Shown piece after piece: positions 1 through 38,356 of a stretch of 38,356 nucleotides of DNA. Position numbers and translations under genes: made by a program. Under the pieces are notes generated by a model. The model did no database searches. It was not told the origin of the DNA and worked only from the letters and a program-made list of their open reading frames with translations. Source of the DNA: a virus; IMG/VR virus record IMGVR_UViG_3300031730_000195, positions 1 to 38,356 of that record, one strand, 5' to 3'. Position 1 is the stretch's first letter. The number at the start of each line of letters is the position of its first letter.

Positions 1-2418
1 ATGTCTGGCCATCCCATCCTGCCGCCTGATCCCATCACCTTGCCGCTGCTGCCGCTGCGGGACGTAGTGGTGTTTCCCCACATGGTGATCCCGCTGTTCG
101 TCGGCCGGCCCAAGTCCATCAAGGCCCTGGAAGCCGCCATGGAAGCCGGCCGGCAAATCATGCTGGTGGCGCAAAAAGCCGCTGGCAAGGACGAGCCCAA
201 GCCCGAGGACATGTTCGACACCGGTTGCGTGTCGAGCATCCTGCAGATGCTCAAGCTGCCCGACGGTACCGTGAAGGTGCTGGTGGAGGGCATGCAGCGT
301 GCCAATACCAGCCGGATCGATGACAACGGTGAATACTTCACCAGCGAAGTCGTGCCGGTGCCTCCGCCAGGCGATGCCACGCCCGAGGTGGAAGCGTTGC
401 GCCGTGCGGTGACGCAGCAATTCGATCAGTACGTCAAACTCAACAAGAAAATCCCGCCGGAGATCCTCACGTCGATTGCCGGCATCGATGATGCCGGCCG
501 CCTGGCCGACACGATTGCGGCGCACCTCCCGCTCAAGCTCGAAAGCAAGCAAGCCATCCTGGACATGGTGCCCGTGGGCAAGCGCCTGGAGCGGCTGCTG
601 GAGCTGGTGGAGCACGAGGTCGACATCCTGCAGGTCGAAAAGCGCATCCGTGGGCGCGTCAAGCGCCAGATGGAAAAGAGCCAGCGCGAGTACTACCTCA
701 ACGAGCAGGTCAAGGCGATCCAGAAGGAACTTGGCGAGGGCGAGGAAGGTGCCGACCTCGACGAGCTGGAGAAGAAGGTCAAGGCCGCCCGCATGCCCAA
801 GGAGGCGCGCAAGAAGGCCGACAACGAGCTCAAGAAGCTCAAGCTGATGTCGCCCATGTCGGCCGAAGCGACGGTGGTGCGCAACTACATCGACACCCTG
901 GTCAACCTGCCCTGGGCCAAGAAGACCAAGATCAAGCACGATCTGGCCAACGCCGAGCACGTGCTCAACGAAGACCATTACGGGCTTGAGAAGGTCAAGG
1001 AACGCATCCTCGAGTACCTTGCGGTGCAGCAACGCGTCGACAAGGTCAAGGCGCCGATCCTGTGCCTGGTGGGCCCCCCCGGCGTGGGCAAGACCTCACT
1101 GGGCCAGAGCGTGGCGCGGGCGACCGGACGCAAGTTCGTGCGCATGGCGCTGGGTGGCGTGCGCGACGAGGCCGAAATTCGCGGCCATCGCCGCACCTAC
1201 ATCGGCTCCATGCCCGGCAAGGTGCTGCAAAGCCTGTCCAAGGTGGGCGTGCGCAACCCGCTGTTCCTGCTCGACGAGATCGACAAGCTGGGCATGGATT
1301 TCCGGGGCGACCCGTCCAGCGCGCTGCTTGAAGTGCTGGACCCGGAGCAGAACCACACCTTCAGCGACCACTATGTGGAGGTCGATTTCGACCTGAGCGA
1401 CGTGATGTTCGTGGCGACCTCCAACTCGCTCAACATCCCGCCGGCGTTGCTGGACCGGATGGAAGTGATCCGCCTGTCGGGCTACACCGAAGACGAGAAG
1501 GTCAGCATCGCGCAGCGCTACCTGCTGCCCAAGCAGCGCAAGAACAACGGGGTGAAGGACGAGGAGATGGAGCTGTCCGAGGACGGCATCCGCGGCATCA
1601 TCCGCTACTACACGCGTGAAGCGGGCGTGCGTTCGCTGGAGCGCGAGATCTCCAAGATCTGCCGCAAGACGGTCAAAGGCCTGACGCTGAAGAAGTATGA
1701 AGGCACGGTGCGTGTCGATGAAGCCAATCTGAACGACTTCCTGGGCGTGCGCCGCTTCAACTACGGTCAGGCCGAGAAGAACAACCAGGTCGGCCAGGTG
1801 AACGGGCTGGCATGGACCGAAGTCGGTGGCGACCTGCTCACCATCGAAGCGGCCGTGCTGCCTGGCAAGGGCAACATCATCCGCACCGGCTCGCTGGGCG
1901 ACGTGATGAAGGAGTCGGTCGAGGCGGCCCGCTCGGTGGTGCGCTCGCGGGCGCGCCGCCTGGGCATCTCGGACGACATGTTCGAGAAGCGCGACATCCA
2001 CATCCACGTGCCCGATGGCGCCACGCCCAAGGACGGGCCAAGCGCGGGCATTGCCATGACCACGGCGTTCGTGTCGGCGCTCACGGGCATCCCGGTGCGT
2101 GCTGACGTGGCCATGACGGGCGAGATCACCTTGCGTGGCGAAGTCACGGGCATTGGCGGGCTGAAGGAAAAGCTCCTCGCAGCCCACCGTGGCGGCATCA
2201 AGACCGTGATGATTCCCGAAGAGAACGTGAAGGATCTGCAGGAGATCCCCGAGAACGTGAAGGACCGCCTGGAGATCGTGCCGGTGCGGTGGATCGACAA
2301 GGTGCTGGAGGTGGCCTTGCAGTCTGCCCCCAAGCCCTTGCCTGATGAAGAACCCAAGGTCGAGCCGGCCAAGCCTGCAGAACCGCCTGCGGCAGCAGCG
2401 GAGGCCATCAAGCATTGA
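1..2418 (+). CDS. lon: ATP-dependent protease Lon (LonA)
   Basis: Cytoplasmic AAA+ serine protease that unfolds and degrades damaged and regulatory proteins. The 805-residue length is normal for bacterial LonA. The N-terminal LON substrate-binding domain covers roughly residues 10-205, followed by a charged coiled-coil stretch. The AAA+ module carries Walker A GPPGVGKT at 358-365 and Walker B FLLDEID at 422-428. The C-terminal protease domain has catalytic Ser681 in DGPSAGI and Lys724 in GGLKEKL; their 43-residue spacing matches E. coli Ser679/Lys722. The tail after ~780 is rich in Pro, Ala and Glu, as in many Burkholderiales Lon proteins. The window begins exactly at the ATG, so the ribosome site and promoter are not visible. 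It is a host housekeeping gene; the tRNA genes and the prophage follow it. Function is certain from the motifs. Confidence 0.99.
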
Positions 2419-2426
2419 TTTGTGCC

Positions 2427-2432
2427 TATAAT
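2427..2432 (+). promoter_or_regulatory. possible -10 box of the tRNA operon
   Basis: A perfect TATAAT lies just after the lon stop and is followed by a GC-rich discriminator (GCGCGTC), typical of stringently controlled stable-RNA promoters. I see no good -35 at 16-18 bp upstream. A second weaker -10 (TACAAT, 2518-2523) sits closer to the tRNA-Gly 5' end, also without a clear -35. Either could drive the tRNAs. Confidence 0.4.
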
Positions 2433-2535
2433 GCGCGTCTTCGGTTGGGGCTCTGGCGCAAAAGAGCTTGAATAACGGCAAAGAAGCACGAACAAACACA
2501 AACAAGCGCCAGTCTTCTACAATCGCGGGCTCCAT

Positions 2536-2611
2536 GCGGGAGTAGCTCAGTTGGTAGAGCGCAACCTTGCCAAGGTTGAGGTCGAGAGTTCGAGACTCTT
2601 CTCCCGCTCCA
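2536..2611 (+). tRNA. tRNA-Gly (anticodon GCC)
   Basis: A complete 76-nt cloverleaf. The acceptor GCGGGAG pairs with CTCCCGC (2601-2607). The D arm is GCTC/GAGC, the anticodon stem CAACC/GGTTG with loop TTGCCAA gives GCC, and the T arm is GAGAG/CTCTT around TTCGAGA. Discriminator T is followed by encoded CCA. It reads Gly GGC/GGU codons. A terminator-like hairpin follows 21 nt later. Confidence 0.97.
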
Positions 2612-2631
2612 AACAAGCAGACCAGCAAACA

Positions 2632-2666
2632 GGGGGAAGCCTTCACGACGCGGCTTCCCCTTTTTC
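2632..2666 (+). terminator. terminator-like hairpin after tRNA-Gly
   Basis: GGGGAAGCC (2633-2641) pairs with GGCTTCCCC (2652-2660) over a 10-nt loop and runs straight into TTTTTCTT. It lies between the two tRNAs, so it may be an attenuating or processing structure if both tRNAs share a transcript. Confidence 0.65.
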
Positions 2667-2695
2667 TTGCATACTCTGGTCCAGTTTCTGAACAA

Positions 2696-2769
2696 GGCGC
2701 GGTAGCAAAGCGGTTATGCACCGGATTGCAAATCCGTGTAGGTCGGTTCGACTCCGGCCCGCGCCTCCA
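2696..2769 (+). tRNA. tRNA-Cys (anticodon GCA)
   Basis: Acceptor GGCGCGG pairs with CCGCGCC (2759-2765). The anticodon loop TTGCAAA gives GCA (Cys), the T loop is GGTTCGACTC, the discriminator is T and CCA is encoded. It is the last host gene before the integrase. tRNA 3' ends are common phage attachment sites, but I found no second copy of this 3' end at the far side of the prophage, so the tRNA seems to be a neighbour rather than the crossover site. Confidence 0.96.
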
Positions 2770-2794
2770 AATTTTCCTTGTAGATCAAGGACTT

Positions 2795-2824
2795 AACAGC
2801 CCCGGCCCGCCGGGGCTGTTTCGT
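2795..2824 (+). terminator. intrinsic terminator after tRNA-Cys
   Basis: An 11-bp perfect stem AACAGCCCCGG (2795-2805) / CCGGGGCTGTT (2810-2820) closes a CCCG loop and runs into a T-rich tail (TTTCGTTT). It ends the host tRNA transcription unit. Its presence before the putative attL supports the host/phage border lying after ~2825. Confidence 0.85.
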
Positions 2825-2846
2825 TTCTAGGTGCCGAAAACTGAAA

Positions 2847-2886
2847 AACCACCCAAAAACCGCCCAACCGGGCGGGCGAACCGCCC
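2847..2886. repeat. helically phased AACCrCCC repeats upstream of int
   Basis: AACCACCC (2847), AACCGCCC (2858) and AACCGCCC (2879) recur at 11- and 21-bp steps, i.e. one and two DNA turns, and a GGGCGG inverted element lies between the last two. They sit 74-113 bp before the integrase start, next to the candidate attL core. Arm-type sites for integrase/excisionase or an int-promoter operator are possible; this is inference from position and phasing only. Confidence 0.45.
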
Positions 2887-2914
2887 GAAGACGGATCGTG
2901 GAGGGCGTCAACGT

Positions 2915-2926
2915 GAGTACACTTTT
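2915..2926 (+). other. candidate attL core
   Basis: GAGTACACTTTT here is repeated exactly at 37920-37931, just outside the last late gene. It lies 34 bp upstream of the integrase start codon. Twelve-base repeats arise by chance in 38 kb, but the placement of both copies precisely at the edges of the phage gene set makes this the best core candidate. Confidence 0.5.
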
Positions 2927-2959
2927 GCCCTGAAATGAGCCGGAAACGGAGGGGCGAGA

Positions 2960-4102
2960 GTGGGATCGAAGCGAATTCGGAAGAACGGAACGGTGGAACT
3001 GTGCATTAAGCACAGGCTGTTGCCACGGCCGGCCTATTTCACGTTCGACACCCTCGAACTGGCGGACGCCTACGAGTCCCAATTGCAGCGCCTTCTCGCT
3101 GCTGGTCATGTCCCGCCGGAGTTGCTCCAGCCCGACAGTCCCGTGCAGCCCCTGCTGGCGCACGTGATCCGCGACTACCTGAACCATGCATCCCCCAAAG
3201 CCTCCGCAGCCGACGTGCTGGACCTGGTGCGCGAAGACGCCAACGTCGCCACGTTGCCCATGGACCGGCTCACCTTCCGGTGGGTCGAAGGGTGGGTGAA
3301 GGGTTTCAAGTTGGACCAGGGCCTGGCGCCCGGCACGATCCGCAAGCGGGTTGGCACGCTGGCCCAGTGCGTGGACTGGCACTTGCGCCGCACCGAGAGC
3401 CAGGTGGCCAACCCCCTGCGGCTGCTGCCCCGGGGTTACAGCACCTACAACGAAGCCGAACGTAAGGTCATCGGCGTGACCGAAGATGCCGCGCCGCGTG
3501 ATCGCGTGCGGGACCGGCGGCTTGAGCCTGGCGAAGAGGCCCGCATTCGGGGGGTGATGGCTGGCGAAAAGCGTGAAGACCGTGAGCGGGCGCTTGAGAT
3601 GCCCGAGCGCGAGGCCCTGCAACTGCTCTTCACGCTGGCCCTGGAAACCGCGATGCGCATGAGTGAGATGTACACGCTCACCGTGGACCAGGTGATGCTG
3701 TCGAAGCGCTCCATTGCCCTGGAGCGGACCAAGAACGGGGACAGCCGCCAGGTGCCCTTGAGCAGCGTGGCCATGGATGCCCTGCGCGAGTGGCTGGAGC
3801 GTGGCGCCCGGCCCATACCTGGCCAGGTGTTCCCCTGGTTCAACCCCGAGGCTCCTGTGCGTGATCAGGAGCGGCGCCGGGTCACCACGCGGCTGAGCCA
3901 GCAGTTCCAGCGCATCTTTGCCTATGCGGGCATCACCGACCTGACCTTCCACGATCTGCGCCACGAGGCGACCTGCCGCCTCTACGAGCGCACCAAGTTC
4001 TCCGACATCCAGATTGCCCGCGTCACCGGGCACAAGGATCCGCGGATGCTGCTGCGCTATGCCAGCCTGCGCGGATCAGACCTGGCTGCGGGCATGTGGT
4101 GA
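2960..4102 (+). CDS. int: phage tyrosine integrase
   Basis: Site-specific recombinase that would integrate and, with an excisionase, excise the prophage. Its 380 residues carry an N-terminal SAM-like core-binding region (about 70-160) and a C-terminal catalytic domain. Catalytic residues are visible: Arg233 (AMRMSEM), Lys in ERTKNGD, His331 and Arg334 in HDLRH, His358 in VTGHKD, and nucleophile Tyr367 in LLRYAS. The start is GTG at 2960, chosen because GGAGGGG lies 5-8 bases upstream and the protein begins sensibly there; no in-frame ATG is better placed. It reads away from the tRNA genes into the phage, with the putative attL and phased repeats directly upstream. The stop is only 9 bases from the convergent stop of the excisionase-like gene. 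Confidence 0.95.
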   Translation: MGSKRIRKNGTVELCIKHRLLPRPAYFTFDTLELADAYESQLQRLLAAGHVPPELLQPDSPVQPLLAHVIRDYLNHASPKASAADVLDLVREDANVATLPMDRLTFRWVEGWVKGFKLDQGLAPGTIRKRVGTLAQCVDWHLRRTESQVANPLRLLPRGYSTYNEAERKVIGVTEDAAPRDRVRDRRLEPGEEARIRGVMAGEKREDRERALEMPEREALQLLFTLALETAMRMSEMYTLTVDQVMLSKRSIALERTKNGDSRQVPLSSVAMDALREWLERGARPIPGQVFPWFNPEAPVRDQERRRVTTRLSQQFQRIFAYAGITDLTFHDLRHEATCRLYERTKFSDIQIARVTGHKDPRMLLRYASLRGSDLAAGMW

Positions 4103-4111
4103 CGGCCGCCG

Positions 4112-4543
4112 CTACGGCATGAGTACCGGCAGCGTGGGCGGGGTGCGGCGCCGCTTGCGTCCCGGGCTGGCAGGCAAGCCCACGGCCGGGTGCAGGTGCG
4201 GAATCTCGCGCTGCCGGCGGCGCTGCTCCGCTTCGTCGCGCCCGCGCTGGGCCAGGTAGGCCAGCAGGTCGGAGCGCACGAACAGCCAGTCGCGGCCGAA
4301 TTTCAGGCCCGGCAGCTCGCCGCGCCGCGCCAGCGTCTGCACGGTGCCGGGGTCGCAGTGAAGCAGATCGGCGGCGCCTTGGCTGTCGATCGTTTCGTCC
4401 GCGTTGCGGTTGGGGGCGCGGCTGTCGTCCACGTGGGGCTCGGTCGCGGTGGTCGCGCTCATGCGGTCCTTTTGTTCGATTGAAGTGGTGTTGTCCTGGG
4501 CGCCGGTGCTGGCGTGCTGTTCGTCGGCAGTCGTGGGGCCCAT
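4112..4543 (-). CDS. excisionase-family HTH DNA-binding protein
   Basis: Small DNA-binding protein, probably the recombination directionality factor (Xis-like) or an early regulator. Counting from the ATG at 4543 it has 143 residues. Residues ~52-100 form an excisionase/MerR-type winged helix (DSQGAADLLHCDPGTVQTLA, then a wing with KFGRDWLFVRSDLLAYL), followed by an Arg-rich tail. The ATG overlaps the upstream gene's stop as TGATG, favouring coupled translation. An alternative ATG at 4462 has a better ribosome site (AAAAGGAC) and would give 116 residues without the low-complexity leader. It is the last gene of the left operon and converges on int, the usual place for an excisionase in lambdoid phages. 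The Xis role is inferred from fold and position. Confidence 0.8.
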   Translation of the reverse strand: MGPTTADEQHASTGAQDNTTSIEQKDRMSATTATEPHVDDSRAPNRNADETIDSQGAADLLHCDPGTVQTLARRGELPGLKFGRDWLFVRSDLLAYLAQRGRDEAEQRRRQREIPHLHPAVGLPASPGRKRRRTPPTLPVLMP

Positions 4544-4815
4544 CAAGCGTTACCCGACATGGCGTCGTCATAGTCCCGACGCATGCGTGCGTCTTCCAGT
4601 GACGTGACCCGTGCTTCCACGCTATTGCCGGGGCCGCGGATCAGCAGGCCAGGGCCATGAGGCGGAAAAGCTTGATGGCATGCCTGCACGTCCTGCAGCG
4701 TGATGGTGACCGGCTGCGTGCCCTGCAGCTTCCAAAGCACCCACAGCAGGAGGTGTGCATCACTGGGCCGGCTGTGCGGGTCGCGCCCCGGGGGAGCCAT
4801 GTGCGCGCCGGTCAT
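4543..4815 (-). CDS. small phage protein, unknown function
   Basis: A 90-residue protein of no family I recognise. It begins MTGAHMAPPGRDPHSRPSDA, so Met6 is a possible second start; the middle (HLLLWVLWKLQGTQPVTITL) looks like a short amphipathic helix plus strand. The C-terminal part is charged (SLEDARMRRDYDDAM). No cysteine cluster, signal peptide or membrane segment is visible. Its ATG overlaps the dNMP kinase stop by four bases (ATGA) and its own stop overlaps the next start, so it belongs to the coupled early operon. GC and codon use match its neighbours, which supports it being a real gene. Function cannot be inferred beyond an early phage role. Confidence 0.8.
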   Translation of the reverse strand: MTGAHMAPPGRDPHSRPSDAHLLLWVLWKLQGTQPVTITLQDVQACHQAFPPHGPGLLIRGPGNSVEARVTSLEDARMRRDYDDAMSGNA

Positions 4816-5462
4816 GGCATCACCCCTTCCACCAGCGGCAGGTCCAGCACGCAGTACAGCACCCGGTGAACCTCGCCGGCCAGCGCATCGAGCGAGCCGT
4901 CGTTGTGGATCACCGCGTCTACCGGCAGCGTGCCGTGGGCCTCGCTGCTGTGGCCGGCGGTGTCGGCCGCCATCGCGGGCAGCTCAGGCCGATGCACGCG
5001 CACCACGTACCCGCCGAGCCGGCGCACCAGGTCTGCCTCGTTCGGCAAGCGCACGTCGGTGACCACGAAGCGCTGCCGGCCGTGGCTGCGCTGCTGGGTG
5101 ATCCACTGTTCGACCTGGCGCACCCAATACGCCGGGTCCTGCGCGCGCCGGAACTCGCTGCCCCAGCGCTGCATCAGCCAGCGAGGGCTGCGCGCTTCGT
5201 GCAGGCGGTGGCCGCGGAAGACCGCCCAGTGCAGGAAGCGCGCATCGGTGCAGTGCCGAATCGCCAGCGCCGGTTGCGTGACCTCCTTGGTGGATCGGTC
5301 GGTGAGCATGCGCAGGTCCAAGTGCCAGGCCTGCGCGACCTCAAGGCGCAGCGCATCGGCGAACGCGACCGCGGCGAAGCCGTACGGCACCAATGCCTGC
5401 GCGCAGGTGTCCTTGCCGCTGCCCGGCTGGCCGATCAGGCCAATGATGATGGGCGCCGTCAT
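4812..5462 (-). CDS. deoxynucleoside monophosphate kinase-like P-loop protein
   Basis: Probably phosphorylates dNMPs to feed phage DNA synthesis. The 216-residue protein opens with a short strand and P-loop, GQPGSGKDT at residues 11-19, where Asp follows the Walker lysine as in phage dNMP kinases of the T4 gp1 type. Further on is a DVRLPNEAD segment (core strand with Asp) and an HSSEAH region that may form the lid. The ATG at 5462 was chosen over longer upstream extensions because it overlaps the preceding stop as ATGA and places the P-loop at the N-terminus. It lies in the left early operon with overlaps on both sides. The nucleotide-kinase fold is well supported; substrate choice is family inference. 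Confidence 0.85.
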   Translation of the reverse strand: MTAPIIIGLIGQPGSGKDTCAQALVPYGFAAVAFADALRLEVAQAWHLDLRMLTDRSTKEVTQPALAIRHCTDARFLHWAVFRGHRLHEARSPRWLMQRWGSEFRRAQDPAYWVRQVEQWITQQRSHGRQRFVVTDVRLPNEADLVRRLGGYVVRVHRPELPAMAADTAGHSSEAHGTLPVDAVIHNDGSLDALAGEVHRVLYCVLDLPLVEGVMP

Positions 5463-5899
5463 GCGCGGGCCCCCAGCGCACCGGCACCGCTGCGCTGCCA
5501 GCAGGCAGCATCCAGCGCCCGCCCGGCGGGCACGGTCTTCAATCGCGGTGGCATGCCCGGCATGGCCGCCCAGCCGGCCTTGAAGCACGTGACGGCGCGG
5601 GCGCGCAGCGCGTCGGCGTGGCTGTACTGCAGGCGCAGCGTGTGTAGCACCAGGCCATCCGTGTCGCTCCAGGGCAGCGCGCGAATCTCGCTGGCCAGCG
5701 TAGGTGCCAGGTCGCACACATCGACCACCAGCCACAGCAGCCGGTCGTATTGCAGGGCGCGCAGGTAGCGCTCGTCGCGGCCCCGGGCTCGTACGGGGTG
5801 CAGGCCCACGGTGTCGCCATCCGGCCAGTGGATGGCCAGGCGCTGCGCCAGCACGGCATGGGCCCCGTGCTGCTGAATGATGCGGGTGTCCGTCAGCAT
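5459..5899 (-). CDS. early phage protein, unknown function
   Basis: A 146-residue soluble-looking protein I do not recognise. The first half alternates short strands with charged loops (AIHWPDGDTVGLHPVRARGR, then LLWLVVDVCDLAPTLASEI). The second half is helical with one well-placed Trp pair and ends in an Ala/Gly-rich tail. The start at 5899 has a clear ribosome site, AAGGAG eight bases upstream, the best in this operon, which suggests independent initiation after the 36-base gap from the preceding small gene. Its stop overlaps the dNMP kinase start by four bases (ATGA), so the two are translationally coupled and may act in the same pathway. No catalytic motif was found. Confidence 0.8.
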   Translation of the reverse strand: MLTDTRIIQQHGAHAVLAQRLAIHWPDGDTVGLHPVRARGRDERYLRALQYDRLLWLVVDVCDLAPTLASEIRALPWSDTDGLVLHTLRLQYSHADALRARAVTCFKAGWAAMPGMPPRLKTVPAGRALDAACWQRSGAGALGARA

Positions 5900-5935
5900 G
5901 TTCGAACTCCTTGAGCGAAGGCGGCAGGCGTGCGC

Positions 5936-6136
5936 CTACCGGTGGCGGGAGGTGAAAGGGGAGGGCTGCAGCAGCCACAGCACCGGCGCGCGCAGCGTGC
6001 GGCGCAGGCTGCGGCGGTGTGGGCGTGGCCGCTGGTGGCGGATGCGCGGCGGTGCCTCGAAGGCGTTGCCGGTGAAGACGCGTTGGAAGTCGGCTCCAGC
6101 CGATAGAGGCGCGTGCCGGTCGGTGCGGGGCGTCAT
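5936..6136 (-). CDS. small Arg-rich phage protein
   Basis: A 66-residue, strongly basic peptide (about one residue in four is Arg or His), with no recognised domain. Its ATG overlaps the stop of the 51-residue gene upstream (ATGA), which is the main support for it being translated. The basic character could suit nucleic-acid binding, but high-GC DNA also yields Arg-rich spurious frames, so confidence is moderate. A 36-base gap separates it from the next gene, the largest space in the operon. Confidence 0.55.
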   Translation of the reverse strand: MTPRTDRHAPLSAGADFQRVFTGNAFEAPPRIRHQRPRPHRRSLRRTLRAPVLWLLQPSPFTSRHR

Positions 6137-6288
6137 CGCTCGACCCTGACCAGGTTGCCGAAGTCATCCTGCACGGCCCAGAAGTCCAGGTACAGGCACC
6201 CCACGTAGAGCGTGCAGAAGTACAAGCCCGGCAGCGAGTAGGAGGCCTGCCAGTCGAGCCAGCCGCGTATCCGGTGGCTGCCTCTCAT
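6133..6288 (-). CDS. 51-residue phage peptide
   Basis: A short gene that starts at the ATG at 6288 and is enclosed by four-base ATGA overlaps on both sides. It encodes 51 residues beginning MRGSHRIRGWLDW, followed by an aromatic and aliphatic central stretch (SYSLPGLYFCTLYVGCLYLD) with two cysteines and a final acidic segment. The centre is hydrophobic enough to associate with membrane, though it is interrupted by Gly/Pro. Small early-operon peptides of this kind often target host proteins; no target can be named. Belief that it is real rests on the paired overlaps and an amino-acid composition unlike a random high-GC frame. Confidence 0.7.
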   Translation of the reverse strand: MRGSHRIRGWLDWQASYSLPGLYFCTLYVGCLYLDFWAVQDDFGNLVRVER

Positions 6289-6503
6289 GACTGCGGCTCC
6301 TGCGCCGTCACGGCCTCTTCCAGGCGCTCCACGTGGCTGATGGGGCAGCCGATCGTGGCGAAAGCGGCGCGCAGCGCGTGCTCGGCGTTGGCTGCCTTGA
6401 CCTGCACGAAGGGCTGCAGGCCGGAATCACTCGGGACGGGAAAGCCGTCGCGATCAAGCGGGGTGTAGTGGCAGCGGTAGCTGCGGGTGGCGTGGATTTG
6501 CAA
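6285..6503 (-). CDS. first gene of the left operon, unknown function
   Basis: Encodes 72 residues if started at the TTG at 6503, which has GTGAGG seven bases upstream; an earlier in-frame TTG at 6545 lies inside the repressor operator and has no ribosome site. The protein begins LQIHATRSYRCHYTPLDRDG and continues into a short alpha/beta fold (FVQVKAANAEHALRAAFATI), reminiscent of small phage proteins that process or bind nucleic acid, but I do not recognise a family. Its stop overlaps the 51-residue gene (ATGA). The ribosome site is buried in an 8-bp hairpin (see the separate entry), so translation may be regulated. Confidence 0.75.
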   Translation of the reverse strand: MQIHATRSYRCHYTPLDRDGFPVPSDSGLQPFVQVKAANAEHALRAAFATIGCPISHVERLEEAVTAQEPQS

Positions 6504-6507
6504 GGCA

Positions 6508-6533
6508 ACCTCACTTCGTTGATGGAGTGAGGT
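6508..6533 (-). promoter_or_regulatory. leader hairpin covering the ribosome site of the left operon
   Basis: On the minus strand ACCTCACT and AGTGAGGT form a perfect 8-bp inverted repeat with a 10-nt loop. The 3' arm contains the only Shine-Dalgarno-like GTGAGG of the TTG start at 6503. It could be a translational switch, or a boxB-like element of an antitermination (nut) site: a boxA-like GCTCTTGTT lies ~30 nt upstream (minus strand, 6568-6560). Both readings are inference. Confidence 0.45.
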
Positions 6534-6538
6534 GAAGC

Positions 6539-6577
6539 GTAGCAAACGCTACGCAAATCAACAAGAGCAAATGCTAC
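6539..6577 (-). promoter_or_regulatory. left operator pair (OL-like) and early promoter region
   Basis: GTAGCAAACGCTAC (6539-6552) is the exact reverse complement of the right-hand operator at 7374. AGAGCAAATGCTAC (6564-6577) matches the consensus at 12 of 14 positions. A -10-like TATAAG (6582-6577, minus strand) abuts the second site; no good -35 is visible. Repressor binding here would block the left early operon, as OL does in lambda. Confidence 0.75.
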
Positions 6578-6617
6578 TTATAAAGCGCTGATGCTGATTC
6601 GATTTGCTGCGTGCATG

Positions 6618-7325
6618 TCACAGGCCGCCTGAGCCCGAGCGGTCGCGTACCCGGCCGATGATCGTGATGTGCTCTGCCACAAGTTCGGGCGGCACAACTT
6701 CCTCGGCATAGCGCGGGTTGTCACTTCGCAGTACCAGCGTGCCATCCAGGTGACGAAACAGCCGCTTGACGCGCAGGCCTGTGCCGTAGCGCAAGGCGTA
6801 GACCTTGCCATCAATGATGTCGGTTTCGGCCATGTTCACCAGCACATGGTCGCCGGAGTACATGGAGGGCTCCATGCTGTCGCCGGTGACGCGAAAGCGC
6901 CGCGCATGCTTGGGATTGATCCGCTCGGAAATGAACCAACTGCGGCGGTAGTAGGCCGGCTCACTATCGGGCGGCACTTCGTAGTGGCCCTCGTGCCCGT
7001 TGCCGGCGCTGAAATGAACATCGACCTCAGGAACCGCGATCACCTCGTCGAGTGAAATCTCGGTTTTGCCATGCGGAACGGCAATGGGTGCAGCGGCAAG
7101 CATGTCGGGGGGCGGATCAAACCAACCCGCCATGCCCGGCAGGGCCTCGATGGATTGCACCGTCTTCTCTGTGACGGGACGGGTGCCGGCCAGCATCTGG
7201 CGGATGAAGGCGCCATCGCGATAGCCCAGTGCGCGGCCGAATTCGGAGCGGTTGCCCTCGAATTTCTTTTCAAGCGCTGCGGCTAAGCGCTTGAGGCGGA
7301 AAGCCTGCACTTGCTCAGGTTTCAT
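6618..7325 (-). CDS. CI-like prophage repressor, S24 self-cleaving
   Basis: Master repressor that keeps the prophage silent and is expected to self-cleave with RecA during DNA damage. The 235 residues comprise an N-terminal helix-turn-helix (about 25-62, around RSEFGRALGYRDGAFIRQML), a linker, and an S24/LexA C-terminal domain. Catalytic Ser150 (GDSMEP) and Lys187 (RVKRL) are 37 residues apart, the same spacing as LexA Ser119/Lys156, and a candidate cleavage bond Ala107-Gly108 (FSAGNG) precedes them. ATG 7325 has GAGG a few bases upstream. It is divergent from the YdaS/Cro-like gene across three palindromic operators, and reads toward the left operon, which has two more copies. All key residues are present, so it should be inducible. 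Confidence 0.93.
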   Translation of the reverse strand: MKPEQVQAFRLKRLAAALEKKFEGNRSEFGRALGYRDGAFIRQMLAGTRPVTEKTVQSIEALPGMAGWFDPPPDMLAAAPIAVPHGKTEISLDEVIAVPEVDVHFSAGNGHEGHYEVPPDSEPAYYRRSWFISERINPKHARRFRVTGDSMEPSMYSGDHVLVNMAETDIIDGKVYALRYGTGLRVKRLFRHLDGTLVLRSDNPRYAEEVVPPELVAEHITIIGRVRDRSGSGGL

Positions 7326-7334
7326 GCCTCAACA

Positions 7335-7387
7335 GTAGCAGATGCTAAAGATGCATTTGCTACTTGCTGCTGGGTAGCGTTTGCTAC
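7335..7387. promoter_or_regulatory. right operator region with three 14-bp palindromes
   Basis: Sites: GTAGCAGATGCTAA (7335-7348), GATGCATTTGCTAC (7350-7363) and the perfect palindrome GTAGCGTTTGCTAC (7374-7387). Consensus GTAGCAnnTGCTAC. They fill the 74-bp gap between the divergent repressor and cro-like genes, exactly where OR1-OR3 lie in lambda. Two further copies sit at 6539-6577. Promoter boxes in the gap are too degenerate to call. Confidence 0.85.
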
Positions 7388-7399
7388 TACCATGCTGCC

Positions 7400-7699
7400 A
7401 TGAAACTCGCCCAGTACCTTGCAGCGGAGCGCGGTAGATGTGCCCGGCTGGCTCGCACGATCGGGATTGCGCCGGCCTACCTCTGGCAGATGGCTCATGG
7501 CCGACGACCGGTGCCACCGGATGTTGCACCGTCCATCGAGGCAGCTTCAAACCACGCGGTGCGCCGCTGGGACCTGCGTCCCGAAGACTGGCACCGAATC
7601 TGGCCCGATCTGCAACCGCCGCCGGCCGGTGGCCATATCGCCACCGACTCGCGCAACCCAACGCATGCCGATGCAGTGGAGTGCCTCGGCCTGTCGTGA
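7400..7699 (+). CDS. Cro-like regulator, YdaS family
   Basis: Small DNA-binding protein (99 residues) that would oppose the repressor at the shared operators. The N-terminal region (MKLAQYLAAERGRCARLART, then GIAPAYLWQMAHGRRPVPPD) is a classic YdaS/Cro-type helix-turn-helix with the RRPVPPD turn and the RRWDLRPEDW motif that ends such domains; the last ~30 residues are a variable tail. ATG 7400 was chosen because it begins the family's usual MKL start; an in-frame TTG 36 bases upstream would lie within the operators. There is no clear ribosome site, so it may be read from a short or leaderless transcript. The CII-family gene follows after a 139-base gap. Confidence 0.88.
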   Translation: MKLAQYLAAERGRCARLARTIGIAPAYLWQMAHGRRPVPPDVAPSIEAASNHAVRRWDLRPEDWHRIWPDLQPPPAGGHIATDSRNPTHADAVECLGLS

Positions 7700-7750
7700 C
7701 CCTACACGCGTCACGCAGTGTCATCGCGATGGGGTAGGGCACTACCCGCG
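7695..7750 (+). other. spacer hairpins between cro-like and CII genes
   Basis: The 139-base gap 7700-7838 holds GTGAC/GTCAC (7695-7699 / 7709-7713) and GGGTAG/CTACCC (7732-7737 / 7742-7747, loop GGCA). Neither has a T-tract, so they look like RNA structures or protein sites, not terminators. I see no open frame or promoter of note in the remainder; a GAAGGG ribosome site ends the gap. Confidence 0.35.
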
Positions 7751-7838
7751 CCCCAGTTGAACCAAAAGCCTCTGCCATGGTGCCCAGTCTCCCCGGTGCC
7801 GGCGTGAGCGTCCATGAGAACGAAGAAGGGTCCTACGA

Positions 7839-8405
7839 ATGAACATCAAAGACGCGGCCTATCACACCATCCACGACTTCCCCGGCGGCGCCGAAGTGCT
7901 GGCCTTGCGCCTGGGCAAGGCGCATAAAACCTTGCTCAAGGAGGTAGCCCCCGGCCCGCTGGACAGCGCCAAGTTCGGCCTGTTGGATGCCAACAAGGCC
8001 ATGGCCATGGCACGGGACTTCCGCATCCTGCATGCCATTGCGGCCGAGCACGGCTTCATGGCCGTGCCGCTGCCCAGCTTTGACCACGACGCCAGCCCCA
8101 GCACGGCCGCTGTGGCTGCTGCAGTGGCCACGCTGGCCAGCGAGTTCGCCAGCCTCATGGGTGAGGTGGCGAAGGACCTGGGCGACAACACCGTGACCGA
8201 CAACGAACTGCGCCGCATTGAGCAGTCGTGCGGCCACCTGGTGGCTGGCGTGCAACGGCTGCTGCAGCACGTCGGCGCCATGAACCTGGACCTGAAGCGC
8301 CGCCGTGGCGTCGAGGCCACCGACCCGGCGCGCGAGACTCCCGCCGAGCGCGGCCTGCGCGAGCTGGCCCACCAGATGGCGCGCCAGGACGCCAAGCCGG
8401 AATGA
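7839..8405 (+). CDS. phage regulatory protein, CII (CP76) family
   Basis: Regulator of the lysis-lysogeny choice, of the Phage_CP76/CII family found in transposable and lambdoid phages of proteobacteria. It has 188 residues. The N-terminal half (MNIKDAAYHTIHDFPGGAEV through ALRLGKAHKTLLKEV) is the family's DNA-binding region, followed by the conserved DANKAMAMARDFRILHAIA segment. An Ala-rich helical part (95-165) likely mediates oligomerisation, and the C-terminus is charged. The start has GAAGGG eight bases upstream. Its stop overlaps the ATG of the next gene (ATGA), so the two are coupled. Direct promoter targets are not visible. Family assignment is by recognition of the N-terminal pattern. 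Confidence 0.85.
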   Translation: MNIKDAAYHTIHDFPGGAEVLALRLGKAHKTLLKEVAPGPLDSAKFGLLDANKAMAMARDFRILHAIAAEHGFMAVPLPSFDHDASPSTAAVAAAVATLASEFASLMGEVAKDLGDNTVTDNELRRIEQSCGHLVAGVQRLLQHVGAMNLDLKRRRGVEATDPARETPAERGLRELAHQMARQDAKPE

Positions 8406-8719
8406 GGCCCCCCGGAGAGATCCGCCGCGCCCTGCGCGCCGCCGTCCAGGCCGAGTATGCCCAGCGAGGGCAGGGCGCCACATGGCGCGACCTGGCCAAC
8501 CGCGCCGGCGTGGGCCTGCTGGTCGCGCGCCGCACGGTCGAGAACATGGCCCGCACCGGCGACCTGCGCGTGTGCGGCCACGCCCGCACGCCGCATGCGC
8601 GCCGGCCGATGACCCTTTACATCCCGGCCCCGCCTCCTGTCGCTGACAGTGGCCCCAGCCTGGATGCGCTGCTGCGCAACTGGACACGCGGCCCGGTGCT
8701 GGAGGCCACCGGTGGATAA
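8402..8719 (+). CDS. small winged-helix-like phage protein
   Basis: A 105-residue protein. Residues ~5-58 read as a helix-turn-helix (EIRRALRAAVQAEYAQRGQG, ATWRDLANRAGVGLLVARRT, VENMARTGDLRVCG), a layout seen in replication-associated or transcription-regulating phage proteins. The last 40 residues are Pro-rich and end in a short helix (LDALLRNWTRG). The ATG at 8402 overlaps the CII-family stop (ATGA); a longer version starting further upstream would run through the CII gene and is rejected. Its stop overlaps the GTG of the primase gene by eight bases, linking it to replication. A role as replication initiator or loader accessory is plausible but not shown. Confidence 0.8.
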   Translation: MRPPGEIRRALRAAVQAEYAQRGQGATWRDLANRAGVGLLVARRTVENMARTGDLRVCGHARTPHARRPMTLYIPAPPPVADSGPSLDALLRNWTRGPVLEATGG

Positions 8720-11165
8720 GCGCGAGACGATCGACTTCCAGGCCTTGGCCGCCGCGCTGCTGGATCGCGCCGAAGCCCTGGTGCGCGAGTGGTTCCCCGC
8801 CGGCCACAAGGCCGGGCACTACTGGTACGTGGGCGACTTCGACGGTGAGCCCGGCAAAAGCGCGAACATCAACCTCAAGACCGGCGCCTGGGGCGACAAC
8901 GCGCGCCCGGGTGACAGCGGCCGGGACCTGATCAGCCTGTTCGGCCGCCGCCACGGCTTGAGCAACGTGGCCGCCGCCCGCGAACTGATCCGCGATCAGG
9001 GCTGGACCACCTGCACCGCGGCGCCACCCGCGCCGCCCAAGGCCAAGCGCAGCAAGCCCGCCGTGGATTGGATGCCCATCCACCCGGTGCCCGACGACGC
9101 GCCCCCGTATCGCGAGCACTGGGCCCACGTGAAGCGCGGCGTGCCGCCCATGCACTGGGAGTACCGCGACCAGGCCGGCCGCCTGCTGGGCCTGGTGGTG
9201 CGCTTCGACACCAGCACCGGCAAGAAGGACGTGCAGCCCATCAGCTTCTGCCAGGGCAGCAACGGGCAGCGCGAGTGGCACTACAAGGCGTTCAATGAAC
9301 CGCGTGCCCTGTACGGCCTATGGCGTCTCGGGCCACCCCCGGCCGACGATGCCGCGCCGCGCCCGCTGGTGATCGTCGTGGAGGGCGAGAAGAAGGCCGA
9401 CGCCCTGTATGAGGCCCTGGGCCGCAGCACCCCCGTGCTCGCCTGGCCGGGCGGCTGCAGCGTGGCACACAAGGCCGACTGGAGCCAGCTGCGCGGCTAC
9501 CGTGCCCTGTGCTGGCCCGATGCCGATGCACAACTGGACAAGCGCAGCGGCGAGCTGCTGCCGCGCGAGCAACAGCCCGGCTTTGCGGCCATGCGCCGCG
9601 TGCAGGCCCTGCTGGCCGAGCTGGACGTGCCCGCCCGCCTGGTGGACATCGGCGAGCCCGGCAGCCTGCCGGACACCTGGGACTGCGCCGACGCCATCGC
9701 CGAGGGCTGGACCCGCGAGCAGTTGCTTGCCTTCATGCGCAAGCTGGTGCCCGAGCCCGGCGACCAGCCCGAGCCGCCCCCGCCCCCGCCCCCCGAGCCC
9801 CCATCGCCCGAAGCCGCACCGGACCAACCCGCCGGGCCAGCCCCCCGCCCGCCGCAGGCCCCTTCGAGCGTGCCGAGCTTCGTGGAAGATCCGCACTGGC
9901 GCGAGTCCTACGTGCTGGGCCGGAACAAGGAGCCCCGCGAGTGCGTGCCCAACGTCATGCTGGCGTTGCGCAACCACCCGCAGTGGCACGGCGTGCTGGG
10001 CTTCGATGAGTTCGCCCAGCGCCTGGTCAAGCGCCGCCCGGCGCCCTACGACCTGCCGGGCGTCTCCAGCGGCGAGTGGAGCGACGTGGACGACACCCGC
10101 ACCGCCGCCTGGCTGGCCCGTGCCGAGGGCATCGTCGTCAGCTCGCCCATGGTGGCCGAAGCCGTCAACGAGGTGGCGCGGGCCCACCCCTTCCACCCCG
10201 TGTTGGAGTGGCTGCGGACCCTCAAGCATGACGGCGTGCCGCGCATCGATACCTGGTTGACCGACTTCCTCAAGATCGAAGACACGCCCTACGTGCGCCT
10301 GGTCAGCCGGTATTTCCTGCTGGGCATGTGCCGGCGTGTGCTGGAGCCCGGCGTCAAGTTCGATTACTGCCTGGTGCTAGAGGGCGAGCAGGGCCTGCGC
10401 AAGTCCAGCGCGCTGCGTGTCCTGGGCGGCACCTGGTTCAGCGACACCGAGCTGGACCTGGCGCACAAGGACGCCATGTCCAGCATCCGCGGCAAGTGGC
10501 TGCACGAGTTCGGCGAAATGGGCTCGCTGGCCCGGCAGGAGTCCAGCCGACAAAAGAGCTTTCTGTCGCGCCAGGTGGACGAGTTCCGGCCCGTGTGGGG
10601 CCGGCGCGAGATCAGTTGCCCGCGGCAGACGGCCTTCTGCGGCAGCACCAACGAATGGGCCTGGAACAAGGACCCGACCGGCGGCCGGCGCTTCTGGCCG
10701 GTGTGCGTCACCGAAGAGATCGACACGGCCGGCCTGGCTGCAATGCGCGACCAGCTCTTCGCCGAGGCCTTCGCGCGGGCGCAGGCCGGCGAGCGCTTCG
10801 CGCCGGACCACGCCCAGCAGCGCGAGGTGTTCGACCCCGAGCAACTGGCCCGGGAAACGCCGGACCTTCTGGTGGAGGCCCTGAGCCGCTGGGTGGAGTC
10901 CAAGCCGCTCATGGACGTGGTGTCGATGCTGGATGCGGCCGAGCAAGGCCTGAAGCTGCCCCCAGGGCAGGTGCTGCCACGCGGCCTGGAAACCCGCATC
11001 GGCAACGCGATGAAGAAGCTGGGATGGATGAAGGTGGAACACCGCCATGGGGCGGTCCGGTATTCGTACAAGCGGGTGCACAGAAACCCCGCGTCGTCGA
11101 TGCCGACCGCCCGCGGTGAGGCCCAGGGCGAGGCCCGGGGCGAGGAACTGGAGGTGCCATTTTGA
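8712..11165 (+). CDS. phage primase-helicase with VapE-type ATPase domain
   Basis: The phage replication enzyme: an N-terminal primase-like half joined to a C-terminal virulence-associated-E ATPase domain. It has 817 residues if started at GTG 8712, which has GGAGG seven bases upstream. Residues ~215-290 hold a Toprim-like stretch (VIVVEGEKKADAL, then CWPDADAQ) that would bind Mg2+ for primer synthesis. A Pro-rich linker spans ~351-388. The ATPase has GEQGLRKS at 558-565, in which Arg563 stands where the P-loop usually has Gly, followed by the conserved blocks SIRGKWLHEFGEM and FCGSTNEWAWNKDPTGGRRF typical of VapE proteins. It follows the winged-helix gene with overlap. Short tandem repeats lie directly downstream. 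Confidence 0.9.
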   Translation: MDKRETIDFQALAAALLDRAEALVREWFPAGHKAGHYWYVGDFDGEPGKSANINLKTGAWGDNARPGDSGRDLISLFGRRHGLSNVAAARELIRDQGWTTCTAAPPAPPKAKRSKPAVDWMPIHPVPDDAPPYREHWAHVKRGVPPMHWEYRDQAGRLLGLVVRFDTSTGKKDVQPISFCQGSNGQREWHYKAFNEPRALYGLWRLGPPPADDAAPRPLVIVVEGEKKADALYEALGRSTPVLAWPGGCSVAHKADWSQLRGYRALCWPDADAQLDKRSGELLPREQQPGFAAMRRVQALLAELDVPARLVDIGEPGSLPDTWDCADAIAEGWTREQLLAFMRKLVPEPGDQPEPPPPPPPEPPSPEAAPDQPAGPAPRPPQAPSSVPSFVEDPHWRESYVLGRNKEPRECVPNVMLALRNHPQWHGVLGFDEFAQRLVKRRPAPYDLPGVSSGEWSDVDDTRTAAWLARAEGIVVSSPMVAEAVNEVARAHPFHPVLEWLRTLKHDGVPRIDTWLTDFLKIEDTPYVRLVSRYFLLGMCRRVLEPGVKFDYCLVLEGEQGLRKSSALRVLGGTWFSDTELDLAHKDAMSSIRGKWLHEFGEMGSLARQESSRQKSFLSRQVDEFRPVWGRREISCPRQTAFCGSTNEWAWNKDPTGGRRFWPVCVTEEIDTAGLAAMRDQLFAEAFARAQAGERFAPDHAQQREVFDPEQLARETPDLLVEALSRWVESKPLMDVVSMLDAAEQGLKLPPGQVLPRGLETRIGNAMKKLGWMKVEHRHGAVRYSYKRVHRNPASSMPTARGEAQGEARGEELEVPF

Positions 11166-11180
11166 GCCCATCGGCCGCGC

Positions 11181-11208
11181 CCTTCCGTACCTTCCGCACC
11201 TTCCGTAC
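11181..11208 (+). repeat. 9-bp tandem repeat after the primase gene
   Basis: CCTTCCGTA, CCTTCCGCA, CCTTCCGTA in perfect 9-bp register, followed by another CC. An inverted partial copy (GGAAGGTA) lies at 11281-11288. The position just after the primase and in a non-coding gap suggests iterons of a replication origin; this is inference. Confidence 0.5.
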
Positions 11209-11308
11209 CGGGTCCCCATGGACAACGCGGGTGCGCACACGCGCGCGTGCCGCGCGCGCATAGAAACCTCTTTCCAGTAGGGAAGGTATGGAACCGAAGG
11301 AGATGACC

Positions 11309-11668
11309 TTGAACACGGACACAGCAGCACGGCAGGCAGCCTCGCCAGCCCCTCTGGCCGCGCGCAAGCCGGCGTCGTTCACCTGGATGCGCGGCGCCAT
11401 GCCGGGCGTGGCCCTGCGCATCGCTGAGCTGCGCCAGAAGTGGGGTGATGAGCATGTGACGCACTGCATGCGCCAGGGGCTCACCGGCGTGCCGGGATGG
11501 TTCTTTGCGCGCGAGGGCGTCATCGCGGTGGGCACGCCCTGGGACGATGACCCGGTCATGATGAACTTCGCGGCGGCGCAGATCACGGCCACGCAGGTGC
11601 TGGTGTGCATGCGGGCGCCGGCGGCGGCCACGCCAGCGAGCGAACCAGCGGCCGGCACGGCACCGTGA
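11309..11668 (+). CDS. phage protein, unknown function
   Basis: A 119-residue protein of unknown family. TTG at 11309 is preferred as start because AAGGAG lies six bases upstream; ATGs at 11288 and 11303 are in frame but sit on or against that ribosome site. After an Ala-rich leader the core (FTWMRGAMPGVALRIAELRQ, KWGDEHVTHCMRQGLTG, VPGWFFAREG) is rich in Trp/Met and appears compact, followed by TPWDDDP and an Ala-rich C-terminus. The spacing and location between the primase and Q-like genes fit a delayed-early protein. No catalytic motif or membrane segment is apparent. Codon use matches phage neighbours. Confidence 0.75.
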   Translation: MNTDTAARQAASPAPLAARKPASFTWMRGAMPGVALRIAELRQKWGDEHVTHCMRQGLTGVPGWFFAREGVIAVGTPWDDDPVMMNFAAAQITATQVLVCMRAPAAATPASEPAAGTAP

Positions 11669-11766
11669 CGGCAGGGTGGGGGGGTTCTACGGAATATCCG
11701 AAAGGGCTACATTTCAGGCACGCTGTGTGACAGACCGAGCCGATGCAGGTTCACACGCAGCAGGAG

Positions 11767-11799
11767 CGCCCGATGCAGCACACGCTGGTCGGGCGTTTT
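11767..11799 (+). terminator. terminator before the Q-like gene
   Basis: CGCCCGA (11767-11773) pairs with TCGGGCG (11789-11795) across a 15-nt loop and is followed by TTTTGCTTT. It would end the early right transcript 28 bases before the Q-like start codon, or act as an antitermination target. The 100 bases before it hold no gene and no convincing promoter. Confidence 0.65.
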
Positions 11800-11827
11800 G
11801 CTTTGTGAACCACAGGAGGCGGAACGG

Positions 11828-12253
11828 ATGGCGCGGATCGAAGACATCGAGCGGCGGTTGCAGAACTGGGCTCGCTGGAAGCTGGGTGCGACCCACAGCG
11901 GCCTCGGCTACGCGTCCATGCGCTGGGACGGCGGCATCCGCACCCCGGGCAATCGCGAGTCCGTCGTGCCCACCATTGACTGCGAGGCGGAGGAGACCAA
12001 CCGGGCAGTGATGGCGTTGGAATCACGCCTGCGCGCCACGGTTGAAGTGGTCTACCTGCAGGGCTGCAGTATGCGCCAGAAGGCGCTGCAGTTGTGCTGC
12101 GGTGAGCCGGCGGTTAAGGCCCGTGTGTGGCAGGCGCACCGATCGCTGTCGCACTGGCTGGCGGCGACAGCCCAGGCGGCACGCAATGAGCGTGAGCGGG
12201 TCGAATCCCTCCAAACCTCGAAGTTCGTGACGTGCCCCGGTGAGTATTCCTGA
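11828..12253 (+). CDS. Q-like late regulator with sigma-region-4-type HTH
   Basis: Likely switch to late gene expression. It has 141 residues; ATG 11828 is favoured over an upstream frame extension because AGGAGG ends eight bases before it. Residues ~72-111 (VEVVYLQGCSMRQKALQLCC, then AVKARVWQAHRSLSHWL) look like a sigma-factor region 4 helix-turn-helix, as seen in ArpU/Q-type late activators. The N-terminal part (IERRLQNWARWKLG) is also typical of Q-like antiterminators of beta-proteobacterial prophages. It is the last plus-strand gene before the AT-rich reverse cassette, and the structural genes begin after that, in line with a Q role. Whether it antiterminates or activates initiation cannot be told. 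Confidence 0.75.
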   Translation: MARIEDIERRLQNWARWKLGATHSGLGYASMRWDGGIRTPGNRESVVPTIDCEAEETNRAVMALESRLRATVEVVYLQGCSMRQKALQLCCGEPAVKARVWQAHRSLSHWLAATAQAARNERERVESLQTSKFVTCPGEYS

Positions 12254-12323
12254 AATATATCCAAGGGAAATAGCATCAAGCGCGAATAGGAGTGATCAAT
12301 TGATTGCGAATAGAAGATAGGTA

Positions 12324-13469
12324 CTAAATTAGCGGCTTCTGGATGTTGATTTGCTCAGTGTCGGAATCATCGCTGATTACGTCGCCGCCCGCTGTTGGGA
12401 TGGCGGTGCTCTTTGTCTCGGTGGAGGCGCTAGCCTTTGATCCGCCTATTGGAAGCGTAGTTCGCTTGACCCCGACAAAGTCTGCGAACACGCCAAGAAT
12501 TGATCGCACCTCTAGCGAGAGCTGTAGCGAATCAATTCCCACTGTCGCATGCGCAGCTGTATCCAGGTCCCTGGCCGCACTAAAGAGATGTTGAGAGTTG
12601 TGTTCGCGCATGAAATATTCAGCAACTACATCAGCTCGAATTTCGGAAAACCTCTTGTTAAGTTGCGCCCTAGCCTGCGCGGCAATCGCTTTTCCATTCT
12701 GCATATCTTCAGACAAGGCGAACAATGCGGTGTCGATGCTTGTCTTAACCCGCCCATCCCCTGCGTCACCATAAATCACTCCGTCAACCACGCCTTTGAA
12801 TCGCATATCAGCCTCTTCAAAGACAAAGCGTTCCAGGGCGGAGTCAAGAGCAATGCAGGCAAGTGCAGCTGTAAAAAGTGCGCAGCGGACAGCGATTTCT
12901 CGGTGTTGGAGTCGAACCTCTGCTCGTTCAGCGAAAAATCGGAATGCAAACATAGTTTTGTTGAACGCAGGGAAACCGCTGAGACTTGCAACTGCCGACT
13001 TGGCATCACCCAGAATTCGTAGCCAGTCGCCATCCTGCTTGTGGGCTGGATAGGCCGCCACCAATTCAGCAAATTCCTCCATGGTCATGCGACGTTCCAT
13101 GCTCAATTTTTTCCCTAGTCGATCGAGAAAACTCTTTGACAGGACGGCAATCTTTTGAGCCTGTGCGAACCGGGTAAGCGTAGGATTGGCGTCGGTGGTG
13201 GCAATCACAGCCCGATCGCAGTTCAATGCTGCCTGTACACCCTTGACCCACAGGACTCGCTCGAACGCCTTTGGGGATTTTTTGTTCTTGACATCCACAA
13301 TGCCCCGAATGCGAGCACTCGCAGCTTGTCGGGAGTAGAGCCAAACATCGAGATCCGTGACATCTTCCGAGTCAAATCGATAAGGCACGGATCGCAACAC
13401 GAAGAATCCTTGGCGAGTAAAATATTCTCTTACAAGTTCCTCCAAAACTGGGCCTTTGCTGGGTGCCAT
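12324..13469 (-). CDS. PD-(D/E)XK nuclease-like protein of accessory cassette
   Basis: A 381-residue protein whose first ~95 residues fit the restriction-endonuclease-like fold. An alpha-helix carries Glu10/Glu11 (LEELVREYF), an aromatic strand follows, then Asp41 in TDLDVW, Asp59-x-Lys61 in IVDVKNKK, and a helix RVLWVKGVQA with Gln79, before a strand with AVIATTD. This order (E - D - DxK - K/Q helix) is that of Mrr/RecB-type nucleases. The remainder is helical, with a hydrophobic segment ~193-212, and a Ser/Thr-rich disordered C-terminal tail. ATG 13469 has GGAGG five bases upstream and starts one base after the preceding stop, so it is coupled to the 425-residue partner. GC is visibly lower than in flanking phage genes, indicating transfer. 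Homology to a named defence family is not recognised. Confidence 0.85.
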   Translation of the reverse strand: MAPSKGPVLEELVREYFTRQGFFVLRSVPYRFDSEDVTDLDVWLYSRQAASARIRGIVDVKNKKSPKAFERVLWVKGVQAALNCDRAVIATTDANPTLTRFAQAQKIAVLSKSFLDRLGKKLSMERRMTMEEFAELVAAYPAHKQDGDWLRILGDAKSAVASLSGFPAFNKTMFAFRFFAERAEVRLQHREIAVRCALFTAALACIALDSALERFVFEEADMRFKGVVDGVIYGDAGDGRVKTSIDTALFALSEDMQNGKAIAAQARAQLNKRFSEIRADVVAEYFMREHNSQHLFSAARDLDTAAHATVGIDSLQLSLEVRSILGVFADFVGVKRTTLPIGGSKASASTETKSTAIPTAGGDVISDDSDTEQINIQKPLI

Positions 13470-13470
13470 G

Positions 13471-14748
13471 TCAACCTCCGCTTCGCAAGCGATCTAGAGC
13501 ACCAGTTATGAACTTAGCATCGTTCAACGTGTGCTTCTGTCGAATTTGGCGACGCGTCTCCGCTGGGCCTTTGAAGTTACGTGCTGCAGATCCATCCATC
13601 AACATTGCCTCCGCCGCACCTACGCCCCCTTGAACGATGGTGAGGGCTAGTTCCCCTACGTCCTTCTTTAGTAACTTCATAGTGAATCTGTTGGAGCGTT
13701 TTGGGGTGACTTTCACAACCTGACGTTTTTCCAGTTCCCGATAGTCTTCGCCAATAGCCTGTACCCCTGTTGGGCCGCCGACTTCATCGCCTTCAATGAG
13801 TTTTCTCAAAAGCGCAGCAGGCATCGTAATGTTGCCGCGTCTGGTTGTGCTTCTTGTCATGCCATAAGTAAGAGAAGCAAGCAGAGCTTTGGCGTCATCG
13901 ATCGGGTCATCCTCGAAGGGGCGACCGTACTTCTGAAATGAATCCGGTGAAGTCAGGTATCCAACAGCTTCGGTGCTGTTGCTTACTTCAAGACGATCAA
14001 AGAGGCCAACTCCAACCAACCGACTATAGAGTTCACCGCCTAAAATTTTGTGTGCCTCTTGGTCATGTACAGCCCCACGTTGAGACAGCAGTGCTTGTAC
14101 TTCCTTTAGGCGTGATTGCTCGGCGACAGTCAACCCTTCCATCAGGTGGTAAGCCTTCCTTGCGTACTTCGCGTCGCGGAAGGTGTTATTGTTGAACAAA
14201 ATGATGCGGCCTTTATCTTCGGCTTCATCGACGATTGCGGTCAGTTTGCAGACGTCGATCAACTCGCTTGCCTGAGTTGGTCGGATGTCGAACAAGTCTG
14301 AAATTTTGCTGATAACTTCAGCTTTCACGGATGGGCGCTGCGCGACCATCTCCGAGAGATGAAGGACCGCTTCCTCTTCGTCCGACGGTTCACAGGAGTC
14401 GAAGATTGATGCGGTCGTTTCCAATACCGCTGTTGCCGTGGCACCGATTACGGCAACAGAGCCGCCTGCTGCTCTGTCAATGCGGCCTTCTTCTTGCAAT
14501 CGCTGCAGGCCGGCTTCTCTAGCCGCACGATCAATGCCATTCAACTGGCAGATGTTCTTGACTTCGTCCGAGCCAATGGTCGGGACTGCCACGCCTTGCA
14601 CGTTCCGGCGTAGGAGGTTGTACAGCCGGCCAGTCCGACCAGCGTACTGAATGTTCTCCAATCGCCCAGCACCGCTGACCGCGTCCAAGCTTTTGGACTG
14701 TGCCAGGAGCCAAGCGCCTTTGCTCTTCGTGTCCAGTTCGTGAGTCAT
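13471..14748 (-). CDS. 425-residue partner protein of accessory cassette, unknown family
   Basis: First gene of the two-gene cassette. I do not recognise a family. The sequence looks like several small helical domains: a possible winged helix at ~55-101 (IGSDEVKNICQLNGIDRAAR, then LQEEGRI), a central alpha/beta stretch at ~176-270 (GRIILFNNNTFRDAKYARKA and YLTSPDSFQKYG), and another winged-helix-like part at ~296-370 (SLTYGMTRSTTRRGNI, RELEKRQVVKVTP). No P-loop, protease triad, membrane segment or nuclease motif is evident. It might sense DNA or protein and direct the nuclease encoded one base downstream. It has its own promoter-like boxes upstream and no strong ribosome site (GGGG nine bases before ATG). 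Composition is AT-richer than phage neighbours. Confidence 0.85.
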   Translation of the reverse strand: MTHELDTKSKGAWLLAQSKSLDAVSGAGRLENIQYAGRTGRLYNLLRRNVQGVAVPTIGSDEVKNICQLNGIDRAAREAGLQRLQEEGRIDRAAGGSVAVIGATATAVLETTASIFDSCEPSDEEEAVLHLSEMVAQRPSVKAEVISKISDLFDIRPTQASELIDVCKLTAIVDEAEDKGRIILFNNNTFRDAKYARKAYHLMEGLTVAEQSRLKEVQALLSQRGAVHDQEAHKILGGELYSRLVGVGLFDRLEVSNSTEAVGYLTSPDSFQKYGRPFEDDPIDDAKALLASLTYGMTRSTTRRGNITMPAALLRKLIEGDEVGGPTGVQAIGEDYRELEKRQVVKVTPKRSNRFTMKLLKKDVGELALTIVQGGVGAAEAMLMDGSAARNFKGPAETRRQIRQKHTLNDAKFITGALDRLRSGG

Positions 14749-14784
14749 GGCTTGCTACCCCGATTAGCTCTCTGGCGCGGCTCG

Positions 14785-14812
14785 ACTATAGCCCTGCAAC
14801 GCGGGTTGTCCA
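14785..14812 (-). promoter_or_regulatory. sigma-70-like promoter of the nuclease cassette
   Basis: On the minus strand TGGACA (14812-14807) and TATAGT (14790-14785) are separated by 16 bp; each differs from the consensus at one position. Predicted transcript start is near 14778, about 30 bases before the ATG at 14748. This is the clearest promoter in the phage part of the window and would allow expression in the lysogen independent of phage late control. Confidence 0.7.
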
Positions 14813-14930
14813 GCACGAGCCCACGGCGGAGCGCCGATGGGCGGTAGGTTTGCCTGTGTAGTCGCATTGGCATCACCACAACGATCACGATGGCGAGAAC
14901 GCCAAGCTGCAACTCCCCTCGGGACTGGAA

Positions 14931-15599
14931 ATGCGCGTTTACTGGACCAGCACCATCACTCAAGTACTGGCTGAGTCTGCGCGCCTGTACCCGCAGTTCC
15001 AGTTCACCTGCGCCAAGGCCCTGACCGACACCGTGCGCCTGGTGCAGGCGGCCATGCCTGCCCATCTGGAGCGCACGCTGGACCGCCCGACCCAGTTCAC
15101 TAAAGCCGGCTTCTTCATCCAGCCCGCCCGCAAGGACACCCTCACCGCAGTGGTGGGCGTCAAGGATCGCCAGGCGCAATACCTGGCCTACCAGGTGGAA
15201 GGCGGCACCCGCGCCCCGGCGAGGCAGGCCCTGCGCCTACCCAGCGTGGTGGATCTGAACGAGTCCGGCAACCTGCCCGCCGGCCTGATTCGCCAATTGG
15301 TGGCACGGGCCAGGGCAGGGCGCCGCGCCACCGGCCGCCAGTCGCAGCGCTTTGGTGTCAGCAGCGCGGTGGACCTGTTCTACGGAGAGCCCGGCGACGG
15401 CCGTCCCGCCGGCCTCTACAAGCGTGTCCCCTTGGGCCTGGGTCGCGAGCAATTGGTGCCCCTTGTCGTGATGCCCAAGCAGCCCGCCCACTACGAACCC
15501 CGCTTCGACTTCCATGCCGAAGCACAGCGCATCACCGAACGCGAGTTCGAAGCCGCACTCGATCGCGCCTGGCAGCAAGCCGTGGCCACCGCCCGCTGA
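14931..15599 (+). CDS. putative neck/minor tail protein, gp10/Z-like
   Basis: A 222-residue protein I identify only tentatively. The pattern resembles HK97 gp10 / lambda gpZ tail-completion proteins: an N-terminal helix pair (KALTDTVRLVQAAMPAHLER), a strand region with QARKDTLTAVVGVKDR-like spacing and an EGGTRAP turn, and a terminal helix (ITEREFEAALDRAWQQAV). No such gene is found at the usual place between the FII-like and U-like genes further on, which is why I favour this reading. It starts at ATG 14931 with only a weak GGGACTGGAA ribosome site. It is the first plus-strand gene after the accessory cassette and precedes the terminase. An alternative is an unrelated phage protein of unknown role. 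Confidence 0.65.
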   Translation: MRVYWTSTITQVLAESARLYPQFQFTCAKALTDTVRLVQAAMPAHLERTLDRPTQFTKAGFFIQPARKDTLTAVVGVKDRQAQYLAYQVEGGTRAPARQALRLPSVVDLNESGNLPAGLIRQLVARARAGRRATGRQSQRFGVSSAVDLFYGEPGDGRPAGLYKRVPLGLGREQLVPLVVMPKQPAHYEPRFDFHAEAQRITEREFEAALDRAWQQAVATAR

Positions 15600-15710
15600 C
15601 CCATTGACCCGGCCACCCCTGGCCACACCCGGGCGGGTCCTCCCTGGCCATGCGCCACGGGGGTCATTCGCGAGCACGTTTCCCGTGTTCTCCGGGGTTC
15701 TCCAACTTGG

Positions 15711-15787
15711 GGGACAGCACAGGGGACAAGGGACACGGGACACCTGTGCATGGGACACCCGCGCACGAGACACCGACCGCCGGGACA
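15711..15787 (+). repeat. GGGACA array upstream of terminase (cos/pac candidate)
   Basis: GGGACA starts at 15711, 15723, 15730, 15737, 15752 and 15782, with GAGACA at 15767. The last four form an exact 15-bp period. The array ends 13 bases before the terminase small-subunit ATG, where cosB/pac sites lie in lambdoid phages. Translated in the terminase frame it reads GTP-x-x repeats, but no start codon with ribosome site precedes it. Confidence 0.6.
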
Positions 15788-15799
15788 CCCAGCAGCACG

Positions 15800-16393
15800 A
15801 TGACCTACAGCATCCGACAAATGGCCGCCGCGCTGGGCGTGTCCAAGAGCCAGGTGGCGCGTGACTCGAAGGCAGGCATGCCCATGCAGGACCTGGACGC
15901 GGCGCGCGCCTGGCGCATCGCCAACCAGGACCTGACGCGCACGGCCGAGGGCCGCATCGACCGGACACCGACCCACCCCAGCCGCCCGCCGCCCCTCGAC
16001 ATCCCCACCAACCCCGACCCGGACACCGATTCCGACGAAGACCCGCTCCCCGCCGCCACCACCACCGACAAAGACACCGCCGCCTACCGCTCCGAACGCG
16101 CCCAGCGCGAAGCCATCCGCCGCCAGCGCGAGCAACTGGAGCTGGAGCAACTGCGCAACGAGCTGGTGGCGGTGCAAGAGGTGAGCCGCCTGCAGTTCAC
16201 CGCCCAGCGCCTCACGCGCGACCGCGTTGAGATGGTGGCCGCCCGCGCCGCCCCCGAGGTGGTGGCCCTGCTGCAAAGCGGCGGCGACGGCTTTGCCATC
16301 GAGCGCCTGATCACCGGTCACCTGCGCCAGGCCCTGGAAGACGCGGCCAAGGCCATCGAGGAGATCGACGACGATGAAGATTCGCCCGATTGA
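15800..16393 (+). CDS. terminase small subunit, Nu1-like
   Basis: DNA-recognition subunit of the packaging motor; it would bind the packaging site and recruit the large subunit. It has 197 residues. Residues 1-30 (MTYSIRQMAAALGVSKSQVA) are a Nu1-type winged-helix DNA-binding motif; a Pro/Asp/Thr-rich linker covers ~55-95, and a long charged helix (~100-190, RSERAQREAIRRQREQLELE onward) is expected to dimerise and contact the large subunit. ATG 15800 was chosen over an upstream in-frame start because the HTH begins there and the upstream extension consists of the 15-bp DNA repeat. It overlaps the large subunit by 20 bases. The GGGACA array immediately before it is a candidate target. Confidence 0.85.
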   Translation: MTYSIRQMAAALGVSKSQVARDSKAGMPMQDLDAARAWRIANQDLTRTAEGRIDRTPTHPSRPPPLDIPTNPDPDTDSDEDPLPAATTTDKDTAAYRSERAQREAIRRQREQLELEQLRNELVAVQEVSRLQFTAQRLTRDRVEMVAARAAPEVVALLQSGGDGFAIERLITGHLRQALEDAAKAIEEIDDDEDSPD

Positions 16394-18458
16394 CCGCGTG
16401 CGCCGCGCCATGGCCGAGGGCCTGCGCCCCGACCGCGAAGTGTGGGTGGACGAGTGGGCCGAATCCAACCGCGTGCTGCCCCCGGACACCCCGGAACCCG
16501 GCCCGTTCCGCTTCGCCCGCACGCCCTACCTGATCGACATTCACCGCACCATGTCGCCCGGCTCCCCGTGGCGCGAAGGCTGGTGGATGAAGCCCCACCA
16601 GGTGGGCGGCTCGGTCACCGGCGAGAACCTGATCGGCGCCTGGGTGTGCACGGCCGCTGGCTCGGTGCTGACGGTCTTCCCGACCCTGGACGATGCCAAG
16701 CAGTGGGAGCTGACCCGCTTCGAGCCCATGCGCGCCAGCACCCGGGCGCTGCGGCGGCGCATCCGCCCGGCCGATGAGAAGGGCAGCGACAACACCAAGC
16801 TGCGTAAACGCTTCCCCGGTGGCGTGATGCGCCTGGTCGGCTCCAACCGGGTCGGCGCGCTCAAGTCCAGCACGATCCGCTACATCAAGTTCGAGGAACC
16901 CGACGAATACCAGGTGCTGGAGCAAGGCAGCGTGGTCGGGCTGGCCAAGGCGCGCACCGCCAACTTCGGCCGCAAGGCCAAGATCTACGGCGACGGCACG
17001 CCCACCTTCGACGGCCGCAGCGAGATCCAGCGCCAGGTGCTGCGCGGCGACCAACGCAAGTGGCACCTGCACTGCCCCGACTGCCACCATGCCCAGCCGC
17101 TGGTGTGGGAACAACTCAAGTGGGTCGATGGCGGCCCCGACAGCGCCCGCCACGCCTGCAGTGCCTGCGGCACCCTCAACGACGAAGCCACCTGGAAGGC
17201 CAGCAACTACGCCCCCCGTCCGCCCGGCATGGACGAAGCCGAGGCCCGGCAAACCGGCCGCGCCTACTGGCAGGCCACTGCGACCGGCGAGCCCGGCGTG
17301 GCAAGCTGGTGCGGCCTGGAAGCCCTGGCCGCCCCCATGGGATGGCGCCCCTGGCCCAGCCTGGTGGTGGACTGGCTGGCTGCACAGGGCGACGAAGACA
17401 AGCTGCGCATCTTCTACAACAACCTGCGCGGCCTGCCGTACCAGGACAAGGTGCGCAACGACCTGGGCGCCGAGCAACTGCAGCAGCGGGCTGAGTCGTA
17501 CGAGCTGATGACCTGCCCGCAGGGCGGCCTGATCTGCACCGCGGGCGTGGACACCCAGGACAACCGCCTGGCGGTGGTGATCCGCGCCTGGGGCCGGGGC
17601 GAAGAGAGCTGGGGCGTGTGGCATGGCGAGATCTACGGCAACCCCAGTGCCCCGGAGACCTGGGCCAAGCTCAAAGAGCTGCTGGAAGCCCCCATCCAGC
17701 ACGCCAGCGGCCAGGTCATGCGCGTGGACGCGGTGGCCATCGATGCCGGTGGCCACCACGGCGAAGACGTCTACGCCTTCTGCCGCGATGCCCAGGTGCG
17801 CGGCAAACACTGGTTCGCGATCCGCGGCGCCAAGAGCTACGACGCGCCCAAGCTGAGCCGGCCGAAGAAGATCGAGTTCACCTGGCGGGGCAACCCGGTG
17901 CCGGGTGGCGCCGAGCTGCGCCACGTCGGGACGCAGGCGATCAAAAACCTGATCGACGGGCGCCTGAAGCTGACCCAGCCGGGCGGGGGCGCCTACCACT
18001 TCCCACTGGGCTTCCAGGCCGACTACTACAAGCAATTGCGCAGCGAGCGGCGCGAGTGGCGGCGCGACATGCAGGGCCACAAGGCGCTGTGGTGGGTCAA
18101 GGGCAAAGAGCGCAACGAAGCCTGGGACTGCGAGGTGTACGGGTATGCGGCCTACCTGTACGCGATGGCCGGGCAGCACGCCGAGACCGTGTTCCGCAAC
18201 CGCGAGAAGCTCTTCGGGCAGGTGAGACAGATGGAACTGTTGGACGAGAACCTGCCGGCCCGGATTCCGGAGCCGGCGGCGGCACGGGTGCCACATCCAG
18301 AGCCGCAGCCCGAGCCTGACCCTGACCCTGACCCAGAACCCGCCCCCCAGCGCTTGGAGCTGTCCTTCGCCTCGCTGATCCAAGCGCACCCGGCGGCACA
18401 CGCCCCGCGCAGTCCCCCGACCCGACCAACCCGGCGCGGCTTCGTGCAGCGCTGGTGA
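16374..18458 (+). CDS. terminase large subunit, lambda gpA family
   Basis: ATPase-nuclease that cuts and pumps phage DNA into proheads. The 694 residues are typical of the gpA (GpA-like) family. The ATPase part begins with the adapted P-loop region WWMKPHQVGGSVTGEN (K73, QVGG at 76-79), with the Walker B-type FEEPDEY following (~183). A zinc-ribbon-like CPDC...CSAC pattern lies at ~235-265. The nuclease part starts at ~390 with TAGVDTQDNRL (Asp393) and includes AIDAGGHHGEDV. The C-terminal ~60 residues are rich in Pro/Asp/Glu. The start overlaps the small-subunit gene by 20 bases. It heads the long plus-strand head-and-tail operon. All expected blocks are present. Confidence 0.95.
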   Translation: MKIRPIDRVRRAMAEGLRPDREVWVDEWAESNRVLPPDTPEPGPFRFARTPYLIDIHRTMSPGSPWREGWWMKPHQVGGSVTGENLIGAWVCTAAGSVLTVFPTLDDAKQWELTRFEPMRASTRALRRRIRPADEKGSDNTKLRKRFPGGVMRLVGSNRVGALKSSTIRYIKFEEPDEYQVLEQGSVVGLAKARTANFGRKAKIYGDGTPTFDGRSEIQRQVLRGDQRKWHLHCPDCHHAQPLVWEQLKWVDGGPDSARHACSACGTLNDEATWKASNYAPRPPGMDEAEARQTGRAYWQATATGEPGVASWCGLEALAAPMGWRPWPSLVVDWLAAQGDEDKLRIFYNNLRGLPYQDKVRNDLGAEQLQQRAESYELMTCPQGGLICTAGVDTQDNRLAVVIRAWGRGEESWGVWHGEIYGNPSAPETWAKLKELLEAPIQHASGQVMRVDAVAIDAGGHHGEDVYAFCRDAQVRGKHWFAIRGAKSYDAPKLSRPKKIEFTWRGNPVPGGAELRHVGTQAIKNLIDGRLKLTQPGGGAYHFPLGFQADYYKQLRSERREWRRDMQGHKALWWVKGKERNEAWDCEVYGYAAYLYAMAGQHAETVFRNREKLFGQVRQMELLDENLPARIPEPAAARVPHPEPQPEPDPDPDPEPAPQRLELSFASLIQAHPAAHAPRSPPTRPTRRGFVQRW

Positions 18459-18480
18459 CCCTCACCGCAAGGAGACCCCC

Positions 18481-19032
18481 ATGCAAGACCAGGCGCCCGC
18501 GCAGATCACGGCCGGCGACACCTTGGACTTCCTGTTGAACGTGCCCGGCTACCCGGCCACGAGCGGCTGGAACCTGGAGTTCCGGCTGGTGTCGCGCACG
18601 GATGCCCCCGCCTTGGCCTTCTCCGGCGTGCCGGAGGGCGATGGCTACCGCGTCCAAGCCAGCACCGGCACCACCGGTGCTGCGCTGTTCCCTGGCCCCT
18701 ACGACTGGGCGGCCTGGGTGACGCGCGGCGAAGACAGCCACACGGTGGCGCGCGGCCAGATGCAGGTGCTGCCCAACCCGCGCAACGCCACGCGCGGCAT
18801 GGACTGCCGCAGCCTGGCCCGCCGCACGCTGGACGAACTGCTGGCGGCCAAGGCCCGCTGGGACCTGGGCGAGGGCAACCAGCGCCGCTACCGCATCGGC
18901 GAGCGCGAGATGGAGTTCAAGAGTGCCGCCGAGCTGGAGCGGCTGATTCGCTTCTGGGAATTCCGCGTCGCGCAGGAATCGCGCGACACCGCCACCCGGC
19001 CTGCCGGCCGCTTCTACCTCCGAGCCAAGTAA
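18481..19032 (+). CDS. gpW-like head-tail connector with extra N-terminal domain
   Basis: The place between terminase and portal is that of lambda W. The 183-residue protein has two parts. The C-terminal ~75 residues (RSLARRTLDELLAAKARWDL, then RRYRIGEREMEFKSAAELER) match the helix - strand - helix plan of gpW, including the 'ELE.L..fw' ending. The N-terminal ~100 residues are a beta-rich domain (ITAGDTLDFLLNVPGYPATS, then FRLVSRTDAPALAFSG) of Ig-like appearance that lambda W lacks. The ribosome site AAGGAG lies seven bases before ATG. The gpW assignment is by pattern and synteny; the extra domain's role is unknown, possibly capsid decoration or portal packing. Confidence 0.7.
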   Translation: MQDQAPAQITAGDTLDFLLNVPGYPATSGWNLEFRLVSRTDAPALAFSGVPEGDGYRVQASTGTTGAALFPGPYDWAAWVTRGEDSHTVARGQMQVLPNPRNATRGMDCRSLARRTLDELLAAKARWDLGEGNQRRYRIGEREMEFKSAAELERLIRFWEFRVAQESRDTATRPAGRFYLRAK

Positions 19033-19042
19033 AGGCCTCCCG

Positions 19043-20677
19043 ATGACCGACCCCTTGCAAGCCGCCCGGGCGCGATGGCGCGAGCCGGGCAGCGTGATCC
19101 TGCGCGACTTCCGGGCCGCCATGCAGGCGCGCCGCTCTCCCGGTGCGCCGGCCTTCCAATCCCCGCGCGCGCGTAGCTTCGACGCAGCCCAGGGCAGCCG
19201 ACTCACCGCCGGCTGGAACGGCTCCAACCTGAGCATCAACGCCTTGCTGGAGCAGGCCTTGCCGCTGCTGCGGGGCCGCTCCCGCCAGTGGTCCCGCAAC
19301 ACCGGCACCGGCCGGCGCTTCCTGAGCCAGGTGCGCACCGGCGGCGTGGGCCCCACCGGCTACACGCTGGCCATGCGCTGCGGCGACTGGGTAAAGGAGG
19401 GTGCCCAGTGGCTCTTCAAGCTCGACAAGCTGGCCAACGATGCCATCGAGCGGGCTTGGCTGGAGTGGTGCCAGCCGGGCCACTGCGAGGCCACCGGCAA
19501 GATGAGTTTTGCGGACGTGTGCAAGCTGCAGTTGGAGGTGACCGCGCGCGATGGCGAATACCTCGCCCGGCGCCTGCGCGGCCATGCCAACAAGTGGGGC
19601 TATGCGCTGCAACTGCTGTCCAGCGATCGCTTGGACCTGAACCACAGCACCACGCCGAGCGAGGGCCACGAAATCCGCATGGGCGTGGAGCGCGACGAGA
19701 TAGCCCGTGCGGTGGCGTATCACGTGCTGCGCGGCAACCCCGGCGACCCCTTGCGCGGCGCCCGGCAAAGCGACCGCATCCCGGCCAACCAGGTGTTCCA
19801 CGACTTCGTGCTGCTGGAGCCCGAGCAGGCCCGAGGCGTGCCCTGGGCGCATGCGGTGCTGCTGGGTGCGCACATGCTGGCCTCGTTCGAAGAGTCCGCT
19901 GTCTATGCCGCCCGCATCGGTGCTTCGCAGATGGGCTTCTTCACCCAGGGCGTCGGCGACCAAGGCCCGCCCGGCTTGGTGACCCCGCAGGACCTGGGCG
20001 CACAAGCTGGGGAGGGCGCGGACGGCAAGCCGCAGTTGATGGCCGAAGTCGAGCCCGGCGCCCTGGACCTGCTACCCCCCGGCGTGGACTTCAAGGCCTT
20101 CGATCCGAAGTACCCGAGCGAGGCCTTTGACCCCTTCACCAAGAGCCGCAAGCGCGACATGGCCGCCGGCCTGGACGTGGCGTATCACAACCTCACCGGC
20201 GACATGAGCGACGTGAACTACAGCAGCGCGCGCATTGCCGAGCTGGCCGAGCGCGACGGCTGGCGGGGCATCGGGCACTGGTTCATTGGCAGCTTCGTGC
20301 GGCCGACCTTCCGCGACTGGCTGGAAACCTCGCTGCTGGCCGGCGCGATCAAGCTGGCCAGCGGCCAGCCCCTGCCGGTCAGCCGCATCGACAAGTACCT
20401 GTCCGGCGCGATCTTCCGCGGCCGGGGCTGGGACTGGGTGGACCCGCAGAAGGAAGTGAACGCCGCCGCCACCGCCCGCAAAGAAGGCTTCGTGACGCGC
20501 AGCCAGGTCATTGCCGGCAAGGGCGGCGACTTCGAAGAGAACGTCATCGAGATCGCGCAGGAAAACGAGATCCTGGCCGCGCACAAGGTGCGGCTGGATG
20601 GCAGTGAGGCCAAGAAGGCCAAGCCTGCGAAGGCCGCCGAGGCCCCAGACGAAGAGGAAGAACCCACCGATGAATGA
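19043..20677 (+). CDS. portal protein, lambda B family
   Basis: Forms the dodecameric ring at the capsid vertex through which DNA passes and to which the tail attaches. The 544 residues begin with basic helices that contact the capsid, then the family blocks AMRCGDWVKEGAQWLFKLD and LQLEVTARDGEYLARRLRGH (portal wing), a central stretch NQVFHDFVLLEPEQARGVPW typical of lambda-family portals, and the stem/crown region with GLDVAYHNLTGDMSDVNYSS. The C-terminal ~45 residues are a Lys/Glu-rich tail. It follows the gpW-like gene by ten bases and overlaps the protease-capsid start by eight. No truncation is seen. Confidence 0.95.
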   Translation: MTDPLQAARARWREPGSVILRDFRAAMQARRSPGAPAFQSPRARSFDAAQGSRLTAGWNGSNLSINALLEQALPLLRGRSRQWSRNTGTGRRFLSQVRTGGVGPTGYTLAMRCGDWVKEGAQWLFKLDKLANDAIERAWLEWCQPGHCEATGKMSFADVCKLQLEVTARDGEYLARRLRGHANKWGYALQLLSSDRLDLNHSTTPSEGHEIRMGVERDEIARAVAYHVLRGNPGDPLRGARQSDRIPANQVFHDFVLLEPEQARGVPWAHAVLLGAHMLASFEESAVYAARIGASQMGFFTQGVGDQGPPGLVTPQDLGAQAGEGADGKPQLMAEVEPGALDLLPPGVDFKAFDPKYPSEAFDPFTKSRKRDMAAGLDVAYHNLTGDMSDVNYSSARIAELAERDGWRGIGHWFIGSFVRPTFRDWLETSLLAGAIKLASGQPLPVSRIDKYLSGAIFRGRGWDWVDPQKEVNAAATARKEGFVTRSQVIAGKGGDFEENVIEIAQENEILAAHKVRLDGSEAKKAKPAKAAEAPDEEEEPTDE

Positions 20678-22553
20678 GACCGCCACCGCCGCAGAGGTGC
20701 AGCGCCACCTCACCACCGAAGTACAGCGCAGGGCGCATGCCGCCGTGCTGCGCGAGTCCACCAACGAAGAGGCCCGCACCGTCGATATCGCGTGGGCGTC
20801 CGAGCAGCCCGTCGAACGCTGGTTCGGCATGGAGGTGCTGGACTGCGCGCCGGCCTCGGTGCGCATGAGCCGCCTCAACGACGGCGCCGCCGTGCTCTTC
20901 AACCACGACCCGAACCGCTTGATCGGCGTGGTCGAGCAGGTGCTGATCGGCGCCGACCGCGTGTGCCGTGCCCGCGTGCGCTTCGACACCTGCGAAGAAG
21001 CAGAGATGCGCTTCAAGCAGGTCCGCAACGGTGTGCTGCGGCACATCAGCGTGGGCTACCGCGTGCACGCCTACGAGCTGGAGAGGGAAGAAGAGGGCGT
21101 GCGCACCTACCGCATGACGGACTGGGAGCCGCACGAGCTGACCTTCTGTTCGATCCCGGCCGACGCCTCGGTGGGCATCGGCCGCAGCGCAGCACCGCCA
21201 AACCCGCCGACCACCCCACCGACCACGATCCAAACTACCCACCCGGAGATTCGAACCCTCATGGACGAGACCCTGACCCCTGCCGCCCAGCAACCCACCA
21301 CCCGCAGCGCCGCCGAGATCGACACGGAGCGCCGCGACGCCATCCTGGACCTGGGCCGGCAGTACGACACGGCGCTGAGCATCGCCGATGTGCAGACCGC
21401 CTGCCGCGATGGCCACAGCGTGGACCAGGTGCAAAAGCTGGTGCTGTCGCGCATCACCGCCAAGCACACCGACACGCGCGGTGCGCACATCGGCCTGTCG
21501 GCCGAAGACGTCAGGAAGTACAGCATTGCCGAAGCCCTGCGTGCCATGCTCACCGGCGACTGGACCAAGGCCGGCCGCGAGCGCAGCGCCAGCGAGGCCG
21601 CAGCCAAGCAGTTCAACGCCGGCACGCGCGGCCTGCTGGTGCCCTTCGACGTGATGGCCAAGCGCGACTTCACGGCCGGCACCGCCAGCGAAGCCGGCAA
21701 CCTGGTCAGCACCACCTTGCGCGGCGATCTGTTCTCCGACGTGCTGCGCAACCGCCTGGCGCTGGGCCGCCTGGGCGCCACCATGCTGTTCGGCCTGACC
21801 GGCAATATCGACATGCCGCGCAAGGTGGCCGGCAGCGCGGTGGGCTTCGTCACCGAGGTGGCCGCGCTGGCCGAGACCGCGCCCAGCACCGGCAAGGTCA
21901 CGCTGGCCCCCAAGCGCATCGGTGGCTACATCGAGTTCTCCAAGCAGGCCGTGATCCAGTCCGCCCTCGCGGTGGAACCCATGCTGCGCCAGGACATCTT
22001 CAATGAGTACCAGGTGCAGTTCGAGAACGCCGCCATCAACGGCAGCGGCACGGGCGCCACGCCGCGCGGCCTGCGCAGCACCAGCGGCATTGGTGCCGTG
22101 ATCGGCGGCGCCAACGGTGCGGCGCTGAACTGGGCCCACGTGGTGGGGCTGGAGTCGGCCTGCGCCAACGTCAATGCCGAGCCCGATGCCGGCTCCGGCT
22201 ACCTGGTCAACACCCGCACGCGCGGCTGGGCCAAGACCGTGCAGAAGGCAGCCAACCTGCCGTTCCTCTGGGACAACGGTGCACAGCCGCTGAACGGCTA
22301 CCGGGCCGAGGTGACCAACAACGTGCCCAACAACCTGACCAAGGGTTCGTCCGCGGGCGTGTGTTCGTCGGTGATCTTCGGCAGCAACTGGCCCATGTTC
22401 GTGATGGGCTCGTTCGGCGCGGTGGAGATCCTCGTGGATGAAACCTCGCTGGCCATCAACGGCATGAACCGGCTGATCCTGAACGCCTTCATCGACTGCG
22501 CCTGCCGGCGTGCCGCTGACTTCTCGGTGATGGATGACGCGCTGACGCAGTAG
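20670..22553 (+). CDS. prohead protease / major capsid fusion protein
   Basis: One 627-residue polypeptide joining an S78-type prohead protease (about 1-175) to an HK97-fold major capsid protein (about 225-627). The protease carries His79 (LFNHD) and Ser127 (LRHISVGY), the usual catalytic pair. A Pro/Thr-rich linker (~185-210) separates the halves. The capsid part shows the HK97 E-loop/P-domain order and ends with the A-domain ILNAFIDCACRRAADFSVM. ATG 20670 overlaps the portal stop region. An internal ATG at 21261 (Met198) has GGAG 13 bases upstream and could produce free capsid subunits. Such fusions are known in beta-proteobacterial phages. The protease should cleave itself off during maturation. 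A strong terminator follows. Confidence 0.92.
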   Translation: MNETATAAEVQRHLTTEVQRRAHAAVLRESTNEEARTVDIAWASEQPVERWFGMEVLDCAPASVRMSRLNDGAAVLFNHDPNRLIGVVEQVLIGADRVCRARVRFDTCEEAEMRFKQVRNGVLRHISVGYRVHAYELEREEEGVRTYRMTDWEPHELTFCSIPADASVGIGRSAAPPNPPTTPPTTIQTTHPEIRTLMDETLTPAAQQPTTRSAAEIDTERRDAILDLGRQYDTALSIADVQTACRDGHSVDQVQKLVLSRITAKHTDTRGAHIGLSAEDVRKYSIAEALRAMLTGDWTKAGRERSASEAAAKQFNAGTRGLLVPFDVMAKRDFTAGTASEAGNLVSTTLRGDLFSDVLRNRLALGRLGATMLFGLTGNIDMPRKVAGSAVGFVTEVAALAETAPSTGKVTLAPKRIGGYIEFSKQAVIQSALAVEPMLRQDIFNEYQVQFENAAINGSGTGATPRGLRSTSGIGAVIGGANGAALNWAHVVGLESACANVNAEPDAGSGYLVNTRTRGWAKTVQKAANLPFLWDNGAQPLNGYRAEVTNNVPNNLTKGSSAGVCSSVIFGSNWPMFVMGSFGAVEILVDETSLAINGMNRLILNAFIDCACRRAADFSVMDDALTQ

Positions 22554-22584
22554 GCCGGCCCCTTCCCAACCCTCCCACCCCTGA

Positions 22585-22618
22585 GCCCGCCCCGGTGCGA
22601 ACCGCGGCGGGCTTTTTT
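22585..22618 (+). terminator. intrinsic terminator after the capsid gene
   Basis: GCCCGCC (22585-22591) pairs with GGCGGGC (22606-22612), followed by six T's (22613-22618). It lies 31 bases after the capsid stop. It would lower expression of downstream neck/tail genes relative to capsid unless antiterminated, a common gradient control in late operons. Confidence 0.8.
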
Positions 22619-22638
22619 ATCCCTGATTGGAGACACCC

Positions 22639-22839
22639 ATGTTCGGACAAGACGCAGGCAAGCCGGTGACCGTGGTGGTCACCGAACACACATTCATCGA
22701 CGGCCGTCCGGTCCACAAAGGCACGCTGCTGCGCGACGTGCCGCCGGAGATCGCGATGGAGCTGGCCGGAGGCGGCAAGGTGCGCGCGCCCACGGCCGAC
22801 GACTTGAAGCCCAAGGCAGAGCGGGAGGCCGGCCGGTGA
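22639..22839 (+). CDS. small head protein, unknown function
   Basis: A 66-residue protein after the capsid gene. It starts at ATG 22639 with GGAG six bases upstream. The sequence (KPVTVVVTEHTFIDGRPVHK, then EIAMELAGGGKVRAP) reads as a compact two-sheet fold with a Gly-rich turn and a charged helical tail; similar small proteins lie after the capsid in many lambdoid prophages and are thought to be head decoration or completion proteins. I do not recognise a specific family. Its stop overlaps the next GTG start by a GTGA, so the three small genes 22639-23314 are coupled. Position supports a head-completion role. Confidence 0.75.
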   Translation: MFGQDAGKPVTVVVTEHTFIDGRPVHKGTLLRDVPPEIAMELAGGGKVRAPTADDLKPKAEREAGR

Positions 22840-23036
22840 GGGCCTACGTGATCCGCAGCGGGTGCAGGTTCCGCACCGCTGACGGCCAGGTCAAGGTCGC
22901 CGGCGACGTGATCGAGCTGGACGACGACGTGGCGCAGGTACATACCGAGAAGCTGGAGCTGGTGGAACCTGCACCGGCCGAGCCCGACGCGACCGAAGCC
23001 AGCCCGGAAGGCCCGCCAGCAGAAGGTGCACCGTGA
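22836..23036 (+). CDS. small head/neck protein, unknown function
   Basis: A 66-residue protein started at the GTG that overlaps the preceding stop (GTGA). The first 45 residues (MRAYVIRSGCRFRTADGQVK, VAGDVIELDDDVAQVHTEKL) form a short beta-rich domain reminiscent of SH3-like capsid-associated proteins; the rest is an acidic, Pro/Ala-rich tail. It may be a decoration or stopper protein. The stop overlaps the next GTG start in the same manner. No family name can be given. The paired overlaps and conserved-looking N-terminus argue for a real gene. Confidence 0.72.
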   Translation: MRAYVIRSGCRFRTADGQVKVAGDVIELDDDVAQVHTEKLELVEPAPAEPDATEASPEGPPAEGAP

Positions 23037-23314
23037 GGGCCGAGAACCTGGACGCCTTCCTGGCGCACTTCGGCGTGCCCTGCCTGGCCGACAGCGTGCC
23101 CTTCCTGGGGCTGCTGGACCAGCCCGACGAACTGCAGCAACTGTCCCGGGTCGGCGCGCACTCGCGCCAGTACGAGCTGACCTACCGCAGCGATGCGGTG
23201 GCGCTGGCCCGGGACCAGGCCGTGGTGGTCAAGAGCGTGCCGCACCAGGTGCGCGAGGCCCCGCGCCAGATCGGCGACGGAGCCTTCAGCCGTGTGCTTC
23301 TGTCCCGGGCCTAA
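23033..23314 (+). CDS. head-tail joining protein, lambda gpFII-like
   Basis: A 93-residue protein at the lambda FII position. It starts at GTG 23033 (GTGA overlap). The sequence MRAENLDAFLAHFGVPCLAD resembles the N-terminal helix of FII-type stoppers, followed by beta strands (YELTYRSDAVALARDQAVVV, KSVPHQVREAPRQIGDGAF) and the terminal FSRVLLSRA strand common to these proteins. It would cap the portal/gpW ring and receive the tail. Confidence rests on pattern and synteny; length is close to the usual ~110. A 37-base gap, with no gene, precedes the tail terminator gene. Confidence 0.75.
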   Translation: MRAENLDAFLAHFGVPCLADSVPFLGLLDQPDELQQLSRVGAHSRQYELTYRSDAVALARDQAVVVKSVPHQVREAPRQIGDGAFSRVLLSRA

Positions 23315-23351
23315 CCCTCCCTGTCTCTACCCCTGCGAGGTCTATTCCCTC

Positions 23352-23825
23352 ATGCCCAGCAAACCCGAACTCGTGTGCCAGGCCATCGCGCAAGCCCTGG
23401 CCCAGCACGTCCCCCTGGTGGCCGGCCGTGTCTACCGCGACCGCACCGACGCCTTCACGCGCGAGGAATCTCCCGCGCTGCTGGTGGAGTGCATCGACGA
23501 AGACACCCAGCCGCTGGGTGGGCCGGCCGGGCCGTGGCGCCCGGTCGGCCAGATGGACCGCAATGACCTGCGCGTGGCGCTCACCGTGGTGGTCCGCGAT
23601 GCCCAATGGCAGCAGGTGGCCGATGCCGTGCGCGTGCAGGCCCATGCCGCCGTCATGCACCTGGCCGGCCCGCTGGCCACCTCGCCGGGCATTGCCGGTG
23701 TGCGCCGCCAGCGCTGCGAGTGGCGCTCGGCCGGCGCGGACCTGCCCTTCGGCTACGCGTCGCAGGTCTATGCGCTGCGCTACGACAGCCGCGCCCATGA
23801 CATCGATGAGCCGCCGGCCGCCTGA
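23352..23825 (+). CDS. minor tail protein U-like (tail terminator)
   Basis: A 157-residue protein at the lambda U position, expected to end tail-tube growth and bind the head connector. It begins MPSKPELVCQAIAQALAQHV, a helix typical of such proteins, followed by strands (GRVYRDRTDAFTREESPALL) and a central LRVALTVVVRDAQWQQVADA block that matches the tail-terminator plan, and ends with YALRYDSRAHDID. ATG 23352 is favoured; only a distant GAGG is upstream. A longer version from an earlier in-frame start would overlap the FII-like gene and is unlikely. The next gene is the tail tube. No anomalies. Confidence 0.8.
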   Translation: MPSKPELVCQAIAQALAQHVPLVAGRVYRDRTDAFTREESPALLVECIDEDTQPLGGPAGPWRPVGQMDRNDLRVALTVVVRDAQWQQVADAVRVQAHAAVMHLAGPLATSPGIAGVRRQRCEWRSAGADLPFGYASQVYALRYDSRAHDIDEPPAA

Positions 23826-23855
23826 CCCCAACCCTCTCCGCAAAGGAACCTCCCT

Positions 23856-24614
23856 ATGTACCTCTTCGGCTCCGGCCTCCTGTGGGGCACGCCTCTGACG
23901 GATGCCAGCGGCGCGGCCATTGCCACACCGACCCCGTTGATCTTCGGCACGCTGCAGGACACCGAGATCGACATCAAGTTCGAACTCAAACAACTGCACG
24001 GCACCAACCAGTTCGCGGTCGCGGTGGGCCGTGGCAAGGGCCAGATCAGCGGCAAGTGCAAGCTGGCCGACATCCGCGCCGGCTTCTTCGAAACCATCGT
24101 GTTCGGCGTGGCCGGCAGCGCGGGCCTGAACGGTGCGGTGTTCGACACCGTGGGCGTGGCCGTGCCGGCCTCGCCCTTCCAGGTCACCGTGACACCACCG
24201 GGCAGCGGCACCTGGGCCGCCGACCTTGGCCTGATCGACTCCGGCACCGGGCGGCAGTTCACCCGCGTGGCCAGCGCACCCGCCGCGGGGCAGTACACGG
24301 TGGCCGCGGGGGTCTACACCTTCGCCGCTGCCGACACCGGCCGCGTGCTGTACCTGAACTACCGCTACACCGCCGCCAGCACCGTGGCGCGGCGCATGGG
24401 CATCACCAACCTGCCAATGGGCTACGCGCCCACCTTCCGAGCCGACTTTTACGGCCCCTACCAGGGCAAAAGCGCGGTGCTCACGCTGAACAACTGCATC
24501 AGCGAGGGCATCAAGATCACCGCGAAGAACGATGACTTCGCGGTGCCTGAGATGGGCTTCCAGGCCTTTGCGGATGCCAGCGGCACCGTGGGCGTGTTGT
24601 CCATCAGCGAATGA
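23856..24614 (+). CDS. major tail (tube) protein
   Basis: The 252-residue building block of the tail tube. The N-terminal half has the tube-fold pattern: FGTLQDTEIDIKFELKQLHG, then a beta-hairpin GKGQISGKCKLADIRAGFFE that stacks ring on ring. Residues ~110-165 (ASPFQVTVTPPGSGTWAADL through FAAADTGRVLYLNY) form a beta insert as in many siphovirus tail tubes, and the end (GFQAFADASGTVGVLSISE) returns to the tube fold. The ribosome site AAAGGA is nine bases upstream of ATG. It is followed directly by the G/GT chaperone pair, the invariant siphovirus order. The high-level call is secure; the exact edges of the insert are approximate. Confidence 0.88.
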   Translation: MYLFGSGLLWGTPLTDASGAAIATPTPLIFGTLQDTEIDIKFELKQLHGTNQFAVAVGRGKGQISGKCKLADIRAGFFETIVFGVAGSAGLNGAVFDTVGVAVPASPFQVTVTPPGSGTWAADLGLIDSGTGRQFTRVASAPAAGQYTVAAGVYTFAAADTGRVLYLNYRYTAASTVARRMGITNLPMGYAPTFRADFYGPYQGKSAVLTLNNCISEGIKITAKNDDFAVPEMGFQAFADASGTVGVLSISE

Positions 24615-24625
24615 GGGAGCACACG

Positions 24626-25114
24626 ATGACCAAACGCAGCCAGCAACCTTGCCGCAACAGCACCCGCCTTGAACCCAGCCATGCGCCCAGCCTTGAAGGC
24701 CTGTCCATCACGCTGGCCGGCCAGCCCTGGGTGATGCCCTCGTTGAACGCCGTCTCGGCGCGGCGCCACTGGGAGCGCATCCGCGCGATGGAGACCAGCA
24801 GCGAGCCCGACCCCATCGGTCTGACCGTCACGCTGGTGGCCGAGTGCCTGCGCCGCAATTACCCCACGGTCACCGACGAGTGGGTGGACGAGCACGTGGA
24901 CATGGACAACTGGGAAGCCCTGTCGGCCGCGGTCTTCGGCCGCGGGGCCTTCCGGCGCTGGGCCGACGCCCAGCGCGACCGAACCGCCAACGAGGGGGCC
25001 AGCCCGGGAAACGCCCCGGCGCCCCAGCCGCTGCCGGTGGATGGGATTGGGGCGCCCTCTACGCCTGCCTCGCCACCGCCACCGGCTGGACCTTCGAGCA
25101 CATCGACCGGCTGA
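24626..25114 (+). CDS. tail assembly chaperone, lambda gpG-like
   Basis: The 162-residue zero-frame product of the chaperone gene pair. It coats the tape measure before tube assembly and is absent from virions in lambda. The fold is mainly helical (ALSAAVFGRGAFRRWADAQR) with a Pro/Ala/Ser-rich C-terminus that is read only without frameshifting. ATG 24626 was chosen because GGGAG lies six bases upstream; a nearby ATG at 24611 overlaps the previous stop but lacks a ribosome site. A slippery heptamer at 25006-25012 diverts some ribosomes to frame -1, giving the longer GT product listed separately. Confidence 0.85.
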   Translation: MTKRSQQPCRNSTRLEPSHAPSLEGLSITLAGQPWVMPSLNAVSARRHWERIRAMETSSEPDPIGLTVTLVAECLRRNYPTVTDEWVDEHVDMDNWEALSAAVFGRGAFRRWADAQRDRTANEGASPGNAPAPQPLPVDGIGAPSTPASPPPPAGPSSTSTG

Positions 25115-25404
25115 GCCTGGACGACCTGGCCACGCTGTGGCTGCACTGGCAGGACAGCCCACCGGTGCACGTCAGCGTGGCTGCGCTGCTGCGGTCCTGG
25201 TCCGGCAAGGCCACGGATCGGCCCGTGGCGTCGCGATCGGCCGCCGAGACGGGCCACCCCCGCACCACGAGCACAGCGAGCGCCATGGAAGGCGTGGCGG
25301 CTGTGCTGGGACCGCCGGTGCACCGCTTCCGGCCGCCTTGCCGGATGCAGCCGCCTTCTTCCGAATTTCCATCCCCATCGACCCCCAACAAGGACCCTTC
25401 ATGA
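24626..25404 (+). CDS. frameshifted tail chaperone, lambda gpGT-like
   Basis: Predicted product of a programmed -1 frameshift in the gpG-like gene: residues 1-129 in frame, then 130 more from frame -1 starting at 25012, about 259 in total. The T part opens with WDWGALYACLATATGWTFEH and IDRLSLDDLATLWLHW, the short helix pair characteristic of siphovirus gpT, which has no start codon or ribosome site of its own. The GT fusion would bridge tape measure and tail tube during assembly. Its stop overlaps the start of the next gene as ATGA. The coordinates given span both frames, so the interval is not one open frame. Confidence 0.82.
25006..25012 (+). promoter_or_regulatory. -1 ribosomal slippery site (G GGA AAC)
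   Basis: G GGA AAC read in the gpG frame (codons 128-129 are GGA AAC, preceded by CCG) slips to GGG AAA in frame -1. It matches lambda's G GGA AAG at the same place in the same gene pair. The shift direction agrees with the frame of the T coding region. No strong downstream stem is evident by eye. Confidence 0.85.
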
Positions 25405-25607
25405 AGACCCCCGCAGAAACCACCCGCCGCCAGGCAGCAGCCGAACGCCACGCCCGAGCCAGCGCGGCCTACCGTGGCCAGCAGCCCGAACCCGCGCATG
25501 ACGACTCGCTGGAGCCGGCCCCGCTCACCGCCGGCTTCGACCGCGCCCATGCCGAGCGGCTGGGCCCGGGCTGCTACCGCGTGCGGGCCGCACCGATGCA
25601 CTGCTGA
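25401..25607 (+). CDS. small phage protein between chaperone and tape measure
   Basis: A 68-residue protein starting at ATG 25401, which overlaps the GT stop (ATGA) and has AAGGA seven bases upstream. The sequence is Ala/Arg-rich and helical (TRRQAAAERHARASAAYRGQ) with a short acidic middle and a Cys-terminated end. Small genes at this place are frequent in siphoviruses but rarely have a known role; it may assist tape measure coating. I recognise no family. A further gene in another frame through the following repeat array (25612-25659) is not supported. Confidence 0.65.
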   Translation: MKTPAETTRRQAAAERHARASAAYRGQQPEPAHDDSLEPAPLTAGFDRAHAERLGPGCYRVRAAPMHC

Positions 25608-25611
25608 GGCC

Positions 25612-25659
25612 CTTGCACCCCTTGCACCTGCTCTTGCATCCGCTCTTGCACCCCTTGAC
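25612..25659 (+). repeat. CTTGCA tandem array before the tape measure gene
   Basis: CTTGCA at 25612, 25621, 25633 and 25645 and CTTGAC at 25654; the spacings are 9, 12, 12 and 9 bases, symmetric about the middle. It fills the whole 66-base gap before the tape measure start, which has no good ribosome site. A protein-binding or RNA-level control site is possible. Confidence 0.5.
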
Positions 25660-25673
25660 ATGAGCCCCCCGCC

Positions 25674-28067
25674 ATGACCGACAAGACCATCCGCTACACC
25701 GTCACCGCCGATGCCAACCCTTTCGCCGACGGCATGAAGCGCGTGGGCGAGGCGCTGGCCGGTGTGCAGCAGCGCTTCGGCGCCACCGGGCGCGACTTCA
25801 AGACCACCTCCGAGGGCATCAGCGCGCACTTGCGCAAGGTGACCGAGAGCGTGCGGACCGAAGTCACCGGCATGGGCGGCCACTTCTCCGGGCTGCTGGA
25901 GTCGGTCGGCGCCACGCGGCTGGGCTTCGTGGCCCTGGTCGGTGCCGCCGCCGGCCTGGCCGCCAGCAAGGCGGTAGCGGCCACGGCCGAGATGACCGAG
26001 CAGGCCATGGACCTGGCGCGCGTGTTGGGCAGCTCCACCAACCAGGCGCAGGCCTGGCGCCTGGCGCTGGAAGACGTGGGCGCCCAGCAATCCGAACTGG
26101 AGGGCGCCGCGCGCGGCCTGGCGCGCCAGTTGAAGGAGGGTGAAGCCGACATGCAGGCGATGGGCCTGCAAACCCGCGACACCGCCGGGCAACTGCGGCC
26201 GATGAACGAGCTGCTGGTGGACGCCATCGAGGTGTTGAACCAGCACAAGGAAGGCGCCGACCGGGCCCTGGCCGCGCAGCAGCTCTTCGGCCGCGGGGTG
26301 GACAGTTCATCCAAGCTGCTGCTGGTCAACCGCCAGACGCTGGCAGACGCCACCGGCACCATGCAGGAACTGGGCCTGGAGGTGGGCGCCAATGCGGTGG
26401 CGGCCTGGAAGGACTACGACGCGGCCAGCGACCGCGCCGCCTTCAGCCTGCGCGGCCTGGCCAACACGGTGGGCAGCCTCCTCATGCCGGTGCTGACCGA
26501 CGTCATCAATGCCTTCAATGCCGCGATGCCGGCGGCCATCTCGGTGGTGCGCGGAGCCCTCGGCGGCCTGGTCACTGCCTTCCACGCGGTCAAGAACGGC
26601 GTGGTGGTGGTCTGGGAGACCGTCAACGCCTTCGTGGTGTCCGTCGCCGAGCCGGTGCGTGCGGTGGTGGAGGCCCTCGGCCGCGCGATGGTGGGCGACT
26701 TCCGCGGCGCGGCGGCGCAGATCCAGGCCGTCCCGACCGTCATCACCGGGGCCTGGACGCAGGCCATGGAGCGCATCGCCGACAGCTCGCAGCGCACCCG
26801 CGAGCGCATTGGTGCGATCTGGGGCGGCGACAGTGGCGTGGGCACGCCCGAGGGCGAGCGCGGCACGCGCAGCTACACCGCACCCCCGCAGCCCGGAAAG
26901 AAGGGCAGCGGCAAGGCCGAACTGATGGGCCCGCAGCTCGCTGACGTGGGCTACTACGAGCAGATGCTGGACCGCGCCAAGCTGCTGGCCGCCCAGCAGG
27001 ACGCCTTGCGCGAGTACGGCAAGGCGCAGGAACTGGCCTATTGGCGCGACGTGCTGCAAGGCGCCGAACTGGCCGGCAAGGACCGCGTGGCGATCCAGCG
27101 CAAGGTCATCGACCTGGAAACCCAGCTCCTGCGCGAGCAGGCGCGCCAGCAGCAGGGCGTGGATGCCGAGCGGCTCAAGGGCCAGCAGCAGGCCGCGCTG
27201 GATGCCGTGGAGATGGCCCGGCAGGAAGCGGATGCCCAGGTGGCTGCGGGCGCCATCTCCACGGCCCAGCGCCTGGAGCTGGAGCGCGAGTTCGAGGCCC
27301 AGCGCACGGAGATCCAGCGCGAAGCCCTGCAGGCCCGCCTGGCCCTGATCGACCCCACGCGCGACCCGGTGGCCTACGAGCAGGCCAGCCAGGCCATCGA
27401 GGAACTGGAGCGGCAGCACCAACTGCGGCTGCGCCAGATCCAGACCGAGCAGGCCGCCCAGGCGCGCGCCGACAACCCGCTGACCGCTGTGTGGGACGGT
27501 GCCCGCAACGCCATGGAGCGCAGCATCGACGCGATGCTCCAGCGCACGCAGACCCTGCGCCAGGGGCTGGCCAGCGTGTGGCAGGGCATTCGCAGCACCA
27601 TCACCGCGGAAATCGCCAAGATCGTGGCGGCCAAAGTGATGGCCTTCGCCCGGGAGCGCCTGCTGGCCGTGGCCGGCATCGGCACCGATGCCGCACGAGC
27701 GGGGGCAGGGGCTGCAGCTTCACAGGCCGGCATCCCCATCATCGGCCCGGCGCTGGCCCTGGCCGCGCTGGCAACCGTCTCGGGGGCGGTGCTGGCCATG
27801 GGCGGCAGCATCCCGAGCGCGGCGCGCGGCTGGGACATCCCGGCCGGCGTGAACCCCATCGCGCAACTGCACGAGCGCGAGATGGTGCTGCCCTCGGGCC
27901 CGGCCGATGTGATTCGCCAACTGGCCGACAACCCGGCCGGTGCCCAGGCGGCAGCGCCGCAGATCGTGCTCAACGGCACGCGGCACGGCAACTTCTTCAT
28001 CACCCACATCGATGACCTGGCCAAGGCGCTGGAGTACGGCCGGCGCAACTTCGTCATCAAGGCCTGA
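25674..28067 (+). CDS. tail tape measure protein
   Basis: Sets tail length and is injected with DNA. The 797 residues place it in the lambda H-like class; tail length would be about 120 nm if the usual ~1.5 Angstrom per residue holds. After a short N-terminal beta segment (IRYTVTADANPFADGMKRVG) come long helices, with hydrophobic stretches at ~82-103 (LGFVALVGAAAGLAASKAVA) and ~680-710 (PIIGPALALAALATVSGAVL) that could insert into the host membrane, and a coiled-coil rich middle (~420-600, many Gln/Glu/Arg). The C-terminus contains the family motif AAR-GWDIPAGVNPIAQLHER-type end. It starts at ATG 25674 after the CTTGCA array. Confidence 0.93.
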   Translation: MTDKTIRYTVTADANPFADGMKRVGEALAGVQQRFGATGRDFKTTSEGISAHLRKVTESVRTEVTGMGGHFSGLLESVGATRLGFVALVGAAAGLAASKAVAATAEMTEQAMDLARVLGSSTNQAQAWRLALEDVGAQQSELEGAARGLARQLKEGEADMQAMGLQTRDTAGQLRPMNELLVDAIEVLNQHKEGADRALAAQQLFGRGVDSSSKLLLVNRQTLADATGTMQELGLEVGANAVAAWKDYDAASDRAAFSLRGLANTVGSLLMPVLTDVINAFNAAMPAAISVVRGALGGLVTAFHAVKNGVVVVWETVNAFVVSVAEPVRAVVEALGRAMVGDFRGAAAQIQAVPTVITGAWTQAMERIADSSQRTRERIGAIWGGDSGVGTPEGERGTRSYTAPPQPGKKGSGKAELMGPQLADVGYYEQMLDRAKLLAAQQDALREYGKAQELAYWRDVLQGAELAGKDRVAIQRKVIDLETQLLREQARQQQGVDAERLKGQQQAALDAVEMARQEADAQVAAGAISTAQRLELEREFEAQRTEIQREALQARLALIDPTRDPVAYEQASQAIEELERQHQLRLRQIQTEQAAQARADNPLTAVWDGARNAMERSIDAMLQRTQTLRQGLASVWQGIRSTITAEIAKIVAAKVMAFARERLLAVAGIGTDAARAGAGAAASQAGIPIIGPALALAALATVSGAVLAMGGSIPSAARGWDIPAGVNPIAQLHEREMVLPSGPADVIRQLADNPAGAQAAAPQIVLNGTRHGNFFITHIDDLAKALEYGRRNFVIKA

Positions 28068-28089
28068 GCTACCCAAGTGAGCCATCACC

Positions 28090-28698
28090 ATGAGCAATGC
28101 CGTCTTCCCCAGCCTGCCGGGCCTGAAGTGGGACCAGGCCCGCACGGTGCTGGCCCCGCCGGTGCACGTGCGCACGACGCCAAGCCGGCGCGAGTTCCGC
28201 TCGCGTTCGGCGACGGTGCCGCGCTACCAGTACGCGCTGACCTATGAGTTCCTGCGGCATGGCGCGCAGTTCGGCGCCCTGGGCACCGAGCTGCAAACCC
28301 TGGTGGGCTTCTTCGAGCAGCGCGGCGGCAGCTTCGACTCGTTCCTCTTCGTGGACAGCGTGGACAACAGCGCCGTGAACCAGGTCTTCGACACCGGTGA
28401 CGGGGTACGCCAGACCTTCCAACTGGTGCGCACCTTTGGCGGCTTCGTGCTGCCCATCGATGCGGTGTCGGCGGTGGCGCAGATGGCCATCGGTGGCGTG
28501 CCCACGTCGGCCTACGTCATCAGTGGCGGCCAGGTCAGCTTCGACACCCCGCCCGGGGCCGGGCTGGTGCTGAGCTGGTCCGGCAGCTTCTACCGCCGCG
28601 TGCGCTTCCTGCGCGACCAGTGCGACACCAACCAGTTCTTGAAGGACCTGCACGAGATGAAGAAGCTCGAACTCATCAGCGTGGTGGGTGAGTCATGA
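28090..28698 (+). CDS. DUF2460-family tail-tip protein (distal tail)
   Basis: A 202-residue protein matching the DUF2460/TIGR02217 family, which includes gene transfer agent gp12, the distal tail protein that joins tube to hub. Diagnostic features are the FPSLPGLKWDQARTVLAPPV start, the RYQYALTYEFLRHG stretch followed by ELQTLVGFFEQRGGSFDSFL, and the C-terminal YRRVRFLRDQCDTNQFL block. It starts at ATG 28090, 22 bases after the tape measure stop. Its stop overlaps the DUF2163 gene start (ATGA), the same coupling as in gene transfer agents and many Alpha- and Beta-proteobacterial prophages. Only the N-terminal ribosome site is weak. Confidence 0.9.
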   Translation: MSNAVFPSLPGLKWDQARTVLAPPVHVRTTPSRREFRSRSATVPRYQYALTYEFLRHGAQFGALGTELQTLVGFFEQRGGSFDSFLFVDSVDNSAVNQVFDTGDGVRQTFQLVRTFGGFVLPIDAVSAVAQMAIGGVPTSAYVISGGQVSFDTPPGAGLVLSWSGSFYRRVRFLRDQCDTNQFLKDLHEMKKLELISVVGES

Positions 28699-29588
28699 GG
28701 TCGGCGCTTTGGGAGGCATCGCCCGGCGCACTGGCCGCACTGCTCAACACCCGCCGGCCCATCGAGCGCGCGGACCTGTACACGCTCACGCTCACCGATG
28801 GCACGGTGTATCGCTGGTCGGGGTCGGATGTGGCGATCGTTGGCAAAGACCAGACGGGCAACGGCCAGACCTGGCAGCTCGGCCCAGGCATCATCCGCAA
28901 CCGCCTCAAGTGGGCCGTTGGCGTGGCGGTGGACACCATGGGCGTGACGCTCACCGACATCCGCGCCACCACGATCAACGGCCAGGGCCTCATGGCCTTC
29001 ATCGCAGCCGGTGGCCTGATTGGTGCCCGCCTGCAGGTGGACGTGGCCTTCTGGGCCGGCCTGGCCACACCGACGCCCACCGGGGCGTTGCTGTGGTTTG
29101 CTGGTCGCATTGCCGAGGTCAACAGCGTGACCCGCTGGGAGGCCTCGATCAACGTCAAGAGCGACCTGGAGCTGCTGGACGTGATGGTGCCGCGCGATGT
29201 GTACCAACCGGGTTGCCTGAACACGCTGTATGACGCAGCGTGCGGCAAGAGCCGCGCCGCCTTCACGGTCACCGGTGCGGCCACGGTGGGCAGCTCGCAG
29301 GCGCGCACGGTGTTTGGCCACGCGCTGCCCCAGGCGGCTGGCTGGTTCGACCTGGGCGTGGTGCGCTTCACCGGCGGCGCCAACGCCGGTATTTCACGCG
29401 CGGTCAAGCAGCACACCAGCGGGCAAATCAAGGTGCTGCAGCCGCTGCCGTTTGCGGTGCAGGCGGGCGACGCCTTCGCCATCTACCCCGGCTGCGACAA
29501 GAGCGTGGCCACCTGCACCGCGAAGTTTGCGAACGTGGCCCGCTTCCGCGGGCATCCCTACATCCCGGTTCCGGAGACGGTGGTTTGA
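28695..29588 (+). CDS. DUF2163-family tail-tip/hub protein
   Basis: A 297-residue protein of the DUF2163/TIGR02218 family (GTA gp13 hub type). The N-terminal half has VYRWSGSDVAIVGKDQTGNG and MGVTLTDIRATTINGQGLM-like hub-domain strands; the C-terminal part contains the conserved Cys cluster (PGCLNTLYDAACGKSRAAF and PGCDKSVATCTAKFANVARF), which in related proteins can bind an iron-sulfur cluster. It would form the tail-tip ring beneath the DUF2460 protein. The start ATG overlaps the preceding stop (ATGA). The NlpC/P60 gene begins one base after its stop. All conserved blocks appear intact. Confidence 0.9.
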   Translation: MRSALWEASPGALAALLNTRRPIERADLYTLTLTDGTVYRWSGSDVAIVGKDQTGNGQTWQLGPGIIRNRLKWAVGVAVDTMGVTLTDIRATTINGQGLMAFIAAGGLIGARLQVDVAFWAGLATPTPTGALLWFAGRIAEVNSVTRWEASINVKSDLELLDVMVPRDVYQPGCLNTLYDAACGKSRAAFTVTGAATVGSSQARTVFGHALPQAAGWFDLGVVRFTGGANAGISRAVKQHTSGQIKVLQPLPFAVQAGDAFAIYPGCDKSVATCTAKFANVARFRGHPYIPVPETVV

Positions 29589-29589
29589 C

Positions 29590-30060
29590 ATGCATGAAGC
29601 CAAGAACGAAGCCACCCAGCGCGCGGCCGTGGTGGCCGAAGCGATGACCTGGCACGGCACCCCGTACCACCATCACGGCCGCATCAAAGGCGTGGGCGTG
29701 GACTGCGCGATGCTGCTGGCCGAGGTCTTCCAGGCTTGCGGTCTGGTCGAGCGCGTCGAGCCCGGTGCGTATCCGGTGCAATGGCACTTGCACCGCAGCG
29801 AAGAGCGCTTCATGGGCTGGCTGGCCCGGTATGCCCAGCCGCTGCCCGAGGGCCAGGCCCCGCAGCCCGGCGACGTGGCGCTGTTCCAGTTCGGCCGCTG
29901 CTTCTCGCACGGCGCGGTGCTGGTCCAGCCCGGCCTGGCGCTGCATGCCTACAACGACCGCCACACCCGCGAAGTGATCCTCACCCGGCTGGACGAAGAC
30001 CCCTTGCATGGGCGCCCCGTGCAGTTCTGGACCCTCTGGACTAGACCCCCCGAAATTTGA
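29590..30060 (+). CDS. NlpC/P60-family tail-tip peptidase
   Basis: Cell-wall hydrolase carried on the tail tip, expected to cut peptidoglycan stem peptides during entry. The 156 residues hold the catalytic Cys39 in GVDCAMLLAEVF, His107 in FSHGAVLV and the third polar residue His119 in LHAYN, the order normal for NlpC/P60. The N-terminal block AVVAEAMTWHGTPYHHHGRI leads up to the active site. It starts at ATG 29590, one base after the DUF2163 stop, consistent with the GTA-like tail set. The gene ends ten bases before the methyltransferase start, an unusual neighbour for a tail gene. Confidence 0.92.
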   Translation: MHEAKNEATQRAAVVAEAMTWHGTPYHHHGRIKGVGVDCAMLLAEVFQACGLVERVEPGAYPVQWHLHRSEERFMGWLARYAQPLPEGQAPQPGDVALFQFGRCFSHGAVLVQPGLALHAYNDRHTREVILTRLDEDPLHGRPVQFWTLWTRPPEI

Positions 30061-30070
30061 CCCCGACCTG

Positions 30071-30859
30071 ATGACCCGCTCTGTGACCTTTGGCTCTGCC
30101 ACCCTGTACCACGGCGACTGCCTGGAAATCCTCCCCGCCCTCTCCGACACCTTCGACGCCCTGATCACCGACCCGCCCTACAGCAGCGGCGGCATGGTCC
30201 GCGGCGACCGCACCAACCAAAGCACCGCCGCCAAGTACGTGCAGAGCGGCACCGCGCTGGACGCCGAACACAACATCGACTTCCACGGCGACAACCGCGA
30301 TGCGCGCAGTTGGGGCTACTGGATGACCCTGTGGCTCACTGCCGCACAAGCCAAGCTCAAGCCCGGTGCTTACGCCCTGTGCTTCACCGACTGGCGCCAA
30401 CTGCCCATGCTCACCGACGTGCTGCAGGCCGGCGGTTTGGTGTGGCGCGGCGTGGTGCCCTGGGACAAGACCGAATCCAGCCGCGCCCCGCACACCGGCT
30501 ACTTCCGCCATCAGTGCGAATACGTCGTGTGGGGCAGCAATGGCCCGCTGCCGGCCAGCACCCACGGCGGCCCATGGCCGGGCCTGGTCCGCGAACGCGT
30601 GGACCACCGCACCAAGTTGCACATGACCGGCAAGCCCGTGTCGCTGATGGGCGAACTGGTCAAGTGCGTGCCGCCGGGTGGCGTGATCCTGGACCCGTTC
30701 ATGGGCTCGGCCAGCACCGGCGTGGCCGCGCTGCAGTTGGGCTACCGCTTCGTCGGCATCGAGAAATCCGCCCACTACTTCGATATCGCCTGCCGCCGCA
30801 TCGAGCGGGAGGCCGCCGGCAGCCTGTTCACCGAGCCGAGCCAGCCTGCGCTGGTGTAG
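30071..30859 (+). CDS. phage DNA methyltransferase, beta-class
   Basis: Transfers methyl from SAM to an adenine N6 or cytosine N4 in DNA. The 262-residue protein has motif IV DPPY at 34-37 ahead of motif I LDPFMGSASTG (Phe210), the order that defines beta-class enzymes. Between them are WGYWMTLWLTAAQAKLKPGA and VWRGVVPWDKTESSRAPHTG, and after motif I comes the SAM-pocket strand YRFVGIEKSAHYFDIACRR. It would protect phage DNA against host restriction. ATG 30071 has no ribosome site, and longer upstream forms would overlap the peptidase gene. It sits in the tail operon between peptidase and hub genes, with phage-like composition, rather than with replication genes. The target sequence cannot be predicted. 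Confidence 0.9.
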   Translation: MTRSVTFGSATLYHGDCLEILPALSDTFDALITDPPYSSGGMVRGDRTNQSTAAKYVQSGTALDAEHNIDFHGDNRDARSWGYWMTLWLTAAQAKLKPGAYALCFTDWRQLPMLTDVLQAGGLVWRGVVPWDKTESSRAPHTGYFRHQCEYVVWGSNGPLPASTHGGPWPGLVRERVDHRTKLHMTGKPVSLMGELVKCVPPGGVILDPFMGSASTGVAALQLGYRFVGIEKSAHYFDIACRRIEREAAGSLFTEPSQPALV

Positions 30860-30898
30860 GCCGCGCCCGCACGCAACGCACAACCACCAGCACCCACC

Positions 30899-33800
30899 AT
30901 GTCCGGTCAAACCATCAGCCAAAGCGAAACCCGCATTGAGGCCTTCCAGCTCCAGAGCAGCGCCTACGGCGTGACGATTCCGTGGGTGCGCGGCGTGAAC
31001 CGCATCGCCGGCAACCTGCTCTGGTACGGCGGCTTCAAAGCCACCGCGCACACCACCACCCAGGGCGGCAAGGGCGGCGGCGTGGAGGTGCAGAGCACCA
31101 GCTACACCTACTCGGCCAGCGTGATGATGGGCCTGTGCCGGGGCGAGGTCATCAGCATCCCGCGCGTGTGGCGCGGCAAGAAGCTCTACAGCGGCGGCCT
31201 GCTGCCGTCGCAACTGGCCACCACCGCCGACACCTACACCCCGCCCAGCAGCGGCGCCATGGTCTATACCGTGGCCCAGGCCGCCGGCTTCGCGGCCGAC
31301 CTGGGCGTGCGTGCCGGTGACAGCCTGCTCGCCCGTGGCGCCGACTACGTGGCCAGCGGCGGCACGTACACCATCCTCAACGAGGCCTGGCGCGGCCGGG
31401 CCCTCACGATCCGCTACCAGTCCACCACCGGTAGCGTGGCTCAGACGGCCCTGCAGCAGCTCGGTCTGAGCTTCAAGCCGGGTGGGCTCGGGCAAGCCAC
31501 CTGGTCGGCCCTGGCCAGCCACCCCGTAGCCCAGCGCCTGGCCTACAGCGGCCTGGCCCACGTGGACGGCCAGGACTACGACCTGGGCAGCGCGGCGCAG
31601 ATCGACAACCACCTCTTCGAGGTGGTCACCCCGGGGGCCTACGCCATTCCCGGCCGGCCCGACGTGGACCCGGCCGAGGCCCTGCGCGAACTGCTGTCGG
31701 ATGCCGTCAGCGGTGCCGGCTTCCCCGCCGCGCTGCTGGACACCTGGTCGGCATGGAGCGACTACTGCGTGGCCGCCGGCCTGTTGGTCAGCCCCGCGTT
31801 GGAAGAGCAAAAGACCGCCGCCCAGGTGCTGCAGTTCGCGGCCGACCTGCTCAACGCCGCGCCGGTGTGGAGCGGCGGCAAGCTCAAGATGGTGCCGCGC
31901 AGTGATGAAGCCGTGGCCGGCAACGGCCGCAGCTACACACCGAATACCACCCCGGTCTACGACCTGGACGACGACTGCTACATCCCCGGCGACGACGAGC
32001 CGCCGGTGGTGGTGGAACTCAAGAGCCCGGCCGATCGCTACAACCACGTGCGGGTCGAATACCGCAACCGCGCCAACCAGTACAACGCCGAACCCGCCGA
32101 GGCCAAGGACCAGGCCGACATCGACGCCAACCGCCTGCGCACCAAGGCCACCGTCCCGGCGCCCTGGATCTGCGAGCCGGACGTGGCCCGCCTGGTGGCC
32201 CAGATCATCCTGCAGCGCAGCCTATGCGTGAACGGCCGCTACACCGTGCACCTGCCGGTGCACTTCAGCCTCTTGGAGTGCATGGACCTGGTGACCCTCA
32301 CCGACCGCACGCTGCAACTGCTGAAGCTGCCGGTGCGCATCATCGAAATCACGGAGCAGAACGAACACGGCGACCTGACCATCACCGCGGAGGACCACCC
32401 GCCCGGGGCAGCGAGTGCAGCGCTGTACCCCAGCCAGGCCGGTGCAGGCTTCCAGCACGACTACAACGCCGCGCCGGGCAGCGTGCAAACCCCCACCTTC
32501 TTCGAGGCCCCTGTGGAGCGCACGGAGACCGGGCTTGAGGTGTACGCAGCCGTGAGCGGCTCGGGCAGTTCCTGGGGCGGCTGCGGGGTGTGGGTCAGCC
32601 TGGATGGGGTGAACTACAAGCGGGTGGGCACCGTCTTCGGGGCCTCGCGGTATGGGGCCCTCACCGGTCCGCTGTCGGGTGGCTCGATGCCGGTACAGAC
32701 CACCGGCCAACTGGTCAGCGGCAGCAGCGCCGATGCGGCGGCGCTGGCCACGCTGTGCTACGTGGGCGGCAGCGCGCCGGAGTACATCGCCTACACGACC
32801 GCCACCTTGACCGGCGCAGGCGCCTACACCCTCTCGGGCCTGCAGCGCGGCGCCTACGGCACCGCTCAATCGGCCCATGCCGCGGGCGACGCCTTCGTGC
32901 GCGTGGATGACGCCATTGCCCGAAGCGGCCCGCTGGACCTGGGCTTCATCGGCAAGACCCTCTACATGAAGTTCACCAGCTTCAACATCTACGGCGCGGC
33001 CGAAGAGAGCATCGCCGCGGTGCCGGCCTATTCGTACCTGGTGACCGGGGCCCTGGCCAAGCTGCCGCCGTCCGCGCCGGCAGGGCTGGGCTTCACCTTG
33101 CAGCCCTTCGGCGTGCAGCTCTACTGCCAGAAGAACCCCGAGCCCGACGTGGTGGCCTACCAGTGGCGGGTCGGGGCCTCATGGGCCGCTGGCCAGGTTC
33201 TGCAAGCCGCAGGCGGCACCAGCCACCCGTGGACCGTGCAGGCCATCGGCACGCACACCGCGTGGGTGGCCGCCATCGACCAACTGGGCAACGTAAGTGC
33301 GCCCAGCTCGATGCCGGTCACGGTGGCCGCGCCGGTGCTGGCCAGCCTCTCGGCCGCCTTCTCAGGCGCCGAGCTGGTGCTGGCGTACCAGGGCACCCCG
33401 GGTGCCTTCGCGCTGGCCGGCTACGAGATCCGCTTCGGCGACACCTTCGCCACCGCCCAGGGGGTCAGCTTCCAGCAGGTCACGCGCTGGGCCAAGACAG
33501 TGGACTGGGGCGGGGCGCGCCGCTGGTGGGTGGCGCCGGTGGACGTGAAGGGCAATACCGGCACGCCGGCCAGCGTGGACACCACGGTGGCCGCGCCTGG
33601 CGCGGTCACCGCCGCACGGGCCGAGGTGGTGGACAACAACGTGCTGCTGTACTGGGCCCCGCCCAGCACCGGCACGCTGCAGGTGGACCGCTACGAGGTG
33701 CGCAAGGGGGCATCCTGGGCGGCAGGCACGGTGGTGGGCAGCAACGGCAACAGCACCTTTGCGGCCGTGTTCGAGCAGTTGGGCGGCAGCTACAGCTACT

Positions 33801-34588
33801 GGGTGGCCGCCTACGACGCAGCGAACAACATCGGCACGCCGATTGCGATCAACGCCACCGTGGCCCAGCCGCCCGACTACTTGCTGCGGGTGGACTACAA
33901 CGACGATTTTGCAGGCACCTGCAGCGGCTGCTACGTGGAAGGCGGCCGGGTCTATGGCCCGGCGCTGGGCGAGACGCTGCAAACCCACTTCGAGGCGCGC
34001 GGCTGGGCCAGCATCGATGCCCAGATCGGTGCCGGCTTCCCGCTGGTGTTCCAGCCCAGCGGCACCAGCGGCTACTACGAGCGGGTGCTGGACTACGGGA
34101 CCGTGCTGCCGTCCACCACCATCACCGTGACCCCGACGGTCAACCAGTTGGTGGGCAACGTCAGCACCGGCCTGCAGGTGTCCTACAAGGCCGGCGCGGC
34201 CGATGCGTGGATCGATGCACCGGCCAACCAGGCGCAGGTGCTGGCCGCGGGCTTCCGCTACGTCAAGGTGCGGGTGACCCTGGCGGCCAGCGGGGGCGAT
34301 GACCTGGGCGAGCTGGCCAACCTGAACATCAAGCTGGCCAGCAAGCTCAAGACCGACAGCGGCGCGGGCACCGCCAATGCGGGCGACTCGGGCGGCACGG
34401 CGGTGGTCTTCAGCGTGGGCTTCATCGATGTGGCCTCGATCAACGTCACGCCCAGCGGCACCGCGGCGCGGTATGCGCTCTATGACTTCGTGGATGCACC
34501 CAACCCCACGGGGTTCAAGGTGCTTTTGTTCGACAACAACGGGAACCGCGTCAGCGGGGCCTTCTCGTGGACGGCACGGGGCTACTGA
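30899..34588 (+). CDS. large tail hub / host-interaction protein
   Basis: A 1229-residue central tail protein, in the position of lambda J and GTA gp15. It is expected to close the tail tip and to contact the host surface. The N-terminal ~500 residues (SETRIEAFQLQSSAYGVTIP, WVRGVNRIAGNLLWYGGF) are the hub portion shared by such proteins. Residues ~721-995 contain three fibronectin-III-like repeats, each ending in a Trp-rich strand and a 'VDTTVAAP/ATVAQPP' linker. The last ~200 residues include a beta-sandwich (FEARGWASIDAQIGAGFPLV, GTVLPSTTITVTPTVNQLVG) that may be a receptor-binding domain. It starts at ATG 30899. It is the largest gene here and unbroken. Confidence 0.88.
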   Translation: MSGQTISQSETRIEAFQLQSSAYGVTIPWVRGVNRIAGNLLWYGGFKATAHTTTQGGKGGGVEVQSTSYTYSASVMMGLCRGEVISIPRVWRGKKLYSGGLLPSQLATTADTYTPPSSGAMVYTVAQAAGFAADLGVRAGDSLLARGADYVASGGTYTILNEAWRGRALTIRYQSTTGSVAQTALQQLGLSFKPGGLGQATWSALASHPVAQRLAYSGLAHVDGQDYDLGSAAQIDNHLFEVVTPGAYAIPGRPDVDPAEALRELLSDAVSGAGFPAALLDTWSAWSDYCVAAGLLVSPALEEQKTAAQVLQFAADLLNAAPVWSGGKLKMVPRSDEAVAGNGRSYTPNTTPVYDLDDDCYIPGDDEPPVVVELKSPADRYNHVRVEYRNRANQYNAEPAEAKDQADIDANRLRTKATVPAPWICEPDVARLVAQIILQRSLCVNGRYTVHLPVHFSLLECMDLVTLTDRTLQLLKLPVRIIEITEQNEHGDLTITAEDHPPGAASAALYPSQAGAGFQHDYNAAPGSVQTPTFFEAPVERTETGLEVYAAVSGSGSSWGGCGVWVSLDGVNYKRVGTVFGASRYGALTGPLSGGSMPVQTTGQLVSGSSADAAALATLCYVGGSAPEYIAYTTATLTGAGAYTLSGLQRGAYGTAQSAHAAGDAFVRVDDAIARSGPLDLGFIGKTLYMKFTSFNIYGAAEESIAAVPAYSYLVTGALAKLPPSAPAGLGFTLQPFGVQLYCQKNPEPDVVAYQWRVGASWAAGQVLQAAGGTSHPWTVQAIGTHTAWVAAIDQLGNVSAPSSMPVTVAAPVLASLSAAFSGAELVLAYQGTPGAFALAGYEIRFGDTFATAQGVSFQQVTRWAKTVDWGGARRWWVAPVDVKGNTGTPASVDTTVAAPGAVTAARAEVVDNNVLLYWAPPSTGTLQVDRYEVRKGASWAAGTVVGSNGNSTFAAVFEQLGGSYSYWVAAYDAANNIGTPIAINATVAQPPDYLLRVDYNDDFAGTCSGCYVEGGRVYGPALGETLQTHFEARGWASIDAQIGAGFPLVFQPSGTSGYYERVLDYGTVLPSTTITVTPTVNQLVGNVSTGLQVSYKAGAADAWIDAPANQAQVLAAGFRYVKVRVTLAASGGDDLGELANLNIKLASKLKTDSGAGTANAGDSGGTAVVFSVGFIDVASINVTPSGTAARYALYDFVDAPNPTGFKVLLFDNNGNRVSGAFSWTARGY

Positions 34589-34600
34589 TCGGAGCAGAGG

Positions 34601-35485
34601 ATGGCAATCGACTTCAACAAGCCGGTGAAGACCGATAACTACGACACCGGGTTCTTGGCGGCAGTGCGGGCGCATGTGCTGGCCACCGCCATGTGGCTGG
34701 ACACCGCGCAGGCCGGCACCGTGAGCAACCCGAGCGCGGGGGTCAAGCGCTACAACGCCGGCACGGGGCTCTTCGAGCAGTACACCGGGTCGGCCTGGGC
34801 CGAACTGGGGGTGGGCTACCTGAAGAAGGTTGCGCCCACCAGCTACGGGTCAATTCAGATTCCGGGATCCAACAACGGCTGGGCGGGAATTCAGTTCGTG
34901 GGGTCGAAGCTGTGGACCCACATGGTGGCCACAGGGGACGGGTCCAGCGGGCTTCACAACACCACCGATGGGGCCTGGGTGTGGTTGTTCAACGGTGCTG
35001 GCCAGCTTGCCGCCGGCACGGTGCCCTGGGGCCGCATCCCCGACCCGCCGGGCATCACGGCCTTGAGCGCCGACACCAGCCCCACCGGCAACACGGTGGC
35101 CCGGCGCGACGGCAGCGGCTACCTGTACGCCGCCTACCTGAACCAGGGCAGCGGCAACAACGAGAACCCCGGTATCTCGCAGGTGATGGTGACCAACGGG
35201 AGCGACAACTTCCTGCGCAAGGCCAGCCTGGCGCATGTGGGCAACAGCATCACGGTGCCGTGGGGCAACGTGAGCGGCCGGCCCACCGACCTGGGTTCAT
35301 TCAGCAACGGGCCGGGCTACATCACCGGTGCACCGCTGGCCAGTTATGCGGCGCTGGGCAGCGCGCCCACCTTCGCGGGCCGGGTCTTCAGCAACGGCGG
35401 TGGCAGCGGGCTGGGCAAGGTGCTGGTGCAGTCGGGCGGCACCCCGCCGGCCATGTCGGCGGGCGACTTGTGCTTGATCTATTGA
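34601..35485 (+). CDS. tail fibre protein
   Basis: A 294-residue protein that likely extends from the hub as a fibre. The N-terminus (MAIDFNKPVKTDNYDTGFLA) is an anchoring helix seen in related fibres; the middle (VKRYNAGTGLFEQYTGSAWA) carries a repeat-like 'phage tail-collar' strand pattern; the rest is rich in Gly, Ser, Asn with short beta turns (NTVARRDGSGYLYAAYLNQG) as in trimeric fibres. The C-terminus ends in GGTPPAMSAGDLCLIY. It begins 12 bases after the hub stop and has GGAGCAGAGG before the ATG. The receptor cannot be told. Alternatives such as a tail-appendage protein are similar in meaning. Confidence 0.78.
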   Translation: MAIDFNKPVKTDNYDTGFLAAVRAHVLATAMWLDTAQAGTVSNPSAGVKRYNAGTGLFEQYTGSAWAELGVGYLKKVAPTSYGSIQIPGSNNGWAGIQFVGSKLWTHMVATGDGSSGLHNTTDGAWVWLFNGAGQLAAGTVPWGRIPDPPGITALSADTSPTGNTVARRDGSGYLYAAYLNQGSGNNENPGISQVMVTNGSDNFLRKASLAHVGNSITVPWGNVSGRPTDLGSFSNGPGYITGAPLASYAALGSAPTFAGRVFSNGGGSGLGKVLVQSGGTPPAMSAGDLCLIY

Positions 35486-35509
35486 ACGCAGCCATAGAGG
35501 CGAGGGGCG

Positions 35510-36049
35510 ATGCCTGAATTGCACTATCACGACGGCAGCGCGGTGCGCAAAGCCAGGGAACTGCACTACCACGACGGGACCGCGGTCCGCAAAGTCAAGG
35601 AGGCCTGGTATCACGACGGCGCGGCGGTGCGCAAGGTCTACAGCGGTGCGGCGATCGTCAACCCGCTGTCCATCCCCAACATCGTGTATGGGGCAATCTC
35701 CACGGCGGCGCAATCGGTGTGGCTCAACTTCTACCCCGATGGCACGCTGCAGGGCTTCCGCAACGGCAACGTGTTGCTGTGGACCGCGAACTGGTTTGCG
35801 CCGACCCAGGCCGATGCCGGCAGCAGCTACTGGGTGCGGGCCACTCTGGTGTCGGGCAACTCGCCCACCGGCGCGCTGAACACTTGGCTTGCCTTGAGCG
35901 GGGCGCGCGGCTGGACCCTCACAGCACCCGCGGGCGGTTCGGTGCAGAACCGCAGTTGCACGTTGCAAATGCAGATCGCCAGCGATGCTGCGGGCGCGAA
36001 CATCGTCACGGCGGGATCGGCGTTCCTGAACGTGGAGCGGGAGGTGTGA
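35510..36049 (+). CDS. tail protein with triple 14-residue N-terminal repeat
   Basis: A 179-residue protein whose first 45 residues consist of three 14-residue repeats of the form E-x-x-Y-H-D-G-x-A-V-R-K-x-x, counted from Glu3, Glu17 and Glu31. Comparable DGxxWR/VRK strand repeats occur in phage tail and fibre-associated proteins, where they form beta-helix or propeller-like stems. The remaining ~130 residues are a beta-rich domain (NIVYGAISTAAQSVWLNFYP, SYWVRATLVSGNSPTG) with an end strand (FLNVEREV). GAGGGGCG precedes the ATG at 35510. It lies between the fibre and the fibre-assembly-like gene, suggesting a fibre tip or attached head-domain. No family name recognised. Confidence 0.75.
   Translation: MPELHYHDGSAVRKARELHYHDGTAVRKVKEAWYHDGAAVRKVYSGAAIVNPLSIPNIVYGAISTAAQSVWLNFYPDGTLQGFRNGNVLLWTANWFAPTQADAGSSYWVRATLVSGNSPTGALNTWLALSGARGWTLTAPAGGSVQNRSCTLQMQIASDAAGANIVTAGSAFLNVEREV
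35516..35641 (+). repeat. three 42-bp tandem repeats inside the tail protein gene
   Basis: Units 35516-35557, 35558-35599 and 35600-35641 encode the HYHDG repeats. The core (CACGACGGnnCnGCGGTnCGCAA) is kept at DNA level in all three, with the changes mostly silent or in the linker. This indicates recent unit duplication or gene conversion, and is a place where copy number could vary. Confidence 0.85.
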
Positions 36050-36051
36050 GC

Positions 36052-36633
36052 ATGCGGGCGTTGTCACCTGAAGAAGCCGCCGCGATTGACACCCCGCACA
36101 AGGTGTGGGGTGTGGACAGCCAGGGCTGGCCGCTGGGCCTGGTGCCCAGGGACGAGGCGTTTGCGGTGGTGGAGCGGCAGGTCGGGCCCGGGATGCGGCT
36201 GGACCTGGGGTCGGGGCTGTGGGTGCGAGACGTGGTGCGGGATGTGCCGCTGGAGCAGATGCAGGCCCAGGCGCTGGAGCAGATCGACCAGGCGGCCGGC
36301 GCGGCACGGCTGCGCTACATCACCGAGGTGCCCGGCCAGCAGGCTGTGTACCTGAGCAAGGAGGCCCAGGCGCGGCAGTTCAGGTCGGCGGGGTATCCGG
36401 CCGAAGCGGTGCCGCCCTACGTGGCGGCCGAGGTCCAGGTGATGGGGCAGGGCGCCTCGCTGCAGCAGGCGGCCGACGCGATCCTGGCCATGGCCGAGCG
36501 ATGGCAAGGGGTGCTGAGTCCGCGCATCGAACTGGAGCGGCTGAGCGCCAAACGGGCCGTCCAGGCGGCCACCACGTACTCGGCGGTGCAGGGGGCTGCA
36601 CAGGCGGCCATCGAGGCGCTGGCCGCGATCTGA
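36052..36633 (+). CDS. tail fibre assembly-like protein
   Basis: A 193-residue protein following the fibre genes, as tail-fibre chaperones do. The N-terminal half (HKVWGVDSQGWPLGLVPRDE, RQVGPGMRLDLGSGLWVRD) is a small beta domain; the second half is a long helical region (VPLEQMQAQALEQIDQAAGA, AAEVQVMGQGASLQQAADAI) with an alternating Ala/Gln pattern that resembles the helical part of fibre-assembly and DUF4376-type proteins. GGGAGG lies five bases before ATG 36052. I do not see a definite family signature, so the chaperone assignment is by position and shape. It is followed by the lysis genes after 24 bases. Confidence 0.65.
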   Translation: MRALSPEEAAAIDTPHKVWGVDSQGWPLGLVPRDEAFAVVERQVGPGMRLDLGSGLWVRDVVRDVPLEQMQAQALEQIDQAAGAARLRYITEVPGQQAVYLSKEAQARQFRSAGYPAEAVPPYVAAEVQVMGQGASLQQAADAILAMAERWQGVLSPRIELERLSAKRAVQAATTYSAVQGAAQAAIEALAAI

Positions 36634-36657
36634 CCACACACACCGGAGCGAAGAACC

Positions 36658-36915
36658 ATGGACATGCGCACAGCGCTGGATCTGGCTATGGGGGTGGTGT
36701 CCTTCCTGGGCGCCTGGTTTGTGAAAGTGATCTTCGAGCGCATCGAGCGGCTGGACCAGGCGCTGCGTGAAGAGGCCAAAGAGCTGGCCAACCTGCGCGT
36801 AGCCATGGCCACCGACTACACCAGCAAGGACGATTTCAAGGCGCAGTTCGAGGCGATCTTCGGGGCGCTGCGACGCATTGAAGAGAAGCTGGACCGCAAG
36901 GTGGACAAGGGCTGA
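36658..36915 (+). CDS. small membrane protein of the lysis cassette
   Basis: An 85-residue protein with one N-terminal membrane segment (residues ~6-26, ALDLAMGVVSFLGAWFVKVI) and a long coiled-coil-like tail (ERIERLDQALREEAKELANL and ALRRIEEKLDRKVDK). This one-TM plus coiled-coil plan fits a phage spanin-like or antiholin/holin accessory protein. It starts at ATG 36658 (Met3 is a second candidate), after GGAG. It precedes the three-TM holin by 11 bases and the lysozyme further on. No lipobox or classic Rz signal is visible, so I would not call it a spanin outright. Confidence 0.72.
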   Translation: MDMRTALDLAMGVVSFLGAWFVKVIFERIERLDQALREEAKELANLRVAMATDYTSKDDFKAQFEAIFGALRRIEEKLDRKVDKG

Positions 36916-36926
36916 AAGGGGAACCG

Positions 36927-37397
36927 ATGCTTGAACTGTTGGGAATGATCGGGGGTGGGGTGTTCCGCCTGCTGCCCGAGGTGCTGAAGGCGTTCAACGC
37001 CAGGCGCGACGCGGATCACGAATACCGCATGACCGAACTGCAACTGCGGATCGACCAGGCGCGCGCCGGGCAGGCGCTGGACTTGGTGCATGCACAGGGA
37101 GCGGTGGCCAGCGACGCGGCCGAGCTGCGTGCCTGGGCCGAAGCCGTGAAGGGGCAGGGCGCGCCCAGCGGCGTGCAGTGGGTCGATGCGTTGTCGGCGA
37201 CCGTACGGCCGGTGCTGACCTACTGGTGGTGCCTGGTGCTCTACACCGTCCACAAAGCGGTGCTGATTGGCGTGGGACTGTGCGAGCGCCTGGGCCTGGT
37301 CCAGCTCGCACCCCTGCTGCTCACCGACTTCGACCGCAGCGTGGTGGCATCCATCATCGGCTTTTGGTTCACCGACCGGGCGCTGCGTCGCAAATGA
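36927..37397 (+). CDS. three-TM holin, GTA-holin family
   Basis: Forms inner-membrane holes that let the lysozyme reach the cell wall. The 156-residue protein has the family plan: an N-terminal amphipathic helix (MLELLGMIGGGVFRLLPEVL), a charged helix (HEYRMTELQLRIDQARAGQA), the diagnostic VQWVDALSATVRPVLTYWWC block leading into the first membrane span, then spans at ~105-117 and ~137-150 with the FWFTDRALRRK end. GGGAACC precedes ATG 36927. Its stop overlaps the lysozyme start (ATGA), so holin and endolysin are coupled. The family is that used by gene transfer agents for release, in line with the tail-tip genes. Confidence 0.85.
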   Translation: MLELLGMIGGGVFRLLPEVLKAFNARRDADHEYRMTELQLRIDQARAGQALDLVHAQGAVASDAAELRAWAEAVKGQGAPSGVQWVDALSATVRPVLTYWWCLVLYTVHKAVLIGVGLCERLGLVQLAPLLLTDFDRSVVASIIGFWFTDRALRRK

Positions 37398-37897
37398 GGG
37401 GGGCGCCTTCTCCCACCGTGGACCTGGTGCGGGCCGCCGAACTGGTGGCCGAGCTGTGCCGCCGGTTCGAGGGCTTCCGCCCGCGGGCCTACCTGTGCCC
37501 GGCCGGCGTGGCCACCATCGGCTACGGCGCCACCACCTACCTGGACGGCCAGCCGGTCCGGCTGGGCGACCTGGCACTGTCCCGCGAGTCGGCCGAACGG
37601 CTACTGCTGGGGCAGATCGAGCAGGTTTACCTGCCGGGCGCCCGCGCGCTGTGCCCCGGGCTGCCGGCCGCCGCGCTGGCGGCCGTCACTGACTTTGCCT
37701 TCAACCTGGGCCTGGCCCGGCTGAAGGGCTCCACGCTGCGTCAGCGCTTGCTGGCCGGCGACATGGCCGGGGCCGCCAGCGAACTGCGCAAGTGGACCCG
37801 CGCTGGTGGCCGCGTGCTGCCGGGCTTGGTGCTTCGGCGCGAGGCTGAGGTGGTACTGCTGAAATGTAGGCCAACGACACCATCCGCACTTTTTTAG
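37394..37897 (+). CDS. phage lysozyme (GH24 endolysin)
   Basis: Muramidase that degrades peptidoglycan at the end of the cycle. It has 167 residues starting at ATG 37394, which overlaps the holin stop (ATGA). Catalytic Glu26 lies in RRFEGF, with Cys35 and Thr41 in LCPAGVATIGYG; the E-9-C-6-T spacing is that of P1-type endolysins, in which Cys takes the place of T4 Asp20. Later blocks ALAAVTDFAFNLGLARLKGS and LRKWTRAGGRVLPGLVLRRE are normal. No SAR or signal anchor is visible at the N-terminus, so release should need the holin. The last ~12 residues (KCRPTTPSALF) diverge from the usual RREAE...L ending and coincide with the GC drop, so the tail may be altered. Confidence 0.9.
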   Translation: MRGAPSPTVDLVRAAELVAELCRRFEGFRPRAYLCPAGVATIGYGATTYLDGQPVRLGDLALSRESAERLLLGQIEQVYLPGARALCPGLPAAALAAVTDFAFNLGLARLKGSTLRQRLLAGDMAGAASELRKWTRAGGRVLPGLVLRREAEVVLLKCRPTTPSALF

Positions 37898-37905
37898 GCG
37901 GCCTA
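37867..37905 (+). other. inverted repeat at the lysozyme 3' end
   Basis: TAGGCC (37867-37872) and GGCCTA (37900-37905) flank the last codons and a T6 run. It may be a weak bidirectional terminator or a recombination-related structure, as the candidate attR lies 15 bases later. Confidence 0.35.
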
Positions 37906-37919
37906 TTACGCATATACCG

Positions 37920-37931
37920 GAGTACACTTTT
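37920..37931 (+). other. candidate attR core
   Basis: GAGTACACTTTT, identical to 2915-2926. It is the first such copy after the last phage gene. The following ~200 bases (37932-38131) are AT-richer than the rest of the window and contain no open frame of note and no strong promoter; they may be host or neighbouring-island DNA. Confidence 0.5.
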
Positions 37932-38131
37932 CATCGCTCTGGGTAGCCCTTCGAGGGAAGTCGCTGTGAGTTCCTTGCAATCCATCCTCCCAAGTTTCGG
38001 AAATGAACAACCTCAGGTTCTGGGTGTGCCTCTGTCCATTTAACGTTGGGCATTAATAGCAAACTGCCACTGAAATCCGGCAATCGAAAATAGTATTTCT
38101 TCGTCGTGGTCGCATCAACATGGAGAAGAAC

Positions 38132-38356
38132 GTGAACAAAGACAGTGCGATGGAAGAGCAGAACGAGCAATACCAGAAGTTGAAAGAGAATACCATTCAA
38201 GCCTGGATAATTAATGGTGCCAGTCGAGTGGAGGCTGAGCAGCTTTACAAAGATATGGAGAATGATCCGGCGTACGCTGACCCAGATCGAAACGATCACG
38301 ACGATTCGACGATTGATGAGAGGCTGGCCAAATACTCAGGCAAAGCGAAGCAATGA
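38132..38356 (+). CDS. small acidic protein at the right flank, unknown function
   Basis: A 74-residue protein started at GTG 38132, preferred because GGAG lies six bases upstream; an in-frame ATG at 38120 lacks a ribosome site and another at 38150 lies further in. It is rich in Glu, Asp, Lys and Gln (EEQNEQYQKLKENTIQAWII, then ENDPAYADPDRNDHDD) and ends in a short basic helix. The window ends at its stop codon. Codon use is AT-richer than the phage genes, similar to the nuclease cassette in that respect. It lies outside the candidate attR, so it is either host/island DNA or, if that repeat is not the true core, a cargo gene at the prophage edge. No family recognised. Confidence 0.7.
   Translation: MNKDSAMEEQNEQYQKLKENTIQAWIINGASRVEAEQLYKDMENDPAYADPDRNDHDDSTIDERLAKYSGKAKQ

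Follow-up and report, generated by a model that had tools for sequence, protein, structure and literature searches.

A winged-helix protein and an Mrr-like nuclease encoded by an inserted phage cassette form an obligate, mobile pair that is probably an uncharacterised anti-phage system

DpnI and related fusion enzymes recognise N6-methyladenine through their winged helices, and these winged-helix type IV endonucleases (PMC11037411) are the nearest described build to the two-gene cassette reported here, whose genes we call A and B. Like A and B, DpnI and HhiV4I (PMC11037411) join a winged helix functionally to a PD-(D/E)XK nuclease and have no partner methyltransferase. However, they do so in one polypeptide with one winged helix, whereas A and B are two proteins with four winged helices between them, and in B, unlike in these enzymes, the nuclease is Mrr-like and is followed by a helical domain. 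In fold and catalytic residues, B's N-terminal domain agrees with nucleases of the Mrr/MspJI/AspBHI and Can2/Card1 types. In contrast to those nucleases, no SRA or CARF sensor domain was found in B, and a sensor role would sit in a separate protein. Nuclease–protease pairs recur in several defence systems, among them AVAST, Hachiman, and Lamassu (PMC12799240). Lamassu (LmuABC) and the three-component PDC-M68/ABC systems, in which nuclease effectors also occur, are frequent direct neighbours of the pair. Unlike in those systems, no SMC/ABC ATPase is present in A or B, nor near most copies, the one described here among them. Temperate phages also carry accessory defence genes, for example in the P2/P4 hotspots (PMC9122126); the pair resembles those passengers, although it was not itself seen in the consulted main-text passages of that paper.

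The window, meaning the whole stretch of DNA that was analysed, is the viral contig IMGVR_UViG_3300031730_000195 (38,356 bases). The features that bear on the cassette are as follows.

11798–12253, plus strand: Q-like (antiterminator) gene, left edge of the insertion, its 3′ end within or at the inserted DNA
12203–14930, no strand: inserted DNA (moron), 2.7 kb without counterpart in the related viral contig L093
12324–13469, minus strand: gene B, 381 aa, Mrr-like PD-(D/E)XK nuclease domain followed by an all-helical domain (open reading frame call and AlphaFold)
13471–14748, minus strand: gene A, 425 aa, four predicted winged-helix domains (open reading frame call and AlphaFold)
14812–14785, minus strand: possible sigma-70 promoter of the pair, TGGACA-16-TATAGT, about 37 bases ahead of the A start codon
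14931–15599, plus strand: minor tail protein gene, right edge of the insertion (phrog_1924, E 4e-42)

A single base (13470) separates A from B, which is second in order. A first-pass annotation, made from the letters alone, had described a minus-strand gene pair with this one-base gap, richer in AT than its flanks and set between a Q-like gene and a structural operon of the other strand. Each part of that description agrees with our analysis. The open reading frames fall exactly where it placed them, and the GC content of positions 12254–14748 is 52% versus 67% for the window. The neighbours on both sides read on the plus strand: the Q-like gene, which has weak similarity to the antiterminator-Q locus of Variovorax phage VarioGold, to the left, and the minor tail protein, terminase small subunit (phrog_57), and terminase large subunit (phrog_15) genes to the right. 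The annotation had also credited the pair with its own near-consensus promoter. The site is suitably placed, but the scan returned two promoter-like sites versus 1.4 ± 1.4 in shuffles, and the candidate is therefore no better than chance.

Comparison with relatives establishes that the cassette is an insertion in the phage. The tail gene of L093 is 90% identical to that of the window, and the cassette is absent from it. The alignment of L093 covers window positions 11695–12202 and resumes at 14931, and some 29 bases separate these blocks. The insertion thus parts two phage genes, Q-like and tail, that abut in L093, and the Q-like gene likewise lies directly before the tail gene in the relatives L094–L101. 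Positions 12203–12253 of the window hold the last Q-like codons, past the end of DNA similarity to L093. A search for terminal repeats was negative: the two ends of the insertion have no 9-mer or longer in common. A and B are the only genes in the inserted DNA, which contains no SMC-like or ABC ATPase. The cassette has the features of a prophage moron: it is missing from close relatives, it has its own orientation and composition, and the same layout recurs in unrelated phages.

The AlphaFold model of B (pLDDT 88.9) comprises a nuclease domain (residues 1–125) and a helical domain (130–335). By structure alignment, the nuclease domain superimposes on AF1548 with a Z score of 13.4 (rmsd 2.8 over 112 residues), and it matches a Can2-type CRISPR ancillary nuclease (Z 11.9), EndoMS (Z 11.3), and AspBHI (Z 10.2). 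The structure also resembles the modification-dependent restriction enzyme MspJI and the nuclease domains of Can2/Card1-type CRISPR effectors. No match to the helical domain was seen within the whole-B structure search, and sequence searches returned no relative of A or B among solved structures. Window B matches the Pfam model Mrr_cat weakly, below its cut-off, and 30 of the 80 B members match it, with a best E of 1.6e-5. None of the 80 members departs from nine residues (E10, D39, D41, D59, K61, E70, R195, G234, and R336), and the full set of catalytic residues is kept in 80/80 homologues. The predicted structure and the 80-member alignment thus show both the fold and the E...D...(D/E)xK set of Mrr-like PD-(D/E)XK nucleases. 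These data bear out the earlier proposal that the second gene has a PD-(D/E)XK-like core, and the nuclease fold that the first-pass annotation had looked to structure prediction to find is present in B.

The model of A (pLDDT 80.5) has winged helices at approximately residues 56–104, 121–188, 206–268, and 306–362. Only the second (121–188) is clearly matched by the structural aligner, with Z up to 9.6; the first, third, and fourth are assigned from predicted secondary structure and sequence pattern. Window A has no Pfam match, in keeping with the earlier description of a first gene of no recognised family with possible winged-helix parts, of which AlphaFold predicts four. Foldseek with A returned generic winged-helix matches only (RPC62, SelB, and ScpB), all with E > 0.001, and we therefore claim no kinship with ScpB/KITE proteins. 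Across the family, the fourth winged helix (WH4) is basic, the second (WH2) is acidic, and the overall charge of A is neutral. Given that neutrality and the acidic WH2, some of the winged helices may bind protein rather than DNA. The charge pattern suggests that WH4 would bind DNA and that WH2 would make a protein contact.

A special case of a stand-alone defence system is two-subunit type IV (modification-dependent) restriction, in which A would read a modified base and B would cut nearby. Type IV enzymes that depend on N6-methyladenine are known to combine a winged helix with PD-(D/E)XK (PMC11037411), B resembles AspBHI and MspJI, and no recurrent cognate methyltransferase lies beside the pair in the neighbour scans. 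However, the described enzymes fuse both domains in one protein, and searches with the libraries used detected no sequence similarity of A to them. We regard this version as a tentative possibility.

Searched singly in viral contigs, phages, and PHROGs, window A and B returned nothing, and neither matched a PADLOC, NCBIfam, or PHROGs model. The family was opened only by plasmid tblastn and profile searches. tblastn located the pair on plasmids of Vibrio parahaemolyticus, Mesorhizobium amorphae, and Rubrobacter, and a family profile built from plasmid pairs then gave at least 80 genomic loci and seven viral loci. Plasmid rows were left out of the alignments for structure prediction. At every locus whose contig extends beyond A, the gene that follows is B, always separate and never fused; at the four loci that lack B, the contig ends there. 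The A–B gap is −4 bases in 54/87 loci and −1 in 24/87 (together 78/87). Independent searches for A and for B in the same 398 Pseudomonadota genomes found the same six, with the two genes adjacent each time. Pairwise distances in A and B are correlated at r = 0.95, a value reached in 0 of 1000 permutations. A and B are thus an obligate pair that behaves as one unit, and the co-occurrence elsewhere on which the first-pass annotation had staked its proposal holds wherever a contig is long enough to show it.

This arrangement recalls AbiE, in which a winged-helix antitoxin gene precedes a toxin gene and the effector is a nucleotidyltransferase. As in AbiE, the winged-helix gene comes first, the effector second, and the genes overlap. 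Unlike in AbiE, the effector is a PD-(D/E)XK nuclease, and A is far larger and without a family match. The pair could accordingly be an abortive-infection or toxin–antitoxin-like module, in which A represses the operon and restrains B until infection frees it, leading to degradation of host nucleic acid and cell death. The tight operon with a winged-helix gene in front, the pairing that is obligate both ways, and the presence of the pair on plasmids and prophages are as this model would predict. However, A is large for such a role (~425 aa, four winged helices) and its sequence is better conserved (mean column identity of 52% versus 39% for B), no operator is conserved upstream of A in its closest relatives, and homology of A to AbiEi was not found, with only 1/76 A members touching it, at E 0.016. 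Sequence cannot separate abortive infection from direct restriction, but taken together these features make a toxin–antitoxin-like module rather unlikely.

The pair is mobile. Its A tree intermixes 13 phyla, and includes one Lokiarchaeota metagenome-assembled genome (MAG) for which a binning error is possible. Its distribution is patchy: it occurs in about 1% of sampled Pseudomonadota species (6 of 398 genomes) and in 0 of 295 further sampled genomes of Bacteroidota, the phylum of the Pedobacter seed. Besides plasmids, it occupies unrelated prophages. In a Mu-like prophage (L086), it lies between the head maturation protease and minor head protein genes, and in two P2-like elements (L087 and L088) between the baseplate and tail-completion genes, in each case opposite to the structural operon; unrelated phages of at least three types carry the pair inserted on the opposite strand. 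At L091 and L092, the pair sits beside an integrase. In L086, the pair is followed by a third gene in the same orientation (12383–13264, 294 aa, phrog_16442, function not assigned). A is broken by stops or frameshifts in L043, L050, L073, L077, and L111, a sign of decay after acquisition.

In scans of its neighbouring genes, the pair adjoined or lay close to GajA/GajB, Lamassu, PDC-M68, and a type IIG restriction enzyme. Using whole-genome gene counts in 50 pair-carrying genomes and a distance of 10 kb, 5 of 12 copies of GajA (Gabija) fall near the pair versus 0.05 expected (binomial p ~1e-9), as do 4 of 6 strong copies of LmuB (Lamassu) versus 0.03 expected (p ~1e-8), p values that must be read with the genomes not being fully independent of one another. 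HSDR_N is near the pair in 3 of 30 copies versus 0.18 expected, and housekeeping HSP70 in 0 of 79 versus 0.36. LmuB was counted only under 1e-90 (6) or 1e-29 (14), because its low-stringency profile also picks up housekeeping SMC proteins, matching them in 13/14 control genomes. On the A tree, the Gabija neighbourhood requires a minimum of four changes, PDC-M68 three, and Lamassu two. Single loci have other company: downstream of the pair, Lysobacter antarcticus carries a gene for a Schlafen group 3 helicase (L012:12785–14878) and Lichenicoccus roseus one for a RelA/SpoT-domain protein (L007:12772–13866).

The same surroundings bear on whether the pair serves defence at all. Its role could lie in DNA repair, recombination, or replication, with its travel on mobile elements a matter of chance, since EndoMS/NucS-like and Can2-like nuclease folds are known in repair as well as in defence. 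Against this stand the very patchy distribution, the overrepresentation of Gabija and Lamassu, but not of housekeeping HSP70, in the vicinity, and the opposite-strand passenger siting in unrelated phages, and we consider a role outside defence very improbable. Siting in defence islands does not prove function. Nevertheless, the prophage insertions and the Gabija/Lamassu excess are the co-occurrence with prophages and defence islands for which the first-pass annotation had proposed to look.

Because the pair directly adjoins Lamassu or PDC-M68 clusters in 12 loci, and only in those 12, it might instead be an accessory module of SMC/ABC-type defence (Lamassu, PDC-M68/ABC-3C), to which A and B would supply a DNA reader and a nuclease. 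A Lamassu operon, LmuA-LmuC-LmuB, begins 65–86 bases past B in L018, L021, L022, and L059 (profiled in L021), and PDC-M68B ends 15–115 bases ahead of A in eight loci (L030, L031, L034, L036, L038, L055, L057, and L084); the minimum of two and three tree changes, respectively, is also consistent with such a link. We keep this alternative under consideration because the pairs described in PMC12799240 show that two-gene effector modules are common to several systems. However, most other loci, phage-borne ones included, have no such cluster in their neighbourhood, and Gabija neighbours the pair about as often, in keeping with a general defence island. An accessory role thus appears improbable. Upstream of A at the PDC-M68 loci lie PDC-M68A, a small gene of 82–96 aa, and PDC-M68B (DUF2326/CTD10, LmuB-like); the L055 contig holds only PDC-M68B of these three. 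These loci, whose hosts belong to several families and include one Planctomycetota MAG, resemble a composite mobile unit.

The pair is probably an uncharacterised anti-phage defence system because its genes are inseparable, it recurs unnamed across phyla, and it is often found beside known anti-virus systems. Profiles of PADLOC-DB 2.0 (2023), whose scope does not extend to the newest DefenseFinder and preprint systems, gave no match to window A or B, and over 76 A and 80 B members they gave scattered matches in a few (best E 0.011 and 2.7e-4). No published description of the pair was found by accession or domain terms, in a literature coverage that leaves preprints and most subscription papers outside. 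The first-pass annotation had proposed that the pair, with its nuclease, is a prophage-borne system of defence or exclusion not yet described, and the match to a named system that could have overturned it was absent from PADLOC-DB; the co-occurrence, the nuclease fold, and the defence neighbours likewise support it. Our preferred reading, to which we assign a probability of roughly 0.6, is that A and B form a stand-alone two-protein system against phages or other foreign DNA, carried as a prophage passenger, with B as the effector and A as a DNA-binding protein that licenses it.

Our analysis allows us to outline how such a stand-alone system could work. B would be the effector, acting as an Mrr-like PD-(D/E)XK endonuclease. 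A would be a winged-helix array that binds DNA, most likely via the basic WH4, and also binds B, and it would license B to cut on meeting a feature of incoming DNA. Direct cleavage of DNA by B and recruitment by A are what we infer from the predicted folds. Candidate triggers include a base modification, a DNA end or replication structure, and a phage protein. No methyltransferase accompanies the pair, and discrimination of self from non-self would therefore come from the trigger rather than from self-methylation. The pair would be expressed from the lysogen and would act against competing phages or plasmids. As a more speculative extension, which we think doubtful, a tandem winged-helix A that reads foreign DNA and licenses a separate nuclease might work alone in prophages and also be a shared effector module of SMC-type sensors (Lamassu, PDC-M68).

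None of the HMM libraries used here to annotate genomes and call defence systems contains either family, and the A and B profiles built here are ready to be added to defence finders. If confirmed, the pair would be an unnamed two-gene immune system present in many bacterial phyla and possibly one archaeon. It would exemplify the use of winged-helix arrays as DNA readers separate from the restriction-type nuclease that they serve, and it would offer an easily testable case of a phage-carried system directed against other phages.
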